From positions 1,181,001-1,245,000 of the forward strand of contig CP027241.1 in the NCBI GenBank assembly GCA_002999035.1: 64,000 nt of DNA, given 5' to 3'. Positions within the stretch are counted from its first letter, which is position 1. Every line of letters starts with the position of its first letter. Origin of the DNA: Lachnospiraceae bacterium oral taxon 500 (GTDB lineage: Bacteria > Bacillota > Clostridia > Lachnospirales > Vallitaleaceae). Position numbers and translations under genes: made by a program. Shown here piece by piece: positions 1-64,000 of the stretch. The notes under the pieces are model-generated. The model saw only the letters and a list, made by a program, of their open reading frames with translations. It had not been told where the DNA came from and searched no databases.

Positions 1-69
1 AAGCGGCGCAGAAAAGGTTTATTTTTTAACAATGGCAATCGGTAGTTTTAATGAATAGGAGGAGTAGGA

Positions 70-486
70 ATGGACGTTAGAAATTGTGTTCGCTGCGGAA
101 AGATTTTTAATTATATTACGGGTTATCCGATCTGCGCGGATTGCAAAAAGGAACTGGAGCAAAAGTTTGCGGAAGTAAAGCAGTATTTGCGGGAAAATCC
201 GCATTCCAGCATTCAGGAAGTGGCGGATGCCAATCAGGTTGATATCCGTCAGATTAAGCAATGGATTCGCGAGGAGCGGATTACCTTTGCTGAGGATTCC
301 ATGGTCGGGATTGAATGTGAGCGCTGCGGGACGACCATTCGGACCGGGCGTTTCTGCGCCAAATGTAAATCAGAAATGGCCGGAAACTTGGAGAGTTTTA
401 CCCAGAGCGCGACACCGGCGGAATCACCGCTGAAGAGCAGCCTTCCCCCTCAAACAGAGGAAGATCGTCTGCGTTTTCGCCGATAG
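70..486 (+). CDS. yvyF: Flagellar operon protein YvyF-like (two zinc knots)
   Basis: 138 residues, matching the small flagellar-operon protein (YvyF/TIGR03826 type) that precedes flgM in Bacillus and Clostridia. Two CxxC pairs are visible: Cys6/Cys9 with Cys22/Cys25, and Cys83/Cys86 with Cys96/Cys99, so it probably folds around two zinc ions. Residues 43-70 between them read like a helix-turn-helix. The C-terminal 35 residues are polar and probably disordered. An AGGAGG-type site (59-64) precedes the ATG. A stem-loop follows the gene and a separate SigD-type promoter starts flgM, so it may be transcribed with genes upstream of the window. Its biochemical role is not established. Confidence 0.8.
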   Translation: MDVRNCVRCGKIFNYITGYPICADCKKELEQKFAEVKQYLRENPHSSIQEVADANQVDIRQIKQWIREERITFAEDSMVGIECERCGTTIRTGRFCAKCKSEMAGNLESFTQSATPAESPLKSSLPPQTEEDRLRFRR

Positions 487-516
487 AGAAAATAAGCATT
501 TGATAAAAACTTTTTT

Positions 517-568
517 ACAGCCGTTTCGGGGGCGGAGTGCCGCTTACTGAAACGGCTGTATTATTTTG
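517..568 (+). terminator. Stem-loop after yvyF
   Basis: Perfect 11-bp arms ACAGCCGTTTC (517-527) and GAAACGGCTGT (549-559) are followed by a broken T-rich tail (attatttt). It is probably a moderate intrinsic terminator separating yvyF from the flgM operon. Confidence 0.55.
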
Positions 569-651
569 ATTAACTCACGCTTGCAAGTTCTTTATTTTAG
601 AGGATTAGGGGGGCTTACTGGAACTGCAACGTTTTTTTACACAAAAAAGGT

Positions 652-678
652 TAAGGATTCCCAAAAGTGAGACGATAA
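652..678 (+). promoter_or_regulatory. SigD (sigma-28) promoter of flgM operon
   Basis: TAAG (652-655), 15-nt spacer, GACGATAA (671-678). The flagellar sigma-28 consensus is TAAA-N15-GCCGATAA. It lies 42 nt before the flgM ATG, so SigD would drive its own anti-sigma factor, the usual feedback arrangement. Confidence 0.65.
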
Positions 679-719
679 TAATTATAGCAAAAATATACAG
701 CGTAAAGGTGGTGTAAAAA

Positions 720-983
720 ATGAGAATCGTAGGAACAGAAAAAGTTCAGGGCATTTACGGGAAACAGTCGGTGAAGCGGACGGAAACGAAGGCGGGAGCA
801 TCTTACGGCAAGGACAGCGTAGTGTTTTCCAATTTGGCGAAAGAATTGCAGCTGGCGAGCAAGGCGGTAAAGGAAGCCCCGGAGGTCAGAACGGAGAAGG
901 TTGACCGGCTGAAGGCTCAGGTGGAAAGCGGTCAGTATAATGTCAGCGCCAGTCAGATTGCTGAGAAGATTCTGGGCTTTTAG
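720..983 (+). CDS. flgM: Anti-sigma-28 factor FlgM
   Basis: 87 residues, the usual size for FlgM. The N-terminal half is basic, polar and probably unfolded. The C-terminal half (residues ~45-87) is the helical sigma-binding part, with a conserved-looking stretch VDRLKAQVESGQYNVSAS followed by QIAEKIL. FlgM holds the flagellar sigma factor SigD inactive until the hook is complete, and in many species is then exported. AGGTGG-type site upstream; flgN follows after 9 nt. The SigD-type promoter at 652-678 implies autoregulation. Confidence 0.9.
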   Translation: MRIVGTEKVQGIYGKQSVKRTETKAGASYGKDSVVFSNLAKELQLASKAVKEAPEVRTEKVDRLKAQVESGQYNVSASQIAEKILGF

Positions 984-992
984 GTGGCATAA

Positions 993-1508
993 ATGGCAAG
1001 TTTGATGGATGATTTAATCGCGGTCATGGAGCAGGAAGCGATTTGTTACGAGAACTACTTAAAAACAGCGAATAATAAAAAGGAAGTTATTATTAAGGGA
1101 GATGTGCCCGGCTTACAACAAATTACCCAAGAAGAGGAAATTGTGGCCGGGCAGCTTTTTCGTTTGGAGAAAAAGCGGCAGGCAGTTGTCAGTGATATCT
1201 GCACCGTCACCAATCGCAACGCCGAAACTTTCACGGTGTCGGCGCTGGTCAGAGATTTGGCAGCCAGACCGGAAGAAAGCGAAAGGCTGAAAATCGTGGC
1301 AGACCGCTTGAGCAAGGCGCTGGAAGCTTGCCGGCAGATTAATCAGACCAACAAGATGCTGATTGAACAGTCGCTGGAGTTTTTGGAGTTCACGATTAAT
1401 GCTTTTTCGGGATTAGCCGCCGCCGGCAGCAGCCCGACTTACCGGAAAAAGCAGGGAGATTTCAAAGAGCCCGGCAGCGGTCATTCTATTTTTGATGCCA
1501 AACAGTAG
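993..1508 (+). CDS. flgN: Flagellar export chaperone FlgN
   Basis: 171-residue, strongly helical cytoplasmic protein between flgM and flgK, where FlgN (YvyG in Bacillus) lies. Family members bind the C-termini of the hook-filament junction proteins FlgK and FlgL and deliver them to the flagellar export gate. The N-terminal region has the typical FlgN pattern (EQEAICYENYLKTANNKKEV, residues ~13-32). The C-terminal helix contains SLEFLEFTINAF. AGGTGG upstream gives a clear start. Confidence 0.85.
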   Translation: MASLMDDLIAVMEQEAICYENYLKTANNKKEVIIKGDVPGLQQITQEEEIVAGQLFRLEKKRQAVVSDICTVTNRNAETFTVSALVRDLAARPEESERLKIVADRLSKALEACRQINQTNKMLIEQSLEFLEFTINAFSGLAAAGSSPTYRKKQGDFKEPGSGHSIFDAKQ

Positions 1509-1534
1509 CAATTAGAACGCTTTTACTTAGCGGC

Positions 1535-1560
1535 TGAAAAGCCGGATGACAAACCGATAA
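1535..1560 (+). promoter_or_regulatory. Possible SigD promoter before flgK
   Basis: ACCGATAA (1553-1560) matches the sigma-28 -10 element at 7 of 8 positions. A weak -35 (TGAA, 1535-1538) lies 14 nt upstream. A small CGGCT/AGCCG hairpin (1531-1544) overlaps it. It may give extra flgK-flgL transcription, but the -35 is poor. Confidence 0.35.
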
Positions 1561-1586
1561 TGATTTAAACCATAAAGGAGAAAACC

Positions 1587-3284
1587 ATGAGTTCGATGAG
1601 CAGCTTTTCCCGGGCAGTTTCCGGAATGATGAGTCATCAGCATGCACTGTCGGTGACGGCGCATAATTTTACTAATGTGAAAACCAAGGGCTACAGCCGG
1701 CAGTTGGTTTTATTCGGCGACGCGCCGTATGCTAAAGTCGGACAGAACGGCACGACACTGATGCAGGTCGGCATGGGGACAGATGTCCAAATGGTGCGTC
1801 AAGCCAGAGATATGTTCCTGGATCAGGCCTATCGGGCGGCCAACGGCAAAAAGCAGTTTTATGCCGGAATAGAACAGGCGATGTCAGAGCTGCAGACGAT
1901 TTTGGGTGAACCGTATCAGCAGCAGTTCGGCAGTTCGCTCAATGATTTGGCCAGTTCCATGCATGAGCTGGTTAAACACCCGGACGGACTGGAAACTCGC
2001 GGCGTGTTTATTAAGAATGCCGGACATTTTTTGGAAAAAGCCAATTTGATTGGCCAGCAGCTGAGAGATTATCAGCTTAATTTAAACGAACAGATCAAGC
2101 AGAAAGTGAACCGGATCAATGAGATCGGACACCAGATTCGGGAACTGAATCAGCTTATTTCCGGCGAAGAAATCGGCCGGGATCAGCCGGGACTGTCGGC
2201 GAATGCCAATGATTACCGGGATCAGCGCAATCTTTTGCTGGATGAACTTTCCGGTTTGGTGCAGACCCGTTATTATGAGGAAAAAAACAGCGTGGTCAAT
2301 GTTACGATTGAGGGAGTTCCCTTTGTGCAGGAGGATAAGGTGTATGAACTGGGCCTGATTCCGGCCCGGGAAAAAAGTCCGCTGGTCGATCCTTATTGGC
2401 CGCATTTAAGCAATAAAACAGCGACCCCGCCCCAGTATTATAAGTTGATTTCGTTTGAGAATCCGATCGGGCCGGAGTATGACAACAATTCCGGAGAACT
2501 CAAGGGCCTGCTGTTAGCGCGGGGCGATCATGCCGCTAACTATACGGAAATGCAGAATCAGGCCTATTATGAGAAATATATCAAGCCGTCGGCGGTCATG
2601 AATATGCAGGCGCAGTTTGACAATCTGGTGCATGATATTGTGACGATGATCAATAATGTGCTGGTGCCGAAAAAACCGTCGGCTACGCCGGGTAAGCTGG
2701 AACTGGATACGGCCACCGCACCGTATGGCTTAAAGGACGCAAACGGCAATGCTTCGCGGGGCGAGGAACTCTTTGTCCGCAAATACATTCCGCATCATTC
2801 CCAGACAGGCGGGCTGTATGAAGCCGAGGATCCGGCGAATGAGTTCAGTCTGTATTCGGCGTCCAACTTAAAAATCAATGAAGTCATTTTAAATGATTAC
2901 AATAAACTGGCTCTGTCCCAGAATGTTCACGACCTGGCTGATTCCAAGTATGTTATCAACAAGATGATTGATCAATGGAACAACAATCGTCTGCTGATTG
3001 AGCCGGGAGCCACTTCCAAGGAATCGTATACTTCCTATTACCGGAGTATGGTTGACGGCCTGGCGAATCGGGCGCAGTCGGTGGAAAGTAAATTAAAAGG
3101 CGGTGAAGCCTTACTGAATAAAGTGGATTATGAGCGAAGTACGATCAGTTCGGTGTCGGAGGACGAGGAGTTTGGCAATCTGATTAAATATCAGCATGCA
3201 TATAATGCCTCGGCCCGCTTAGTCAGCGTGATTGATTCGATGATGGATCGGTTGATCAATCAAACCGGTCTGGTCGGCCGGTAG
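1587..3284 (+). CDS. flgK: Flagellar hook-associated protein FlgK (copy 1)
   Basis: 565 residues. FlgK (HAP1) forms the first junction ring between hook and filament. The N-terminal rod/hook motif (residues ~10-42, with HALSVTAHNFTNVKTKGYSR) and the C-terminal D0 helix (last ~45 residues, with YQHAYNASARLVSVIDSMMD) are both present, so it is complete. The central part, around residues 250-420, is the variable surface domain. No signal peptide, as expected for a type III flagellar substrate. AAAGGAG precedes the ATG. A second, diverged flgK starts 29 nt downstream. Confidence 0.92.
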   Translation: MSSMSSFSRAVSGMMSHQHALSVTAHNFTNVKTKGYSRQLVLFGDAPYAKVGQNGTTLMQVGMGTDVQMVRQARDMFLDQAYRAANGKKQFYAGIEQAMSELQTILGEPYQQQFGSSLNDLASSMHELVKHPDGLETRGVFIKNAGHFLEKANLIGQQLRDYQLNLNEQIKQKVNRINEIGHQIRELNQLISGEEIGRDQPGLSANANDYRDQRNLLLDELSGLVQTRYYEEKNSVVNVTIEGVPFVQEDKVYELGLIPAREKSPLVDPYWPHLSNKTATPPQYYKLISFENPIGPEYDNNSGELKGLLLARGDHAANYTEMQNQAYYEKYIKPSAVMNMQAQFDNLVHDIVTMINNVLVPKKPSATPGKLELDTATAPYGLKDANGNASRGEELFVRKYIPHHSQTGGLYEAEDPANEFSLYSASNLKINEVILNDYNKLALSQNVHDLADSKYVINKMIDQWNNNRLLIEPGATSKESYTSYYRSMVDGLANRAQSVESKLKGGEALLNKVDYERSTISSVSEDEEFGNLIKYQHAYNASARLVSVIDSMMDRLINQTGLVGR

Positions 3285-3313
3285 GCAGAATGTAAAAAAG
3301 AAAGGAGCAGAAA

Positions 3314-5242
3314 ATGAGATCATCATTTTTTGGGATTGGCGTAGCGCAGCAGGGATTATTTTCCGCCCGGGGCAATATGGACGTCATCAATCACAATATT
3401 GTGAATTCAAAAGTAGAAGGCTACAGCCGCCAGTACGCAATTCAAAGAGCAAGCCGGCCGATGCGCAGTCTCCATCGTGGCATGGTTGGCACCGGTGCGG
3501 AGATTCTGACCGTTGATCAGTACCGGAGCGGTTATCTGGACAGCAAGTACCGCAATTTTAATAAAGATTTGGGAGAATATAAATCCAAAGAGGAACTTTT
3601 AAAGCAAATGGAGTCGATTTTTAATGAGCCCTATTCCAATGGCTTATCGACTTACTTAGACCGGCTTTATGCCGGACTGCAAACCCTGACCACCGCGCCA
3701 AATGAGGATGCGGCCAGAACCAATGTGGTTCAGTTGCTCAAGGGCTTTGCCGATGTGATTAATGATACGTCTAAAAAATTGCGAACCTTGCAGAATGACG
3801 TCAATTTTGAGATAAAAAGTACGGTTGATCAGATCAATTCCTATGCTGAGCAGATTGCAGCGCTCAACCAGCAGATTCAGGACTCGGAAATCGGCGGCCA
3901 CAAAGCCAATGATCTGCGCGATCAGAGAAACCGTTTGGTCGATAAATTAAGCGAGATTGTACCGGTTGCGACCCGGGAAGATATTGATGCGCTGGGCCAA
4001 AAAACCTTCCATGTCAGCATTAACGGTGCGCAGTTGGTGCATGGTCCGATTGCCAGTTATCTGGAAGTGCGGGCGCGGGAGTATCTAAATAATCCCGAGG
4101 ATAATGCCGGTTTATTTGATGTTTACTGGAAAACCGGCCAGCAGCTGAATGTCAGCGCCAATAGCTTTGCCGGTAAGCTGAAGGGCCTGGTTGATTTGCG
4201 TGACGGAGTCAATAACCGCAACTTCCGCGGGCTGGTGGACAGCATGCCGGGGGCGATGAACTTGACGGTTAAAAATGTCAACCGTTTTGATTTGCCGAAG
4301 GTGGGCAAACTGACGATTAACGGCCAAGAAATCGAATATGAAGATTATGAAATCAATGAGGCGACCAAAGAAATTAAGTTCAAATTAAAGAATCCGGCCC
4401 CGGCCGGGCTGCATGGCAAGTATGCCATTATGGGCGAGGATAAAGCCTTCCGAGGAATCCCTTATTATCTGGGGCGCTTAAATGAATTGAGCCGGATTTA
4501 CGCGCAAAAAATGAACGGACTTCATCAAAAAGGCAGAGAGAATACCGGCCTGCCGCTGTTTGTCGGACAGGGTAATTATGCCGGCAAGGTGGCCGTTACG
4601 ACTGCCGGAACCGTGACCAACTTAAAGGTTTACTCCGATGAAGCGGGTGATGTGCCGAGCAAAGGGAAGCTGACCATTCACGGTCAGGATGTGGAATACA
4701 CGGCAGCATCGGCACCGACTTTGGTAACTTTGCCGGACGGTTCCAAAAAATATGAGCGGACATTTACGCCGGCAGCGCCGCTGCCGGGAACGGACAGCCG
4801 GATGCAGGAGGGAGCCACGGTTCGGGTGCAGGATATTAACTGCGATAACCTGACGGTGAATCCGGAGATTGCCGCTGATTTGAAAAAACTGGAGCTGCAC
4901 TATAGCAAAAAACCGATCGGTGATAAGAGCGACACGGCGCTGCTTCATGATATGATCAGTCTTCGTCAGGATACGAAGTTTTTTGACCGGGGAACACCCG
5001 ATAACTTTGTCCAGGCTTATATGGGCGAGATGGGGATTGATAAATCGCAGGCGACTTCCTTTAGGGAAAGCAGCGGAGATTTGATGCGGATGGTTGATAT
5101 TCAGAGAATGTCGGTTTCGGGCGTGAATGCCGATGAGGAAATTTCGGAAATGATGGCTTATATGCGAGTTTATCAGTATTCGGCCAAAGCCATGAGTGTG
5201 TTTGATCAGATTTACGAAACGACGATTAATATAGGAAGGTAG
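3314..5242 (+). CDS. flgK: Second FlgK-type hook-associated protein
   Basis: 642 residues with the same architecture as its neighbour: N-terminal D0/D1 (residues ~1-55, with NMDVINHNIVNSKVEGYSRQ), the LRDQRNRLVDKLSEIV segment near residue 200, and a C-terminal D0 helix (residues ~600-642, with MMAYMRVYQYSAKAMSVFDQ). It is 77 residues longer than copy 1, the difference lying mostly in the central region, which contains two similar beta-rich segments (both with a GKLTI(N/H)GQ-(x)-E/VEY pattern, around residues 330 and 450). Both copies are intact, so they may form mixed or alternative junctions. It sits 7 nt before flgL. Confidence 0.87.
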   Translation: MRSSFFGIGVAQQGLFSARGNMDVINHNIVNSKVEGYSRQYAIQRASRPMRSLHRGMVGTGAEILTVDQYRSGYLDSKYRNFNKDLGEYKSKEELLKQMESIFNEPYSNGLSTYLDRLYAGLQTLTTAPNEDAARTNVVQLLKGFADVINDTSKKLRTLQNDVNFEIKSTVDQINSYAEQIAALNQQIQDSEIGGHKANDLRDQRNRLVDKLSEIVPVATREDIDALGQKTFHVSINGAQLVHGPIASYLEVRAREYLNNPEDNAGLFDVYWKTGQQLNVSANSFAGKLKGLVDLRDGVNNRNFRGLVDSMPGAMNLTVKNVNRFDLPKVGKLTINGQEIEYEDYEINEATKEIKFKLKNPAPAGLHGKYAIMGEDKAFRGIPYYLGRLNELSRIYAQKMNGLHQKGRENTGLPLFVGQGNYAGKVAVTTAGTVTNLKVYSDEAGDVPSKGKLTIHGQDVEYTAASAPTLVTLPDGSKKYERTFTPAAPLPGTDSRMQEGATVRVQDINCDNLTVNPEIAADLKKLELHYSKKPIGDKSDTALLHDMISLRQDTKFFDRGTPDNFVQAYMGEMGIDKSQATSFRESSGDLMRMVDIQRMSVSGVNADEEISEMMAYMRVYQYSAKAMSVFDQIYETTINIGR

Positions 5243-5249
5243 GTAAGCG

Positions 5250-6536
5250 ATGAGAGTAACCACCAATATGATTCATAAAAATTTGATATATTCTCTGAAT
5301 GAGCGGACCTTAGACCGTATCCGGCTGAACAATCAAATCTATACCCAGAAAAAGATCAGCCGGCCGTCGGAGGACCCGATTGCCGCCACCAGAATCCTGA
5401 AGTTCCGCACGACTTTGAGTGAAATCATGCAATATAAGACCAACGGCGAAGCAGCCCGTAACTGGGTGGGCATGACCGAGGGAGCAATGGAAAAAACCAA
5501 GGAAGTGTATGGGCGGATGTACAGCAAGTCGATTCAGGCATCCAATGATGTGCTCAACTTTGCCAATCGGCATTCGGTTGCCAGTGAGTTTAAAGAATTG
5601 CAGGAGCAGATTGCCACGCAGGCTAACGCTTCCTATGCCGGCCGCTATATTTTTTCCGGCTATAAGACCGATAAATCGGCGATGTTTGAGGAAAAGCAAA
5701 GCTTTACCACGCCTTATAAAATTGAGGAAAAGTTTACCAAGCAAAATGTGCAGAAAATAGAAAAAGCCTTTAACAACACGACCAATGAAGTGTACCGGGT
5801 TCGGTTAGGCTATTCTAATATTGATAACCTGACCATGACGCCGCCGCTGGTTCCGGCGGTGACCACGACGACTTCCGATGCCGCCGGTGCGTATGATGCT
5901 TCGGCCGGGCCTAAGTTTTTAAAGGATACGGGCGAGTTGATCATGACCAAGGCGCAGGCAGCGGCTTTTGCCGATACGACGGTGACTTATGAGAAAAAGG
6001 ACTTTGCCAAGGGCGATTTGCGGCCGGAGATTTATTTTAATGTAACCGCGCCGGACGGAACCGTCTTTGAACAAAAGGAAGAAAATATTGACTATCAGAT
6101 TAGCTATAACCAGAAGTTTACGGTCAATTTACGGGCGAAGGATGTCTTTACGGTCAATATGAAACGGGATATTGAAGAAATTATCCGCGATACCGAGCTT
6201 TTGGCCAAGTCCGACGATCAACTGACAGAAAACGATAAGGTTGCTTTAAAGCTTTTGGGGCAAAGATATCGGGATTTTGCCGATAAGATGCAAAAACATT
6301 CCGATCATATGTCCAATGAAATTGCCTTGGTTGGCGCCAAGGAAAGCCGCCTGATGCTGACGGTCAATCGTTTGGATGATGATAAATTAAACTTTCAGGA
6401 ATTGCTGTCGGATACCGAGGATACTAATATCCCGGAAGCAATTACCACCTTATCCAGTGTCGACAATGCTTATTCCATGGCGCTGGCGGCCGGAGCCAAG
6501 ATTATTCAGCCGACGCTGCTGGATTTCCTGCGCTGA
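5250..6536 (+). CDS. flgL: Flagellar hook-associated protein FlgL
   Basis: 428 residues. FlgL (HAP3) is the second junction protein, between FlgK and flagellin. The flagellin-like N-terminus (residues 1-60: MRVTTNMIHKNLIYSLNERT, then the conserved KKISRPSEDP and a following helix) and the C-terminal coiled region (residues ~345-428, ending in AYSMALAAGAKIIQPTLLDF) are both present. The central part is longer than in short FlgL proteins. Start chosen at the ATG 7 nt after the second flgK stop (GGTAAG). Confidence 0.9.
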   Translation: MRVTTNMIHKNLIYSLNERTLDRIRLNNQIYTQKKISRPSEDPIAATRILKFRTTLSEIMQYKTNGEAARNWVGMTEGAMEKTKEVYGRMYSKSIQASNDVLNFANRHSVASEFKELQEQIATQANASYAGRYIFSGYKTDKSAMFEEKQSFTTPYKIEEKFTKQNVQKIEKAFNNTTNEVYRVRLGYSNIDNLTMTPPLVPAVTTTTSDAAGAYDASAGPKFLKDTGELIMTKAQAAAFADTTVTYEKKDFAKGDLRPEIYFNVTAPDGTVFEQKEENIDYQISYNQKFTVNLRAKDVFTVNMKRDIEEIIRDTELLAKSDDQLTENDKVALKLLGQRYRDFADKMQKHSDHMSNEIALVGAKESRLMLTVNRLDDDKLNFQELLSDTEDTNIPEAITTLSSVDNAYSMALAAGAKIIQPTLLDFLR

Positions 6537-6590
6537 TAAGGGCATAAGCAAGGCAACCAATGTATGAACCGGAATACGAGAGGAGAAAAT

Positions 6591-7043
6591 ATGGTTATTC
6601 AAACAAAATATTTTGGAGAGATTCAGATTGATGAAACCAAGGTGATTCATTTTGAGCAGGGCATTTTTGGCTTTGAAGATCAAAAGGAATTTGCCATTTT
6701 GTATGAGGGTGAGGCGGATGATAATCCGTTTTGCTGGTTACAGTCGGTACATGAAGTTCATGTCTGTCTGCCGCTGATTGATCCTCTGATCTGGTTCCCG
6801 GAATATCAGCCGGATTTGCCGGATGAGGAAGTTCAGAAGCTGGGCGAGTTGAATCCAGAGATTATCAGTGTTTATACGGTGACGGTGGTTCCGGAAAACA
6901 TTGAGCAGATGACGACCAATCTGCGGGCGCCGATTGTGCTCAATCTTGAGACCAAAAAGGGAGCGCAGATTGTGATTGAAGAGGGAGATTATCCGATTCG
7001 GGAAAACTTGTACCAGAGAATTAAGCAGACAAGGGAGGAATAA
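6591..7043 (+). CDS. fliW: Flagellar assembly factor FliW
   Basis: 150 residues. FliW binds either flagellin or CsrA: when flagellin builds up it releases FliW, which then sequesters CsrA, the translational repressor of flagellin. The family pattern is clear at the N-terminus (TKYFGEIQIDETKVIHFEQG) and in the middle (FCWLQS, then LIDPLIWFPEY). I chose the ATG at 6591 because AGGAG lies 5 nt upstream. An upstream in-frame ATG at 6564 has no good site. The next gene, csrA, begins 1 nt after the stop, so the two partners are translationally linked. Confidence 0.92.
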   Translation: MVIQTKYFGEIQIDETKVIHFEQGIFGFEDQKEFAILYEGEADDNPFCWLQSVHEVHVCLPLIDPLIWFPEYQPDLPDEEVQKLGELNPEIISVYTVTVVPENIEQMTTNLRAPIVLNLETKKGAQIVIEEGDYPIRENLYQRIKQTREE

Positions 7044-7044
7044 T

Positions 7045-7275
7045 ATGCTGGCACTTTCAAGACGCATAGGCGAGTCGATCATCATCGACGATAATATCGT
7101 GGTGACGGTAATCGGCATCAGCGGAGAGCAGGTTAAGTTAGGCATTCAGGCGCCGGGCCATATTAAGATCTACCGAGAGGAAATTCAGGAGCAGATCCGG
7201 CAGGAGAATGAAGCAGCGATGAATGTTTCCGATTCTTCGGCAGAAGCCTTGAAAAACTTGATAAAGAAGATATAA
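7045..7275 (+). CDS. csrA: Translational regulator CsrA
   Basis: 76 residues, beginning MLALSRRIGESIIIDDNIVV, the hallmark CsrA N-terminus. The core GEQVKLGIQAP and the IYREEI strand follow. The dimer binds hairpins with GGA in the loop, usually over ribosome sites; in Bacillus the main target is flagellin mRNA. Candidate GGA hairpins are present in the flagellin and flaG leaders of this window (31209-31223 and 28598-28614). Start set by GGGAGG at 7034-7039, inside the end of fliW. Confidence 0.95.
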   Translation: MLALSRRIGESIIIDDNIVVTVIGISGEQVKLGIQAPGHIKIYREEIQEQIRQENEAAMNVSDSSAEALKNLIKKI

Positions 7276-7286
7276 TGTTTAAAAAT

Positions 7287-7318
7287 AAGGGCTTGTCCGG
7301 CAGGGCGGGTCCTTTTTT
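7287..7318 (+). terminator. Intrinsic terminator of late flagellar operon
   Basis: 12-bp stem with several G-T pairs (7287-7298 with 7303-7314), tetraloop GGCA, then a T run (7313-7318). It lies 11 nt after the csrA stop. Confidence 0.85.
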
Positions 7319-7346
7319 CGGTTTGCCTGGTGCTATTTTTTATTTA

Positions 7347-7584
7347 AAATTTTCCCTGAAATTCCACAAATTGCGGTTTGCTTGTTGTCATCTTTCTCTA
7401 TATCTCTTTTTCGTACGACAGTCGAACGGAAATGCTGTGCATTTCCTGCCTCTCTATGCAGACTGATTGCTCGCCGAGGCAAACTTTGCACATACTTTTG
7501 GGGCATTAAAATATGCCTGATTTTGAGTATGTGCTACAGACGACTTTTTTTAAAAATTTTTCCTTAAATTCCACAAATTGCGGA
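7347..7584 (+). repeat. Family C hairpin repeat flanked by 31-bp direct repeats
   Basis: Near-identical direct repeats (7347-7377 and 7554-7584, both ending AAATTCCACAAATTGCGG) bracket a unit related to 32223-32389. The shared core is GCAGAC at 7458, GCAAACTTTGCACATACTTT, and a hairpin GCACATACT (7488-7496) with AGTATGTGC (7526-7534), then AGACGACTTT. I see no credible gene from 7319 to 7838. The remainder (7585-7838) is AT-rich with nothing recognisable. Confidence 0.6.
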
Positions 7585-7838
7585 CGACTTTTTTATGGAA
7601 GTGTGGTAGACTAAGAGTAAGGATAGCTATTCCGTAATTTGATTTTTCCTTGTCTGGAGCTTTTGCGGCCAGCATGGGAAAATCGAGGTCGTATTTTTGC
7701 TTTTCTAAGTGGAAAGGAAAAATATTTTGTTGGGCGGGAAAAGGAGAATGAGGTAATTTTTAAACTTTAAGTCAGTTCAAATGGCGGGAAGGCGGGGGAA
7801 TCGTTAAAATTTAGGCAAAAGGATAAATTATTTACGTC

Positions 7839-7867
7839 TTGCAATTTAAAACAAGCTATGGTATACT
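7839..7867 (+). promoter_or_regulatory. SigA promoter of rpsF operon
   Basis: TTGCAA (7839-7844), 17-nt spacer, TATACT (7862-7867). The transcript would start near 7874, giving a leader of about 128 nt before rpsF. Confidence 0.8.
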
Positions 7868-7894
7868 TCATAAGTTGATGTTGCTTGCTTTAAC

Positions 7895-7960
7895 CACCGG
7901 CGCTGATTGTGAAAACAAGTACAGCAGGCCGGCAGCATACAATCAGGCAGTAACTTGTCC
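7895..7960 (+). promoter_or_regulatory. Structured rpsF leader, possible S6:S18 binding site
   Basis: CTGATTGT (7903-7910) can pair with ACAATCAG (7939-7946), while ACAAGT (7915-7920) can pair with ACTTGT (7953-7958). The pairings cross, so they are either a pseudoknot or two alternative folds. A CCGG-containing internal segment (7929-7932) lies between. Many bacteria have an autoregulatory S6:S18 motif with a CCG bulge here. The placement fits, but I have not matched the consensus fold. Confidence 0.4.
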
Positions 7961-8001
7961 TTGCTCCTATATAGGGGCCGCAGACCGTAAGGAGGTGTAA
8001 A

Positions 8002-8289
8002 ATGAATAAATACGAATTAGCTCTTGTTATCAACGGCCGTTTATCGGATGAAGAAAGAGACAATGCGCTGCAGGCAGTAAAAGGCATTGTTGAAAGATTT
8101 AACGGCAAGATCGGAGAAGTTGAGGACTGGGGAAAGAAGCGTTTGGCGTATGAGATTCAAAAGATGCATGAAGGATTTTATTACTTCATTCATTTTGAAG
8201 CAGAATCATCGGCGCCGGCGGAAATTGAATCCCGTGTCCGTATCCTTGAGCCTGTTCTTCGCTATTTGATTGTGAAGGAAGGAGAATAA
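8002..8289 (+). CDS. rpsF: Ribosomal protein bS6
   Basis: 95 residues, normal for bS6. The start MNKYELALVINGRLSDEERD and the WGKKRLAYEIQKMHEGFYYF core are typical. bS6 binds bS18 and 16S rRNA in the small-subunit platform; its partner gene rpsR is third in this operon, with ssb between, the classic order. AAGGAGG upstream of the ATG is strong. Confidence 0.97.
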   Translation: MNKYELALVINGRLSDEERDNALQAVKGIVERFNGKIGEVEDWGKKRLAYEIQKMHEGFYYFIHFEAESSAPAEIESRVRILEPVLRYLIVKEGE

Positions 8290-8295
8290 GGCGGT

Positions 8296-8739
8296 ATGAA
8301 TAAAGTCATATTGATGGGCAGATTAACCAGAGATCCGGAAGTCCGGTATTCCCAAGGGGCAAACTCGATTGCGGTGGCCAGATATTCACTGGCAGTAGAC
8401 AGACGGTTTCGCCGGGACGGAGATCCGGAGGCAGATTTTTTTAATATTGTCGCTTTTGGCAAAGCGGCTGAGTTTACGGAAAAATACTTTAAAAAAGGCA
8501 TGAAGGTTGTAGTGGTCGGACGCTTGCAGACAGGCAGCTATGAAAAAGACGGGATTACCCGTTATACCACCGATATTATTGCCGAGGAGCAGCATTTTGC
8601 CGAAAGTAAAAAAAGCTTTGAAGGAAATCAGGACAGCGGATTTTCCCGCCCGAGTTCAAGGCCGCAGTCGGCCGCTCCGGCCGATGACGGTTTTGCGCCG
8701 ATCGGAGACGATTTCGATGATGATGATATTCCTTTCTAA
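8296..8739 (+). CDS. ssb: Single-stranded DNA-binding protein
   Basis: 147 residues. OB-fold domain at residues 1-~105 (MNKVILMGRLTRDPEVRYSQ; the FFNIVAFGKAAEF strand). A flexible Ser/Pro/Gln-rich linker leads to the acidic tip DDDDIPF, the conserved docking tail for replication and repair partners. It lies between rpsF and rpsR as in most Firmicutes and is probably co-regulated with ribosome synthesis. Confidence 0.97.
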   Translation: MNKVILMGRLTRDPEVRYSQGANSIAVARYSLAVDRRFRRDGDPEADFFNIVAFGKAAEFTEKYFKKGMKVVVVGRLQTGSYEKDGITRYTTDIIAEEQHFAESKKSFEGNQDSGFSRPSSRPQSAAPADDGFAPIGDDFDDDDIPF

Positions 8740-8759
8740 ATTAGAAGGAGGAGCAAAAG

Positions 8760-8996
8760 ATGGCTTTTCAGAAAAAGCAGCAAAGACCGATGAAGAAAAA
8801 GACTTGTTCTTTTTGTGAAGAAAACGGCGAGAAATTAAGCTATAAAGATGTGAATAAATTACGCCGCTTCATTTCCGAACGCGGTAAGATTTTACCTCGC
8901 CGCATCACCGGCGTATGCGCCAAGGATCAAAGAACTTTGACCACGGCGATCAAAAGAGCAAGGCATGTGGCCCTGTTGCCGTATATTGAAGATTAA
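8760..8996 (+). CDS. rpsR: Ribosomal protein bS18
   Basis: 78 residues. Contains the bS18 signatures [20 protein letters not shown] and [20 protein letters not shown]. The N-terminal CSFC hints at a zinc-type variant, although only three cysteines are present in all. Preceded by GAAGGAGGAG and followed at once by a strong terminator, so it closes the operon. Confidence 0.97.
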
Positions 8997-9000
8997 TAAG

Positions 9001-9027
9001 GAACCGCCGAGCTTCGGCGGTTTTTTA
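9001..9027 (+). terminator. Intrinsic terminator after rpsR
   Basis: AACCGCCGA / TCGGCGGTT stem with a GCT loop, then TTTT (9002-9026), a few bases after the rpsR stop. Confidence 0.92.
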
Positions 9028-9058
9028 CTTTCTAACGATATTTTAATTGGAAACTCCC

Positions 9059-9087
9059 TTGATTTTTTGGGCTTGCTTGTGTATGAT
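9059..9087 (+). promoter_or_regulatory. SigA-type promoter
   Basis: TTGATT (9059-9064), 17-nt spacer, TATGAT (9082-9087). It is placed to transcribe the epimerase-like gene at 9281 after a leader of about 190 nt. Confidence 0.6.
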
Positions 9088-9280
9088 AAAGCAAGTAATC
9101 GGCTAACGAGTGTGTCTTGCCGATGAGAAATCATTTTTGAGGGAATAGGGCGCATTTCGGCCGGGCAAGGAAAGCGGATAGGTTTTTCCGGCTGCTTTGG
9201 CGGCGGCCGGGATTTTGACGTGTATGCCTGTTTCCATACCGGCGGCAAACAAGCTGCCCGGGCAGGATGAAAGGGGATTT

Positions 9281-10225
9281 ATGGAATATATTACGTTAAA
9301 AGCGGGCAAGTATGAAGCGCATATTCTGCCGGAGCTGGGTGGAAATGTGATTTATTTTTATGATCATCAGCAGCAAAGAGAGATTTTAAAGGGAAGTCAT
9401 GACCGGGAAGCGCTGAAAAACCGGCCGACGACATATGGCATGCCGTTTTTGTTCCCGCCCAACCGAATTGACGGCGGAAGCTTTCTTTATGACGGCCGTC
9501 AGTACCGGCTGCCGGTTAATGAGCCGGCGCGGAATAACCATATCCACGGCTTCTTTAAGACGGCGGATTACCGGGTGGCTGCGGAGCAGCATACGCCGGA
9601 AAGAGCGGAAGTCATTTTGGAATATGTTTTTGATGAAAATGACGCTAATTTTATTTATTTTCCGCATAAAATCAGGATTCGCAAGGCTTATGAGCTGACC
9701 GGGCAGGGTTTAAAGACGACGCTGACCATTACCAATCAAAGCAATCAAACGATGCCGGTGATGCTGGCGTATCATACCGCCTTTCCGCTGATGCCGGATC
9801 GGCAGCAGTCGGTGGCAATGAATGTCCGCTTGTCGATTAAAGCCCGGGTACAGTTAGATGACCGGCTTTTGGGCACGGAAAGCTATGTGGCCGGCGACCA
9901 AATTGCGGCGATGGCGGCCGAGAGCGGTTTTTCACCGCTGGCGGAGGTGCTCGATAATGTTTACCAGATGAAAAGTTTCGGCTTTCGGGGAGCAATCATC
10001 ACCTATCCGGCTTACAAGGCGCAGACGGTGTATGAGGTCGATGATATTTTCCATTATTTTGTGGTCTGGAACAGCGGTGCAAACGGTGAAATTCTTTGCA
10101 CGGAGCCGCAGACCTGCCGGAACAACGGCATTAATTTACCTTCCTGGCAAAAAGACGGAATTGATTTGCCGGCTGGGGAAGACATCCGGGTGGTGACGAA
10201 ATTGTCCTCGGAGGATATGGCATAG
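9281..10225 (+). CDS. Aldose 1-epimerase family protein (GalM-like)
   Basis: 314 residues of the galactose-mutarotase-like beta-sandwich. Visible landmarks are MPFLFPPNRIDGG (near residue 50), the substrate-pocket segment NNHIHGFF (near residue 88), and YHTAFPL (near residue 167), which supplies a second conserved histidine. Family members interconvert alpha and beta anomers of aldoses, or sit on hexose-phosphate-like ligands; the substrate cannot be read here. I take the ATG at 9281, behind GAAAGGGG, instead of the longer frame from 9197, whose first 28 codons do not look like the family. It stands between its own promoter and a foldase gene. Confidence 0.8.
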   Translation: MEYITLKAGKYEAHILPELGGNVIYFYDHQQQREILKGSHDREALKNRPTTYGMPFLFPPNRIDGGSFLYDGRQYRLPVNEPARNNHIHGFFKTADYRVAAEQHTPERAEVILEYVFDENDANFIYFPHKIRIRKAYELTGQGLKTTLTITNQSNQTMPVMLAYHTAFPLMPDRQQSVAMNVRLSIKARVQLDDRLLGTESYVAGDQIAAMAAESGFSPLAEVLDNVYQMKSFGFRGAIITYPAYKAQTVYEVDDIFHYFVVWNSGANGEILCTEPQTCRNNGINLPSWQKDGIDLPAGEDIRVVTKLSSEDMA

Positions 10226-10264
10226 GAACGATAATCAAAAACAAAGAAAGCAAAGGAGCAAAAG

Positions 10265-11428
10265 ATGAAAAAGTGGATGAGTCTGGCACTGGTGTTGGTG
10301 CTGGCAGTCAGTATTTTAGCGGGATGCGGAAAAAAAGAAGAAAACGGGGCAAAAGAAGAGAGCAAGCAGGAAAATCAGGCAGAGAAGGATAAAGACAAGC
10401 AAGACGCCAAGACCCCTGAGCCGGGAAAGCTGCCGAATGATAAGGTGGTTTTAACGGTCGGTGATTATCAGATGACCAAGGCGGAAGCCAATGTTTATGT
10501 CTACACCACCAAGATGAACGTGGAAAGACTGGGGGGAGCGACAATTTGGGTGAACGAGGTGCAGGAAGGGAAAACCTTTGAGGCCTTGCAGCTGGAGCGG
10601 TTGAAGGATACACTGGCATATGTGGCGATTTTAAACGAGGAAGCCAAAAAACGGAATATTACTTTAACCGAGGAAGAAAAAACCGAGGCTTTTGCCGATA
10701 TTGATGCAATTTTAGAATCCCTGCCGCAGAAGATAAAGGATTATTACGGATTTAACAGAGAGATTTTTGAGCGCTTTTTGCAATCGCAGGCATTGGGCGG
10801 CAAGGTTTTCCAGGATGAAATGAAGGATTATCCGGTTGACCAGGCTAAACTCAAGGAAAAATATGAAGCGGACAGCACTTATCAAAAACTGGAGGCGTCC
10901 GGAGATGAGCATTATTATGATAGGGTCAGAGCCAGACATATTTTAATCAGCACTTTGGACTCGGACCGGAAGCCGCTGCCAGAGGAGCAGAAAGCGGAAG
11001 CCAAGAAGAAAGCGGAGGAAATTTTGGCCAAAGCTAAGGCCGGAGAAGACTTTGCGGAGTTGGCCAAGACTTACACCGATGATCCGGGCAGCAAGGAGAA
11101 CGGCGGCGAATATACTTTTGGCCGCGGCGAAATGGTGAAAGAGTTTGAGGACACTGCTTTTGCATTAAAGCCGGGTGAAATCAGCGGCTTAGTGGAAACG
11201 ACCTTTGGTTATCATATTATTAAATTGGAAGAAGAGATGGCTTCAACGCCGGAACAGGTCGAGCAGGCCAAAGAATTGCGTAAGCAGATTATTTCCCAGT
11301 ATGAGGACGAACTGAAAATGGAAGAGTTTCAGAAGAAGTACGAGGAAATGAAGAAAAATTACAATGTTGAGTTTGATGAAGAGGCTTTTGCTGATTTGAG
11401 CTTAAGCTATACCGTGCCGGCCGAATAA
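10265..11428 (+). CDS. prsA: PrsA-like peptidyl-prolyl isomerase lipoprotein
   Basis: 387 residues. A lipoprotein signal peptide ends at a lipobox with Cys21 (SILAGC), followed by a charged, low-complexity linker (residues ~22-55). A SurA/PrsA-type helical chaperone region precedes one parvulin domain at residues ~220-325, marked by RARHILIST, DFAELAKTYTDDPGS and FGYHIIKLE. It would sit on the outer face of the membrane and help exported proteins fold. AAGGAG lies just before the ATG. Confidence 0.88.
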   Translation: MKKWMSLALVLVLAVSILAGCGKKEENGAKEESKQENQAEKDKDKQDAKTPEPGKLPNDKVVLTVGDYQMTKAEANVYVYTTKMNVERLGGATIWVNEVQEGKTFEALQLERLKDTLAYVAILNEEAKKRNITLTEEEKTEAFADIDAILESLPQKIKDYYGFNREIFERFLQSQALGGKVFQDEMKDYPVDQAKLKEKYEADSTYQKLEASGDEHYYDRVRARHILISTLDSDRKPLPEEQKAEAKKKAEEILAKAKAGEDFAELAKTYTDDPGSKENGGEYTFGRGEMVKEFEDTAFALKPGEISGLVETTFGYHIIKLEEEMASTPEQVEQAKELRKQIISQYEDELKMEEFQKKYEEMKKNYNVEFDEEAFADLSLSYTVPAE

Positions 11429-11465
11429 ATTGCGGCCGCTTGCCGGGGTTAGGTAAGTCTTTGGC

Positions 11466-11506
11466 AATTCGCCGAAATGGGAGAATATGCTCTATTTCGG
11501 CGAATT
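11466..11506 (+). repeat. Perfect 13-bp inverted repeat after prsA
   Basis: AATTCGCCGAAAT (11466-11478) pairs with ATTTCGGCGAATT (11494-11506). It may terminate prsA, but no proper T run follows. Confidence 0.55.
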
Positions 11507-11520
11507 ACTTACTCGGCTTT

Positions 11521-11613
11521 TCTCTGTTCGGCCAAATGGCCTTTTGGGGCAGACTGCCCGGGCAGAAATGCGAAGCATTCAATCAGGCCGGGTTGTCCGT
11601 CAGGGCAGAAAAA
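11521..11613 (+). repeat. Family B repeat fragment (core only)
   Basis: The stretch GGCAGACTGCCCGGGCAGAA with the following TGCGAAGCATTC hairpin and AATCAGG resembles, in reverse complement, the core of the element at 27556-27752. No gene is seen between prsA and the tRNA promoter (11429-11735). Confidence 0.45.
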
Positions 11614-11735
11614 AGATGAATTGCTCAAACGGCCACTAAATAAGTGGTTTCAACGATTTGGCGGAACAAAATTTTTAAAAGAAATATTAATAAAAAATTT
11701 AAAATATATTAAATTCAAAAAAGTAAATGTTTTTC

Positions 11736-11764
11736 TTGACAAGTCATAAGTTCTTTAGTATAAT
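11736..11764 (+). promoter_or_regulatory. Consensus SigA promoter of tRNA operon
   Basis: TTGACA (11736-11741), 17-nt spacer, TATAAT (11759-11764): a perfect match to consensus, as expected for a strong stable-RNA promoter. Confidence 0.95.
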
Positions 11765-11800
11765 CTACTATGTTGCTTGACCACAAAGGTTAGCAAAAAA

Positions 11801-11874
11801 GGCCCAATGGTTCAGTTGGTTAGAACGCCGCCCTGTCACGGCGGAGGTCAGGGGTTCGAGTCCCCTTTGGGTCG
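11801..11874 (+). tRNA. tRNA-Asp (GTC)
   Basis: Cloverleaf with acceptor GGCCCAA/TTGGGTC, anticodon loop containing GTC, T arm GGTTCGAGTCC and discriminator G. The CCA end is not encoded. First gene of a seven-tRNA operon. Confidence 0.95.
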
Positions 11875-11915
11875 TGAATAAGAAGTTTTTCTTATTAATC
11901 CCAGAGCTTTTTTAA

Positions 11916-11988
11916 GGGCGCTTAGCTCAGCTGGGAGAGCACCTGCCTTACAAGCAGGGGGTCACAGGTTCGAGCCCTGTAGCGCCCA
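11916..11988 (+). tRNA. tRNA-Val (TAC)
   Basis: Acceptor GGGCGCT/AGCGCCC, anticodon TAC in the loop of CCTGCCTTACAAGCAGG, discriminator A. The CCA end is not encoded. Confidence 0.95.
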
Positions 11989-11995
11989 TACGATT

Positions 11996-12068
11996 GCCGA
12001 CATGGCTCAATTGGCAGAGCAGCTGATTTGTAATCAGCAGGTTATCGGTTCGATTCCGATTGTCGGCT
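11996..12068 (+). tRNA. tRNA-Thr (TGT)
   Basis: Acceptor GCCGACA/TGTCGGC. Anticodon stem GCTGA/TCAGC encloses loop TTTGTAA, so the anticodon is TGT. Discriminator T; CCA not encoded. Confidence 0.95.
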
Positions 12069-12071
12069 TAT

Positions 12072-12153
12072 GGAGGGGTTCCCGAGCGGCCAAAGGGGGC
12101 AGACTGTAAATCTGTTGCTTTATGCTTCGATGGTTCGAATCCGTCTCCCTCCA
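12072..12153 (+). tRNA. tRNA-Tyr (GTA)
   Basis: 82 nt with the long variable arm of class II tRNAs. Loop CTGTAAA gives anticodon GTA. Acceptor GGAGGGG/TCCCTCC, discriminator A; CCA not encoded. Confidence 0.94.
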
Positions 12154-12163
12154 TTTTATTCAT

Positions 12164-12237
<74 letters not shown>

Positions 12238-12241
12238 CTTC

Positions 12242-12314
<73 letters not shown>

Positions 12315-12369
12315 TTACCTCTGAATATCAAATTGGTTTTGGATTCGGAGTCAGAAAAGTTTATAAGAT

Positions 12370-12442
12370 GGGTCATTAGCTCAGCTGGTAGAGCACCAGA
12401 CTCTTAATCTGGGTGTCCAGGGTTCGAACCCCTGATGACTCA
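12370..12442 (+). tRNA. tRNA-Lys (CTT)
   Basis: Acceptor GGGTCAT/ATGACTC. Anticodon stem CCAGA/TCTGG with loop CTCTTAA gives CTT. Discriminator A; CCA not encoded. Last gene of the operon, with the terminator 4 nt downstream. Confidence 0.94.
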
Positions 12443-12445
12443 CGA

Positions 12446-12490
12446 AAACAGCCTTATTGAAAAAGATAATTTCAATAAGGCTGTTTTTTT
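12446..12490 (+). terminator. Intrinsic terminator of tRNA operon
   Basis: AACAGCCTTATTGAAA pairs with TTTCAATAAGGCTGTT around a short loop and runs into seven T residues (about 12484-12490). A family A repeat begins 2 nt further on. Confidence 0.93.
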
Positions 12491-12491
12491 G

Positions 12492-12540
12492 CAGTTCAGG
12501 CAAGCGAAGTTATGGTTGGAGTGTGCAAAGAGCTTGCCTG
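12492..12540 (+). repeat. Family A repeat, short degraded copy
   Basis: Left end AGTTCAGGCAAGC (12493-12505) and right end GCTTGCCTG (12532-12540) form an inverted pair about 26 nt apart, directly after the T run of the tRNA-operon terminator. It resembles the intact small copy at 32161-32198. Confidence 0.6.
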
Positions 12541-12703
12541 GGGAAGGCTTTTTTAAGATAGGAATTGAAAAAGAAAGGATTATCTTATATAATGATATCA
12601 GTATCAAAAGTGTGAAAACCGGTCTGCCGCCGGAAAGTATTTGGCTTTCTGCGGGCTGCTTATTGCCGGTTGAGGAATGATTATTAAAGGAAGGGATAAA
12701 ACG

Positions 12704-14572
12704 ATGGCATATCGTCAGAAAAATAAAGCAGTTTCAGAAAAAACAAAGGCAAAGCGGGCCGGCAGCCGGCCAGCGGCAGAAATGCCGCGGTGGTTGGTTT
12801 TGCCGGTAATCCTGGTGATGGCGGTGGTTCCGCTTTTGGTCAGAGTCAGAACCTACCCGCTCGGCTTATCGCAATTTGCCTGGTTTAGCGGGCAGGAGGA
12901 AGGAGTCGAGCTGTTTTTGATGATCAAGCAGCAGGCGCTTATTTTGGCGGCAATCGTGATGTTTGTATTGACCTGTTACTATGCCGGCAAAGTGTTTGGG
13001 GGACGCGGCATACTGCCGGATAATTTTTTAACGGAAAACGGCAAATGGAAATGGGATAAGGCACTTTTTGCGCTGCTGGCCTATTTGGCGCTGGCGATTC
13101 TTTCAACCGTAGTTTCGCCTTATGCGTCCTATGGCTACCGCGGCGCGCATGAACAGTTTGAGTCGCTTTTTGTCCTTTTATCGTACGGCGTAATTGTGAT
13201 TTATACTTTCTGGGCGGCGGGCAGTGAAAAAAGCATGAAACTGCTGGAAACCGGATTTTTGGTGGGGATTTCCGTTATGTGCCTGCTGGGAGTGCTGCAG
13301 TTTAGCGGCCATGATTTCTTTCGGACCAAGTTTGGCCAAAGCCTGATCTTACCCGGCGGCGGCGAACTCAAGTTTACTTTTCCGCCCAATCAGGTGTATC
13401 TTTCACTCTACAACCCGAACTACGTCGGCCAATATGTTTCTTTGCTGCTGCCGGTAATGGCGGCTCTGCTAATCAGCCGCGCCGATAAAAAAATGCGGAT
13501 TTGGTACGGCCTTTTGATTTTGGGGCTTTTGCTTTGTCTGGTGGGTTCCGGCTCGAAGACGGCATTTATCACTTTGATTTTTTCGGTGTTTTTGATGCTG
13601 CTGGTTTACCGGCGGAAATTAAGGGAAAATAAAAAAGTTACAGTTTTGGGCCTGACTGGGGCAGCGGTTTTTGTGGCAGTCATGATCGCGCTGATGGGCA
13701 ACAGCTTTTTTGAAAGGCTGGGGGCGGCGCTCCGGTTCCCGACCAACCCGGAATATGCTTTGTCGGCGCTGACAGCGGATGAAAATAAGATTCGTTTAAC
13801 CTATCAGGGAGAAACGGCTGATTTAGTGGCAGACAGTAGCGCACCGGGCGGTTTTCGACTGCTGGCGGCAGACGGCCGGGAGATTCCGGCTCAGTTTGAT
13901 GCGGCCACGCAAACTTATACCTGGCAGGAGGGAAGCTGGCAGCAGATTCCGCTGCAAATCTTTCCGGACGGTACGGGCGAAGCGGAAATGGCATGGCTGA
14001 TTGCCGGCAAGAACTGGCATTTTTATTATCAGGCGACCGGATTTTACTATGTTACGCCCTACGGCAAAGCCGACCGGGTGGTGGAGATTGAAAAGGGGCT
14101 GTTTCAAAATCACGAGAGCTTTGCCACTTATCGTGGCTATATTTGGTCAAGAACTTTCCCGCTGCTGAAAAAATATTTGTTCTTGGGTTCGGGCGCGGAT
14201 AGTTTTACTTTGGTTTTTCCGCAGCATGATTATTTGGGCAAAGTCCATAATAATTTTGACAATGTGCTGATTACCCGGCCGCACAATCTGTATCTGCAAA
14301 TTGCCGTTCAGACCGGCGGTCTGTCGCTGCTGGCGGTGCTGGCCTTTTATCTGATGTATTTGCTGAGCAGTATTCGGCTTTACTGGCGCAGCCGGTTTGA
14401 GGATTATTACAGTCAAACCGGTGCGGCGGTGCTGATTGGGAGCTTGGGCTATATGGTTTCATCGGTTTTTAATGATTCGACGATTACAGTGGCACCGGTT
14501 TTTTGGGCGCTGATGGGGGTTGGTCTGGCGATGAATTATCAGGTGCGCAAAAAAGAAAGCGTATTAGAGTAA
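12704..14572 (+). CDS. O-antigen ligase/polymerase-like membrane protein (Wzy/WaaL type)
   Basis: 622 residues. After a basic cytoplasmic start come about 10-12 hydrophobic segments (residues ~30-50, 85-105, 130-155, 165-185 and onward). Long stretches match the Wzy_C/O-antigen ligase pattern: NPNYVGQYVSLLLPVMAALL, then a GSGSKTAF segment. A non-membrane insert of about 150 residues (~350-480) is probably extracytoplasmic, followed by the conserved loop with LFLGSGADSF and a RPHNLYLQI motif. The family polymerises or ligates lipid-linked glycans outside the membrane. I chose the ATG at 12704, behind AAAGGAAGGG, over 12677. The substrate is unknown. Confidence 0.82.
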   Translation: MAYRQKNKAVSEKTKAKRAGSRPAAEMPRWLVLPVILVMAVVPLLVRVRTYPLGLSQFAWFSGQEEGVELFLMIKQQALILAAIVMFVLTCYYAGKVFGGRGILPDNFLTENGKWKWDKALFALLAYLALAILSTVVSPYASYGYRGAHEQFESLFVLLSYGVIVIYTFWAAGSEKSMKLLETGFLVGISVMCLLGVLQFSGHDFFRTKFGQSLILPGGGELKFTFPPNQVYLSLYNPNYVGQYVSLLLPVMAALLISRADKKMRIWYGLLILGLLLCLVGSGSKTAFITLIFSVFLMLLVYRRKLRENKKVTVLGLTGAAVFVAVMIALMGNSFFERLGAALRFPTNPEYALSALTADENKIRLTYQGETADLVADSSAPGGFRLLAADGREIPAQFDAATQTYTWQEGSWQQIPLQIFPDGTGEAEMAWLIAGKNWHFYYQATGFYYVTPYGKADRVVEIEKGLFQNHESFATYRGYIWSRTFPLLKKYLFLGSGADSFTLVFPQHDYLGKVHNNFDNVLITRPHNLYLQIAVQTGGLSLLAVLAFYLMYLLSSIRLYWRSRFEDYYSQTGAAVLIGSLGYMVSSVFNDSTITVAPVFWALMGVGLAMNYQVRKKESVLE

Positions 14573-14688
14573 GCGTATAAAGCTAAGATTAAGGGAAACG
14601 GAAACGGGCGCAGTTTATTTGACATTTGTTCAAATTTCGAACAATTGAACTGCGTGTCAAAATAAAACGCTCCGTCCTGAAAAGGAAT

Positions 14689-14805
14689 GATGCTGGGGAA
14701 AGAATGTTTTATGGACTTAAATAAGACGAACAAGGATAAGGGGAGCGGATTAAGGAGCGATGCTGGGGAGAGAATGTCTTATGGGCTTAAAACGAAGATA
14801 AGAGA
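14689..14805 (+). repeat. Tandem duplication, ~70-bp period
   Basis: GATGCTGGGGAAAGAATGTT (from 14689) recurs as GATGCTGGGGAGAGAATGTC (from 14759), each followed by TTATGG(A/G)CTTAAA. The second copy runs almost into the next gene's ribosome site, so the upstream sequence was duplicated. No promoter is obvious in 14573-14829. Confidence 0.6.
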
Positions 14806-14829
14806 ACAGCGATGGAGAGAGGAACTTTT

Positions 14830-15408
14830 ATGTATGTAAAATACGGTAAAAGGGCGGTTGATTTTGGTCTGGCGCTGGTCGGACTGATTGGTCTGGGCTG
14901 GCTGCTGGTGTTGCTGGCGTTTTTAGTGCGCCTGACTTCGCCGGGGCCGGCGCTGTTCCGGCAAAGACGGATTGGCCGGAATAAGAAGGAGTTTGAGATT
15001 TTAAAGTTTCGGACGATGCGGATAGATACGCCGCAGGATATGCCGACACATTTGCTGGCAGATCCGGAACGGTATGTGACACCGCTGGGGCGGTGGCTGC
15101 GGCGGACGAGCCTGGATGAGTTGCCTCAGTTTTTTAATATTTTAAAGGGAGAGATGGCGCTGATTGGCCCGCGTCCTGCGCTGTGGAATCAGTTTGACCT
15201 GATTGCCGGCCGGGAACTTTACGGCGTCAACCGGTTACGGCCGGGTTTGACCGGTTGGGCACAGGTCAACGGCCGGGACGAAATCCCGCTGGTCAAAAAG
15301 ATTCGGCTGGATGCAGAATATGCTAAGCGGATCAGTTTGCGGTTTGACCTGAAAATCTTTTTTATGACGGCCGGTAAAGTCATAACCGGGGAAGGAATTA
15401 AGGGATAA
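14830..15408 (+). CDS. Undecaprenyl-phosphate sugar-1-phosphate transferase (PglC/WcaJ-like)
   Basis: 192 residues, the size of the minimal catalytic form. One N-terminal re-entrant membrane helix (residues ~10-38) is followed by the bacterial sugar-transferase signature: GPALFRQRRIGRNKKEFEIL, KFRTM, then TSLDELPQFFNILKGEMALI and GPRPALW, with LRPGLTGWAQVNGRD near the end. It transfers a sugar-1-phosphate onto the lipid carrier, the committed step of a glycan chain. Start at 14830 behind GAGAGGA; 14812 is a less likely alternative. Confidence 0.9.
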   Translation: MYVKYGKRAVDFGLALVGLIGLGWLLVLLAFLVRLTSPGPALFRQRRIGRNKKEFEILKFRTMRIDTPQDMPTHLLADPERYVTPLGRWLRRTSLDELPQFFNILKGEMALIGPRPALWNQFDLIAGRELYGVNRLRPGLTGWAQVNGRDEIPLVKKIRLDAEYAKRISLRFDLKIFFMTAGKVITGEGIKG

Positions 15409-15412
15409 CGAG

Positions 15413-16336
15413 ATGTACAGGATTTTGATTATCGGCAAAAACAGCTATATCGGTAAAAATCTGAAAAACTTTCTGGAATTATCATCGGCGGCGGAAAAAC
15501 AGGAATGTAAAAATTATTTAGACCAAAAACCCGGTGTTCAAAAAACGAACAAAAAAGAAGAGTTTGGGCCGGAGCCAAATAAAGTGGCCGGCCAAACGGA
15601 AGTAAAACGATGGGATTCGGAAAAGTGTCGGCTTTGGACGGTTGACAGTGTCAGCGGTCAAAACGGCGAATGGCAGGATATGGATTTTTCCGGTTATGAT
15701 GTGGTGGTGGTTTGTTCGGCGCTGGTCCATAAAAACGAAAAAAAGCTGGGCTGGCCGGCGTACTTGCAGGCCAACGCAATTTTGCCGGTACAGATTGCCG
15801 AAAAGGCCAAAGCGGCCGGGGTGAACCATTATATTTTTTTAAGCAGTCTGGCCGTGTACGGGCGCGGACAGGAACGGATTACAGCCGGACAAAGGCCCAG
15901 CCCGGAAACCTATTACGGGCATTCCAAATATTTGGCGGAGCAAAGCCTGCTGCCGATGGCCGATGATGCTTTTACGGTCACGATTGTCCGCCCGCCGATG
16001 GTATACGGCGAGAGGGCCAAAGGCAGTTACCGGCAGCTGCAAAGGCTGGCAGCGGTGCTGCCTCTGTTTCCCCAGATTGAAAATCAAAAGAGCGTGATTT
16101 CCCTGCAAAATCTATGCCGGTTTTTACGTGCAGTCATCGATTCCCGGGCAGGCGGAATTTTTCACCCGCAGGACAGGGTTTATCGTTCGACAACCGAGCT
16201 GATGCAGATGGCAGCCGGAACAAGAAAAATATGGCTGATTCCCTTTCCGCCGGCGCTGAACCGGTGGCTGGCCAGCAAAAGCAAGCTGTGGCGCAAGGCT
16301 TTCGGCAATTTAACGGTGGAAAGGCAGGGATTTTGA
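15413..16336 (+). CDS. NAD-dependent epimerase/dehydratase (SDR)
   Basis: 307 residues. An extended SDR with a Rossmann start (IIGKNSYIGKNL), an Asp-containing strand (DVVVVCSALVHKNEK), FLSSLAVYG for the catalytic Ser, and YYGHSKYLAE for YxxxK. Residues ~25-75 hold a hydrophilic insert between strands 1 and 2 that ordinary family members lack. It begins 5 nt after the sugar transferase, so the two probably act together: the SDR would make or modify the sugar the transferase loads. The exact substrate cannot be inferred. Confidence 0.8.
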   Translation: MYRILIIGKNSYIGKNLKNFLELSSAAEKQECKNYLDQKPGVQKTNKKEEFGPEPNKVAGQTEVKRWDSEKCRLWTVDSVSGQNGEWQDMDFSGYDVVVVCSALVHKNEKKLGWPAYLQANAILPVQIAEKAKAAGVNHYIFLSSLAVYGRGQERITAGQRPSPETYYGHSKYLAEQSLLPMADDAFTVTIVRPPMVYGERAKGSYRQLQRLAAVLPLFPQIENQKSVISLQNLCRFLRAVIDSRAGGIFHPQDRVYRSTTELMQMAAGTRKIWLIPFPPALNRWLASKSKLWRKAFGNLTVERQGF

Positions 16337-16409
16337 CCGGAACCTCGTAAAAAAGCGGTCGTAAAATCAGCGAAGCAAATGGAAAAAATGAATATAGGAA
16401 AGCGAGGAC

Positions 16410-16436
16410 TTTACTTTGCCGTGAAACAGCCGATAC
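16410..16436 (+). promoter_or_regulatory. Possible SigD promoter before maf
   Basis: GCCGATAC (16429-16436) matches the sigma-28 -10 at 7 of 8 bases. TTTA 15 nt upstream is a weak -35. It lies 51 nt before the Maf gene and would link glycosylation to the flagellar regulon. Confidence 0.45.
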
Positions 16437-16486
16437 TATAAGGGACTAAGATTGATGATGAAAGAGCTGCCGAAAGGAAAGAGAAT

Positions 16487-18343
16487 ATGCTGTCCATTTA
16501 TAATAAAGCTTTGATGAAAGAATTGAATGCTCCCTTGCTGGAGCAGATGGAAAAACTGGAAAAAGAGGGTCTTGGCCGCACCCGGATTGAAAAAGCGGAG
16601 AACGGGCAAAAAGCTTTGGTGCTGACCCAGGATAATCGGGAGTATTACCTGACTTCGCGGTATAACCCGGAATATGAGGCTAAAAAATTAGTTGATTCAT
16701 ATTCCGACTTAAATAATGAAAGCAGTATTATTTTTTTTGGAGTGGGCCTGGGCTATCATATCAAAGAGGTTTTGCGCCGCTATCCGGGGATTAAATATTT
16801 TTTGGTCGAGCCGGATGAGGAGATTCTGTATCGTTTTTTAGAGCAAAATGAGCTGAAGGATATGCAGCTTAAAAACTTAAACGGCGTGGAAACAGACTAT
16901 AAAAGAATGGAAATAACGCTGGCTGAGTTCGGTCGTAAGTTCAATCGGCAAAATGTCCTCTTTTTTCTAAAGAGCTATGTTCATTTCTTTAAGGAAAAAC
17001 GGCAGGAGTTTTATGAAAAATATTTGCTCACATATAAAAAAGAAAAGGATTCGGCAATCGGCGGACTGATATTGAGTAAACCGATGATTGAATCGATCAT
17101 GATTAATATGAAGCCAATTTTGACAGGGCCTAATTTATTTTGGCAGGATTTAACCCAATTTGCCGGCAAAACCGCGATTTTAGTAGCGGCCGGGCCATCG
17201 CTGGATGAAGAAATTGAAAATCTGCGGATCATTAAAGCGAAAAAGATGGCGGGTATTTTTGCGGTCGGCAGTGCGATTAACGCGCTGTTAGCCAAAGACA
17301 TTTATCCGGATGCGGTATTTTCCTATGACCCGACGCCGGCAAACCAAAAGGTGCTGCAGCAAATCAAAGATCGCAACATCATCGAGATTCCGCTGTTTTA
17401 CGGAACAGAGATCGGTTATCAGTCGCTGCAGGGATATCCGGGAAAAACCTTTTCGATTTTGTCTGTCGGCGCGACTCAGCAGAATTATTTTTTAATCGGC
17501 AAAAAACCGCTGCCGGAGGTCGGAGTAGGGCGCACGATTTCGGTTTTGGCGCTGGATACACTCCGCTATTTAGGGTTTGGCCGGATTATTTTGGTTGGTC
17601 AAAATCTGGGAATCAAAGGAAGCAAGGTTTATAGTTCCGGGATTTCTTATATTGACAGTGATAAGATAGGTGAGCAATATTCGGTTGAGGCAAAAGATGT
17701 TTACGGCAATACCATGCGGACAGCTTCCATTTATGTGACCATGAAAGAAGATATTGAAGATTTGCTTTCCTTATGGGGGCCGGGCGAGGTTGAAGTATAT
17801 AATGCCACTCAAGGCGGGGTGGCTATCAAAGGAACCCGGTTTAAAGAGTTATCAGAGTTGATGAAGACGATGCCGGAAAACGACATTGATTTTCACTGGG
17901 ATGAAAAGGCCGAAGGCGAATATGACCGGAAATATATGGCAAAAAGGATAAAAGAAGTAGCCGCTGACCGGGATATTTTAGAGCGCTATATTGCCAGCTG
18001 CAAAACGATTCTTAAGGAAATTGAAAAAGAACGGAAATTAGGGCACTACGACCGTCTGCGCAAAAGCTATGTTAAATTAAATCTGGCTTTGAAACGGCTG
18101 GAAGAAAACCTTTTCAGCACTTTGTTTGTGATGCCGATAAAAGAAGTGGGATATAAAAATCTGGTAGACAAAATTGAATATTTTAATGAAATTCAAGATC
18201 CGGCGGAGCAGGCGCAGACAATTTGGCAGGAATTTAATCGGTTTTTAACCGAATATGAGCCGACATATAAAAAACTGAAAGAAGACTATAAGCAAATGGA
18301 AGCTGCGATGCAGGATTATGTGCGGGAAGGGGAGAAGAAATGA
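16487..18343 (+). CDS. maf: Maf-type flagellin glycosyltransferase (DUF115)
   Basis: 618 residues, normal for motility accessory factors that attach nonulosonic acids to Ser/Thr of flagellin. An N-terminal Rossmann-like part (IIFFGVGLGYHIKEVLRRYP near residue 80, then FLVEPDEEILYRFL) is followed by the DUF115/MAF core (TAILVAAGPSLDEEIENLRI near residue 228; FSYDPTP; VGVGRTISVLALDTLRYLGF; LVGQNLG). The C-terminal 130 residues are helical. It leads into the legionaminic-acid genes downstream, the expected donor. GAAAGGAAAG precedes the ATG. Confidence 0.9.
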   Translation: MLSIYNKALMKELNAPLLEQMEKLEKEGLGRTRIEKAENGQKALVLTQDNREYYLTSRYNPEYEAKKLVDSYSDLNNESSIIFFGVGLGYHIKEVLRRYPGIKYFLVEPDEEILYRFLEQNELKDMQLKNLNGVETDYKRMEITLAEFGRKFNRQNVLFFLKSYVHFFKEKRQEFYEKYLLTYKKEKDSAIGGLILSKPMIESIMINMKPILTGPNLFWQDLTQFAGKTAILVAAGPSLDEEIENLRIIKAKKMAGIFAVGSAINALLAKDIYPDAVFSYDPTPANQKVLQQIKDRNIIEIPLFYGTEIGYQSLQGYPGKTFSILSVGATQQNYFLIGKKPLPEVGVGRTISVLALDTLRYLGFGRIILVGQNLGIKGSKVYSSGISYIDSDKIGEQYSVEAKDVYGNTMRTASIYVTMKEDIEDLLSLWGPGEVEVYNATQGGVAIKGTRFKELSELMKTMPENDIDFHWDEKAEGEYDRKYMAKRIKEVAADRDILERYIASCKTILKEIEKERKLGHYDRLRKSYVKLNLALKRLEENLFSTLFVMPIKEVGYKNLVDKIEYFNEIQDPAEQAQTIWQEFNRFLTEYEPTYKKLKEDYKQMEAAMQDYVREGEKK

Positions 18344-18930
18344 AGCTATCCATCAGACAAACCGAAAAAGAATATGGTACCTGGACGGCTGAGCAGATTT
18401 GGCAGGAAATAGAAGCGGAGCTGGAAAAGCAGGGGCTGTTGCTCAACTATATCATAGCGGACGGTGAGGAAGTCTGGGAAAACTTTTCCGAGTACCTAGT
18501 GGAGCGGCAGGGAAAGCTGCAAACAATAGAGGTGATGGCCCTGACTTTGGCCGAGTATACTGCTTTTGCCGCCGGCGATTTGGCGGCAGCCGCCAAGGCC
18601 GGAGCGGAGGAAGCACTGCGTTTAAGCGACTCATTTTATGGCGAACAGGCATCCGGCGAGAATTGGCCGGGGCTGAGCGCGATATTTGAAAAAGTTTCGG
18701 CGGATTTTGCCGCGGTTGAGCTTTTGCACTCACTTCTTCAGGCACAGCCGGGCAGGGAGGAGCAAGCGGCGGCAGTGGAAGAACTTTATAGCAGACTGCA
18801 AGCGGATTTAAAACTCTTTCAAAAGCCCTTGGCCGAAGAGGATGTGATTTATATTGCCGATTTGCTGCATTTTGAACTGGAGTCTGACCTGCGCGAACTG
18901 GCGCGCTGCTGCGAAACGATTAGGGACTGA
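18340..18930 (+). CDS. Uncharacterised acidic helical protein coupled to maf
   Basis: 196 residues, acidic and mostly helical, with no signal peptide, membrane segment or motif I recognise. Its ATG overlaps the maf stop (ATGA), so translation is coupled and a partnership with Maf is plausible. Visible features are a Trp-rich start (GTWTAEQIWQEIEAELEKQG), an Ala-rich middle (residues ~60-95) and a leucine-rich C-terminal helix. It could be a chaperone-like or adaptor protein for glycosylation. That is an inference from position only. Confidence 0.75.
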   Translation: MKLSIRQTEKEYGTWTAEQIWQEIEAELEKQGLLLNYIIADGEEVWENFSEYLVERQGKLQTIEVMALTLAEYTAFAAGDLAAAAKAGAEEALRLSDSFYGEQASGENWPGLSAIFEKVSADFAAVELLHSLLQAQPGREEQAAAVEELYSRLQADLKLFQKPLAEEDVIYIADLLHFELESDLRELARCCETIRD

Positions 18931-19069
18931 GGATTCGCTGCTTAGAATAGACTTTTCACTTATCGGCACAAAAGGGTTTCGCCTTTTTGCCGGCGGATTA
19001 CGCGCCTGCACAGCAACCTGTGTGTTGCAGCCGGGCGCGGAATGATGATAAAATCAGAAAGGAAAGCAT

Positions 19070-20050
19070 ATGGCCAAAGTATTGGTAACCGGAGCGGACG
19101 GCTTTATCGGCAGTCATTTGACGGAGGAGTTAGTCAGAGCCGGTCAGGAAGTAAAAGCGTTTGTTTACTACAATTCATTTAATTCCTGGGGCTGGCTGGA
19201 CAGCCTGCCTCCGGAGATTTTAAAGGAGATTGAGATTTTTGCCGGCGATATTCGCGACCCGAATGGTGTTCGGACGGCAATGCAGGGTCGGGAAGTGATT
19301 TATCATTTGGCGGCGCTGATTGCGATTCCCTTTAGTTATCATTCGCCGGATGCTTATGTTGATACCAATATCAAAGGGACTTTAAATGTTTTGCAGGCGG
19401 CTCGGGATCATCAGCCGGAGCGGGTGCTGATTACATCAACTTCCGAAGTTTACGGCACGGCGCAGTATGTGCCGATTGATGAAAAGCATCCCTATCAGGG
19501 GCAGTCGCCCTATTCTGCTACCAAGATCGGAGCAGATCGTTTGGCGGAGTCTTTTTACCGCAGTTTTCAGCTGCCGGTCACGATTGTCCGGCCGTTTAAT
19601 ACTTATGGGCCGCGGCAGTCGCTGCGGGCGGTGATTCCGACGATTATCACCCAGCTCCTCAGCGGCTGTCAGACAATTAAGCTGGGAGCGCTGTCGCCGA
19701 CGCGGGATTTTAATTATGTGAAGGATACGGTGGCCGGTTTTATGGCGATTGCCGCTGCCGAAAAAGCAATCGGCGAGGAGATCAATATTGCGACCGGGCA
19801 GGAAATCAGCATCGGTCAGTTAACCGAGGAGCTGATCCGGCAGATTAATCCGCAGGCAGTGATTGCGTGTGATGAGGAGCGGCTGCGTCCGGAGAAAAGT
19901 GAGGTCAACCGGCTATTGGGTTCAAATGAAAAGATTAAAGCGATGACCGGCTGGCAGCCGCGCTATGACTTAGCGGCGGGTCTGGCGGAAACGATTGAGT
20001 TTTTCCGGCATCACCTTGACCGCGATAAGGTCAATATTTATAACATTTAA
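19070..20050 (+). CDS. legB: NAD-dependent 4,6-dehydratase LegB
   Basis: 326 residues. Extended SDR with GADGFIGS (residues 8-15) for NAD binding, TSTSEVYG (123-129) and Tyr148/Lys152 in YSATK. The SPxAYVDTNIKGTLNVL stretch and NTYGPRQSLRAVIPTII are typical of the LegB/PseB-side family. It would convert an NDP-GlcNAc to the 4-keto-6-deoxy sugar, step one of the legionaminic-acid route. The order legB-legC and a PtmE-type nucleotidyltransferase point to the GDP-linked variant known from Campylobacter. Confidence 0.88.
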   Translation: MAKVLVTGADGFIGSHLTEELVRAGQEVKAFVYYNSFNSWGWLDSLPPEILKEIEIFAGDIRDPNGVRTAMQGREVIYHLAALIAIPFSYHSPDAYVDTNIKGTLNVLQAARDHQPERVLITSTSEVYGTAQYVPIDEKHPYQGQSPYSATKIGADRLAESFYRSFQLPVTIVRPFNTYGPRQSLRAVIPTIITQLLSGCQTIKLGALSPTRDFNYVKDTVAGFMAIAAAEKAIGEEINIATGQEISIGQLTEELIRQINPQAVIACDEERLRPEKSEVNRLLGSNEKIKAMTGWQPRYDLAAGLAETIEFFRHHLDRDKVNIYNI

Positions 20051-20195
20051 GAAGTATGAAAATTCGGTGAAAGAATTTATCATTTTTTGATGTGTTAATA
20101 ATTGTGGCTTACGAATATTGCCGGCAGGAGCTGCAGGAGCGTTAGCGGGGCAATCTCGTATTCTGAATGACATTTATATACGGAAAGGAAAAACT

Positions 20196-21365
20196 ATGAA
20201 TCAAACATGGATTCCTTTATCAGTACCGAACTTAAAAGGGAATGAATTAAAGTACGTTACCGCCGCCGTGACTGGGGAATGGGTATCGACGGCCGGAGCG
20301 TATGTCGGTGATTTTGAGCAAAAAATAGCGGAATATCTGGGCGTGAGCGGAGCGGTGTCCTGTCAAAGCGGAACAGCCGGCCTGCATGTCGGCTTACAGC
20401 TTTGCGGCGTAGGGCCGGGCGATGCGGTCATTGTCCCGACGCTGACCTTTATTGCGGCGGTTAATCCGGTCAAATACTTGGGCGCAGAGCCGATTTTTAT
20501 GGACTGCGACGACAGCTTATGTATGGACATGGAAAAGCTGGAGCGCTTTTGCCGTGAGGAATGTGACTGGAAGGACGGTCAGCTGATCCACCGGGCCGGC
20601 GGCCGGCCGGTGAAAGCGGTTGTGCCGGTGCATATTTTCGGCAATCTGGCGGATTTGGACAGGTTAATGCCGCTGGCGGAAAAATATGGTTTAAAAGTGG
20701 TTGAGGACGCAACCGAAGCGCTGGGCAGCCGCTTTTTGAGCGGGCGTTACGCCGGCCGCTACGCCGGTACCATCGGGGATTTCGGGGTATATTCCTTTAA
20801 TGGCAATAAAATCATTACTACCGGCGGCGGCGGGATGATGGTTGCCCGGTCGGAAGCAGACCGGCTGCATGCTAAACATTTGACGCAGCAGGCCAAATCG
20901 GATGAGGTACGGTTTGAGCATGATGAGATCGGTTACAATTACCGGCTGACCAATTTACAGGCGGCGCTGGGCTTGGCGCAGTTAGAGCAGTTAGAGAGCT
21001 TTATCGGGCATAAAAAAGAAAATTATGAGCGCTATCAAAAAGCCATTCGGGAATTGCCGGGTTTAAAGTTCTTGGATTTCCGGCCCGATATTCGGGCAAA
21101 TTATTGGTTTTACTCGCTGTATTTGACAGATGAATTTCCGCTGAGCCGGGAAGACCTGATGCAGTACCTGATGGAACAGAAAGTTCAAACCCGGCCGATT
21201 TGGGGCCTGATTCATCAGCAAAAGCCCTACCAGGGCAGCCGGACATATCAAATCGAAAAAGCCGTCAGCTATCGTGACCGCGTACTGAATCTGCCATGCA
21301 GCACGAACTTGACCGCAGCCGATGTTGATCGGGTCATTGCCGTCATTTGTCAAGCAGGGAAATAG
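20196..21365 (+). CDS. legC: Aminotransferase LegC (DegT/DnrJ/EryC1 family)
   Basis: 389 residues. PLP-dependent sugar aminotransferase with the LegC-type start IPLSVPNLKGNELKYVTAAV, EWVSTAGAYV, a substrate-side SGTAGLHVGL (residues 58-67) and the Schiff-base lysine in SFNGNKIITTGGGG (Lys205). It would aminate C4 of the LegB product. Start chosen at 20196 behind GGAAAGGAAA; the frame extends upstream to 20118 without a site. Its last codons and stop lie in the first unit of a 117-bp tandem duplication. Confidence 0.9.
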   Translation: MNQTWIPLSVPNLKGNELKYVTAAVTGEWVSTAGAYVGDFEQKIAEYLGVSGAVSCQSGTAGLHVGLQLCGVGPGDAVIVPTLTFIAAVNPVKYLGAEPIFMDCDDSLCMDMEKLERFCREECDWKDGQLIHRAGGRPVKAVVPVHIFGNLADLDRLMPLAEKYGLKVVEDATEALGSRFLSGRYAGRYAGTIGDFGVYSFNGNKIITTGGGGMMVARSEADRLHAKHLTQQAKSDEVRFEHDEIGYNYRLTNLQAALGLAQLEQLESFIGHKKENYERYQKAIRELPGLKFLDFRPDIRANYWFYSLYLTDEFPLSREDLMQYLMEQKVQTRPIWGLIHQQKPYQGSRTYQIEKAVSYRDRVLNLPCSTNLTAADVDRVIAVICQAGK

Positions 21366-21540
21366 AGGAAAGGCACGGCCGAAGAAGCGGGGCGAGTTGC
21401 GAGTATTGGCAGTGATTGCGGCGGCGTTGGGAACAAGCGAGACTTGCGGACGGGGGCTGACAATTGCCCGGCAGGGAAATAGAGAGGAAAGGAACGGCGG
21501 AGCGGGATAAGTTACGAGTATTGGCGATGATTGCGGGAGT
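21354..21540 (+). repeat. 117-bp-period tandem duplication after legC
   Basis: GCAGGGAAATAGAGGAAAGG (from 21354, including the legC stop) recurs as GCAGGGAAATAGAGAGGAAA (from 21471). Both continue with a similar GAGTATTGGC..GATTGCGG segment. It fills most of the space between legC and the next gene and encodes nothing credible. Confidence 0.7.
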
Positions 21541-21593
21541 ATAAAGTAATCGGCCGTCGTGGCTATGATGTAAGGGAATGGATAGGAGGGCGT

Positions 21594-22649
21594 ATGGAGA
21601 TCAAGGACTTTTTAATCCCGGAAAGCTTTCGGATTATTGACGCAATGCAAAGGCTGGATACTTTGGGCAAAAAAACTTTATTTGTCGCGGAAAACGGCCG
21701 GCTCCTGGCGGCAGTAACCGATGGTGATATCCGCCGCTGGATTTTAAAAAACGGAAACTTACAAAAATCCGTTAAAGAAGTGGCCAACTATCGGCCCAAA
21801 TGGCTTCCGGCGGAAGAAAGAAAGCAGGCTTACCGGAAGCTGAAAGAATGGGAAGTGGATGCCATTCCTCTGCTGGCGGATGAGCGGAGAATTGTCAGTA
21901 TTTTTTTGTGGAACAATGAAGAAATTCGTTCCGGCAGAAAGCTTCTGATTCCGACAGTAGTTATGGCCGGCGGCTTTGGTACCAGGCTGTACCCCTATAC
22001 CAAGATATTGCCCAAGCCGCTGATTCCCATCGGTGAGATTCCGATTGCCGAGCATATCATGAACCGTTTTCACAGCTTTGGTGTAAATTCCTTTTACCTG
22101 GTGGTCAATCATAAGAAAAACATGATTAAGGCCTATTTCAGCGAGAACAATAAAAACTATCAGATTTATTATATTGATGAAGACAAACCGCTGGGTACGG
22201 GCGGTGGCTTGCAGCTTTTGGCCGGGCAGATTACGGAAACTTTTTTCCTGACCAACTGTGATATTTTGGTGGAAGCCGATTATGAGCAGATTTACCGCTG
22301 CCATCAGGAGGCGGGCAATCGGATTACCATGGTCTGCGCCCGCCAAAATATGAAGATTCCCTATGGTGTGGTGGAAGCCGGTGAGCAGGGGAAACTTTTA
22401 ACGATGAAAGAAAAGCCGGAGCTGTCGTTTTTAACCAATACCGGCTTTTATGTGGTCGAGCCGGTGGTGATTGAGCGCCTGGAGAAAGATGTTCCGATCA
22501 GTTTCCCGGAGATTATCGCCGATTGCCAACAAAGAGGAGAGCGGGTTGGTGTTTACACGGTTGAGGCTGACCAATGGCTGGATATGGGCCAGATTGAAGA
22601 AATGGAAAAAATGGAGAAAATGCTGACCGGACTGGAGATGGAAAAATGA
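21594..22649 (+). CDS. ptmE: Nucleotidyltransferase with CBS pair, PtmE-like
   Basis: 351 residues. Residues 1-~120 form two CBS-type repeats (IDAMQRLDTLGKKTLFVAEN; LLAAVTDGDIRRWIL). Residues ~122-351 are a sugar-nucleotide transferase with GGFGTRLYPYTKILPKPLIP and a LTNCDIL metal site. In Campylobacter, PtmE makes GDP-GlcN for legionaminic-acid synthesis, and its fusion to CBS domains is distinctive. PtmF and PtmA are not in this window. Start at 21594 behind AGGAGG; the upstream frame to 21531 lies in duplicated sequence. Confidence 0.83.
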   Translation: MEIKDFLIPESFRIIDAMQRLDTLGKKTLFVAENGRLLAAVTDGDIRRWILKNGNLQKSVKEVANYRPKWLPAEERKQAYRKLKEWEVDAIPLLADERRIVSIFLWNNEEIRSGRKLLIPTVVMAGGFGTRLYPYTKILPKPLIPIGEIPIAEHIMNRFHSFGVNSFYLVVNHKKNMIKAYFSENNKNYQIYYIDEDKPLGTGGGLQLLAGQITETFFLTNCDILVEADYEQIYRCHQEAGNRITMVCARQNMKIPYGVVEAGEQGKLLTMKEKPELSFLTNTGFYVVEPVVIERLEKDVPISFPEIIADCQQRGERVGVYTVEADQWLDMGQIEEMEKMEKMLTGLEMEK

Positions 22650-23311
22650 AGTGGCAAGGCCTGCCGGTGGTAATCTTAGGGACGGGTGATGTGGCCCGGG
22701 AACTTATCTATTTAATAGAAGAAATTAATTTGGCCTGCCGTCAGCCGGTGTATCAGGTGCAGGCTGTGGCGGCGGAAAATGAGGAAACCGCCGGGCAATG
22801 GAGCGGCGCTGTGCCGGTTATTGCCGAAGCGGATTTGGCGGCCTTTGCCGGGCGTTTTCCGCTTTTGGGGGCGGCGATTCCGATAGGCAGCCCAATGGTT
22901 ATAAAAAAGATATATCAGAAAATAAAGACAATTCCCAATTTTGTTTACCCCAATTTTGTTCACCCTCATGTGAATCTGCGTAATATTCGATTAGGCATGG
23001 GCAATATTATTCAGGAAAATGTGTCAATTTCCATTGGGGCGGAACTGGGGGATTTTAATCTCCTCAATTACGGCTGTTTTTTAGGACATGATGTCAAAAT
23101 AGAGGATTTTACGGTGATAGGCCCGCAGGCCAAAGTTTGCGGCCGGGTGACAGTCGGCGGAGAAAGTCTGATTGGCGTGGGGGCAACCGTGCTGCAGGGA
23201 CTGACCATCGGCCGCCGGGCAGTAGTCGGAGCCGGAGCGGTTGTAGTTTGCGATACGGCGGCGGAAGAAATGATGTTGGGCGTACCGGCACGGCCGAAGC
23301 GGAAAGGATAA
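22646..23311 (+). CDS. legH: Sugar N-acetyltransferase, PglD/LegH-like
   Basis: 221 residues. An N-terminal Rossmann-like subdomain (VVILGTGDVARELIYLIEEI) is followed by a left-handed beta-helix of hexapeptide repeats from residue ~95 (LGMGNIIQENVSISIGAELG; IGVGATVLQGLTIGRRAVVG). The active-site His is likely in NYGCFLGHDVKI. This is the PglD/NeuD architecture, which N-acetylates the 4-amino sugar to give the diacetylated precursor. Its ATG overlaps the ptmE stop by 4 nt, so the two are coupled. Confidence 0.85.
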   Translation: MKWQGLPVVILGTGDVARELIYLIEEINLACRQPVYQVQAVAAENEETAGQWSGAVPVIAEADLAAFAGRFPLLGAAIPIGSPMVIKKIYQKIKTIPNFVYPNFVHPHVNLRNIRLGMGNIIQENVSISIGAELGDFNLLNYGCFLGHDVKIEDFTVIGPQAKVCGRVTVGGESLIGVGATVLQGLTIGRRAVVGAGAVVVCDTAAEEMMLGVPARPKRKG

Positions 23312-23403
23312 GCGTTTGCGGTGGTCGGAGCAGTGCGGACAGTGTCGCTGCATCCGGCTGATGGCAGGACATTCGCGGCGGAAAAGAACAGGAGGTCAGC
23401 GCA

Positions 23404-24402
23404 ATGAAGCAAAAAGTATTTATTATCGCCGAAGCGGGCGTCAATCATAACGGCGAACTGGCGTTAGCCAAAAAGCTGGCGGACAAAGCCAAAGAAGCGG
23501 GGGCTGATGCCGTTAAGTTTCAGACCTTTCGAACCGACAAGCTGGTAGCGGCGAGCACCGCTCAAGCTGCTTATCAGACGGTGAATATCGGCAAGGAAGA
23601 AAGTCAGGCGGAAATGCTGCGCCGTTTGGAGTTGTCCTATGCCGATTTTCGGGAATTGCAGGCCTATTGCCGGGAAATCGGCATTTTATTTTTATCGACC
23701 GCCTTTGATTTGGAAAGCATTGATTTTTTAGAATCCCTCAGTTTGCCGGTGTGGAAAATTCCATCCGGCGAGATTACCAATCTCCCTTATTTGGAAAAAA
23801 TTGCCGCCCTGCAAAAGCCGATGATTCTGTCGACCGGCATGGCGGAAATGGATGAGATTCGGGCGGCGCTGGCCGTTTTGGAGAATGGGCAGGAAATTAC
23901 GGTGCTGCACTGCACGACCGAATATCCGGCTCCGGATAAGAGCGTCAATCTGCAAGCGATGCTGACACTGAAAGCGGAACTGGGGCGTCCGGTCGGGTAT
24001 TCCGATCATACCGAGGGGATTGTCGTGCCGATTGCAGCAGCGGCGCTGGGGGCGGTTGTGCTGGAAAAGCATTTTACTTTGGATAAAACCATGTCCGGAC
24101 CGGATCATAAGGCCAGTTTGGAACCGGCCGAGTTAACCGAGATGGTCAAAGCGGTACGCCGAGTTGAGCTTTGTCTGGGCAGCAGCGAGAAAAGGCCAAG
24201 CCAGGCCGAACTGGAAAACCGCCGGGCTGCTCGTAAATGTATTGTGGCGGCCGGGGCGATTGCTGCCGGTGAAACTTTTACTCCGAAAAACATTACGGTC
24301 AAAAGAGCCGGCGCGGGTATCAGTCCAATGCAATGGTATGAGGTTTTGGGACAAAAAGCAATCAAAGATTTTGCGCCGGACGAGCAGATTTGCCTGAAAT
24401 AA
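23404..24402 (+). CDS. legI: N,N'-diacetyllegionaminate synthase LegI (NeuB family)
   Basis: 332 residues. TIM-barrel synthase condensing the 6-deoxy-mannose derivative with phosphoenolpyruvate. NeuB hallmarks: FIIAEAGVNHNGELALAKKL at the N-terminus, ADAVKFQTF, WKIPSGEITNLPYL, HCTTEYPAP, GYSDHTEG, and EKHFTLDKTMSGPDHKASL for metal and ligand binding. A C-terminal SAF/antifreeze-like domain starts near residue 275. AGGAGG upstream. Neighbouring legG supplies its substrate. Confidence 0.92.
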   Translation: MKQKVFIIAEAGVNHNGELALAKKLADKAKEAGADAVKFQTFRTDKLVAASTAQAAYQTVNIGKEESQAEMLRRLELSYADFRELQAYCREIGILFLSTAFDLESIDFLESLSLPVWKIPSGEITNLPYLEKIAALQKPMILSTGMAEMDEIRAALAVLENGQEITVLHCTTEYPAPDKSVNLQAMLTLKAELGRPVGYSDHTEGIVVPIAAAALGAVVLEKHFTLDKTMSGPDHKASLEPAELTEMVKAVRRVELCLGSSEKRPSQAELENRRAARKCIVAAGAIAAGETFTPKNITVKRAGAGISPMQWYEVLGQKAIKDFAPDEQICLK

Positions 24403-24489
24403 GAATTCCCCCAGTTTCTGAACGAAACAAGGCTTGAGAGAAAAGCCGGATGTGAAATCGCTGAGCATGATTTTAAAAGGAAGCAAAAA

Positions 24490-25650
24490 ATGAAAAAAAT
24501 TTGTTTTATAACTGCGACCAGAGCGGAATATGGTTTGTTAAAGCCGGTTATGATGAGAGCGGCGGCGGATTCGGAGATAGAACTTCAAATTTTGGTGCTG
24601 GGGATGCATCTGTCGCCGGAGTTTGGCTTTACCTACCGGGAAATTGAAAACGACGGTTTTGTCATCACCCGAAAAACGGAAACGCTGCTCAGCAGCGATA
24701 CGCCGGCCGGAATCAGTAAGAGTATGGGATTGACCATGATTTCGGTGACGGACGCTTTGCTGGAATTAGCCCCGGACATGGTGGTGGTTTTGGGCGATCG
24801 CTATGAGATTTTTGCGGCGGTCAGTGCCGCTTATACGCTGCGAATTCCGGTGGCACATCTGGCCGGCGGCGAGGTAACGGCCGGTGCACTGGACGAGGGC
24901 TTTCGGCATAGTATTTCCAAAATGAGCCGGCTGCATTTTACCGCCAATGAAACTTATCGCCGGCGGGTGATTCAGTTGGGGGAAGCGCCGGAAACGGTCT
25001 TTGCGGTCGGTGATACCGGAGCGGAAAATATTCGTCGCCAGTCCTTGCTCAGTCGGCCGGAGATTGAGAAAGAGTTAGGCATTAAGCCGGACGAGCCTTA
25101 TTTTTTGATTACTTATCACCCGGTGACCTTGGGGCAGGGGGATGCGGCCGAGGAAGCGGAAAGGCTTTTGTCAGCCTGTGCGGCCTTTCCCGATATCCGG
25201 TTGATTGTGACTGCGGCCAATGCCGATGCCGCCGGCCGCCGGATCAATCAAAAATGGGAAGAATACCAAATCGCTGAACCAACCAGGATTCAGCTCTTTT
25301 CTTCCCTGGGACAGCTTCGTTATTTAAGTGCGATGAAATATTGCAAAGCTGTGCTCGGTAACTCTTCCAGCGGCATATTAGAAGCTCCGACCATGGGGCG
25401 GCCGTCGGTCAATATCGGCAGCCGGCAGGAAGGGCGGCTGCGGGCCGAATCGGTGATTGACTGTCCGCCGGAAACCGAAGCCATCAAAGCGGCCATCACC
25501 AAGGCATTATCGCCGGAATATCAGGACGGCAGCCATTTTCGCAATACCCCCTACGGCCAGGGACAGGAAACTTCAGACAGCATCCTTCGAGAAATCAAGC
25601 GCTTTTTTGTACAGCCGCAGCCGCCAGCCAAGCGGTTTTATGATATATAG
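24490..25650 (+). CDS. legG: UDP/GDP-sugar hydrolysing 2-epimerase LegG (NeuC family)
   Basis: 386 residues of the two-domain GT-B-fold UDP-GlcNAc 2-epimerase family. Landmarks: ITATRAEYGLLKPVM (start), PDMVVVLGDRYEIFAAVSAA (near residue 97), HLAGGEVTAGALDEGFRHSI and the C-terminal LGNSSSGILEAP loop that holds the phosphates. The hydrolysing type releases 2-epimerised free sugar plus nucleotide, giving the LegI substrate. The DE residues after TAGAL fit the hydrolysing, not reversible, group. AAAGGAAGC site upstream. Confidence 0.9.
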   Translation: MKKICFITATRAEYGLLKPVMMRAAADSEIELQILVLGMHLSPEFGFTYREIENDGFVITRKTETLLSSDTPAGISKSMGLTMISVTDALLELAPDMVVVLGDRYEIFAAVSAAYTLRIPVAHLAGGEVTAGALDEGFRHSISKMSRLHFTANETYRRRVIQLGEAPETVFAVGDTGAENIRRQSLLSRPEIEKELGIKPDEPYFLITYHPVTLGQGDAAEEAERLLSACAAFPDIRLIVTAANADAAGRRINQKWEEYQIAEPTRIQLFSSLGQLRYLSAMKYCKAVLGNSSSGILEAPTMGRPSVNIGSRQEGRLRAESVIDCPPETEAIKAAITKALSPEYQDGSHFRNTPYGQGQETSDSILREIKRFFVQPQPPAKRFYDI

Positions 25651-25817
25651 GGAAAGGGCAGCACCGGTAAGCAGGCGTGGCTGCAGGCAGGCATTACATA
25701 TTCCGGATAAGAAAATGGGAGCAAAGCGATACGGCCGAAGGGAGCGGGAATATTTCCGGTGGCTGCGGAAGAGCAGAGTAATCGCCTTTCACAAAGCTTT
25801 ATATTAAGGAGGAGAAA

Positions 25818-26786
25818 ATGACAGCACATGGAGTGATGTTTCATCATTTTCATGATGAGGCAAATTATATTAAATCACAAGGCAGTATTAGCGCCCGGGA
25901 ACTGAGAGAACTGCTGGAATACTATAAAACTAAAGGCAGGGATAATGCGGGATATAAGCTTTTACCTGCCGGAGAGTGGCAGCGGAAGGCACTGGAGAAC
26001 ACATTACAGCCGGACGAAGTTTGCTTAACTTTTGACGATGGCTTAAAGTGCCAGTACGAAGTGGCGTATCCGGTTTTAAAAGAGCTGGGCTTAACTGCTT
26101 TTTTCTTTATTCCGACCCAAAGATTTTTGGGGGAAGCGGAAAAACTGGAGATTTACCGGCATTTTCGGTTTGCCTGTTTTGCGGAAATTGATGATTTTTA
26201 TCAGGCTTTTTTTGCGGTTTTAAAAGAAAGCAAACGCATTTCCGATTTGGGCCAAAAGCTGAGGGCGCCGGAATGTCTGGATTATTTGCGGGAGTTTAGC
26301 TTTTATACGGACAATGACCGCCTGTTTCGCTATGTGCGGGATAAGCTGCTGACCGAAGCTCAGTATCATGAGTTGATGGCGGAAATGATGGCACAGCGCG
26401 ATTATGATGCAGCGGAAACCGAAAAGAAAGTATATTTAAATAAGGAAGAAATAGGGGCGCTTTTTGCCGAGGGCAATGTGATCGGCCTGCATTCACATAC
26501 GCATTATACATCGTTAGTCGATACCGGTTATGATCGGCAGAAATGGGAATATACGACCAATCGGTGGGTATTGCAGGAAATCATCGGCGAGCCGGTGGAA
26601 ACGGTTTCTTATCCGTCAAATTCTTATAATGACAAGACCTTGGAAATTATGCGGGAAATGGGAATTCGGCTGGGATTTCGGGCGAATATGGAACCGGGTT
26701 TTGCTTCGGTTTTGGATTTTCCGCGGGAAGATCACACCAATATTATCAGGAGAATGCGTCATGAAAATCACGGTATTTACCAGTAA
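25818..26786 (+). CDS. Polysaccharide deacetylase-like protein (NodB fold)
   Basis: 322 residues, no signal peptide, so it should act in the cytosol. The NodB signature TFDDG (residues 71-75) is followed by a long insert; HSHTH (near residue 222) completes the metal site. Family members remove N-acetyl groups from amino sugars, but a cytosolic copy within a Leg operon suggests a nucleotide sugar or a nonulosonic acid as substrate. Its end overlaps the start of the formyltransferase gene by 26 nt, so the pair is probably co-translated: deacylate, then formylate. That order is an inference. Confidence 0.8.
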   Translation: MTAHGVMFHHFHDEANYIKSQGSISARELRELLEYYKTKGRDNAGYKLLPAGEWQRKALENTLQPDEVCLTFDDGLKCQYEVAYPVLKELGLTAFFFIPTQRFLGEAEKLEIYRHFRFACFAEIDDFYQAFFAVLKESKRISDLGQKLRAPECLDYLREFSFYTDNDRLFRYVRDKLLTEAQYHELMAEMMAQRDYDAAETEKKVYLNKEEIGALFAEGNVIGLHSHTHYTSLVDTGYDRQKWEYTTNRWVLQEIIGEPVETVSYPSNSYNDKTLEIMREMGIRLGFRANMEPGFASVLDFPREDHTNIIRRMRHENHGIYQ

Positions 26787-27556
26787 TCAGCCACGGCATA
26801 TTCATTTATTGAAAAAGTTAGCGGGCATTGCCGAAACGGTTTATGCGGTGCAGGAATGTAATACGGTCTTTCCGGGACAGGTTAAGGACTTTTTTAATAA
26901 TTCGGAGGTGATGCAGCAATATTTTCAGCGAGTAATGCAGGCGGAGAAAAATATTTTCGGTCAGGTTAGCTTTTTGCCATCGAATGTGAAATCGCTGGCG
27001 ATTAAGATGAAGGATTTGAATCAGCTGCCGTTGCCTGCATTGGCGGAAGCGCTGCGTTCCGACTGTTATGTGGTCTTTGGCTCCAGCTTTATTAAAGGCG
27101 AACTGATTGAATTTTTAGTAAAAAATAAGGCGCTGAATATCCATATGGGGATTAGCCCGTATTTTCGGGGAAGTTCCTGCAATTTCTGGGCGGCTTATCT
27201 GGGGCATCCAGAAATGGTGGGGGGCGACGATTCATATGCTGAGTGCCAGATTAGACGCCGGTGATATGCTGTATCATGCTTTGCCGGAAGCAAAAGAAAC
27301 AGAAGCCTTTGACTTGGGGATGCAGGCGGTGGCGGCGGCGCATAATTCCCTGACGGAAAGACTGCGAAGCGGTCAGATTTTTGACTTTGTGCCGGTGGTG
27401 CAGGATAAAACCAAAGAAATAAAATATACCGTCAATGCCGAGTTTAATGATGAAGTGGCGGCGGATTATCTCAGGCATTTGCCCGGCAGGGAAGAAATTC
27501 AGAAAAAACTAGCCGGCCGGGATTTGTCCATGTTTTTAAGACCGTATATAGGGTAA
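26761..27556 (+). pseudogene. Formyltransferase-like gene with +1 frameshift at a G6 run
   Basis: The first frame (26761-27264) encodes MKITVFTSNQPRHIHLLKKL and then NIHMGISPYFRGSS, the N/H part of a formyltransferase active site. After GGHPEMVG it goes out of frame and stops. Removing one G from six at 27219-27224 restores ATIHMLSARLDAGDMLYHAL and continues to 27556, giving about 264 residues. The LDAGDM motif holds the expected catalytic Asp, so the truncated product should be inactive. It could be a phase-variable gene, a recent mutation or a sequencing error. The start overlaps the deacetylase-like gene. Confidence 0.85.
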
Positions 27557-27752
27557 CTCAACTTTCCCCTGATCGAAGTGCTTCGCACTTCTGCCCGGGC
27601 GGGCAGTCTGCCATAGTCTTTTTTGACTCTATCCCGCTCGGAGAGCGGGTGCATGGACTCACTCTCGCGATTTGCTTTGCAAATCGCATTCCGTTCCTGT
27701 CCATGCAACGAGTCTAAAAAAGACTGTTCTGGCGAACATGGGAAAGTTGAGT
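27556..27752 (+). repeat. Family B nested inverted-repeat element (intact copy)
   Basis: 197 bp with perfect 13-bp inverted ends: ACTCAACTTTCCC (27556-27568) and GGGAAAGTTGAGT (27740-27752). Inside are a GAAGTGC/GCACTTC hairpin, TGCCC/GGGCA, then a second stem (AGTCTTTTTT with AAAAAAGACT) that encloses CCGCTC/GAGCGG, TGCATGGAC/GTCCATGCA and a GCGATTTGC/GCAAATCGC hairpin. No protein is encoded. It starts at the last base of the formyltransferase stop. Related fragments: 11521-11613, 42600-42706, 45395-45564, 52641-52673. Confidence 0.75.
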
Positions 27753-27834
27753 AAGGTAATAAATAAAAAAGTTGAATGGAGAATTAATGCAGCCGCAGCC
27801 ATTGGCGGCGGATTCGGCAACAAGAGGACAGAAG

Positions 27835-28563
27835 ATGAAAAATATAGCAATCATCCCGGCCAGAAGCGGGTCAAAGGGACTGAAAGATAAGAATATCAAG
27901 CTGCTGGGCGGTAAGCCGCTGTTGGCCTATACGATTGAAGCGGCAGCGGCGTCGGGCTGCTTTGCCGAGATTCATGTCAGCACCGATTCGCCGGAGTATG
28001 CAAAAATAGCGGAAAACTTCGGCGCGGCCGTTCCGTTTTTGCGGGCGGAAAGTTTAGCCGGCGATACAGCCGGCAGTTGGGAAGTCGTTAAGATGGTTTT
28101 GGATAAATATGAACGCAGTGGTCAAGTCTTTGATACCGTGGCACTGCTGCAGCCGACTTCGCCGCTGCGGACGGCCGAGGATATCCGAAACGGTTATGCG
28201 CTGCTGACCGAAAAAAGGGCGGATATGATCGTGGCGGTCTGTGCTGCCGAACATAGTCCGCTGTGGATGAACACACTGCCGGAGAATCAGTCGATGGACG
28301 GCTTTCTGGATTTGAACCGGCTGGCCGGCAACCGGCAGGCGCTGCCGGTTTATTACCGGATTAACGGCGCTCTCTATATCGGGCGAACCGATTTTATCCG
28401 GCGGCAGACGAATTATTATCAGGCCGGAACATACGCTTATGTCATGGCTAAAAATGCGTCGGTCGATATTGACGATGCACAGGACTTTGAGTGGGCCGAG
28501 TATTTACTGGCCAAGCGGGAAAACAGCAATAGGAAATTTATAAGCATTGATAAAAAAAGCTAA
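27835..28563 (+). CDS. legF: CMP-legionaminic acid synthase LegF (NeuA family)
   Basis: 242 residues. Cytidylyltransferase that activates the nonulosonic acid with CTP, giving the donor used by Maf. The P-loop-like IIPARSGSKGLKDKNIKLLG at the N-terminus, LLQPTSPLRTAEDI (near residue 103) and the C-terminal SVDIDDAQDFEWAEYLL are diagnostic. Start at 27835 behind AGAGGA; the reading frame also extends upstream into repeat sequence. Its stop codon overlaps the -35 of the SigD promoter for flaG. Confidence 0.9.
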   Translation: MKNIAIIPARSGSKGLKDKNIKLLGGKPLLAYTIEAAAASGCFAEIHVSTDSPEYAKIAENFGAAVPFLRAESLAGDTAGSWEVVKMVLDKYERSGQVFDTVALLQPTSPLRTAEDIRNGYALLTEKRADMIVAVCAAEHSPLWMNTLPENQSMDGFLDLNRLAGNRQALPVYYRINGALYIGRTDFIRRQTNYYQAGTYAYVMAKNASVDIDDAQDFEWAEYLLAKRENSNRKFISIDKKS

Positions 28564-28587
28564 GATTTTTCGGCTGTCGGCCGATAA
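28561..28587 (+). promoter_or_regulatory. SigD promoter of flaG-fliD
   Basis: TAAG (28561-28564), 15-nt spacer, GCCGATAA (28580-28587): a perfect -10 for sigma-28. The TAA of the -35 is also the legF stop codon. Transcription should begin near 28594, 49 nt before flaG. Confidence 0.85.
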
Positions 28588-28597
28588 TATTATAGAC

Positions 28598-28614
28598 GCT
28601 CAACAAGGACGAGC
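28598..28614 (+). promoter_or_regulatory. Candidate CsrA site in flaG leader
   Basis: GCTC/GAGC hairpin (28598-28601, 28611-28614) with AACAAGGAC in the loop, matching the ACARGGA core of CsrA targets. It lies at the predicted 5' end of the flaG transcript. A second GGA is in the AAGGAGG ribosome site. Confidence 0.5.
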
Positions 28615-28642
28615 AAGCAACAATATCCAAGGAGGAAGAATT

Positions 28643-29041
28643 ATGAGAATTGAAGGAAGTACGGAAGCGTTTACGCTGCCCAAAATCGCTTCCAGCGTTC
28701 AGGCGGAAGTTGCGGCAGCAGAGGACAGGCGTGTTTCAGCGGAACCCTCATCGGCCGAAAAGATGAAGGTAGAGCACGAAAAAGCGGCTCAAACCCAGGA
28801 AATCCGCCGGGAAATGTCGGAGGATGAGATTTTTAAGCAGGTCAAGGATGCCAACCAAAAATTGAAGACCTATGACCGGCGGTTGGAGTTTTCGATTCAC
28901 GATGTGACCAAGAAAATCATGGTCAAGGTGATCAACACCAACGACGACAGCGTAATCCGGGAAATACCGTCGGAGAAGGCTTTGGACATGCTGGCCTATG
29001 TCTGGAAGATGACAGGTATTTTACTGGACGAGAAGAGATAG
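28643..29041 (+). CDS. flaG: FlaG-family flagellar protein
   Basis: 132 residues. The C-terminal FlaG core (residues ~70-132) is clear: NQKLKTYDRRLEFSIHDVTK, then MVKVINTNDDSVIREIPSEK and ALDMLAYVWKMTGILLDE. FlaG proteins limit filament length and cooperate with FliD in several species. The N-terminal half is variable and acidic. Start at 28643 behind CAAGGAGGA; the frame upstream to 28547 lies in legF and the promoter. First gene of the SigD-driven flaG-fliD unit. Confidence 0.88.
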   Translation: MRIEGSTEAFTLPKIASSVQAEVAAAEDRRVSAEPSSAEKMKVEHEKAAQTQEIRREMSEDEIFKQVKDANQKLKTYDRRLEFSIHDVTKKIMVKVINTNDDSVIREIPSEKALDMLAYVWKMTGILLDEKR

Positions 29042-29053
29042 GAGGAAAGCAAA

Positions 29054-30556
29054 ATGGCAGTATCAAGAATGACACTGGGAGGATTGGCTTCCGGTATGGA
29101 TACCGACAGCATGATTGAAAAGCTGATGGCGGCCCAGCGCTACCGGGTCGATCGCTATAAGAAAAGAAATATCAGCAAGGATTATCGCCGGGAAGAATGG
29201 AAGAAGATGAACTCCAAAATCTATTCCTTCTTTAATAAAGATTTGACGGCAATGCGCCTCAAGGGGAATCTGATCAAAAATAAGGTCAGCAGTTCCAGCA
29301 CGGCGGTAGCCGATGTGGAGGCGGATGCCAATGCCCCCAAAGGTACGCATGAGTTGGAGGTCGTCCAGCTGGCGAAAACGGCGGCAACTGCCAGCGGCAG
29401 GCTGACTAAGCCGGATGGCACTCCAATGACGGAGTCGACTACCTTTGGTGAGATGGGCTTTACCGGTGCCCCACTTAGAATTACTTATAAGGATGAGCAT
29501 GGTGTGGAGCAAACCATCGATATCACAGCTGAAGCGGATGATACGCTGAAAAGTTTCGCTGAGAAGATTAAGAAAGAAACCAAGGGCAAGATTGATCTGG
29601 AAGCCAATGCCGATATTAAAAACGGCCGGCTGTTCCTGTCTACCAAGAAAACCGGAGAAAAGCAAAACTTTCGCATAGGTGGTGCGCTGGCACCGGTGTT
29701 TGGCTTTACTACCGACGAAGTGAAAGGGCAGGATGCCAAGTATCGCTATAATGGCATGGATTTTACCAATGACAGCAATAATGTTGAAGTCAACGGCTTG
29801 AAAGCAACCTTAAAATCCGTCGGCCAGACCACCGTATCGGTAACGAAAGATACGGATGCCGCTTATAAGCAAATCATTGACTTCTTTAAAAAGTATAACG
29901 CTTTGGTCAATGAAATGCAGGATAAGGTCAATGTTTCCGTCCCCCGGAGCCAAAGAGATATGGAGCCTTTGGTTGACACCGAAAAGAAAGGGATGTCGGA
30001 GGCCGATATTAAAAAGTGGGAAGAAACCCTGCGCGGCCGGGTTTTCAAGGGCGATAAAGACCTGAAAGGTATTTTAAGCGATTTTCGGACTTCCTTTGCC
30101 ATGACCACGGTTGAAGGCAACGGCAAATACAATGCGTTAAGCAGTTTGGGTATTTTAACCGGCGATTATAAGCAGGGCAGCGGTGCGCTGATGTTTGTGG
30201 ACGGCGACAGCGAGCTGGGCGGCAAGCGCTCGGATATGCCCAACAAGTTGAAGGCAGCTTTGGAAGAAGATCCGGAAGCAGTGTCTGAACTGATTTCGAC
30301 GGTGGCCAAAAATTTGAGCGATAAGCTGTCGGAGCGGATGAAATCAACCACCCTGCGCAGCTATATGAGCTTTTATGACGATAAAGCTCTTCAGGAAGAC
30401 TACCGGCAAATGGAGAGAAAAATCCAGACCCTGGAGGATAAGCTGATTGATATCGAGGAAAAATACCGCAAGCAGTTTGCAGCCATGGAAAAAGCATTGG
30501 CCAAGTCGAACAGCACATCCAACTGGCTGTCCCAGCAACTGGGCGGCGGACGGTAG
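29054..30556 (+). CDS. fliD: Flagellar filament cap protein FliD
   Basis: 500 residues. FliD (HAP2) caps the filament and guides flagellin folding. The N-terminal FliD_N domain begins MTLGGLASGMDTDSMIEKLM and the C-terminal FliD_C ends in a long coiled coil (residues ~425-490) that would enter the filament. Middle D2-D3 region is of ordinary length. AGGAGG precedes the ATG, 12 nt after flaG. Usual partner fliS does not follow; a coiled-coil protein does. Confidence 0.92.
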   Translation: MAVSRMTLGGLASGMDTDSMIEKLMAAQRYRVDRYKKRNISKDYRREEWKKMNSKIYSFFNKDLTAMRLKGNLIKNKVSSSSTAVADVEADANAPKGTHELEVVQLAKTAATASGRLTKPDGTPMTESTTFGEMGFTGAPLRITYKDEHGVEQTIDITAEADDTLKSFAEKIKKETKGKIDLEANADIKNGRLFLSTKKTGEKQNFRIGGALAPVFGFTTDEVKGQDAKYRYNGMDFTNDSNNVEVNGLKATLKSVGQTTVSVTKDTDAAYKQIIDFFKKYNALVNEMQDKVNVSVPRSQRDMEPLVDTEKKGMSEADIKKWEETLRGRVFKGDKDLKGILSDFRTSFAMTTVEGNGKYNALSSLGILTGDYKQGSGALMFVDGDSELGGKRSDMPNKLKAALEEDPEAVSELISTVAKNLSDKLSERMKSTTLRSYMSFYDDKALQEDYRQMERKIQTLEDKLIDIEEKYRKQFAAMEKALAKSNSTSNWLSQQLGGGR

Positions 30557-30661
30557 TTTTGGGCCGAAGAAAGAAATTGCTTGCCGGCCGGCGGCAATGT
30601 AGCAGTAAGCGGGGCCGGCGATATGCATAGTCGTTTATAAAAACCGCAGGAGGAAAGAAAC

Positions 30662-31123
30662 ATGGATAACTGGTCAAGACTTTTTGAACTGCTGGCGGAA
30701 GAAGCCACCTTGTGGCGGGAAAGCCAAAGCCAGGCAGAGCAGCAGCTGGCGGCCTGGCAGGCAAAAGAAATAACAGTCGAGGAAGCGGAAAGCTATCTGA
30801 CCCGACAGGAACGCTCACAGGCCCTGCTCCTGCAGAAGCAGGCGGAGATTGAGCAGCTTCAGGCGGAGATTGAGGCGACGGCGGAAAAACTTTCGGCTGA
30901 GCGGCAGGCAGAACTGGAAAGGGTAGTGCAGGCCAGAGCGGAGCTGCAAAAGCTGCAGGCCAAACTGACAGTCCAAAATCAAGAGTTACAGGTCGGGCTG
31001 CGCAGCTTCGGCGAAAAGCAGCGGAACTTGATTCGGGAAAGCCGAAGCCGACAGGCGGCGCAGCAGACGTATCAAACGGTTCCGCTGGCGGCTGAGTCAG
31101 CCTTACTGGATCAAAAAAAATAA
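30662..31123 (+). CDS. Coiled-coil protein between fliD and flagellin, possible export chaperone
   Basis: 153 residues, Glu/Gln/Ala/Leu-rich and almost wholly helical, with a coiled coil from residue ~50 to ~115 (long runs of QLQAEIEATAEKL type). It lies in the spot where FliS or FliT would be found. The C-terminal RNLIRESRSRQAAQQTYQ resembles the tail of FlgN-type chaperones, but I cannot assign it. AGGAGG precedes the ATG by 8 nt. A FliT/FlgN-like role is an inference from position and fold. Confidence 0.75.
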   Translation: MDNWSRLFELLAEEATLWRESQSQAEQQLAAWQAKEITVEEAESYLTRQERSQALLLQKQAEIEQLQAEIEATAEKLSAERQAELERVVQARAELQKLQAKLTVQNQELQVGLRSFGEKQRNLIRESRSRQAAQQTYQTVPLAAESALLDQKK

Positions 31124-31138
31124 TTTTGCGAAAGAGGG

Positions 31139-31165
31139 TTAAGCTTTGACCGAAACAACCGATAA
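31139..31165 (+). promoter_or_regulatory. SigD promoter of flagellin
   Basis: TTAA (31139-31142), 15-nt spacer, ACCGATAA (31158-31165). Transcription should start near 31172, giving a leader of about 83 nt that carries the CsrA-type hairpin. Confidence 0.8.
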
Positions 31166-31208
31166 ATAATATTGTAAGGGCTTAGGAAACCAAAAGCCAA
31201 TTTGACAG

Positions 31209-31250
31209 GCGACAGGAAGTCGCTGCACATTTTCAATCCAAGGAGGAAGA
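31209..31250 (+). promoter_or_regulatory. CsrA-type double site in flagellin leader
   Basis: A GCGAC/GTCGC hairpin (31209-31213, 31219-31223) presents AGGAA in its loop, and a second GGA lies in the ribosome site CAAGGAGGA (31239-31247). The spacing resembles the two CsrA sites of the Bacillus hag leader. fliW and csrA are in this window. Confidence 0.65.
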
Positions 31251-31254
31251 AACA

Positions 31255-32073
31255 ATGAGAATTAATGCAAACATTATGGCGATCAACAGCCACAGACAAT
31301 TAGGAACCTTAAACAGCCAGCAGGCAAAATCCACTGAGAAATTATCATCCGGTTTCCGGGTTAACCGGGCAGCCGATGATGCCGCCGGTTTAGCAATTTC
31401 CGAGAAGATGCGGGCACAGATTCGCGGTATGAATCAGGCTTCGCGTAATGCCCAGGACGGTATCTCGGTTGTACAGACGGCGGAAGGCGCAATGGATGAA
31501 ATCCATGCTATGCTGCAGAGAATGAAGGAACTGTCGGTTCAGGCTGCCAATGATTCCAATCAGGATACGGATCGGGAGTTAATCCAAAAAGAAGTTGATC
31601 AGTTACTTGGTGAAATCAACGCGATTTCTGAGAAAACGCAGTTCAATAAGATGAAGTTATTGGATGGTACCTTTAAATCAAAAGATTTCCAGGTAGGTGC
31701 TAATAAAAGCGATGCCGAAAAGATCACGATTACTATCAGCTCGGTCAAGGCAAGTGGTTTGAAGGTCAGCGGTATGACCGTAAAGACCAAAGCCAGTGCT
31801 CAGAAAGCAATCAGTACGGTTGAAACTGCAATCGTTAAGTTGGCAGAACGTCGTGCAACCTTAGGTGCAGTTCAAAACCGTTTGGAACACACCATCCGGA
31901 ACCTGGACAACTCAGCTGAGAACCTGACGGCTTCCGAATCCCGGATTCGTCACACCGATATGGCCAAGGAAATGATGGAGTTCACCAGAGTTAATATCCT
32001 GACTCAGGCTGCTCAATCGATGTTGGCTCAGGCTAACCAACTGCCGCAGGGCGTATTGCAGCTGCTTAGATAA
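31255..32073 (+). CDS. fliC: Flagellin
   Basis: 272 residues, a short flagellin made almost only of the D0 and D1 domains. The N-terminus (MRINANIMAINSHRQLGTLN, then LSSGFRVNRAADDAAGLAIS) and C-terminus (RVNILTQAAQSMLAQANQLP, ending LQLLR) are intact. The middle (residues ~140-190) is a brief Ser/Thr/Lys-rich loop, the likely place for nonulosonic-acid decoration by Maf, although the sites cannot be named. Controlled by a SigD promoter and a probable CsrA site. Codon usage is smoother than its neighbours', typical of a highly expressed gene. Confidence 0.95.
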   Translation: MRINANIMAINSHRQLGTLNSQQAKSTEKLSSGFRVNRAADDAAGLAISEKMRAQIRGMNQASRNAQDGISVVQTAEGAMDEIHAMLQRMKELSVQAANDSNQDTDRELIQKEVDQLLGEINAISEKTQFNKMKLLDGTFKSKDFQVGANKSDAEKITITISSVKASGLKVSGMTVKTKASAQKAISTVETAIVKLAERRATLGAVQNRLEHTIRNLDNSAENLTASESRIRHTDMAKEMMEFTRVNILTQAAQSMLAQANQLPQGVLQLLR

Positions 32074-32126
32074 TTGCAGTTTGACAAGAGCCGGCCGGTG
32101 TATTTGGCTGAAAATTGAAAAACAAG

Positions 32127-32155
32127 AAAAGCCCGGTATTTTACCGAGCTTTTTT
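32127..32155 (+). terminator. Intrinsic terminator of flagellin
   Basis: AAGCCCGGTA pairs with TACCGAGCTT (one mismatch) and runs into six T residues, 54 nt after the flagellin stop. A family A repeat follows within 6 nt. Confidence 0.9.
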
Positions 32156-32160
32156 GCGTC

Positions 32161-32198
32161 CAGTTCAGGCAAGCAGATGGTAATGCTTGCCTGAACTG
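32161..32198 (+). repeat. Family A repeat, minimal copy
   Basis: Perfect 14-bp inverted repeat CAGTTCAGGCAAGC (32161-32174) and GCTTGCCTGAACTG (32185-32198) around a 10-nt loop, then TAA. It carries the two ends of the larger copies at 42292 and 56118 without their internal hairpins. Confidence 0.8.
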
Positions 32199-32222
32199 TA
32201 ATTTTTTGGTTGTTATTTATTC

Positions 32223-32389
32223 ACCGGAGCAAACGTTGCACATACTTTTTGGGATGACAAAGTATGTCCGGTTTTGGGTTTGTGCTTGATTCCCAAATGC
32301 AGACGGATTACTTACCGAAGCAAACTTCGCACATACTTTTGGGGTATCTAAATATGTTCGATTTTGAGTATGTGCTAAAGACGACTTTC
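32223..32389 (+). repeat. Two tandem family C repeats
   Basis: Copies at 32223-32295 and 32297-32389 share CCG(A/G)AGCAAAC, GCACATACTTTT and (A/G)GTATGT(G/C)C with the unit at 7458-7547. In the second copy GCACATACT (32329-32337) pairs with AGTATGTGC (32367-32375), and AAGACGACTTT closes it. No gene is seen from 32199 to 32543. Confidence 0.6.
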
Positions 32390-32405
32390 TTTTTTGCCAA
32401 GATAG

Positions 32406-32434
32406 TTGTATCGAACAGAATATTTTAGTATAAT
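32406..32434 (+). promoter_or_regulatory. SigA-type promoter
   Basis: TTGTAT (32406-32411), 17-nt spacer, TATAAT (32429-32434). It would transcribe the nuclease relic and perhaps the ROK gene. Confidence 0.6.
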
Positions 32435-32543
32435 GAAAGAAAAAAAGCATGAGGAAGCATAAGAATAAAAAGTATAGAGTCGGAGCAGCAGCCGGAAAGC
32501 TTGAAGACTGGAAGAGATTGAGAAGCAAAAAAACATTGATAAC

Positions 32544-32771
32544 ATGGGCTTTACCGTCCGCAATGATTATGCATTTAAGAAATTGTTCGGACGGAGAAAA
32601 TCATTATCTTGCGGAAATTTCTGTCAGTGGTGCTGGCACTGAATAAGGAAGAACTTAGTATAAATGGTGAAATATACCGGTCTGACGGCGGAGCAGATTG
32701 CGGAACTGTGAGTAACGAAGAGAATATCCTCTTAAAAGTATCCAGTCAACAGCAAAAAGATAGGAAGAGAT
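32544..32771 (+). pseudogene. Relic of Rpn/PD-(D/E)XK transposase-like nuclease
   Basis: ATG at 32544 begins MGFTVRNDYAFKKLFG, the family start. The frame then breaks; another frame continues EKIIILRKFLSVVLALNKEE, which fits the next conserved helix of PDDEXK_2/Rpn proteins. The catalytic part is gone and the relic ends at the ROK gene. It is a decayed, truncated copy. Confidence 0.6.
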
Positions 32772-32777
32772 AAAGAG

Positions 32778-34007
32778 ATGAGCGGATTAGAGGGCAGAAA
32801 TCTGGCCAAGGTTAAAAAACAGAATATGGCGGCAGTCAAAACAATTCTATATCGGCAGGCACCGCTCTCGCGGGTCGAGATTGCGGAGCAGCTGGAGCTG
32901 ACACCGCCGACCATTACCAATATTGTGTCGGAACTGATTCAGGCGGGCGTTGTGCAGGAGCTGACGGCTTCCGATTTGCCCAATCGCGGAATCGGCCGTA
33001 AGCCGATTAATATTGATTTAATTCCCCAGGCTAAACTGGCGCTTGGGATTTCCTTGGGGCGTGACCGGACGCGCTACTGTGTGACCGATTTACGCGGTAG
33101 TTTTTTGCTCAAAGGGGAAACTGAACTGGTGGCTGAAAATTATGAAATTATGCTGCAAAACTTGCTGAATTGGCTGGATCAGTTTAAAAAGAAGCATACC
33201 AAGGAATGGCAGCGTCTGCTGGGTATCGGGATATCGATGCCGGGGATTGTGGATACTCATGCCGGGGTGCTCAAGAGCTTGGATAATGAGCGGATCAGCT
33301 GGCGGGATCAGCCGCTGGCGGAAAGCATCAGCCGCTGGACGGGACTGCCGGTTGTACTGGAGAACAATGTACGGGCCAGAACCAGTGCTATTAGCCTGTT
33401 TCATCCGAAGCTGGTCGGGGATTCTTTAACCTTTGCTTTTTGTCATATTTCCTGGGGAATTGCCTGTCCGGTGGTACTGGATAACCGTAATTTTCGGGGC
33501 GAAGATGCGGCGGCCGGTGAGATTGGCAAAATGATTCTTGATCCGCAGGCGGCTTTTGCCGGGAAACATGGCCGGCCGGGAACGCTGGAAACTTTATCCG
33601 GTGTTTCCGCCATATTGGAACGCTGCCGGGAGGCACTGGAGCGAGGGGAAAGTCCGTATCTGGCTAAGTTATGTTCCGTCCCGCAGGAACTGACTTTGGA
33701 TCAGGTGCTGGAAGCACAGCGGCAGGGCGATCCTGTCGTGTGCCGGATTCTGGAGCAGGCCATGCTCTTTTTGGGCATTGCCCTGGCTAATATTGTTGAT
33801 TTTTTAAACCCGCATTTAATTTTTTTAAGCAGCGCGTTGTTCAAAAACTCCGAAAACTTTGCGCTGGTGGAAAAAAGCCTGTATCAATATGTTTTTCGTT
33901 CCGGAGCCGAAGAGTTGAAGCTGGTGCCGGTTGATTTGGGCGAGTACGGCGGTGCGGCCGGTGCGGCGGCCAGATGTATCGACCGTTATTTTGTGCGGGA
34001 GCTATAG
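32778..34007 (+). CDS. ROK-family transcriptional regulator
   Basis: 409 residues. An N-terminal winged helix (residues ~15-70, with LSRVEIAEQLELTPPTITNI) is joined to a ROK sugar-binding domain (LGIGISMPGIVDTHAGVLKS; PVVLENNVRARTSAI). The usual cysteine-rich ROK zinc loop is replaced by DPQAAFAGKHGRPGTLETLS, which has no cysteine, so zinc binding may be lost. It sits upstream of sulfatase and mutarotase genes and probably represses them until a sugar is present. Start at 32778 behind GGAAGAGA. Confidence 0.85.
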   Translation: MSGLEGRNLAKVKKQNMAAVKTILYRQAPLSRVEIAEQLELTPPTITNIVSELIQAGVVQELTASDLPNRGIGRKPINIDLIPQAKLALGISLGRDRTRYCVTDLRGSFLLKGETELVAENYEIMLQNLLNWLDQFKKKHTKEWQRLLGIGISMPGIVDTHAGVLKSLDNERISWRDQPLAESISRWTGLPVVLENNVRARTSAISLFHPKLVGDSLTFAFCHISWGIACPVVLDNRNFRGEDAAAGEIGKMILDPQAAFAGKHGRPGTLETLSGVSAILERCREALERGESPYLAKLCSVPQELTLDQVLEAQRQGDPVVCRILEQAMLFLGIALANIVDFLNPHLIFLSSALFKNSENFALVEKSLYQYVFRSGAEELKLVPVDLGEYGGAAGAAARCIDRYFVREL

Positions 34008-34120
34008 TTGATATCGACGGGGAAAAGGGCTGGTGGTCTGTATGGGAAAAGGATTGGTGTGAAGAATAAAAAGTCTTTTGCCAGAACGAAGCTGGACAAA
34101 TCTCCCGGAAAGGAAGCAGC

Positions 34121-35734
34121 ATGAAACCGAATATTATTATTTTTAATCCGGATCAAATGCGGGCGGATGCCGTATCGCATTTGGGTAAGGTAAAAGGCAC
34201 GACCCCGTTTCTGGATGAATTTGCCGCGGCAGAGGCGGTATCCTTTCGTTATGCATTTTGTCAAAATACGGTTTGTGTGCCGAGCCGGTGCAGCTTTTTA
34301 ACCGGCCTTTATCCGCATGTGTATGGGCATCGGACAATGCGTTATTTGCTGCATGGGAAGGATTCGACCCTGTTTTCCGAACTGAAAGGCGCCGGCTACT
34401 ATGTATGGATGAACGACCGGAATGACCTTTTGGCCGGACAGGAGGAAGAACTGGCGGCCAGGCATGCTGATGAGATTTTTTATGCCGGCGGGAACGGCGC
34501 GCCGGCTTTGCCGGAAAATCCCGATTTTCGGGGCAGACCGGGCGATAAAAATTATTATTCCCATTATATCGGCCGGCTGAAAACGGATGAAAGCGGCCGC
34601 CACTATTCCGATGACGATTTGGCGGTGGATGTCGCTATTGAAAGACTGCGCCATCCGGTCGATGACCGGCCGGTTTGCATTTTTTTGGGCTTAATGTACC
34701 CGCACCCGCCCTATGCGGTGGAAGAGCCTTATTTTTCTATGTTTGACCGGCAGGCTTGGGCTGACCGGGCCGGGATTGGTGAACATAAGAGCTATATGCA
34801 GGAGGTACTGCGGAAAAATATGGGCATGGCTTACGATGAGGCTGATTATGCCGAGATGCGGGCCTGTTATTTGGGTATGTGCCGCAAGGTGGATGATCAG
34901 TTTAAGCGGTTATGCGCCGCTTTAAAGGAAACCAATCAGTACGAGAACACGGCTATTTTCTTTTTCAGTGATCATGGGGATTTTACCGGTGATTACGGCT
35001 TGCCGGAAAAAGCCCAAAACTGCTTTGAAGACTGTCTGACCAATGTTCCGTTTTTGGTGAAGCCGCCCGCGGGGGTGGATTTTCAGCCGGGAGTGCGGGA
35101 AGAACTGATCGAGCTGGTGGATTTTTACGCAACGGCCATGGATTTTGCCGGCGTCATGCCGGATCATGACCAATTCGGCCGGAGCCTGCGGGGGCTGCTG
35201 ACCGGTCAGGCGGCAGAGCATCGATCCTTTGTCTTTTGTGAGGGCGGACGGCTCCCGCATGAGTTTCAGTGCAACGAATACCATTCTTCGGCCGGGGCCG
35301 ACGGAAAAGTGCCGACCGCCAGTATGTACTGGCCTCGGCAAATGGCGCAGACCGATGACCGGGCGCATGCCAAAGGCACGATGATTCGGACGGCGAAAGT
35401 AAAATATATTCACCGCAGTAGTGGCGAGCATGAGTTTTATGATTTGAGCAAAGACCCGCTGGAAGAGAATAATGTTTATGACCGGGCCGAGTATGCAGAT
35501 TTGATTTTGGAGCTGCGTCTGAAGATGCTGGACTGGTATCAGGCGACCTGTGATATCGTGCCCCGGCAGTACGACCGCCGTTTGTCGGTGGAAGCAATGT
35601 GGAACCGGGTGAAAAAAAGCTGCCGGCCTGAGTGGGAGGATGCAATCCGCCGCTTAATCCGGGATGGTGCGGGGTTAGCCATGATTCAGGCGGAAATTGA
35701 GCGGCGTGAGGCCGTGCAGCTGGAGAAAGCCTGA
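34121..35734 (+). CDS. Arylsulfatase-family sulfatase (Cys type)
   Basis: 537 residues, no signal peptide. An N-terminal metal site NPDQMRADA is followed by the activation motif CVPSRCSFLTG (near residue 51), in which the first Cys would be oxidised to formylglycine. Later metal ligands are in FFFSDHGDFTGDYGLPEK (near residue 285). The family removes sulfate esters from carbohydrates. A Cys-type anaerobe enzyme needs an anSME-type maturase, not present in this window. It follows a ROK regulator and precedes a sulfatase remnant and a rhamnose-mutarotase-like gene. Confidence 0.88.
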   Translation: MKPNIIIFNPDQMRADAVSHLGKVKGTTPFLDEFAAAEAVSFRYAFCQNTVCVPSRCSFLTGLYPHVYGHRTMRYLLHGKDSTLFSELKGAGYYVWMNDRNDLLAGQEEELAARHADEIFYAGGNGAPALPENPDFRGRPGDKNYYSHYIGRLKTDESGRHYSDDDLAVDVAIERLRHPVDDRPVCIFLGLMYPHPPYAVEEPYFSMFDRQAWADRAGIGEHKSYMQEVLRKNMGMAYDEADYAEMRACYLGMCRKVDDQFKRLCAALKETNQYENTAIFFFSDHGDFTGDYGLPEKAQNCFEDCLTNVPFLVKPPAGVDFQPGVREELIELVDFYATAMDFAGVMPDHDQFGRSLRGLLTGQAAEHRSFVFCEGGRLPHEFQCNEYHSSAGADGKVPTASMYWPRQMAQTDDRAHAKGTMIRTAKVKYIHRSSGEHEFYDLSKDPLEENNVYDRAEYADLILELRLKMLDWYQATCDIVPRQYDRRLSVEAMWNRVKKSCRPEWEDAIRRLIRDGAGLAMIQAEIERREAVQLEKA

Positions 35735-35745
35735 CGAAAGAATAA

Positions 35746-36381
35746 TGTCTGTTTGTAAACACGAATAGCGTTTCCGGCGAAAGGAAAATTCTGATTATTC
35801 CGTTTTTGTTTGCCGGAGCCGGGATTGCCAAAGGTCGGCGGATTCAAAGTCCGGTCAGCCTGATAGATATGGGCGCGACGGTGTGCGAACTGGCCGGAGC
35901 CAAGGTGCTGCCGGGTGACGGTAAGAGCCTGGCACCGCTTTTACGCGGAGAGGGGAGCGATGAGGAGCGGATTGTCATCAGCGAGCAGTATACCTATTGC
36001 AGTGATGGCCGGACTTCATTGGGACGGATGTGCCGCTATAAAAATTGGAAATATATTACCTATTCCGGTTTCCCCGGACAGGATATTTTATTTGACCTGG
36101 CAAATGACCCGGCCGAGCGGACGAATGTGCTGGCCGGGCAGCCTGAACTGGCGGCTTTGCTTGCGCGGCAGCTTTCCGGGTTAAAGGATTATGATACGGT
36201 GATGCAGCATGAAAACTGGGTCATGGAGCAGTTAAAGCTGCTGATTCGGTGTAATTATGATGATACCGGGGAGCGGTGGCAATGCCCGGTTCTGCCGGAA
36301 CTGGAAAGTCCGGTTCGGCGTAAAACGCCGTTCAGCGTAACGCCGTGGGCAGTTCAGTTTCGCAAAAAACTGGAACTGTAA
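35746..36381 (+). pseudogene. Truncated sulfatase, C-terminal part only
   Basis: The open frame after a stop at 35743-35745 encodes ERKILIIPFLFAGAGIAKG, RIQSPVSLIDMGATVCELAG and a sulfatase C-terminal domain (KNWKYITYSGFPGQDILFDL; ANDPAERTNVL). The N-terminal catalytic half, with the formylglycine motif, is missing. The only starts are non-ATG and sit mid-domain. It is probably left from deletion of a tandem paralogue of the preceding sulfatase. Confidence 0.7.
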
Positions 36382-36553
36382 CATACTTGAGTTTCCCATG
36401 TTGACAGAGCGGCCTTTTGATATACGTTTCGCGGAAACGGCGTTTTTCTAAGGGGCAGGTCATGTATCATGTGCGCCCGGTCAGGGTTTTGACCAAGAGA
36501 AAATTAAGAACATAAAAAAGGGTTGATAATAATAAAGGAAGGAAGGAAATCAA

Positions 36554-36865
36554 ATGATAAAAGGCTTTAAAATGAAGTTATATCCGGGGATGGCGGCCGA
36601 GTATGAGAAGCGGCATAATGAGTTGTGGCCGGAAATGGCGGAGATGATTCGTGAGCATGGCGGCAAAAATTATTCGATTTTTTGGGACAAGGAAACCGAT
36701 ATTTTATTCGGCTATATCGAAATCGAGGACGAAACCAAATGGGCGGCGTCGTCGAATACGGCCATCAACCGAAAATGGTGGGATTTTATGGCGCCTTTGA
36801 TGGAAACGAATCCCGATAACAGTCCGGTCAGTAGGGACTTACAGCTGATGTTTCATTTGGATTAA
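36554..36865 (+). CDS. rhaM: L-rhamnose mutarotase family protein (RhaM-like)
   Basis: 103 residues, the normal length. The family pattern is clear: FKMKLYPGMAAEYEKRHNEL, WPEMAEMIREHGGKNYSIFW and the C-terminal VSRDLQLMFHLD. It interconverts alpha and beta L-rhamnose (or related L-sugars). GGAAGGAAA precedes the ATG. With the sulfatase it suggests use of a sulfated, deoxy-sugar-containing glycan, which is an inference. Confidence 0.88.
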   Translation: MIKGFKMKLYPGMAAEYEKRHNELWPEMAEMIREHGGKNYSIFWDKETDILFGYIEIEDETKWAASSNTAINRKWWDFMAPLMETNPDNSPVSRDLQLMFHLD

Positions 36866-36872
36866 GATAGAT

Positions 36873-36910
36873 GCGGCTGCCGGAGAGGGCTTTAGCCTGA
36901 CGGCAGCCGC
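36873..36910 (+). terminator. GC-rich stem-loop after rhaM
   Basis: GCGGCTGCCG (36873-36882) pairs perfectly with CGGCAGCCGC (36901-36910). No T run follows, so it may slow or stop transcripts less efficiently or protect the mRNA end. Confidence 0.5.
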
Positions 36911-36932
36911 GTAAAAAAATTTAAAAAAGCTC

Positions 36933-36960
36933 TTGACTTTTCTCAAGATTCTGGTATAAT
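36933..36960 (+). promoter_or_regulatory. SigA promoter of tRNA-Gly/Gln pair
   Basis: TTGACT (36933-36938), 16-nt spacer, TATAAT (36955-36960), 81 nt upstream of the first tRNA. Confidence 0.8.
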
Positions 36961-37040
36961 GATTTTTGTTGCTGGCAAACAAAAGCGGGTCTGGCAGACA
37001 AAACGCTTGCGGCATGATAATTAAATAGTTTTTTCTTTAT

Positions 37041-37112
37041 GCGCGAATGGCTCAGTGGTAGAGCATCGCCTTGCCAAGGCGAGGGTCGCGGGTTCGAATC
37101 CCGTTTCGCGCT
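37041..37112 (+). tRNA. tRNA-Gly (GCC)
   Basis: Acceptor GCGCGAA/TTCGCGC. Anticodon stem CGCCT/AGGCG region with loop TTGCCAA gives GCC. Discriminator T; CCA not encoded. Confidence 0.95.
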
Positions 37113-37118
37113 TTTTGT

Positions 37119-37190
37119 TGGGCATTAGCCAAGCGGTAAGGCACAGGACTTTGACTCCTGCATTCACTGGTTCAAATCCAGTATGCCCAG
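37119..37190 (+). tRNA. tRNA-Gln (TTG)
   Basis: Acceptor TGGGCAT/ATGCCCA with the U1-A72 pair and G73 typical of Gln. Loop CTTTGAC gives TTG. CCA not encoded. It starts 6 nt after tRNA-Gly. Confidence 0.95.
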
Positions 37191-37194
37191 TCAC

Positions 37195-37229
37195 AGACGA
37201 TGAACAGACGATATCCATCGTCTTTTTTT
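37195..37229 (+). terminator. Intrinsic terminator of tRNA-Gly/Gln
   Basis: AGACGATG (37195-37202) pairs with CATCGTCT (37216-37223), then a T run. Confidence 0.85.
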
Positions 37230-37242
37230 ATTGCTGAAACAT

Positions 37243-37280
37243 CAAAAAGGACAGCCTGTTGATATCAACAGGCTGTCCTT
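37243..37280 (-). terminator. Intrinsic terminator of blaI-M56 operon
   Basis: A perfect 34-nt palindrome (37247-37280; arms 17 bp) reads into TTTTT on the minus strand (37244-37248). It closes the operon whose last stop is at 37299. Confidence 0.88.
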
Positions 37281-37298
37281 GAGAGGGAGAGAAGCGAA

Positions 37299-39191
37299 TT
37301 AATCGTCTTTGCGTTCTTGGTCGGAATCTAAGATTTTACCGGTCAGAGCATCGATTTCGTAGTCATATTCGGTTTGGCCGAAGGTGAACTCTACGTCATA
37401 GACTTGTCTGCCCTTTTCCGTTTCCAGTTTTGCTTTTACAAAAGCGACCTGGTCTGCGGTTAAGCGGGCATCAGCCAAGGCAATGCTTTTTGCCTTTTCC
37501 GTACCGATAAGCTGGGTATTGGTATTATTGTTGTTATTATTGGCATTATTGTTGTTATTGTTGTTTTGGCCGGGAACAGTGAAGTTTTCAATATCCAGGT
37601 CTTTATCCAGGATAGCACCGGTCAGAGCGTCGATTTCGTAGTCGTATTCGGTTTGGCCGAAGTAGAACTCGATGTCATAGACTTGTCTGCCCTTTTCCGT
37701 TTCCAGTTTTGCTTTTACGAAAGCGACCTGATCTGCGGTTAAGCGAGCATCAGCCAAGGCAATGCTTTTTGCCTTTTCCGTACCGATAAGCTGGGTATTG
37801 GTATTATTGCTGTTATTATTGGCATTATTGTTATTGTTATTATTGTTGTTTTGGCCGGGAACAGTGAAGTTTTCAATGTCCAGGTCTTTATCCAGGATTT
37901 TGCCGGTCAGAGCGTCGATTTCGTAGTCGTATTCGGTTTGACCGAAGTAGAACTCGACATCATATACTTTGATTCCGTTTTCCGTTTCCAGTTTTACGTT
38001 TACAAACTTCACGTCTTTACTCTTTAAGCCTGCATCACTAAGAGCAATTGCTTTTGCTTTGCTAGTTCCGATGTATTTCTTGCTGGCCGGTGCTGCAAAT
38101 GCAACTACGGAGCCGGAAATGATGGTAAGGGTTAAAATTAATGCAATCGCGATAAAAGATGATTTTCTGTTTTTATTCGTTTTCATAATAGCCATGAGCC
38201 TCCTTTTTATACTTAATTTTTTTGCGTAAAAGCAAGTGGTAAAAGCAACTTGATTTTTGCTGTTTCTTTCGATCATACTGATAATAACTTCGCCGTAGAA
38301 CTGCCTGTAATCAGAATCACGATTTTTTAAAACAGCTTCATCACAACAAACTTCGCCATCCCCTTGAATGGAAGGGTAGCATAAATAGACAATTGGATTG
38401 AACCAGTGCAAACTTACAGCCAGAGTACCTAACAGGTTGATGTATAAATCCTTGTGCTTATAGTGTGTTAACTCATGCTCAAGGATTAATGCCATTTCAT
38501 CTTCGGGAATCTCTTTATTCGGAAGAAGAATGGTTGGCTTGAAAAAGCCGGTCAGCATTGGTGTGGTGATAGAGGGGCAAATCATCAGTTGAATGTTCTT
38601 CTTTTGTAAGCCCATATCTTCTTTTACTATGTCAAACAATTCCAAGGTTGCAAGATCTTCGACAGGTTTTGACCAACGACGTATCATTTTTTTAAACTGA
38701 TAGTAATGATAAAGATGTCTGGAAAAAGAGATAAGAGCACCAAGCAGCCACGCGCCTAGGATAAGGGCTATCGGTGTAATCTTCTTTTTCATCAGGTCGA
38801 AAACGCTTTCTTTTGCAGCATCTTTTGCCTCGATCGTCGAAGAGGGTGCTAAACTCTCAGAACCGGTAACATTTGCATTGGAGTTTACAGATAACTCGGT
38901 GCTAATATTACTTCGATTTTCCGTAGTGATATTATTGGCGGCAGCTTCTTCTGCCAGCTGGGCTTCCAGTACTTCCAAGGATTCCATTTGCCAGGGCAGC
39001 TCAATGGTTATGAGTCCGCTGCCCAGAATCGGCCGTACCGGTACAATCAATCCGACGAGGATGATAATCCAAATAAAGTATCTGGTCTTTCCGGAAAATT
39101 GTTCCGGGAAGAAGGAAAAAAGTGCTAACGCTAATAAAATAATGACGGACATCAATATACTGGTGGATAAAATAAGAAAGAGAAAATTCAT
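37299..39191 (-). CDS. M56 membrane metallopeptidase (BlaR1-like) with three PepSY repeats
   Basis: 630 residues. N-terminal membrane helices (residues ~5-27 and 38-55) and another near 137-157 frame the M56 peptidase, with HELTH at 239-243. A further helix near 350-368 is followed by three PepSY domains (about 373-440, 467-535, 560-628), each with the YDYEIDALTG(K/A)IL ending. Asn-rich linkers separate them. BlaR1/MecR1 carry a penicillin-binding sensor at this end; here PepSY replaces it, so the signal is probably not a beta-lactam. ATG at 39191 abuts the blaI stop. Confidence 0.85.
   Translation of the reverse strand: MNFLFLILSTSILMSVIILLALALFSFFPEQFSGKTRYFIWIIILVGLIVPVRPILGSGLITIELPWQMESLEVLEAQLAEEAAANNITTENRSNISTELSVNSNANVTGSESLAPSSTIEAKDAAKESVFDLMKKKITPIALILGAWLLGALISFSRHLYHYYQFKKMIRRWSKPVEDLATLELFDIVKEDMGLQKKNIQLMICPSITTPMLTGFFKPTILLPNKEIPEDEMALILEHELTHYKHKDLYINLLGTLAVSLHWFNPIVYLCYPSIQGDGEVCCDEAVLKNRDSDYRQFYGEVIISMIERNSKNQVAFTTCFYAKKLSIKRRLMAIMKTNKNRKSSFIAIALILTLTIISGSVVAFAAPASKKYIGTSKAKAIALSDAGLKSKDVKFVNVKLETENGIKVYDVEFYFGQTEYDYEIDALTGKILDKDLDIENFTVPGQNNNNNNNNNANNNSNNTNTQLIGTEKAKSIALADARLTADQVAFVKAKLETEKGRQVYDIEFYFGQTEYDYEIDALTGAILDKDLDIENFTVPGQNNNNNNNANNNNNNTNTQLIGTEKAKSIALADARLTADQVAFVKAKLETEKGRQVYDVEFTFGQTEYDYEIDALTGKILDSDQERKDD
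37339..37970 (-). repeat. Internal DNA repeat encoding PepSY domains and Asn linkers
   Basis: The block starting CCGGTCAGAGC occurs at 37339, 37618 and 37903 (periods 279 and 285 bp). The first two copies are nearly identical over more than 200 bp, and the tri-nucleotide Asn tracts (ATT/GTT on the plus strand) between them differ in length. This suggests recent domain duplication and linker slippage. Confidence 0.8.
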
Positions 39192-39575
39192 TTAATTCAT
39201 TCCTTTCTGAGAAAGTAGAGCACGTAATTCTTCAATTTCTTTCTTTGATAAATCATTATCCGCACACAACGCTTTTACTAAATCTCCGATTGAGTTACCG
39301 GAGTATCTGCTTAAAAAGTTTCCTGTTTCGATTTCTAAGTATTCCTCTTCGGTAATCAATGCGGTGTAGCAACGCTCGCGTCCTTTGCGTTCGCTGTTTA
39401 AAAAGCCTTTCTCTGTCAGTCGGGCTAATATGGTCAACAAGGTTTGTGGTTTCCATGAGATGTCGGAACTAAGATGTTCGTTAATCACAAGAGTTGTTAT
39501 TGGCGACTCTGAATGCCAAATGGCTTTCATTACTGTAAATTCTGCATCCGGTAATCTTTTGATTGTATTATCCAT
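39192..39575 (-). CDS. blaI: BlaI/MecI-family repressor
   Basis: 127 residues, normal for the family. Winged helix in residues ~5-80 (KRLPDAEFTVMKAIWHSESP; ISWKPQTLLTILARLTEKGF) and a C-terminal dimer region. It should bind the operator pair over its own promoter and be cleaved or released through the adjacent M56 protein. I chose the ATG at 39575 because GGAG lies 8 nt upstream; a longer frame begins at 39641, inside the promoter. Confidence 0.9.
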   Translation of the reverse strand: MDNTIKRLPDAEFTVMKAIWHSESPITTLVINEHLSSDISWKPQTLLTILARLTEKGFLNSERKGRERCYTALITEEEYLEIETGNFLSRYSGNSIGDLVKALCADNDLSKKEIEELRALLSQKGMN

Positions 39576-39592
39576 AATCATTTCTCCATTCG

Positions 39593-39641
39593 TTCTACAA
39601 CTGTCTAATTGCATTCTACACTTGTCTAATATAAAAGTCAA
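39593..39641 (-). promoter_or_regulatory. Promoter and two BlaI operators
   Basis: On the minus strand TTGACT (39641-39636), 17-nt spacer, TAGAAT (39618-39613). Two near-identical sites overlap it: TTCTACAACTGTCTAAT (39593-39609) and TTCTACACTTGTCTAAT (39614-39630), 21 bp apart, two helical turns. Each resembles a BlaI half-site pair (TACA..TGT). Confidence 0.78.
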
Positions 39642-39767
39642 TACCTTTTTAAAGATTATTTTTTTTTAAATATTTCTTTATAAAAAATGAGTATTTGGCG
39701 AAGACGAAAATCAATCAAACCTTTATAAATAAAGGCTTTCATAAGATGATACGGAAAGCTGTCAGAA

Positions 39768-39795
39768 TTGAAAATTTCATATGAAATGATATTAT
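39768..39795 (+). promoter_or_regulatory. Possible promoter of nth
   Basis: TTGAAA (39768-39773), 16-nt spacer, TATTAT (39790-39795). It lies 128 nt before the nth ATG. Confidence 0.5.
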
Positions 39796-39922
39796 GCTTG
39801 ATATTAGGAGGCAAATCCACTATTATCTATTAGTAAGAGTTGCACCGTGAGTCGAAAGTTCAGACAGGCAGCTGACGGAAACCGAATATGAGAAATTAAC
39901 GAAAACAGAAAAGGAAAGTAAG

Positions 39923-40576
39923 ATGATAACAAAAAAAGCGATAAAGACGATTTTGGAGCGATTGGACGAGCAGTACGGCCGGGAGTTTGTCTGTTATTTA
40001 AACTATACGCCCGGGCGAGATTATGAGCTTTTATTTGCCACTATATTAAGCGCCCAATGCACGGATGAGCGGGTTAATCTGGTGACGAAGGATTTATTTA
40101 AAAAATATAATTCGTTGGCGGATTATGGGAAAGTGCCTTTGGCGGAGCTGGAAGAGGATATCCATTCGACCGGTTTTTATCACAACAAGGCTAAAAATAT
40201 TCAAAACTGTGCCCGCATGCTGCTGGAAAAATATAACGGTCAGTTGCCGCGGACGATGGAAGAAATGACGGCGCTGCCGGGAGTCGGCCGAAAGACCGCC
40301 AATGTGGCTTTGGGGCATTTATACGGAATGGCCGGTATCATTGTCGATACCCATGTGAAGCGAATTTCCGGGAAATTAGGGCTGACGGCCGAAACCGATC
40401 CGGTCAAGATTGAGTATGATCTGCAAAAAAAGATTCCCAAGGAGCATTGGCTTCGTTATAATACGCAGATTATTGCTCTTGGCCGAACCATCTGCAAGGC
40501 GCGCAGTCCTCAGTGCGGCCGCTGCTTTTTGCTGTCTGAATGCCCGTGGGGCAGGGGAAAAACAAGGGAAAGTTGA
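39923..40576 (+). CDS. nth: Endonuclease III
   Basis: 217 residues. A bifunctional DNA glycosylase/AP lyase for oxidised pyrimidines. The helix-hairpin-helix LPGVGRKTANVAL contains the catalytic Lys124; Asp142 lies in VDTHVKRISGKLG. A 4Fe-4S cluster loop has Cys191-x6-Cys198-x2-Cys201-x5-Cys207. All key residues are present. GGAAAG site upstream; its stop lies in the stem of a bidirectional terminator shared with the opposing gene. Confidence 0.96.
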   Translation: MITKKAIKTILERLDEQYGREFVCYLNYTPGRDYELLFATILSAQCTDERVNLVTKDLFKKYNSLADYGKVPLAELEEDIHSTGFYHNKAKNIQNCARMLLEKYNGQLPRTMEEMTALPGVGRKTANVALGHLYGMAGIIVDTHVKRISGKLGLTAETDPVKIEYDLQKKIPKEHWLRYNTQIIALGRTICKARSPQCGRCFLLSECPWGRGKTRES

Positions 40577-40597
40577 ATCGCGGTTCAACTTTCCCTT
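40564..40597. terminator. Bidirectional terminator between nth and DUF624 gene
   Basis: Perfect arms AAGGGAAAGTTGAA (40564-40577) and TTCAACTTTCCCTT (40584-40597) around a 6-nt loop. The arms equal the end sequence of family B repeats, so the terminator may derive from one. Confidence 0.7.
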
Positions 40598-40601
40598 ACT
40601 T

Positions 40602-41255
40602 TCACGCGTTTTTTTCGCCGAAACCTTCAAAATAATGATATTGTGCCAGCACTTTTTTTAAGATAACATGACCGATCAACAGAGCCGATAGGGCCGGCAG
40701 GAAGAATAAAACAAAGGAATATTCAATATAGCCGAAAAAGGAGATGATAAAAACAAAAACAACCGCTGCTCCCGGCAGGGTACAGAGAAAGACCCACGGT
40801 AAATGTTTATTGGCAATAATAAAGCTGATTTTAATCAAATCAAAAAAGCGCAAATTCCGGTTCTGTGACAGAAGCGGCAAAGCTACTGTGCCAAAGAGCG
40901 ATAATTCCATGAAAATGAAAAAGTAAACCGGCAGCAGCCAGAGTGCGCCGAACCGGCCGGTAAAGGTCAGGTAAAGGTTAAAGAGCGACAGTGCCATAAA
41001 AATAAAGTAAAGCAGACAAAAAGCCAACTGAAAGAAAAAGCGTTTTTTCAGGGAAGACAAAAATTCCTTAAAAAAATAACCCTCCTGTAAAACCGTACTT
41101 TGATAAATACTTTGATACAGCGCTAATGTCGCGGGGCCGGACAAAATTCCGGCACTGAATATCGTTAAAAAAAGCCAAAGCAAATTGGCAGCCAATAAAT
41201 CAAAGACCATTCCACCGTAATGCTGAAAAGGCCCATCCAAATCAAAAAGTTTCAA
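40602..41255 (-). CDS. DUF624 (YesL-like) membrane protein
   Basis: 217 residues with about five membrane helices. The N-terminus (FDLDGPFQHYGGMVFDLLAA, then LLWLFLTIFSAGILSGPATL) is the DUF624/YesL signature. Family members are often near sugar ABC transporters or carbohydrate regulators, but their function is unknown. GAAAGGAG precedes the ATG. mecA lies just upstream on the same strand. Confidence 0.82.
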   Translation of the reverse strand: MKLFDLDGPFQHYGGMVFDLLAANLLWLFLTIFSAGILSGPATLALYQSIYQSTVLQEGYFFKEFLSSLKKRFFFQLAFCLLYFIFMALSLFNLYLTFTGRFGALWLLPVYFFIFMELSLFGTVALPLLSQNRNLRFFDLIKISFIIANKHLPWVFLCTLPGAAVVFVFIISFFGYIEYSFVLFFLPALSALLIGHVILKKVLAQYHYFEGFGEKNA

Positions 41256-41274
41256 GGGAACTCCTTTCTGTAAA

Positions 41275-41961
41275 TTACAATAAACTCAGCTTGGCAATCG
41301 CGTCATTTTCCATAATCAGATCACAATGTTCCTTGTAATATTCAAAGGAAACGGCATTGTTTTTATAAACGCTGCCAAACTCTGCCAGCAGACCGGAAAT
41401 AAGAATCCGCAAATCCTTGGTCGTGCTCCGGTTTTTAATCAGTAAAATATAGGTATCGCCTTCCTGGTACAAATCACTTTGACTGATTCGGTACTTGACC
41501 AGCTCATGGGCGGCGGCGACTACGGCTTCTAAGCTGTCAAAGACATAAGCAAAAGAAACATCCGTCAGCTCATTCTTCTTATAGGCATTTAAATCCTGAA
41601 AAACGGGCTTGGAAACCTGCGGATTGCTGTCAGCCTTGCGGATATTGGGACTGCCCTCTTTACCGGCCGGCTGCGGCTGTTGAAATTCCAAAAACTGGTC
41701 ATCAATATCGCTGGGGTCTTCCACCCTAGTGATAATCAGCATAATACTGTCGTAAGATACCGGTACGATTTCAATCATAATTGGCACGCCTTGCATATCA
41801 AAGCCCAATTCCTGAAAGGCTTTGGTCATCATGTCCTGAAATAAGCGCTGGGTTTTGGGATTGCCGTAAGCAATTTCCGAAAAGTTCAGCTCCCGTGCGG
41901 AAAGATCGCTTTTATTTAAATAACATTTAATTTGATTGCTGTTGACTCGCTCCATTCTCAT
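41275..41961 (-). CDS. mecA: Adaptor protein MecA
   Basis: 228 residues. MecA delivers substrates to the ClpC ATPase (and so to ClpCP) in Firmicutes. The N-terminal substrate-binding domain starts MRMERVNSNQIKCYLNKSDL and the C-terminal ClpC-binding domain is represented by VFDSLEAVVAAAHELVKYRI and DLYQEGDTYILLIKN. A polar linker (residues ~90-130) joins them. AAAGG lies before the ATG at 41961. A SigA promoter is visible upstream. Confidence 0.88.
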   Translation of the reverse strand: MRMERVNSNQIKCYLNKSDLSARELNFSEIAYGNPKTQRLFQDMMTKAFQELGFDMQGVPIMIEIVPVSYDSIMLIITRVEDPSDIDDQFLEFQQPQPAGKEGSPNIRKADSNPQVSKPVFQDLNAYKKNELTDVSFAYVFDSLEAVVAAAHELVKYRISQSDLYQEGDTYILLIKNRSTTKDLRILISGLLAEFGSVYKNNAVSFEYYKEHCDLIMENDAIAKLSLL

Positions 41962-42075
41962 TTGCTCACAACCTTTCTATGAAGCCGGGAATATCCGAAT
42001 ACAATCTTCCCATGACCGCCGGTTTTTGGCGGACACAGACAAGTCTAAAAGCGGATAATACTCCCCTCATAGCAT

Positions 42076-42103
42076 ATTATATCAAATTTTATGAAATAGT
42101 AAA
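42076..42103 (-). promoter_or_regulatory. SigA promoter of mecA
   Basis: On the minus strand TTTACT (42103-42098), 16-nt spacer, TATAAT (42081-42076), about 115 nt upstream of mecA. Confidence 0.65.
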
Positions 42104-42165
42104 GAGAAAAATGGGGAGCAGAATGGTCACTTAAAAAAACTTATAGATTTTTTATAAAGAATTCA

Positions 42166-42194
42166 TTGCTTTTATAAAGGAGCTATGGTATAAT
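42166..42194 (+). promoter_or_regulatory. SigA promoter of possible small RNA
   Basis: TTGCTT (42166-42171), 17-nt spacer, TATAAT (42189-42194). Start of transcription would be near 42201. Confidence 0.65.
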
Positions 42195-42200
42195 TCAAAT

Positions 42201-42286
42201 CGTGTAAGAGATGAGTACTCTTACATAGTAATACTCTCCCCCTCACCCTTTATATAGCACCAAAGAGCATTTGGTGCCTTTTTTTG
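42201..42286 (+). ncRNA. Candidate ~85-nt small RNA
   Basis: Directly after a promoter comes hairpin TGTAAGAG/CTCTTACA (42203-42210, 42218-42225), an unpaired CT-rich stretch (ctctccccctcaccc), then an intrinsic terminator GCACCAAA/TTTGGTGC (42257-42264, 42270-42277) with seven T residues. No open frame of note lies within. The pyrimidine-rich loop could pair with purine-rich ribosome sites. I do not recognise the RNA. Confidence 0.55.
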
Positions 42287-42291
42287 TCTAA

Positions 42292-42540
42292 AATTCAGAC
42301 AAGCAGAAAGTTATGTATGATACTGCTCGGGAAAGCTTGCTTTCACAGGCAGTATCATACATAACTTTCTATTTGCGGAACGCACACACCCAGAATTCGC
42401 TGTAAGCGAATTCTGGGTGGCTTGCCTGAGCGAACGCTATCTATAGCGGATAATTATATATGATACTACTCTGGGGAGCTTGCTCTCCCAAGGGATATCA
42501 AGTGCAGCTATCCATTTGCGGTGGCTTGTCTGAACTGTAA
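42292..42540 (+). repeat. Family A structured repeat, large copy 1
   Basis: Ends AATTCAGACAAGC (42292-42304) and GCTTGTCTGAACT (42524-42536) are inverted. Inside: a perfect 22-bp hairpin (42305-42326 with 42349-42370), a constant ATTTGCGGAA box (42371-42380), a perfect 14-bp hairpin (42388-42401 with 42405-42418), an internal GCTTGCCTGAG, then a weaker long hairpin beginning GGATAATTATA and a second ATTTGCGG box. It is the reverse-orientation counterpart of 56118-56403 and follows the small-RNA terminator by about 6 nt. No gene. Confidence 0.8.
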
Positions 42541-42599
42541 TGTTTTTATCCTTTTTCGGGAAATCGATTGGGGTGGGCAAGCTGTTCTGTTGAAATGTT

Positions 42600-42706
42600 A
42601 TGCGTTTCTGTTTGGACGGGCGGCCTGCCCTGATCGAACGCTCCGCTTTCTGCCGGGCGGGCAAGCTGCCAGAAAAGACTGTTCTGACAAATATAGGAAA
42701 GTTAAG
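42600..42706 (+). repeat. Family B repeat fragment
   Basis: The core CCTGATCGAACGCTCC with CTGCCGGGCGGGCAAGCTGC resembles the intact copy at 27556. The right end AGACTGTTCTGACAAATA followed by GGAAAGTTAAG is preserved. It lies just before the lipoprotein gene. Confidence 0.55.
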
Positions 42707-42737
42707 CAACACAATAAAAAGCAAGAGGGAAAATAAA

Positions 42738-43652
42738 ATGGAAAAAGTTTTAGGCTGCTGCCGCAGCAAAAACCGGCAGGGCAATAAGAATAACGAAAAT
42801 CAAAGAAGCAGCCGCCCCAAAAGAATAACAGGGCTTTTCGCTGCCGGTATTTTCTTTTTTCTGGGGATAGCGCTAATGCTGCTGACAATCGGCTGCGGAC
42901 GGGCATCTGCCCCCCGAACGGCCTATAAGGTGTTGATTGGCGCGGCAGCCGAGCAGTTGATGGATTGCCGTAACTGCGACCTTTTAGTGGTTGATGCCGA
43001 AAGCTTAACCGCCGAGCAGGTGGAAAAGCTGCATCAAAACGGCAATAAAGAAGTGTTTTCCTATTTAAATATCGGCTCGATTGAGCGCTTTCGGGCGGAC
43101 TATGAGGAGTTTTCCCCGCTGACTTTAAGCGATTATCAGGACTGGCCGGAGGAACGCTGGGTCAATGTTGCTGCGAGGGCATGGCAGGACAGGATTGCCG
43201 CGAAAGCCGAAGAATTGATGGCTAAAGGCATAGACGGACTGTTTTTGGATAATGCTGATATCTATTATCAGTACCCGAATGAGGATATTTATCAGGGGCT
43301 GTTGGCCATGCTAAAACAGTTAAACGGCTTAGGCAAGCCTCTGATGATAAACGGCGGTGACGCATTCGTGCAAAAGGCAATGGCGGCGGATGATTTGCAG
43401 CAGTTGATTGCTGCGGTGAATCAGGAAACGGTATTTACTGCGATTGATTTTGCGGCGGGCAGCTTTGGCCGGCGTACTGCTGAAGACAGGGAATACTATC
43501 AGGCCTATCTTGGGCGTTGCCGGGAATACGGCCTGGCCGTTTATTTACTGGAATACGGGGCGACCAGGGAACTGGAGCAGGAAATTGCCGAATATTGCCG
43601 CCAAAACGGTTTTTTCTATGCAATCGCCGATTCGCTGGAGTTGGAGAGATAA
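42738..43652 (+). CDS. GH114/TM1410-like glycoside hydrolase, membrane-anchored
   Basis: 304 residues. A basic start (residues 1-~35) precedes a hydrophobic segment (~38-58) ending LLTIGCGR, possibly a lipobox, so it is exported and anchored. The rest is a TIM-barrel of the endo-alpha-1,4-polygalactosaminidase/TM1410 type: CDLLVVDAES, EVFSYLNIGSIERFR, GIDGLFLDNADIY (likely catalytic Asp), LMINGGDAF. It may cut galactosamine-containing surface polymers. Start at 42738 behind AGAGGGA; the longer frame from 42600 is repeat sequence. Confidence 0.78.
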   Translation: MEKVLGCCRSKNRQGNKNNENQRSSRPKRITGLFAAGIFFFLGIALMLLTIGCGRASAPRTAYKVLIGAAAEQLMDCRNCDLLVVDAESLTAEQVEKLHQNGNKEVFSYLNIGSIERFRADYEEFSPLTLSDYQDWPEERWVNVAARAWQDRIAAKAEELMAKGIDGLFLDNADIYYQYPNEDIYQGLLAMLKQLNGLGKPLMINGGDAFVQKAMAADDLQQLIAAVNQETVFTAIDFAAGSFGRRTAEDREYYQAYLGRCREYGLAVYLLEYGATRELEQEIAEYCRQNGFFYAIADSLELER

Positions 43653-43674
43653 GCGGTGCAGCGCGGGCAGCGCA

Positions 43675-43885
43675 GAGCGCGATAATGGACCGCAATGTAC
43701 CGTGGGTACCGTGGAGTACCGGATTGTGCGATAATGTATCGCGACGACCATGAAGTACCGGATTGTGCGCTAATGAACCGCGATGTACCGAGGAAGTATC
43801 GCAGAGTGCGATAATGAATCACAGTGTACTGCGGGAGTACCGCGGTGAGCGATAATATACCGCGTTGTGTCGTAATGTATGATAG
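43675..43885 (+). repeat. Degenerate ~40-bp tandem repeat array
   Basis: Units starting near 43675, 43726, 43765, 43806, 43846 and 43866 share GTGCGATAATG(T/A)A(C/T)CGC, then GTACCG and GAAGTACCG. Periods are about 51, 39, 41, 40 and 20 bp. No coding frame covers it. It sits downstream of the GH114-like gene and before the serS terminator. Confidence 0.75.
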
Positions 43886-43891
43886 CTGTAA

Positions 43892-43938
43892 AAATAAAAA
43901 ACAGCCGCCGCGCCTAAATAACGATGGTGCGGCGGCTT
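43892..43938 (-). terminator. Terminator of serS (probably bidirectional)
   Basis: AGCCGCCGCGCC (43902-43913) pairs with GGTGCGGCGGCTT (43926-43938); on the minus strand it runs into a T-rich tail (43892-43901). Nothing else is seen between 43939 and 44083 except a weak AAAGAG/CTCTTT stem. Confidence 0.75.
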
Positions 43939-44083
43939 GTTGCTAAGTACTTTTCTTTTGGACGCAGGTTTGATTAAAAGCCTTACGCTAAAAGGATTTT
44001 TCCAAAGAGAGAGCGTTAAAAGCTCTTTGAAAGCCGATTCTGATGAGTCGGTCAGAATTGGCTGCGGAAATTAAAGATCTTGC

Positions 44084-45364
44084 TTACTTCGTCGGTTCGA
44101 TTCGGTCAAAGCCGGTAAACTTCTGTAAAGCCGCCGGAATCAAAACCGAGCCGTCCTTTTGCTGGTGCTGTTCTAAGATGGCCGGGATCAAGCGGCTGGT
44201 GGCCAGACCGGAAGCATTTAAGGTATGCAGGAATTCGGCCTTTTTCTCACCCTTGCGCTTAAACTTCATATTTCCGCGGCGGGCCTGATACTCCCCGGCA
44301 TTGGAAGCCGAACTGACTTCCTTATATACACCCATGCTTTCAATCCAAACCTCAATATCGTAAGTTTCCCGCATCGAAGCCGAGCAGTCGCCGGCAGCCA
44401 GCTGCGAGGTTTGATAATGAAGCTCTAAGCCTTCGAGCAGGCGCTCGGCCTTAGCAATCAACTCTTTCAGAGCGGCATCGCTTTGCTCCGGAGCGGTATA
44501 CTGGAACATTTCCACTTTGTTGAACTGATGGCCGCGAATCATGCCCCTTTCCTCAGAACGGTAAGAACCGGCTTCCTTGCGATAGCAGGGGGTATAGGCA
44601 AAGTATTTTTTGGGCAGATCGGCTTCGCTTAATACCTCGTCGCGGTGAAAATTGATTAAGGCCGTTTCCGCTGTCGGCAGCAGGAACTGCATATAGCCTT
44701 TGTCTTCTTCCAGTTTGAAAACATCGTCAATAAACTTCGGAAACTGACCGGCGGTATAACCGGACTGATAGGTTAGAATATGCGGCGGCAGCATAAACTC
44801 GTAGCCGTCTTTTAAATGTTCGGCAATGAAATAATTCAGCAGTGCCCATTCTAAGATTGCGCCCTTGCCGGTATAGACCCAAAAACCATTGCCGGCCAGC
44901 TTGGCGCCTCTTTCATAATCAATCAGACCAAGCGAAACAGCCAACTCCACATGATCTTTGGGCTGGAAATCAAAATTAGGCTTTTGTCCCCAGACCTTAA
45001 CCCGGACATTGCTTTCCTTGCCGCCGGCCGGGGTATTTTCGCCGGGCAGATTGGGCAGGCCACTGACAAAATCAAAGATTTTTTTATCCAGTTCGCTTAA
45101 TTCACTGTCTAAGCCGGTAATTTCATCTTTCAGGCGGGTCATATCGGCCAGCAGTTCGGATACGTCCTCACCGGCTTGCTTTTTTTTCGGGATTTCCGGT
45201 GAAATCCGGTTGCGCTCGGCTTTTTTCTCCTCAACTACCTGAATAATTTCGCGGCGGCGCTTGTCCCAAAGATTAAATTCGGAAAAATCCGCCTGATAAT
45301 TTCTTTTAGCCAGTCCGGCTTTGACTTTTTCCTGCTCATTGCGAATCAAATTGATATCCAGCAT
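44084..45364 (-). CDS. serS: Seryl-tRNA synthetase
   Basis: 426 residues, normal for bacterial SerRS. An N-terminal coiled-coil arm (residues ~1-105, starting MLDINLIRNEQEKVKAGLAK) binds the long arm of tRNA-Ser. The class II core shows motif 2 (YRKEAGSYRSEERGMIRGHQ, then FNKVEMFQY) and motif 3 (LNASGLATSRLIPAILEQHQ). Start at 45364 behind AGGAGG; the frame extends upstream to 45466 through repeat sequence. No T-box is visible. Confidence 0.95.
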   Translation of the reverse strand: MLDINLIRNEQEKVKAGLAKRNYQADFSEFNLWDKRRREIIQVVEEKKAERNRISPEIPKKKQAGEDVSELLADMTRLKDEITGLDSELSELDKKIFDFVSGLPNLPGENTPAGGKESNVRVKVWGQKPNFDFQPKDHVELAVSLGLIDYERGAKLAGNGFWVYTGKGAILEWALLNYFIAEHLKDGYEFMLPPHILTYQSGYTAGQFPKFIDDVFKLEEDKGYMQFLLPTAETALINFHRDEVLSEADLPKKYFAYTPCYRKEAGSYRSEERGMIRGHQFNKVEMFQYTAPEQSDAALKELIAKAERLLEGLELHYQTSQLAAGDCSASMRETYDIEVWIESMGVYKEVSSASNAGEYQARRGNMKFKRKGEKKAEFLHTLNASGLATSRLIPAILEQHQQKDGSVLIPAALQKFTGFDRIEPTK

Positions 45365-45394
45365 TCTTATTTCCTCCTGAGTGGTAAATGAATT

Positions 45395-45564
45395 GCTCAA
45401 CTTTTCCCTGTCCGGACGCTTTGCGCTTCTGCACACCGATAATAAAAAAGCGGTGCAATCGAACATAGGAAAGTGGAGTATCTGGCTTATCCCGATTTTG
45501 TGCGTGCAAGCAAACAGCGGTCGCTTGTTGAAAAAGGCTGTTCTGCCGCGCGGGAAAAGCTAAG
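45395..45564 (+). repeat. Family B repeat, diverged copy
   Basis: GCTCAACTTTTCCC (45395-45408) and a GGAAAGTGGAG end (45468-45478) frame a short hairpin (CACACCG/CGGTG). A second end-like piece, GGCTGTTCTGCCGCGC and GGGAAAAGC, lies at 45537-45561. It occupies the serS leader between promoter and gene. Confidence 0.5.
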
Positions 45565-45587
45565 TTTATTTGTCTTGATTATTTATC

Positions 45588-45616
45588 AATATAGCATTAA
45601 CAAAGGGATTTGTCAA
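45588..45616 (-). promoter_or_regulatory. SigA promoter of serS
   Basis: On the minus strand TTGACA (45616-45611), 17-nt spacer, TATATT (45593-45588). The leader is about 215 nt. Confidence 0.8.
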
Positions 45617-45663
45617 GAAAGGGCATTTGAGGGCTAAGAAAGGGTTTGCCGGAACGGGAAACA

Positions 45664-45693
45664 AACAAAAAGCTCGCTGCATTTGCAGCGAGC
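45664..45693 (-). terminator. Terminator of tRNA-Gln (CTG)
   Basis: GCTCGCTGC/GCAGCGAGC hairpin (45672-45693) reads into TTTTTG on the minus strand. Confidence 0.85.
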
Positions 45694-45696
45694 CGA

Positions 45697-45768
45697 CAGC
45701 GATAGTGGGAATCGAACCCACATCTTATGAGTCAGAGTCATACATGTTAGCCTTTACACCATATCGCA
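45697..45768 (-). tRNA. tRNA-Gln (CTG)
   Basis: Minus-strand cloverleaf with anticodon stem TATGA/TCATA and loop CTCTGAC, giving CTG. T arm GTGGGTTCGATTCCCAC. Position 1 is T opposite T72, with G73, so the first pair appears open; weak first pairs are usual for tRNA-Gln. CCA not encoded. Confidence 0.9.
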
Positions 45769-45834
45769 ATAGGGAAAGATTTTGCCGTTTTCCTTGAGAA
45801 AACTTTTATCGCAAAACATCTCTCACGGAAAATT

Positions 45835-45863
45835 ATTATACACCATTTCCGGAGAAATGTAAA
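45835..45863 (-). promoter_or_regulatory. SigA promoter of tRNA-Gln (CTG)
   Basis: On the minus strand TTTACA (45863-45858), 17-nt spacer, TATAAT (45840-45835), 67 nt upstream of the tRNA. Confidence 0.8.
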
Positions 45864-46116
45864 GGGAATTTTTGAAATTTTTCACTTTCGCGCTTTGCCA
45901 ATGCCGCAGAACTTGGAAATCGGCTGCCGGGCGATATCTTGCCGTAAGAGGTGTTTTTGTGGATTCTGGGTGGTGCCATCCTTATTTATGCCGGCTTATC
46001 AGGACAGTTGCGACTGCTTGTTTAAGCGGAACAAAAAATATAAATGGTAAAATAAGGTGTTTGCTTTTTTAGGCCAGAAGAATCGTTTGATAGGGAAGAA
46101 AAAATAAAAAAACCGC

Positions 46117-46145
46117 TTGATTTTAAAAAAAGAATATGATATTAT
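46117..46145 (+). promoter_or_regulatory. SigA-type promoter of surface caspase gene
   Basis: TTGATT (46117-46122), 17-nt spacer, TATTAT (46140-46145). It would give a ~260-nt leader. The stretch 45864-46116 holds no gene I can support. Confidence 0.6.
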
Positions 46146-46158
46146 TTAAAAATATGAA

Positions 46159-46173
46159 TGAGAATAAAAATCA
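46159..46173 (+). promoter_or_regulatory. Possible Fur-type operator
   Basis: TGAGAATAAAAATCA matches the 7-1-7 Fur pattern (TGATAAT-N-ATTATCA) at 11 of 14 positions and lies just downstream of the predicted start site. Iron control of the surface protein would follow if real; the match could be chance in AT-rich DNA. Confidence 0.3.
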
Positions 46174-46414
46174 TTAGCAACAGTCATAAAAGCCGGTGCT
46201 TTGCGCGGCGCGAAAGTGCGTCAGCGGGCAAGCCGGCTTAAAATATGACATCACGGTTCGGTCCATCGAACCAAAGAGGCGCTTCGCTTTCGGCGGCAGC
46301 GCTCTTTTGCGGTGTGGCGAAGCTGGTGCAGAACAGATGATTTTTACTCTGATTTGTTACTGATAGAATGGTCATTTTGACCGCCACAACATTATTTTCT
46401 ATTAAGGAGGAAAT

Positions 46415-49400
46415 ATGAAAGCAACTATCCAAAAGGGCATAAGCCTGATTTTAAGCTTTGCCCTCTTATTCAGCACGTTTTCTTTCGCCGCCGAGGCGCC
46501 GAAGCATTGGGCGCAGGAGCAGGTGGAGAAGGCAAAGGAAAAAGGAATCATTGAAGGGGGCGCGGAAGATTTGCGCTTAGACCAAAGCGTCAGCCGGGCG
46601 GAAGCAGTGCAGATGATTAACCGCGTCTTTGGCTTTACTGAGAGAAAAGAAACCGGTTTTACCGATATTCAAAATCACCCGGCCAAAGAAGCGATTGAGA
46701 TTGCTTTTACTGCCGGTTATATCAAAGGAACTTCGGCCACGACCTTTTCCCCGGAAATGGGTCTGACCAGAGAACAGGAAGCAGCCATGCTGTACCGGGC
46801 ATTTGGCTTTGCGCCGGTGCAGCCGTCACAGCCGCCGTTTAAGGACTGGAATCAGATTGCCGATTGGGCGAAAGAAGCCATTGCAGCCTTGGCGGACAGG
46901 CAAATCCTGAAAGGCTATCCGGGCGGAGAGTTTAAGCCGCAGGCGGGTTTGACCAAAGCGCAGGCGATTAGCGCCGCAGTGGCAGCGGAGGAAACTTATC
47001 AGGTTATCAAAGCGGAGAGTGCCAAACCGGGGAATGTAGGATTGCCGGAAAATGCGAAGCCCAAGCCGGAAGAGAAAAGACCTGATTCCGGTACAAATGA
47101 GAGTCAGCCGCCGCTTTTGCCTTTGCCGGACGAAAGCCTGACCAACCCGATGAAGCTGCGGCAGGCAGCGGAGCAGCTGTTTGTTGTTTCGGTCAACGAG
47201 GGCGAAGATTTTGCTAAGATTCGGCAGGATATTTTGACCAATTACAGTCAAATCAAAGAGGAAAACCTGCATTTGGCCAAAATTTTTAAAGACAGCCGCA
47301 AGGTGCTGGCCTATATCGAACAGGCCGGGCTGCATTTTCCGGAACTGCCGGCGCCGGAGGAAACCGTCAGCGGTTTTTATGCCCTGACCGGCAAGGACTT
47401 TGCTTTGCTTGAGGACAGCGATGCCGCCGACCGTCAGGACTGCCTTTTGGTGGTCGGTCAGCCGGAGAGAAAGACCCCGATTGCTGTTGGCCGGAAGATT
47501 TTGGGCTATCCGCAAAACTCTTTAACGGTAGGCCTTGACTTAAACAAGGAAACCGTTTTAGTTCGGGGGCTGAACTTTAATCTGTCCAAAGCGCCGAAAG
47601 AAGCGCTGGTGATGCAGGCAGCCATTACCCAAAGCGGCCGAGTTACCGAAAATCCAAGCAATTTAACCATTGCTCAAAACCGGATTGATATGGGCGAGGA
47701 CAGCGAAGCCGTCAAATACGGAATCCGGATTATGATTCCGGTTGAGGAGGGCGAGCTGCGGATTGAGCACAATATCATTACCGGCAGCGGTGATATCAAA
47801 AATAAATCCCGCAGCGCCGAAGCGATTTCTTTGGGCAATCGCGCCAAGGCCAATACCAAAGTGGTTGTCAAAGACAATCAGATCAAAGATTATAAGTTTC
47901 ACGCGATTGGCATTACTGCCGGTAAGGATTCGGCGGTGGAAATCAGCGGCAATCATTTGGAAAACATCGGCCAAAACGGCATCGGCGTCTTTGTTTTTGA
48001 TACGCTGAAGGACTTGACGATTAAGAATAACCGGATTGACAGCTACGGCACCAAAGAAATCAAATCCGGCGCATTCGGTACCGAGCCGAAGGTCAGTGCC
48101 GAGTCGGAAACCGGTATCAGTTTGGAATATATTGATATGGTTTACGGCGTTAAGGTCAATCAAAAATATTACAGTCAGGCGGCCTTGCTGGCGCAGGATT
48201 TGGCCGTGATGGATAATCAGGTGGCCGATAAAGCTAAAAATGACGCGCTGGACGGTGTTTTGGACTGTACGCCGGTTTACATCGGTCAAAGAGGCAAGTT
48301 CGGCGACCCGGTGCAGGCCTTAAACAGCCGCACTCGTTTGCATAAAAAAGATGTAATCGTCGTTAAAAGCGAGGACGATGAGATGACGCTGGGCGTCAAC
48401 CCCTCTGATCCGGCGGCCGCCCGGCAGGTAAAAAGCCTGTATTTGACCGGCAATGGTTCAGGGCGAGTGGTTTTAAGTGAAAACCTGGAAATTTTGGAAG
48501 ATTTAACCATTGATTTACCCAATGCGATGGTGCAGAACAAGGCAAAAGTCAAGGGCAACGTTCACATCTTGAACATGAGAGATAATGATGCTTCTGCTTT
48601 CCGGCTGATCGTGGCCAAAGATAAAATTTTTAAGCATAACAGTGAGGATATTGCACTTTTGCTGGAGGACATCAAAAACCAAAAGGGACAGGTGGTTGCC
48701 AAGGAGCAGTCCAATTTGGCGGCAGGCTTGCGCTTATTTGACGGCAAAAAGGAACTGGCCAAGGAGAGCTATGAGATACTGGATGCCGAAGATAAAATTA
48801 TTCTGAAAAAGGAACTTTTAAATACCTTAAAAGAAAGCACCGACTTTGCAGTAGAGTACAGCGACCCGCAAAATCAGGTGCAGCGGGTGCAAAAGAGCTT
48901 TACCATTGCGGTGGAGGACTATTCCGCCGGTAAGCTTGCCTTTACGGATACGTCGGCGAAAAAGATTATTTGCGCGTTTGCGCCGGCCGAAGGAATTCAG
49001 ATTCAGGTGAGCGACCTGAAAAATATTATGGGCGAAGCGGTTTCCGCCGGCGAAAGCCATCTGACCGGCAATCTGGAAGTGGCGGTCAGTTATCTGAAAG
49101 CAGCGGCGGAAGATTTTGAAGTTGATGAAGAGAGGGATATCATTACCCTGAAAAAAGCTCTGCTGGATAAGGTACCGACTCCGGCGTGGGGCAGCACTCA
49201 GCCGATTAAGCTGACGGTTAAAGATGCCGGCAATAAGATTGATGAAATTAGGCTGACTTTGGAATTGGGCGTGATCAACCATTCGATTGATCAAGGCACC
49301 GTTACCGGCAAAACGCCGCTGACCTTTACCGAGGGCAATGCTTTGCCGACCGGCCTGGTTTTTGAAATCAAGGGTCTGAAAAATGCCAAGGGTGATGTCC

Positions 49401-51766
49401 TGACGGCGGCGGAAACGGATTTGACCCACTATCTGGAAATCGAGCCATTCCCGGTGGACTGGCAGCTGGAAATGGAGGGCAGCGGCGAGAATATTCACTT
49501 TAACCCGGCGCATTATGAAATCGACGATGCCAACGACACGATTACTCTGAAAAAAGCGTATCTGGATTTGATTAAGGCCAATAAGCGCGACACCGAATAC
49601 GGCGTAAAGCAGTATATTTTCAAATACCGTGATCCGCGTCTGGGGACGGAGTTCCGCAGCAAAAAAGTGCTGGTGCATATCAAAAAGCAGCTGATTCCGC
49701 TGAATACGCAGACGAAAATTACGTCTGATACTTTGCAGATTAGTGAAAGCGGCATTACTTCCGGCCAGACGACATTGACCGCCGATATGACGGTGCGGGA
49801 GTTTCTGGCGCAGATCAAGCGGGGCAATCCCAGACAGACACTGCGGCTGTATCGCCCGGCGGAACTGACGGACGGCAAGCTCCCGGAGCAAAATCTGTAT
49901 CATTATAAGAATGAGTATGAAAACATTGAAAACGGTGATGTTTTGGTCGTAACTGCCGAGGATGGCAAGAGCAGAGCCTATTATCCGATTCACTTTGCGG
50001 CAGCGGTGGAAGAAGCAATGATTACCGGTGTTTTGGATGCCGATATTGTAGCGCAGCTGGGCGGCAATTTTATTCGGGTGAAGGGCGAGCAGACGGTGGG
50101 CGCACTGCTGGGCGCACTGAGTTACGCACCGGAAGTGGAGCACTCGGTGCTGAAAAACGACAATCCGGTCGCAGGCAGCGAAATGATTCAGGAAAATATG
50201 ATCTTGCGTCTGAAAAAAGGCGAAAAGGTGCAAAACAGGGTAATTAAAGTAGTCAAAAACCCGGTTTACCGGGCGCTGATCGTTGCCAACTCGGATTACC
50301 CGGGCGAAAAAAGCGACTTGGTGGGACCGGTTGGTGATGCTAAGCTGATGAACCGGGTATTTGCCGCACAGAACTTTAGCGCCGGCAAAATGAAGTCAGT
50401 TACGGTTAAGGAAAACCTAAAAAAAGCCGAGTTTTTCGAAGCCATTCGGCAGGCTTATGCCGGAGCGAATGAAAATGACATTTCCTATTTTTATTATTCC
50501 GGCCACGGCTATAACAAAGACGGAATCAGCTATCTGTGCATGGTTGAAGCGCCGCTGGGCGGCAATGATCCGTTGGGGCTGTGGGTTTCGGTTAATGAGC
50601 TGCGGGCAGCGCTGGATCAGGTGCCGGGCACGAAAGTCTTGATTTTAGACAGCTGCAACTCCGGCGGCTTTATCGGCAAAAGCGCACTTGACGGCAGCAG
50701 CAGTGCAACGCCGACGACAACCGGCGCTTATAGCCGGGATTTTGTGGAAACAGTGATGCGGGAGTTTAAAACCGAAGCGGCCAGCCCGAACTATCTGATT
50801 GGCAATGAGTATAAGGTTTTGGCAGCCAGTTCGGAAAATGAGTTTTCCTATGAGGATAAACTGGAAAAGCTGGGTAAGTTCACCAAAATATTAGCCGAAG
50901 CCGCCGGCAAAGACGGCGACTTAAAGGCTGATGCCAACGGCGATAACAAGGCCAGTCTGGAGGAGTTGTATGACTATCTGGATAAAAATGTGATTTATAC
51001 CTCGCATATTCAGGCCTATCCGCGGCAGGACAGCTTTGTGATTTTTGAAGCGCCGGAGGCAGCCGCACCGGAAAGCGATAATGTCGATGTCAGCGCCAAG
51101 GAGAATGCTTATAAGGTTATCATCAGAGGAAAAGCGCGTATGATCAGCAAAGGTAACATTGCGATTGATACCAATATGACAGTGGAGGAGTTTTTAAGCC
51201 ATATTCAAAAGGGCGAGGAACATCAGCAGCTGGCAGTCGTCCCCAAGCATCAGCAAGGAGTGGCGGAAAGAGAAAAAGACTTAACGGAAAAAATGGAAAG
51301 TCTTGACCGTTTAAAGGTTACTGCCCAAAACGGAAAGACGGCTTATTATATGATTACGGTGAAACAGCCGACTATACCCACCCCGCCGAAACCGGCCAGT
51401 CCGGCAGCAATTGAACTGCCGGACTTTGGCGGCAAGTATAAGCTGTCGTATAATAAGAAAAATATCCTAAGCGGTGACGAGAATCTAACGGAAAATACCG
51501 AAGTCGGTGCTTTTTTGGCGGCGCTGACTAATCGGGCCGCATATGACGAGGTTAAGGTGTTAAAGGCCTATACCACGGACGAATTCAAACAGGACAGTAA
51601 TACTCTCGAAAATGACGATAAGCTGTTCCTGAAAAAAGGCGATGAAAAAGCGACCTATATGCTGCAAGTGGAAAGCGGCGGTTTGGTTGTACCGGGAGGA
51701 TTAAGCGGTCAAACGGTCTTAAACAGCCGGATTTTACGGCAGGAACTTTTGCCGATCCGCAGGTAG
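46415..51766 (+). CDS. SLH-anchored beta-helix/caspase surface protein
   Basis: 1783 residues. A signal peptide (residues 1-~26, ending FSFAAEA) is followed by three SLH domains (about 28-190), which bind cell-wall polymer. A short Pro-rich linker leads to a ligand-rich region and a parallel beta-helix-like stretch (~400-560, with repeated N-x-I/I-x-N turns). Several beta-rich repeats (~730-1120) share a TLKKALLDK or TLKKAYLDL type ending. A caspase (C14) domain spans ~1285-1500, with His1364 in YYSGHG and Cys1414 in DSCNSGG, plus an EF-like loop ADANGDNKASLEEL. Two short repeats end the protein. AAGGAGG start. Confidence 0.85.
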   Translation: MKATIQKGISLILSFALLFSTFSFAAEAPKHWAQEQVEKAKEKGIIEGGAEDLRLDQSVSRAEAVQMINRVFGFTERKETGFTDIQNHPAKEAIEIAFTAGYIKGTSATTFSPEMGLTREQEAAMLYRAFGFAPVQPSQPPFKDWNQIADWAKEAIAALADRQILKGYPGGEFKPQAGLTKAQAISAAVAAEETYQVIKAESAKPGNVGLPENAKPKPEEKRPDSGTNESQPPLLPLPDESLTNPMKLRQAAEQLFVVSVNEGEDFAKIRQDILTNYSQIKEENLHLAKIFKDSRKVLAYIEQAGLHFPELPAPEETVSGFYALTGKDFALLEDSDAADRQDCLLVVGQPERKTPIAVGRKILGYPQNSLTVGLDLNKETVLVRGLNFNLSKAPKEALVMQAAITQSGRVTENPSNLTIAQNRIDMGEDSEAVKYGIRIMIPVEEGELRIEHNIITGSGDIKNKSRSAEAISLGNRAKANTKVVVKDNQIKDYKFHAIGITAGKDSAVEISGNHLENIGQNGIGVFVFDTLKDLTIKNNRIDSYGTKEIKSGAFGTEPKVSAESETGISLEYIDMVYGVKVNQKYYSQAALLAQDLAVMDNQVADKAKNDALDGVLDCTPVYIGQRGKFGDPVQALNSRTRLHKKDVIVVKSEDDEMTLGVNPSDPAAARQVKSLYLTGNGSGRVVLSENLEILEDLTIDLPNAMVQNKAKVKGNVHILNMRDNDASAFRLIVAKDKIFKHNSEDIALLLEDIKNQKGQVVAKEQSNLAAGLRLFDGKKELAKESYEILDAEDKIILKKELLNTLKESTDFAVEYSDPQNQVQRVQKSFTIAVEDYSAGKLAFTDTSAKKIICAFAPAEGIQIQVSDLKNIMGEAVSAGESHLTGNLEVAVSYLKAAAEDFEVDEERDIITLKKALLDKVPTPAWGSTQPIKLTVKDAGNKIDEIRLTLELGVINHSIDQGTVTGKTPLTFTEGNALPTGLVFEIKGLKNAKGDVLTAAETDLTHYLEIEPFPVDWQLEMEGSGENIHFNPAHYEIDDANDTITLKKAYLDLIKANKRDTEYGVKQYIFKYRDPRLGTEFRSKKVLVHIKKQLIPLNTQTKITSDTLQISESGITSGQTTLTADMTVREFLAQIKRGNPRQTLRLYRPAELTDGKLPEQNLYHYKNEYENIENGDVLVVTAEDGKSRAYYPIHFAAAVEEAMITGVLDADIVAQLGGNFIRVKGEQTVGALLGALSYAPEVEHSVLKNDNPVAGSEMIQENMILRLKKGEKVQNRVIKVVKNPVYRALIVANSDYPGEKSDLVGPVGDAKLMNRVFAAQNFSAGKMKSVTVKENLKKAEFFEAIRQAYAGANENDISYFYYSGHGYNKDGISYLCMVEAPLGGNDPLGLWVSVNELRAALDQVPGTKVLILDSCNSGGFIGKSALDGSSSATPTTTGAYSRDFVETVMREFKTEAASPNYLIGNEYKVLAASSENEFSYEDKLEKLGKFTKILAEAAGKDGDLKADANGDNKASLEELYDYLDKNVIYTSHIQAYPRQDSFVIFEAPEAAAPESDNVDVSAKENAYKVIIRGKARMISKGNIAIDTNMTVEEFLSHIQKGEEHQQLAVVPKHQQGVAEREKDLTEKMESLDRLKVTAQNGKTAYYMITVKQPTIPTPPKPASPAAIELPDFGGKYKLSYNKKNILSGDENLTENTEVGAFLAALTNRAAYDEVKVLKAYTTDEFKQDSNTLENDDKLFLKKGDEKATYMLQVESGGLVVPGGLSGQTVLNSRILRQELLPIRR

Positions 51767-51775
51767 GCGCAGCCT

Positions 51776-51823
51776 AAAAAATCCCCTTGCCGTCCGGGAT
51801 GTTGGACAGTAAGGGGATTTTTT
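51776..51823. terminator. Bidirectional terminator after caspase gene
   Basis: AAAATCCCCTT pairs with AAGGGGATTTT, with an inner GTCC/GGAC stem, T run on the plus strand and A/T run on the other. It serves the caspase gene and probably the opposing CYTH gene. Confidence 0.85.
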
Positions 51824-51914
51824 GAGTTTAAAAACTTATCAGCACAAAAAGCTGGCAGGAGAAGCAGCGATGTTTTGCCCCCAAAAGCGGAGCAAGCAGT
51901 TTATTTCCAATGGG

Positions 51915-52415
51915 TTAAAGCTGCTTTGGGCCGTGTTTGGCTAAAAAGCTGTTGTGATAGCGGGGGTCGTGGCTGACATTTTCCCGAAACCAAGCCGGTG
52001 GCTGAAAAGCCCCGGCTTCTTTTTCGGAGGCAAACTCAACCTCGGCTAAGACGAAACCGGTGAAAGCTCCTTTAAAGATATCCAATTCAATCGTATATTC
52101 TTTGCCACCGAAAAAGTAAGGAATCCGGTAGCGCCGCTTTTGAATCAAATAACCCTCCGCTTTGGGAAGCAGTCCGGCGTATTCTTCGGCGGTCAGCGGC
52201 AGTTCATATTCGAGGTGTTTAACCTGCCCGCTGCCTTTAACGGTTAGAATATAGTCACTGTCCATCCGCCGAATCCGGATTACCGGCGCGGCGCTGATAT
52301 AGGCCTGCTCGATTTCGGCGAAAGGGAACTTTTCATAGTCTATTTGCGATAAGTCAACCAGATATTTATATTCGATTTCGTAATTGGTATGGTTAGCGGG
52401 ATTGGAAGATTTCAT
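51915..52415 (-). CDS. CYTH-domain protein (class IV cyclase/thiamine-triphosphatase-like)
   Basis: 166 residues. CYTH proteins form a beta-barrel tunnel that binds triphosphates with two metals. The N-terminal signature EIEYKYL (ExExK) is present, with later charged pairs RIRRMD, LTVKGSG, LEYELPL and TIELDIFKG supplying the tunnel. Bacterial members are mostly inorganic triphosphatases; the substrate is not evident. The second of two ATGs (52415) is better spaced from AAGGAG. Stands alone. Confidence 0.82.
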   Translation of the reverse strand: MKSSNPANHTNYEIEYKYLVDLSQIDYEKFPFAEIEQAYISAAPVIRIRRMDSDYILTVKGSGQVKHLEYELPLTAEEYAGLLPKAEGYLIQKRRYRIPYFFGGKEYTIELDIFKGAFTGFVLAEVEFASEKEAGAFQPPAWFRENVSHDPRYHNSFLAKHGPKQL

Positions 52416-52439
52416 CATGTGCTCCTTGCGCTTGCATTT

Positions 52440-52810
52440 TGGCGGTAAAATGTGTAAAATAAAAAAGGGTTCCTATTCCTGCAAAACGATCCGCTTTTTA
52501 CCCGGCGGGCTTCTTCTTTGATGAAAGCGCTATGTGCGTCTGCTCGGACGGATAGCCCTGATGGAAACATGGTGCGTTTCTACAGGCGGGAAATCAGTTG
52601 TGATTGAAGCATTGCGGCCTTCTGTTCAGCGGCGTTGTTTAAAAAGGCTGTTCTGCCGAACATGGAAAAGTTGATTTCCTAACTTAAACTTTATCATATT
52701 TTCAGTCAAAAGGCAAGGCGAGAGTAGTGCTGTGAATGTTGTGGCAGGCAGAAAACAAAGCGGAGTAAGAAAGCCGCCCGGGCAGAAACGCACAGCTTTC
52801 GACTAGGGTA
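52440..52810 (+). repeat. Gene-free region with family B pieces
   Basis: A family B right end, GGCTGTTCTGCCGAACATGG with AAAAGTTGA (52647-52673), and a core piece, GCCGCCCGGGCAGAAACGC (about 52773-52791), occur here. CYTH and DJ-1 genes diverge across this stretch. I see no coding sequence between 52416 and 52893. Confidence 0.45.
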
Positions 52811-52893
52811 AGAAAGCCCGGTACTTTGCACGGGGAAAGTTAAGTAAAAAATGAAAAAATTGAAATTTTATATAAGAGAAAGGAGCTGGCAAA

Positions 52894-53460
52894 ATGGAAG
52901 TAAAGAAAAAAGCATTGGTATTTTTAGCGGATGGCTTTGAGGAAGTGGAAGCGCTGACACCGGTTGATATCCTGCGCCGGGGCGGGGTTGAGGTGTTGCT
53001 GATTTCGGTCAGCGGCCGAAAAATGGTAGAAAGCGCGCACGGAATTCGGCTGGAAGCCGACTGTCTGCTGGAGGAGCTGACAGATACGCAGAAAGAGGCA
53101 GATGCGTATATCCTGCCGGGCGGTATGCCGGGGTCAACGACGCTGGCCGAACACAAAGGAGTGCAGGCGCTGCTGCTGGCGGCAAACGAGGACGGCAAAC
53201 TTTTGGCAGCCATTTGCGCTGCGCCGATGGCGCTGGGCGGTTGGGGACTTTTGCAGGGGAAGGAAGCGATTTGCTACCCCGGATTTGAGAAGTTTTTAAC
53301 AGGTGCAAAAGTTTCCTCAAACCGAGTGGCGAAAGACGGCAATATCATCACCGCCAAGGGCGTCGGTGCCGGATTTTCCTTTGGCTATGCCATCTTAGGC
53401 GAGCTTGTGGGCGAAGAGGCGGTCAGCCGGCTCAAAGAGCAGATGATTTGGCAGGATTAG
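52894..53460 (+). CDS. DJ-1/PfpI-family protein (ThiJ-like)
   Basis: 188 residues. Alpha/beta fold with DGFEEVEALTPVDILRRGG at the N-terminus supplying the conserved Glu, and the nucleophile Cys108 in AAICAAPMALGG. Length and motifs fit the YajL/DJ-1 group, which includes deglycase, chaperone-like and protective functions; which applies cannot be told. GAAAGGAG is 9 nt before the ATG. Confidence 0.9.
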   Translation: MEVKKKALVFLADGFEEVEALTPVDILRRGGVEVLLISVSGRKMVESAHGIRLEADCLLEELTDTQKEADAYILPGGMPGSTTLAEHKGVQALLLAANEDGKLLAAICAAPMALGGWGLLQGKEAICYPGFEKFLTGAKVSSNRVAKDGNIITAKGVGAGFSFGYAILGELVGEEAVSRLKEQMIWQD

Positions 53461-53512
53461 CCGATTAGTCAGCGCCAGGCCAAAGAGATTTTGTATATTT
53501 TTATGAGCTGTC

Positions 53513-53551
53513 AATAGGGAAAGCCAATTTATGCTGGCTTCCCTATTTTTT
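53513..53551 (+). terminator. Intrinsic terminator of DJ-1 gene
   Basis: AATAGGGAAAGCCA (53513-53526) pairs with TGGCTTCCCTATT (53534-53546), with one bulged A, then six T. A decayed family A end, CTTGTCTGAGCGGTAA, follows at 53562-53577. Confidence 0.85.
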
Positions 53552-53561
53552 GCTGCCGAGT

Positions 53562-53577
53562 CTTGTCTGAGCGGTAA
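53562..53577 (+). repeat. Family A end, decayed
   Basis: CTTGTCTGAGCGGTAA resembles the family right end (CTTGTCTGAACTGTAA at 42525) with two changes. It lies 11 nt after the T run of a terminator. Confidence 0.4.
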
Positions 53578-53663
53578 CTTTTTTGGATGCTTGGCCGCCA
53601 CAGGGGAGAATTTTTGGCATATTTTATGCCTGAAATTTGGCAAGGTCATTTTAACATTACCTA

Positions 53664-53691
53664 TTGAAATGAACGTGACTTGCGGTAAAAT
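53664..53691 (+). promoter_or_regulatory. Possible promoter of zinc-ribbon gene
   Basis: TTGAAA (53664-53669), 16-nt spacer, TAAAAT (53686-53691), 160 nt before the gene at 53851. Confidence 0.45.
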
Positions 53692-53850
53692 GATAGTGAT
53701 GACGATGTCAAAATTGTGAAAGCCCGATATGGGGCTTAAACGGAAAGGATTTCTCATGCTGTGGCGATACTGCTTTTCGGGCTGCAGAGTTCGGCTTGGA
53801 AACACGCCGCGCGGTAATATAGTGACAGGTAGAGATTAAGGAGGTTTATC

Positions 53851-54657
53851 ATGGCAAGATTTTGTACAAAGTGTGGAACGCAGATGGATGATCAGGCCAG
53901 GTTTTGTCCTAATTGCGGAGTGCCGATCGCGCCCGGGTCAGCGGCTCCTTCCGGTTGGGTGCAGCCATCGGCTGCGCCGTTTAGTCAGACACCGGTTGCG
54001 CCCGGGCCGGCGGCTCCTTCCGGCTGGGTGCAGCCATCTGCCGCACCGTTTAGTCAAGCACCGCTCTATGCCGCTGGTGCTGAGCGGCGAGGTATCCCTT
54101 TCCCCGGGTTTTCTGACCGGGTCAACCATCCCGAAATTCTGGCCGCTTTCAGGAAAAGTCGAAAGGCGTCAAAGGGCTTTGCCTTTATTTTAGCAGTCAT
54201 TCCCTTGATCGGATTTCCGATTTACAGCCTGAGCGATGATAAAATGGAGCTGTCGCAGGCTATTATGTACGGCGGAATTCTGTCGGCGATATTTCTTGGT
54301 TTTGCCGTGTTTGGTTTTATTCGGGCGAATGCTAAAAACAGTTATGAGGCAACGGTCATTGACAAAAAAACGCGTGCAATCTACAGCCGGGACAGTGCCG
54401 ACAGTACGCGGTATATTACTGTGGTGCGGACGACGACTGGCAAGCAAAAGAAGATTGTGGAGCATGACAGCTCACAGCTTTGGGCATGGGATTATCTGCA
54501 GGTGGGTGCTCGCTTTCGGTGCCATCCCCAGTTTAATTTCCCTTATGAGCTGTACGATAAATCCAGAGCGCCTTACCTTGCCTGTGTCAGCTGTGCCACC
54601 CAAAATTCTATCGAATCCGATCGCTGCCGCAGGTGCAATCTGCCGCTGTTGAAATGA
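53851..54657 (+). CDS. Zinc-ribbon membrane protein with two zinc ribbons
   Basis: 268 residues. N-terminal ribbon FCTKCGTQMDDQARFCPNCG (residues 4-23). A Pro/Ala linker follows, with two near-identical copies of about 21 residues (APSGWVQPSAAPFSQ appears twice). Two membrane helices lie at about residues 110-130 and 137-155. A soluble part and a C-terminal ribbon (CVSCATQNSIESDRCRRC, residues ~244-261) end it. AAGGAGG start. No specific function recognised; zinc-ribbon plus membrane proteins are common in Clostridia. Confidence 0.78.
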   Translation: MARFCTKCGTQMDDQARFCPNCGVPIAPGSAAPSGWVQPSAAPFSQTPVAPGPAAPSGWVQPSAAPFSQAPLYAAGAERRGIPFPGFSDRVNHPEILAAFRKSRKASKGFAFILAVIPLIGFPIYSLSDDKMELSQAIMYGGILSAIFLGFAVFGFIRANAKNSYEATVIDKKTRAIYSRDSADSTRYITVVRTTTGKQKKIVEHDSSQLWAWDYLQVGARFRCHPQFNFPYELYDKSRAPYLACVSCATQNSIESDRCRRCNLPLLK

Positions 54658-54713
54658 TGAGGCAAAGCGGAAGCCTGATCAAATGAGAGCGATAGTGGTA
54701 ACGAATTTTAAGC

Positions 54714-54894
54714 TCGCTTTCATGCCAAATTTATGGTATAATACTGCGTACTAAAAGCGTGAGTGCAAGCTGGAGGAAAAATGCGGAGCACGCTGGCGTG
54801 CGTAAGCGTTTTTTCCGGACAGGCTATATGAGCGCTGATGCGGAGAGAAAATCCTATGGATTTTCTCGCACACACGCTGAGTTTATGGTATAAT
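54714..54894 (+). promoter_or_regulatory. Duplicated extended -10 promoters and hairpins before toxin-antitoxin pair
   Basis: TTTATGGTATAAT occurs at 54730-54742 and 54882-54894, each an extended -10 (TGGTATAAT) with a poor -35 (TCGCTT/TCGCAC). Between them are a long hairpin (arms GGAAAAATGC and GCGTTTTTTCC with inner GCACGC/GCGTGC, 54776-54819) and GAGAAAATCC/GGATTTTCTC (54845-54868). No gene in 54658-54993. The first transcript could be a short RNA. Confidence 0.45.
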
Positions 54895-54993
54895 CATGCC
54901 CTCAAAGAATCTGGCAATTTCAACTTTCTCTTATTAGGGTATTTTGAACTATGCGAAAGTTGAGTGATGATTTCGCTTAATAAGGAGGAAACT

Positions 54994-55254
54994 ATGCCGC
55001 AAATTATTCCGATAAAAGAATTAAAGAATACATCCGAGATTTCAGATATGTGCCACCGGGCAGATAGCCCGATATACATTACGAAAAACGGCTATGGTGA
55101 TATGGTGATTATGAGCATGGAGCTGTATGAAGGCATAATGGACAAAATGGCCATGTACCATGATATTGAAATATCAGCCAGGCAAATTAAGGCGGGGCAG
55201 GTCAAAGACGCTAAAGCTGCATTGAAAGAGACAAGGGCGAAGTATGATTTATAA
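54994..55254 (+). CDS. Phd/YefM-type antitoxin
   Basis: 86 residues. N-terminal DNA-binding/dimer part (IIPIKELKNTSEISDMCHRA, then PIYITKNGYGDMVIMSMELY) is the Phd/YefM pattern. The C-terminal tail (residues ~60-86) would wrap the toxin. Start at 54994 behind AAGGAGG; the frame opens upstream to 54964. It overlaps the toxin gene by 11 nt, so the pair is translationally coupled. It likely represses its own promoter. Confidence 0.88.
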   Translation: MPQIIPIKELKNTSEISDMCHRADSPIYITKNGYGDMVIMSMELYEGIMDKMAMYHDIEISARQIKAGQVKDAKAALKETRAKYDL

Positions 55255-55555
55255 ACTCCTTATCACTGAACATGCCGATGAACAGTTGGATAAATTAGTC
55301 TATCATTTGATTTACCGACTTAAAAATAAAGAAGCCGCCAAACGTTTGCTGGATGCCATAGATGATATCTATGACCGGCTTATCTCCAACCCGCAGCAGT
55401 TTCCGCTTAGCGGTGATGCCTATTTAGCTGCCCAAAATTATCACGAAGCAATCACAGTGCCTATGAATTATAAAGTGATATTTGAGATTGAGTCTGATGC
55501 AGTCAACGTGCTTGGTATATTCCATCAACTGGAAAATTATGTGCAAAAATTATAG
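55244..55555 (+). CDS. ParE/RelE-family toxin
   Basis: 103 residues. Compact RelE/ParE fold with MIYKLLITEHADEQLDKLVY, an ILxxP-like turn (LISNPQQFPL), NYHEAITVPMNYKVIFEIES and VNVLGIFHQLENY as the closing strand. Members either cut mRNA at the ribosome or inhibit gyrase; the catalytic class cannot be decided by eye. Overlaps the antitoxin gene. Confidence 0.88.
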   Translation: MIYKLLITEHADEQLDKLVYHLIYRLKNKEAAKRLLDAIDDIYDRLISNPQQFPLSGDAYLAAQNYHEAITVPMNYKVIFEIESDAVNVLGIFHQLENYVQKL

Positions 55556-55558
55556 GGA

Positions 55559-56023
55559 TTAAATCATCGCAAACCCCACCATCAGCAGGAAAGTAACGCC
55601 GCTGGCTAAGAGCAGGGGCAGCGTCATGGTCGAAGAAGGCGAAGTGTAGAGATATTTTTCCTTCAAGATCGTCTTCAGCTCTTCTTCACTGGCGGCGGAA
55701 TATTCCTCCATCAGCTGGCTGCGGTGGTGTTTGAAGAAAAAAGTGCGCACCTGCTTGACCGAATAGCGCAGGCCGTTAAATAAGCCGCGTTCCGCCACCA
55801 GGCTCAGCAGGGCATAGCAAAACACAGGGATATTGATAAAAAACAGGCTGCTGTTCAGGACATGCCAATAAGAGTGTCCGGCGGCGTTGCCTAAGGTATA
55901 ATATAATAAGGAAGAAACTAATACCAAAAGCCATAAAAGCCCGAAGCAAAGCAGGGCTTTTTTTGTGGAAAACTTTTGATGAAAGCCGTTATCTGTATTT
56001 GATTGTTTGGATGAAAGAGACAT
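55559..56023 (-). CDS. Small membrane protein, possibly DUF3899-like
   Basis: 154 residues with three hydrophobic segments (about 23-44, 54-75 and 131-153) and a charged middle helix (SAASEEELKTILKEKYLY). No enzymatic motif. The pattern resembles small Firmicute membrane proteins of the DUF3899 type, but the identity is weak. AAAGGAG precedes its ATG. Convergent with the toxin gene. Confidence 0.65.
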   Translation of the reverse strand: MSLSSKQSNTDNGFHQKFSTKKALLCFGLLWLLVLVSSLLYYTLGNAAGHSYWHVLNSSLFFINIPVFCYALLSLVAERGLFNGLRYSVKQVRTFFFKHHRSQLMEEYSAASEEELKTILKEKYLYTSPSSTMTLPLLLASGVTFLLMVGFAMI

Positions 56024-56117
56024 ACAAACTCCTTTCCATGTATTTTGCCAAAAATTGTGTTTGTCTGCTTTATCATACCCGATTCAGCCGGATTTGAAAA
56101 GGGGAAAAGAAAAAAAG

Positions 56118-56403
56118 TTACCGTTCAGGCAAGCCGCTGATAATTCGCAGTAAGTGAATTATCAGCATGTTCCGCAAATGGAAAGTTACGCTTGATATGC
56201 CTTTGGTGAGCAAGCTCCTCCCGGTGTATCAAGTGTAACTTTCCGCTATAAATAAAGTGTGTTCAGGCAAGGCACCCAGAATTCGCTGGCGCGAATTATG
56301 GGTGTGTGCGTTCCGCAAATGGATAATTACATAGGATACTGCCTGTGAAAGCAGGCTTTCCCGAGCAGTATCCTATATAATTATCCGCTTGCCTGAACTG
56401 TAA
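56118..56403 (+). repeat. Family A structured repeat, large copy 2
   Basis: 286 bp between TTACCGTTCAGGCAAGC (56118-56134) and GCTTGCCTGAACTGTAA (56387-56403), 16 of 17 bases inverted. Two modules, each short hairpin + TTCCGCAAATGG box + long hairpin. First: 56136-56148 with 56154-56166, box at 56170, long arms 56180-56197 with 56227-56244. Second: 56274-56286 with 56291-56303, box at 56311, long arms 56321-56342 with 56365-56386 (one mismatch). An internal GTTCAGGCAAG joins them. No gene. Oppositely oriented to 42292-42540. Confidence 0.85.
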
Positions 56404-56538
56404 GCAAAATGAATGTTTTTTTGATGGAACTTGCATTTTCTGCTTCAAAAGAAGAAGTGCTAAAAATGAGAAAATGAAAGAAACGGCATTTTTTCGGGGG
56501 TGAAAGATTTAAAATTAAAAATGGCTTGCAAGTTTTCC

Positions 56539-56567
56539 TTTACAAAAATTAAAAACTATATTATAAT
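56539..56567 (+). promoter_or_regulatory. SigA promoter of opp operon
   Basis: TTTACA (56539-56544), 17-nt spacer, TATAAT (56562-56567). The leader before oppA is about 280 nt. Confidence 0.88.
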
Positions 56568-56573
56568 AGGCAT

Positions 56574-56853
56574 ATTACAACTCAATATTCTCATATTTTA
56601 AAGTTGACTGTCCGCAGGGCGGTGACGCTGAGGAACTTGGTATATAGAAAGATAAGAGATTTCAGCGGTTTGCTCCCGCAAAGCTTTGGCCGAAGCGGGC
56701 CCGGTTTAGGCGAATAGGCGGCTTTTGACCGAGAAAATGAGGAAAGTAAGGCAAATATTTGATTTTACGCGGTCGATTGATTTTAAACCGGCAGCGGCAA
56801 GGTCAAGCTAATGGTTATTATACCGGCAAAAAGAAAAAGGAGGATAATGAAGT
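56574..56853 (+). promoter_or_regulatory. Long oppA leader, function unknown
   Basis: About 280 nt with several GC-rich stems (CCCGC/GCGGG around 56684-56699; GTCCGC/GCGG near 56610). No T-box, terminator or riboswitch consensus is recognised. AAAAAGGAGG (56837-56846) is the ribosome site. Confidence 0.35.
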
Positions 56854-58827
56854 ATGAAGAAAGTTTTATCATTGCTGATGGCGCTGGCGCTGGTCGTATC
56901 GCTGGCAGCCTGCGGCGGTCAAACTAAGACTGATCAAGGCAAGACCGACACGAACAACACCCAGCAGACCGATACCAAAGACAATAAGGACACACAGACC
57001 CCGGCTGACCAATCGGCGCCGAAAAAGGTAATCAGTCTGATTGAGACTTCCAATATCCCGACCATGGTTTCGTGGTTGGCGACCGACAGCGTTTCGTTTG
57101 GAATTATGGGTAATATCACATCCGGTTTGTTTATCATGAATGATGAAGGTGCAGTGACCCCGGAATTGGCTAAGGATTTTGAAGTGTCCGAAGACGGTTT
57201 GACTTATACCTTCCATTTAAGAGATGCTGACTGGGTAACGGTTGATGGCGAGGTTTACGGTCCGGTTACGGCTCAGGATTTTGTGTATCCGATTAAGAAG
57301 ATTTTGGATCCGAAGGAAGCTTCGCAGTATGCTTTCATGATTCAAACCGCCGGCATTAAAAACGGTGCGGCAGCGGTTGCTTTATCGGAGGGCTTGGTTG
57401 CTTATGAAGGTAACCTTTCCAAGCTTGAAAACATGAAAGTTACCGATTTTAAGGATACGGATACTCAGACCGCTCAACAGCAGTTTGATGCAGCAAAAGC
57501 ATCCTTAGAAGAAAAAATCAAAGCGGAAGAGGCTGAATTTGTTGGTCAGTACGGTTCTATTGAAAAGGCCAATGAGGCAATATATGACCTGATTGAGAAC
57601 ATCGGCGTGACCGCAGTTGATGAAAAGACGCTTAAGTTCGAACTGGAAAACCCGGTTCCGTACTTCCAGTCCGTTTTGACTTTCCCGTCTTTCGGGCCGG
57701 TTAACCAAAAGTTTGTGGAAGAAAAAGGTGAAAAATACGGCAGCAGTGTAGACAATCTGCTCTACAACGGACCGTTTATTTTCAAAGAATGGAAAGTATC
57801 ACAAAGACATTACCTGGAAAAGAACCCGAAATACTGGGATGCTGAAAACGTTAAGCTGGACGGCATTGATTACCGTGTCATCGAAGGCGTTGACAACGAT
57901 ACCGTAGTTAATATGTATTTGGACGGACAGCTTCATACTGCTGGCCTTGCCGGTGAAAATGTAGAAAAGTACGGCAATCGTCCGGACGTTGTTACCTATG
58001 AAGAAGGTGCGATGTTCTACATTCAGATGAATCAGGGTCAGGGCGAGCCGACCGCAAATAAGAAAGCTTTGGCTAACCCGAAGGTTAGAAAGGCCTTGAA
58101 CATGGCAGCGGATAAGGAATATATCAGCAAGACTGTACTGGCTAACGGTTCGTTGAATGCTGATTATCTGGTGCCGGTTGGACTGCAGGTCAGTGAAAAG
58201 CATGACAACAAGGACTTCCGGAAGGTAGCTGCCGACTTGTATAATGGCGAGCAGGGCTATAACAGCTATAATGTCGAAGAAGCCAAAAAGTTGTGGGCGG
58301 AAGCCAAGCAAGAATTAGGCATTGATAAGCTGGAACTGGAATTATTGCTGTTCCAGGCGGAAACTTCCAACAGCATCGGTACGCATTTGAAAAATGAATG
58401 GGAAAAGAACTTAGAGGGCTTTAGCCTGGTTTTGAAACCGTTGCCGTTCTCCGAGAAAATCGGACGGGCAAACCGCGGCGACTACGAGCTGGACTTTTCC
58501 GGCTGGGGTCCGGACTTCCCGGATGCGGTTACTTTCTTGGATATGTGGATCACCAACGGCGGCCACAACAACACCGGTTATTCCAATCCGGAATATGATG
58601 CGATTATCACTTCGGTGAAATCCGGTGAATTGACTGCTATTGATAAGGTGAAGGAAAGATTTGAAGCTATGGTCAAAGCAGAAAAGATCCTGCTGGAAGA
58701 TGATCAGGTTATTATGCCGATCTTCCAGAGAGGGCGGACGGGTCTGCGTGATCCGAAGATCACAGGCTGGAGATTGCAGCTGTTTGGACCGGACTTTATC
58801 TTTAAGTATGTTGATTTGACAGAATAA
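56854..58827 (+). CDS. oppA: Oligopeptide ABC transporter substrate-binding lipoprotein OppA
   Basis: 657 residues, long for the family. Lipoprotein signal with Cys20 in SLAACGG, then a Thr/Asp/Gln-rich linker (~23-55). The SBP_bac_5 (DppA/OppA) fold follows: GAVTPELAKDFEVSEDGLTY, TFHLRDADWVTVDG, GPVTAQDFVYPIKKILDPKE, ALNMAADKEYISKTVLANG and DLDFSGWGPDFPDAVTFLDM-like text near the C-terminus. An insert of about 40 residues (~195-235) is unusual. Followed by a strong terminator, so later genes may be less expressed. Confidence 0.92.
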   Translation: MKKVLSLLMALALVVSLAACGGQTKTDQGKTDTNNTQQTDTKDNKDTQTPADQSAPKKVISLIETSNIPTMVSWLATDSVSFGIMGNITSGLFIMNDEGAVTPELAKDFEVSEDGLTYTFHLRDADWVTVDGEVYGPVTAQDFVYPIKKILDPKEASQYAFMIQTAGIKNGAAAVALSEGLVAYEGNLSKLENMKVTDFKDTDTQTAQQQFDAAKASLEEKIKAEEAEFVGQYGSIEKANEAIYDLIENIGVTAVDEKTLKFELENPVPYFQSVLTFPSFGPVNQKFVEEKGEKYGSSVDNLLYNGPFIFKEWKVSQRHYLEKNPKYWDAENVKLDGIDYRVIEGVDNDTVVNMYLDGQLHTAGLAGENVEKYGNRPDVVTYEEGAMFYIQMNQGQGEPTANKKALANPKVRKALNMAADKEYISKTVLANGSLNADYLVPVGLQVSEKHDNKDFRKVAADLYNGEQGYNSYNVEEAKKLWAEAKQELGIDKLELELLLFQAETSNSIGTHLKNEWEKNLEGFSLVLKPLPFSEKIGRANRGDYELDFSGWGPDFPDAVTFLDMWITNGGHNNTGYSNPEYDAIITSVKSGELTAIDKVKERFEAMVKAEKILLEDDQVIMPIFQRGRTGLRDPKITGWRLQLFGPDFIFKYVDLTE

Positions 58828-58868
58828 AGTTCTTGCCGTCATATGCTAAAAATCTGATGATGTCAGCT

Positions 58869-58908
58869 AATTTAGGCAGAGCCTTGCTCTGCCTAAATTG
58901 TGTTTTTT
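58869..58908 (+). terminator. Intrinsic terminator after oppA
   Basis: Perfect 14-bp stem AATTTAGGCAGAGC (58869-58882) with GCTCTGCCTAAATT (58886-58899), loop CTT, then six T. It would set a higher oppA level than oppBCDF by partial read-through. Confidence 0.92.
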
Positions 58909-58912
58909 GACT

Positions 58913-59087
58913 ACAGTTCAGGCAAACGGAAAGGCAACAGGAGTAATTCGGCGAAATCATTTTTATAAAGCGTGTTTTTATTTCGAAGAATTACGAATGG
59001 CAAGCGGAAACGGTAGTGCTTCTTGTGTCTTTTTTGGTATGGCACAAGGGTATTGTACCATACCAAAAAGACGCAATAAGGTTTTGA
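58913..59087 (+). repeat. Family A-like structured repeat, diverged copy
   Basis: ACAGTTCAGGCAA (58913-58925) follows the oppA terminator T run by 4 nt. Two hairpins come next: arms 58943-58957 with 58980-58994 (GTAATTC/GAATTAC) and a 15-bp pair, GTCTTTTTTGGTATGG (59027-59042) with CCATACCAAAAAGAC (59058-59072). The right end is lost. A smaller GCTTTTCT/AGAAAAGC stem lies at 59107-59143. No gene in 58909-59257. Confidence 0.6.
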
Positions 59088-59257
59088 TTGCAGTGATTTT
59101 AGCAAATGCTTTTCTCTTTACGGTATCGGCCTGAAAAGAAAAGCTTTTGACCGGGAATGGGGCTAAAACGGGAGATAAGGTATTGTCCTAAGGAAGAGAA
59201 AACAGTTCCGGCGGATGGGAAAACCTATAACATAAGAATGGAGGTTTGGAAAAAAAC

Positions 59258-60214
59258 ATGTTACGCTATATCATTGAAAGGATTGTGCTGATCTTTGTAA
59301 CGATGTTCGTGGTCATTACCCTGAACTTTTTCTTGTTGCAGCTGATCGACGGCAGTCCTTTTGATAACGGCAAGATTACGCCGGTTCAAATTGAAATGAT
59401 GAAGAAAAAGTTCGGCCTGAATGAACCGCCGATGAAGCAGTATTTAAAATATTTGCAGGGTCTGGCCAAGGGAGATTTGGGTGTTTCCTTTAAGCTGCAA
59501 AACAAGGAAGTGTCCGGCCTGATTGCCGATAAACTGCCGAATACTATTAAGATCGGCCTGTTGGCTTTGGTTTTCGGGATTGTGGTCGGAATCTTGCTGG
59601 GGGCGCTGGCGGCGATTTACCGGAATTCGTTTTGGGATCATGTGGTTACGATTTTGGCGGTCATCGGGGTGTCTATCCCGTCCTTTGTACTGGCGGCTTT
59701 TTTACAGTATTATTTTGTGTTTAAGCTCGCCTGGTTTCCGTTTCTCTTTCAGGAGCCGGATCCGATCAAGGGGATCACGGCTTGGGATACTTTCCGCTCC
59801 ATGATTCTGCCGGCTTTTTCGCTGTCGCTGTATGTCATTTCGGCGACCATGCGCTATATGCGGGCGGAGTTGGTGGAAGTGTTAAACAGTGATTATATTT
59901 TGCTGGCTCGGGCTAAGGGTCTGAATAAATCGCAGGTTATCATGCGCCATGCCCTGCGCAATGCCTTGATTCCGGTGGTTACCATTGTCGGGCCGATGGC
60001 GATTGGTCTGTTGACCGGTTCCTTAGTAATTGAAATGTTTTTCGGCGTACCGGGGCTGTCCCGGCTGCTGCTCAACGCTGTTTATCAGAACGATTATTTC
60101 CTGATTTTAGGCGTAAACTCTTTTTACAGCCTGATGTATGTTGTTGTTATTTTGGCGGTTGATTTGCTCTATGGCGTAATCGACCCGCGGATTCGGCTGA
60201 AAGGAGAGAATTAA
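59258..60214 (+). CDS. oppB: Oligopeptide ABC permease OppB
   Basis: 318 residues with six membrane helices (first at ~10-30). The DppB/OppB pattern: a MTMxxxITLNFFLLQLIDGSPF-like start, an extracellular loop, then the EAA-type cytoplasmic loop (LNSDYILLARAKGLNKSQVI, RHALRNALIPVVTI). It pairs with OppC to form the pore. I take the ATG at 59258, behind GGAGG 13 nt away, although a TTG at 59246 is possible. Confidence 0.93.
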   Translation: MLRYIIERIVLIFVTMFVVITLNFFLLQLIDGSPFDNGKITPVQIEMMKKKFGLNEPPMKQYLKYLQGLAKGDLGVSFKLQNKEVSGLIADKLPNTIKIGLLALVFGIVVGILLGALAAIYRNSFWDHVVTILAVIGVSIPSFVLAAFLQYYFVFKLAWFPFLFQEPDPIKGITAWDTFRSMILPAFSLSLYVISATMRYMRAELVEVLNSDYILLARAKGLNKSQVIMRHALRNALIPVVTIVGPMAIGLLTGSLVIEMFFGVPGLSRLLLNAVYQNDYFLILGVNSFYSLMYVVVILAVDLLYGVIDPRIRLKGEN

Positions 60215-60215
60215 A

Positions 60216-61664
60216 ATGGAAAATATGGAAAAAAAGACATCGCAGCCGAACCAAGCAGATTTATTTGTTCTGACGCAGGGGCATAGCGAGGAAAGAGAAA
60301 AGTTAGTGACCAAAAGCATGACCTTCTGGCAGGATGCTTGGCGGCGGCTCCGGGAAAATAAGATGGCGATGGCGGGGCTGTGGGTTATTGTTATTTTGGC
60401 GGTATTTGCCACGTTGGCACCGTCGGTTTTTGCCTTCCGCAATGCAGACGGCAGCCGTTATACCTATCACTCTGCGCCGATTCTTCTAGATGAGGACGGC
60501 AAGGAAATCAGCAAGGTGGATATTGCCTTTCTGCCGCCGCGCATTCCCTATCTGGAAAAGCTGGGCATTTTTAACGGTGTGATTAAATTAGAGCGCAGTT
60601 CATGGGATATTTTTGTTGGCGAGCTGCCGGCGACCGATGAATTTAAAGAACTGAAAAAGCCGCAGAACCGGAAAAAATTGATCAAAGAGCTGGGCATTGC
60701 CTATCATCCCTATGAAGTCAATATTAAAAGCATGCAGGTTAAGGACGGGGAGAAGTATGTGACCTTGCTGGATCTAGGCACCAAAAAAGAGGTGGAGATT
60801 CCGCTGGTTGATATGATTAGCCCGTACAGCCGTTTCAAGCCCGATACCTTTGAATTCGTATCGGCTTCGGTGGACGACAAGGGTGTGGAAATGGTCACCA
60901 TCCTTTCGGATGAGTATGCGATTAAAAATGTGAAGAACCTTTATTTTTGGTTTGGTACCGACCGGCTGGCTTTGGACATTTGGACGCGGCTGTGGATTGG
61001 CGTTCGGATTTCGCTGATTATCGCCTTGATTTCAATGGTCATCGACTTTGTGCTGGGCATTATTTACGGAACAATTGCCGGCTTTTACGGCGGCACGGCG
61101 GTTGATACTGTGATGATGCGCTTTGCCGAAATCTGGGGCAGTATTCCGGCGCTGGTATTGATGATTATTATGATCAGTATTGAAAAAAAGATTTCCCTGT
61201 TCTTAAATACCGTTACTGGCGGACTAAGTTACGAGGTGATTCGTTTTATTATTTTGGTCTTTGCCATGAGCTTATCCGGCTGGATTGGGGTAGCCAGAGT
61301 GGTGCGCGCGCAAATTTTAAAGCTGCGTGATCAGGAGTTTATTTTGGCATCCAGAACCCTGGGTGCGGGTAAGGCGCGACTGATGGCCAAGCATTTATTC
61401 CCGAATATTATCGGTCAGCTGACAGTTATGGCGACCTTTTCCATTCCGGGTGCGATTTTTTATGAAGCGTTTTTGACCTTTATCGGTCTGGGTTTACCGA
61501 TTCCGATGTCGTCGCTGGGCGTCTTGGTCAACGAGGGCTATAAGGCGCTGCAGAGCCGGCCGAGCATGCTGCTGATTCCGGCTGTGATCATGTCGATTTT
61601 AATGCTGTCGATCAATCTTTTGGCCAATGGCCTGCGTGATGCGCTGGATCCGAGAATGCGATAG
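60216..61664 (+). CDS. oppC: Oligopeptide ABC permease OppC with large insert
   Basis: 482 residues, about 180 more than usual. The first membrane helix (residues ~52-73) is followed by an insert of some 180 residues (~75-250) that would lie outside the cell, then the normal permease core: helices ~260-285, 300-325 and onward, and the EAA loop (LKLRDQEFILASRTLGAGKA, RLMAKHLFPNIIGQLTVMAT). The insert may contact the binding lipoprotein or form a cap. ATG at 60216, 1 nt after oppB's stop, AAAGGAG site. Confidence 0.92.
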   Translation: MENMEKKTSQPNQADLFVLTQGHSEEREKLVTKSMTFWQDAWRRLRENKMAMAGLWVIVILAVFATLAPSVFAFRNADGSRYTYHSAPILLDEDGKEISKVDIAFLPPRIPYLEKLGIFNGVIKLERSSWDIFVGELPATDEFKELKKPQNRKKLIKELGIAYHPYEVNIKSMQVKDGEKYVTLLDLGTKKEVEIPLVDMISPYSRFKPDTFEFVSASVDDKGVEMVTILSDEYAIKNVKNLYFWFGTDRLALDIWTRLWIGVRISLIIALISMVIDFVLGIIYGTIAGFYGGTAVDTVMMRFAEIWGSIPALVLMIIMISIEKKISLFLNTVTGGLSYEVIRFIILVFAMSLSGWIGVARVVRAQILKLRDQEFILASRTLGAGKARLMAKHLFPNIIGQLTVMATFSIPGAIFYEAFLTFIGLGLPIPMSSLGVLVNEGYKALQSRPSMLLIPAVIMSILMLSINLLANGLRDALDPRMR

Positions 61665-61679
61665 GAGGAGGGAAAGAAA

Positions 61680-62711
61680 ATGCCAAATAAAATATTAGAA
61701 GTTAAAAATTTGGAAGTTAATTTCCGCAGCTTTTCCGGTGAAGTCAAGGCGGTACGCGATGTTTCCTTTGATTTGTATCAGGGTGAGACGCTGGCGATCG
61801 TGGGTGAGTCCGGCTCGGGCAAATCGGTAACGGTCAAGGCGATCATGGGGCTGCTTTCCGCCAATGGTTATTATAAAGGCGGGGAAATCCTCTTTGACGG
61901 CAAGAATATTGCCGCTATGGCTGAGAAAGACCTGCACAGTATTCGCGGCAACCGGATTGCCATGGTTTTTCAGGACCCGATGACTTCATTGGATCCGACA
62001 ATGAAGATTGGTCAGCAGATTATGGAGGTTATCCGTCTGCATCAAAAAACATCCAAAGCGGAAGCTTATGAAAAGGCCATCAAATTGATTGAACTGGTCG
62101 GCATTAGCGACCCGAAGGAAAGAATGAATCAATACCCGCATCAATTTTCCGGCGGTATGCGTCAGCGGATTGTCATTGCGATTGCGCTGGCCTGTGAGCC
62201 GAAGATTTTGATTGCCGATGAGCCGACGACGGCGCTGGACGTGACGATTCAGGCACAGATTTTGGATTTAATGAAGGATTTACAGAAAAAGATCGGTGCA
62301 TCCGTTATCTTTATTACCCATGACTTAGGTGTGGTCGCCAATGTGGCAGACCGGGTGGCGGTTATGTATGCCGGCCGGCTGGTTGAAATCGGAACGGCCG
62401 ATGAGGTCTTTTATGACCCGCGTCACCCCTATACCTGGGGACTGATTGCGTCGATGCCGGATTTGGATACGCAGGGCAAGCTGTATGCGATTCCGGGGAC
62501 ACCCCCGAACCTGGTGCAGCCGCCGAAGGGCGATGCCTTTGCTTTGCGGAGTGAATATGCGATGGAGATTGATTTTGAGGAACAGCCCCCATTATTTAAA
62601 ATCACCAATACGCACTATGCGGCGACCTGGCTTTTGGACGAAAGAGCGCCGCAGGTCGAGCCGCCGGAGATTATCGTGAGGCGGCGGGAAAGACTGAAGG
62701 AGGTGAGATAA
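61680..62711 (+). CDS. oppD: Oligopeptide ABC ATPase OppD
   Basis: 343 residues. Walker A GESGSGKS (near residue 43), Q-loop MVFQDPMTSLDPT, signature FSGGMRQRIVIAIALA and Walker B ILIADEPTTALDV. The C-terminal oligo_HPY extension (residues ~240-330; PHPYTWGLIASMPDLDT-like) is present, but the cysteines of the 4Fe-4S loop in many OppD/OppF proteins are not. It powers transport with OppF. AGGAGG start. Confidence 0.94.
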   Translation: MPNKILEVKNLEVNFRSFSGEVKAVRDVSFDLYQGETLAIVGESGSGKSVTVKAIMGLLSANGYYKGGEILFDGKNIAAMAEKDLHSIRGNRIAMVFQDPMTSLDPTMKIGQQIMEVIRLHQKTSKAEAYEKAIKLIELVGISDPKERMNQYPHQFSGGMRQRIVIAIALACEPKILIADEPTTALDVTIQAQILDLMKDLQKKIGASVIFITHDLGVVANVADRVAVMYAGRLVEIGTADEVFYDPRHPYTWGLIASMPDLDTQGKLYAIPGTPPNLVQPPKGDAFALRSEYAMEIDFEEQPPLFKITNTHYAATWLLDERAPQVEPPEIIVRRRERLKEVR

Positions 62712-63683
62712 ATGGAAAATACGAAAAACACCCCAAATAAGCCGGCAGTTTCCGAAGAAGTGCTGGTCGAAGTCAAGAACCTGAAGCAGTATTTTAAAAT
62801 GGGACAGGGCAAGATCGTCAAAGCAGTTGATGATGTCAGCTTTCATATCAATAAAGGTGAAACCTTCGGTTTAGTCGGCGAGTCCGGCTCCGGCAAATCT
62901 ACGACCGGACGAACCATGATTCGGCTGTACCGCCCGACCGGCGGCGAGGTTTATATGAAAAACCGTTTGATCAGCGGCCGGATTTCCAAACAGGATATTG
63001 CCTATGTCAACCGGAATATGCAGATGATTTTCCAAGATCCGATGGCCTGCTTAAATCCGCGGATGAAGGTAATCGATATTGTTGCCGAGGGGCTGGATAT
63101 TCATAAGCTGGCTAAGGACAAGAATGACCGGCGTGAGCAGGTGATTCGGATGATGAAGCTGGTGGGCTTGGATGAACAGCATATTGAGCGCTATCCGCAT
63201 GAGTTTTCGGGCGGACAAAGACAGCGGATTGGAATTGCCCGGGCCATGGCGGTTGACCCGGAAATGATCATTGCCGATGAGCCGATTTCGGCGCTGGACG
63301 TGTCGATTCAGGCGCAGGTGGTCAATTTGATGAACGAGCTGAAGGAAGCGCACGGGCTGACGTATTTGTTCATTGCCCATGATCTGTCGATGGTTAAATA
63401 CATCAGCAACCGGATTGGGGTTATGTATCGGGGTAAGATTGTCGAACTGGCTACCTCCGAGCAGCTCTTTAAGAAGCCGCTGCATCCCTATACCAGATCA
63501 CTGTTATCGGCTATTCCGCTGCCGGATCCGATTAGCGAAAGAACGCGCCGGCGGACGGCTTATGTGCCGGAAAAGGAACATGATTATTCCAAGGAGCAGC
63601 CCACCTGGCGAGAACTGACACCGGGGCATTTCGTGTCGGCGACCGATGCCGAGGTCGAAAAGTGGGAAGCGCTTTATCGGTAG
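62712..63683 (+). CDS. oppF: Oligopeptide ABC ATPase OppF
   Basis: 323 residues. Walker A GESGSGKS (near residue 57), [16 protein letters not shown], signature [17 protein letters not shown] and Walker [15 protein letters not shown]. The oligo_HPY tail is present ([16 protein letters not shown]), ending in the usual [15 protein letters not shown] directly follows the oppD stop. Last gene of the operon seen here. Confidence 0.95.
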
Positions 63684-63773
63684 AAATCAAATGATGCCAG
63701 TGTTAAAAGTGTGAAAATCCGGGCGGAGCTTTCCGGCAAAAGAAGTTTCTTTTGACGCTGCATCAAGAGTAAG

Positions 63774-63855
63774 GATATTTTTGAACCAAATGCCGCGGGG
63801 ACAGAGCGAATGAGCTTTGCGCCGCAGCGGCAGGGTTTGGAAATATCTTTTTTTA
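63774..63855 (+). terminator. Large terminator after opp operon
   Basis: GATATTT..CCAAA..TGCCGC (63774-63796) pairs with GCGGCA..TTTGG..AAATATC (63827-63847), then seven T. It is probably the operon terminator, or an attenuator for the next gene. The stretch 63684-63773 holds no gene. Confidence 0.65.
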
Positions 63856-63887
63856 TAAGCGGCTTGCCTTGAAAGGGACGGAAACAG

Positions 63888-64000
63888 ATGAAAAAATGGT
63901 ATTATCTTTTGGTTTTGCTGGCGGGCAGCGGGCTTTTGCTGCGGCAGTTCGCTGCCGGAGGGCTGGGCGGCAGCCGAATTGAGCTGCTGTATGGCTTTCT
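63888..64000 (+). CDS. Exported protein, 5' end only
   Basis: Cut by the window end; 37 complete codons are visible. MKKWYYLLVLLAGSGLLLRQ is a signal peptide or membrane anchor. GGGACGG lies before the ATG. The product cannot be named. Confidence 0.55.
   Translation, partial: MKKWYYLLVLLAGSGLLLRQFAAGGLGGSRIELLYGF

What the first reader, a model, noticed from the sequence alone, without database searches (positions are those of the whole stretch)
56118..56403. Two-module nested-hairpin repeat (family A) with a constant TTCCGCAAAT box
The element has inverted ends and two modules, each a short hairpin, a constant unpaired box, then a long hairpin. The copy at 42292-42540 has the same parts in reverse order. 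The arm sequences differ between copies and modules but stay complementary, while the box stays fixed. That pattern suggests selection on structure: a mobile hairpin element, a structured RNA or a protein-bound cruciform. It encodes no protein. I do not know a described element with this layout.
Basis: seen in the sequence. Interest (0 to 1): 0.78.

Follow-up and report, generated by a model that had tools for sequence, protein, structure and literature searches.

The report
Modular hairpin MITE of gut Lachnospirales
The repeat is one of about 70-90 copies of a small, protein-less jumping DNA element that folds into a four-armed hairpin cross and leaves 8-base target duplications in related gut bacteria; it is a new family of a well-known kind of bacterial mini-transposon.

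Summary
Window 56117-56404 is a two-module palindromic repeat that folds far better than chance, and the copy at 42292-42540 is the same element on the minus strand, with its first module truncated. A covariance model finds 91 modules in 74 places in this genome, and relatives in other families of the order, including named Lachnospiraceae. One correction: the "constant unpaired box" TTCCGCAAAT is mostly the 3' half of a third hairpin (TGCG-TTC-CGCA). In other species the same position is GGGC/GCCC, TTTGGC/GCCAAA or GGAT/ATCC, so it covaries. Each full module is therefore a four-way junction: a terminal inverted repeat stem plus three hairpins. The copies are transposed DNA. In G381, G350 and G393 the termini GTAACAGTTCAGCCATGC...GCATGGCTGAACTGTTAC are flanked by direct 8-bp repeats (11 of 47 perfect, 0.09 expected; 17 with at least 7/8, 0.35 expected). 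Sister species lack the insert at orthologous sites. In this genome the duplications are mostly decayed, so copies are old. Helices show no G.T excess over A.C, arguing against selection on a transcript of the canonical strand. Best reading: a non-autonomous DDE element (MITE), possibly served by an IS66-type transposase (8-bp A/T-rich duplication, GTAA ends); that partner was not found.

The parts
56109..56116 (+). left flank 8-mer GAAAAAAA, position of a target-site duplication
   Evidence: 5 of 8 identical to the right 8-mer; register set by other species
56117..56134 (+). left terminal inverted repeat GTTACCGTTCAGGCAAGC (junction stem P1, 5' side)
   Evidence: pairs with 56387-56404
56135..56167 (+). 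module 1 hairpin P2
56170..56179 (+). module 1 box TTCCGCAAAT (P3 stem is weak in this CATG variant of the module)
56180..56244 (+). module 1 long hairpin P4 with inner stem around GAGCAAGCTC
56245..56260 (+). inter-module linker GCTATAAATAAAGTGT (replaces the right terminal repeat)
   Evidence: same architecture in other arrays
56261..56272 (+). module 2 left repeat GTTCAGGCAAGG
56273..56304 (+). module 2 hairpin P2
56321..56386 (+). module 2 long hairpin P4
56387..56404 (+). right terminal inverted repeat GCTTGCCTGAACTGTAAG (P1, 3' side)
56405..56412 (+). right flank 8-mer CAAAATGA, position of the duplication
42292..42540 (-). second copy: complete module 42289-42435, then long hairpin 42447-42521 of a truncated module with its own end at about 42520-42537
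32159..32200 (.). 42-bp remnant: two terminal repeats only

Best explanation
It is an old copy of a non-autonomous, cut-and-paste-type insertion element (a MITE). A transposase supplied in trans recognises the 18-bp terminal repeats and inserts the element into A/T-rich DNA with an 8-bp target duplication (duplication shown in relatives; transposase inferred). Between the ends lie three hairpins which, with the paired ends, form a four-way junction. Modules can be tandemly multiplied ([left end-P2-P3-P4-linker]n-right end). In this genome the copies sit mainly between genes, often just upstream of a co-oriented gene's ribosome site, so many are probably co-transcribed and may change mRNA folding and stability (inferred). 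The terminal GTAA and 8-bp A/T-rich duplication make an IS66-family transposase the leading candidate partner (inferred, about 45%).
For: 8-bp duplications at the GTAAC...GTTAC boundary in three other genomes: 11/47 perfect v 0.09 expected, 17/47 with >=7/8 v 0.35, permutation z 9.2, A+T 0.85. Same register is best in this genome (z 3.7; two copies 7/8, 0.04 expected). Element absent at orthologous sites: window locus in both congeners; glnS, soj, hrcA, glgA and mraY-ftsW regions; G381 v G396. 91 modules at 74 places here, none in congeners G001 and G002. One element lies inside P2 of another (L035). Same ends and fold in Mediterraneibacter, Merdimonas, Scybalocola and other Lachnospiraceae. 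No coding capacity. IS66 elements of gut Firmicutes show GTAAGC ends and 8-bp A/T-rich duplications.
Against: No autonomous element with these ends was found; the IS66 examples share only GTAA with them. In this genome duplications are mostly decayed, and G350 alone shows no clear one (z 2.0). A DDE transposase needs only the ends, so the conserved internal hairpins are not explained. The CAAA on the P4 flank (27/46) without a mirror on the other flank (2/46) is not explained.
Confidence: 0.85

Rival explanations
1. A structured RNA or 5'-UTR regulator: the fold is kept because the transcript must fold.
For: Covariation; copies lie in the sense orientation of the downstream gene 49:22 and some lie between promoter and ribosome site, e.g. 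before soj and glnS.
Against: G.T does not exceed A.C on that strand, whereas RNA helices tolerate G.U; the element is absent at orthologous genes of sister species; no Rfam match.
Confidence: 0.1
2. A single-strand (IS200/IS605, REP/RAYT-type) element inserted 3' of TTTG without duplication.
For: Hairpin-rich ends; one-sided conserved CAAA/TTTG (27/46 v 2/46); no exact duplications in this genome.
Against: Clear 8-bp duplications in relatives; the only TnpA-like gene found here is a broken ordinary IS200; no GTAG tag.
Confidence: 0.04
3. An integron/attC-like or site-specific recombination cassette.
For: Folded ends and tandem modules.
Against: Target duplication, no cassette genes, no array at one locus, dispersed single copies.
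Confidence: 0.01

Closest known systems
BOX elements of Streptococcus pneumoniae (PMC3049150)
   Same: small interspersed, intergenic, strongly folded, modular with variable numbers of an internal module, no autonomous partner identified
   Different: different host group and module plan; here each repeated module carries its own left end and three hairpins, and an 8-bp duplication is measured; sequences were not compared
EFAR of Enterococcus faecalis (listed as a MITE in PMC3733652; details from memory, the paper was not available)
   Same: variable-length, modular, palindromic miniature insertion sequences of a Firmicute
   Different: as remembered, EFAR inserts into stem-loops with loss of target sequence; here an 8-bp duplication; no sequence comparison was possible
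RUP, ERIC, NEMIS/Correia MITEs (PMC3049150, PMC3733652)
   Same: about 100-160 bp, terminal inverted repeats, no gene, folded when transcribed, near genes
   Different: from memory these duplicate TA; here 8 bp, and tandem modules
IS66 family
   Same: terminal GTAA and 8-bp A/T-rich duplication (L273, L278, L280)
   Different: IS66 ends read GTAAGC..., these read GTAACAGTTCAGCC...; no tnpABC genes in the element
REP/BIME with RAYT (PMC8266576, PMC3733652)
   Same: dispersed intergenic palindromes
   Different: REPs are 20-50 nt with a GTAG tag; these are 130-550 bp with terminal repeats and duplications

Membership tests
MITE (non-autonomous DDE element) | terminal inverted repeats | tested here: met
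   18 bp
MITE (non-autonomous DDE element) | target-site duplication of fixed length | tested here: met
   8 bp in relatives; weak in own genome
MITE (non-autonomous DDE element) | no coding capacity, short, many dispersed copies | tested here: met
MITE (non-autonomous DDE element) | empty orthologous sites | tested here: met
   exact junction legible only for L092
MITE (non-autonomous DDE element) | autonomous partner with the same ends | tested here: inconclusive
   none among the end positions nor in viral contigs; whole-genome search not exhausted
IS66-derived MITE | 8-bp duplication | tested here: met
IS66-derived MITE | ends beginning GTAAGC(G) | tested here: not met
   GTAAC here v GTAAGC in L273, L275, L277, L278, L280
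IS200/IS605 or REP/RAYT | no target duplication, tetranucleotide target, GTAG tag for REP | tested here: not met
Rfam RNA family | match above the gathering score | tested here: not met
functional structured RNA | G.U pairs in excess of A.C mismatches | tested here: not met
BOX elements | boxA-boxB(n)-boxC sequence modules | not tested
   no BOX sequence was compared; only the layout was read from PMC3049150

The most novel reading that the evidence does not exclude
The internal three-hairpin junction is itself required: the transposase or a host factor reads the folded single strand or cruciform, giving a kind of insertion element that combines DDE-type ends and an 8-bp duplication with structure-dependent recognition, and whose modules can be multiplied. 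The fold is kept across families while nearly every base of the arms changes.
Probability: 0.15. Interest if true: 0.7.

Novelty: new member of a known kind. Interest (0 to 1): 0.45.

Why it matters
It defines a repeat family shared by several families of gut Clostridia, with measured ends, target duplication and structure, that no held paper or Rfam family describes. Copies lie just upstream of core genes (glnS, soj, mraY-ftsW) of one species and not of its sisters, a natural experiment on how inserted hairpins alter expression. The strand-symmetric covariation is a reminder that covariation alone does not show an RNA function.

Tried and rejected
Rfam at gathering and permissive thresholds: only chance eukaryotic microRNA/snoRNA hits over the element. 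Phages and plasmids: no copy; viral contigs: none. Y1 transposase: only a broken ordinary IS200 and a hit in a CRISPR region. I first read the one-sided CAAA and the lack of exact duplications in this genome as an IS200/IS605-type signature; the G381/G350/G393 flanks overturned that. MAFFT on the wide set misaligns the long hairpin, so folds were done per sequence. Relatives of gut IS66 transposases in viral contigs: nothing usable. Literature searches by sequence and by description found no matching element.

Full report
OBSERVATION. The sequence at 56117-56404 has the inverted ends and two modules described. The second module folds into four helices on either strand with z about -12 against shuffles. 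The copy at 42292-42540 lies on the other strand and its outer module is truncated. The box occurs 45 times in the 3.2-Mb genome against 13 for the reversed control. A covariance model (R1) built from 19 modules gives 136 hits, which reduce to 91 modules at 74 places, 12 of them with two to four modules. The lowest-scoring of these are uncertain.

ANATOMY. Canonical order: left terminal repeat, hairpin P2, hairpin P3, an unpaired (A/T)AT, long hairpin P4 with an inner stem around AGCNNGCT, right terminal repeat. Tandem copies repeat [left end-P2-P3-P4-linker], and only the last module has the right end. The box is the 3' half of P3 plus the unpaired AAT. Across species P3 reads TGCG/CGCA, GGGCG/CGCCC, TTTGGC/GCCAAA, TATACGGC/GCCGTATA or GGAT/ATCC, so the box is fixed only within this genome's subfamily, and variants such as TTAAGCAAAT occur even here.

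RELATIVES. Two congeners and 19 other members of the same family gave no hit. In 392 genomes of the order nine, this one included, had hits at E<=1e-6, with only eight candidates scored per genome; in 398 genomes sampled from the phylum only this one did, with seven scored. A pattern built from the ends found copies in named Lachnospiraceae. The layout and terminal repeat agree (GTAACAGTTCAGCCATGC there, GTTACAGTTCAGGCAAGC here).

COVARIATION AND LEVEL OF SELECTION. 28 of 48 pairs have double changes here and 44 of 48 in 21 elements of other species (fitted alignment, so somewhat favourable). The kept pairs are almost all Watson-Crick. Counting mismatches without favouring wobble pairs gives 28 G.T and 52 A.C in 72 long hairpins of this genome, and 11 and 19 in 22 of other species; one search agrees. 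A fold selected in a transcript of the canonical strand should show the opposite, so the complementarity is maintained at the DNA level, or on the other strand, or by arm-to-arm repair. These cannot be told apart here.

MOBILITY. Congeners lack the element at the window locus and around glnS, soj, hrcA, glgA and mraY-ftsW; their intergenic DNA is too diverged for exact junctions. G396 lacks the copy that G381 carries in L092. One copy lies inside another (L035). Flanks of 47 copies in G381, G350 and G393 carry direct 8-bp repeats at exactly GTAAC...GTTAC; G350 alone shows none clearly (z 2.0). In this genome the best register is the same, but only three copies keep 6-7 of 8 bases. This is the signature of a DDE transposase, and the copies here are old.

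PARTNER. No element with these ends and a gene was seen. IS66 elements in gut Firmicutes have GTAAGC ends and 8-bp A/T-rich duplications: ACTAAATC in L273, CTAAAAAC in L278, GATAAACT in a Butyrivibrio plasmid; Pfam confirms the IS66 transposase in L272, L275 and L278. Shared with the element: GTAA, duplication length and composition. Not shared: the rest of the repeat. IS66 is therefore a lead, not an assignment.

CONTEXT AND LIKELY EFFECT. In canonical orientation the downstream gene is co-oriented 49 times and opposed 22 times (simple ORF calling), and several copies sit 18-30 bases before a start codon. 49 of 74 copies point with the leading strand, which may only reflect gene orientation. 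The window copy lies between a divergent 154-aa gene and an oligopeptide-binding-protein-like gene at 56854 (gene name judged by eye). Gene names glnS, soj, hrcA, glgA, mraY-ftsW were likewise read from the protein sequences. Effects on expression are inferred by analogy with BOX, ERIC and REP and were not tested.

COMPARISON. By function and anatomy it is a MITE; layout is closest to BOX and, from memory, EFAR. It fails the REP/RAYT and IS200/IS605 tests, and one of the two IS66 tests.

Noticed in passing
window 32159-32200: 42-bp mini-derivative made of the two terminal repeats only; single ends also at 12493 and 58915.
   Followed up: partly
L035 1960-2250: One copy inserted into hairpin P2 of another copy.
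   Followed up: partly
window about 42660-42700; L006, L010, L122, L139: A second dispersed repeat containing GACTGTTCTGACGAACATGGGAAAGTTGAGTAAAT-like sequence near several copies.
   Followed up: no
G000 flanks: CAAA at fixed distance on the P4 side in 27/46 copies but TTTG on the other side in only 2/46; unexplained.
   Followed up: partly
L049, L051, L053: The weaker relatives in one distant genome (G038) seem to lie next to T-box-like leaders of genes (read by eye).
   Followed up: no
L046 1390-1722; L047: A broken IS200-type transposase; cas2- and csn2-like genes (type II CRISPR) elsewhere in the genome, judged by eye.
   Followed up: no
L028, L005, L099: Arrays of three to four modules, with truncated right ends inside the array, in two bacterial families.
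   Followed up: partly
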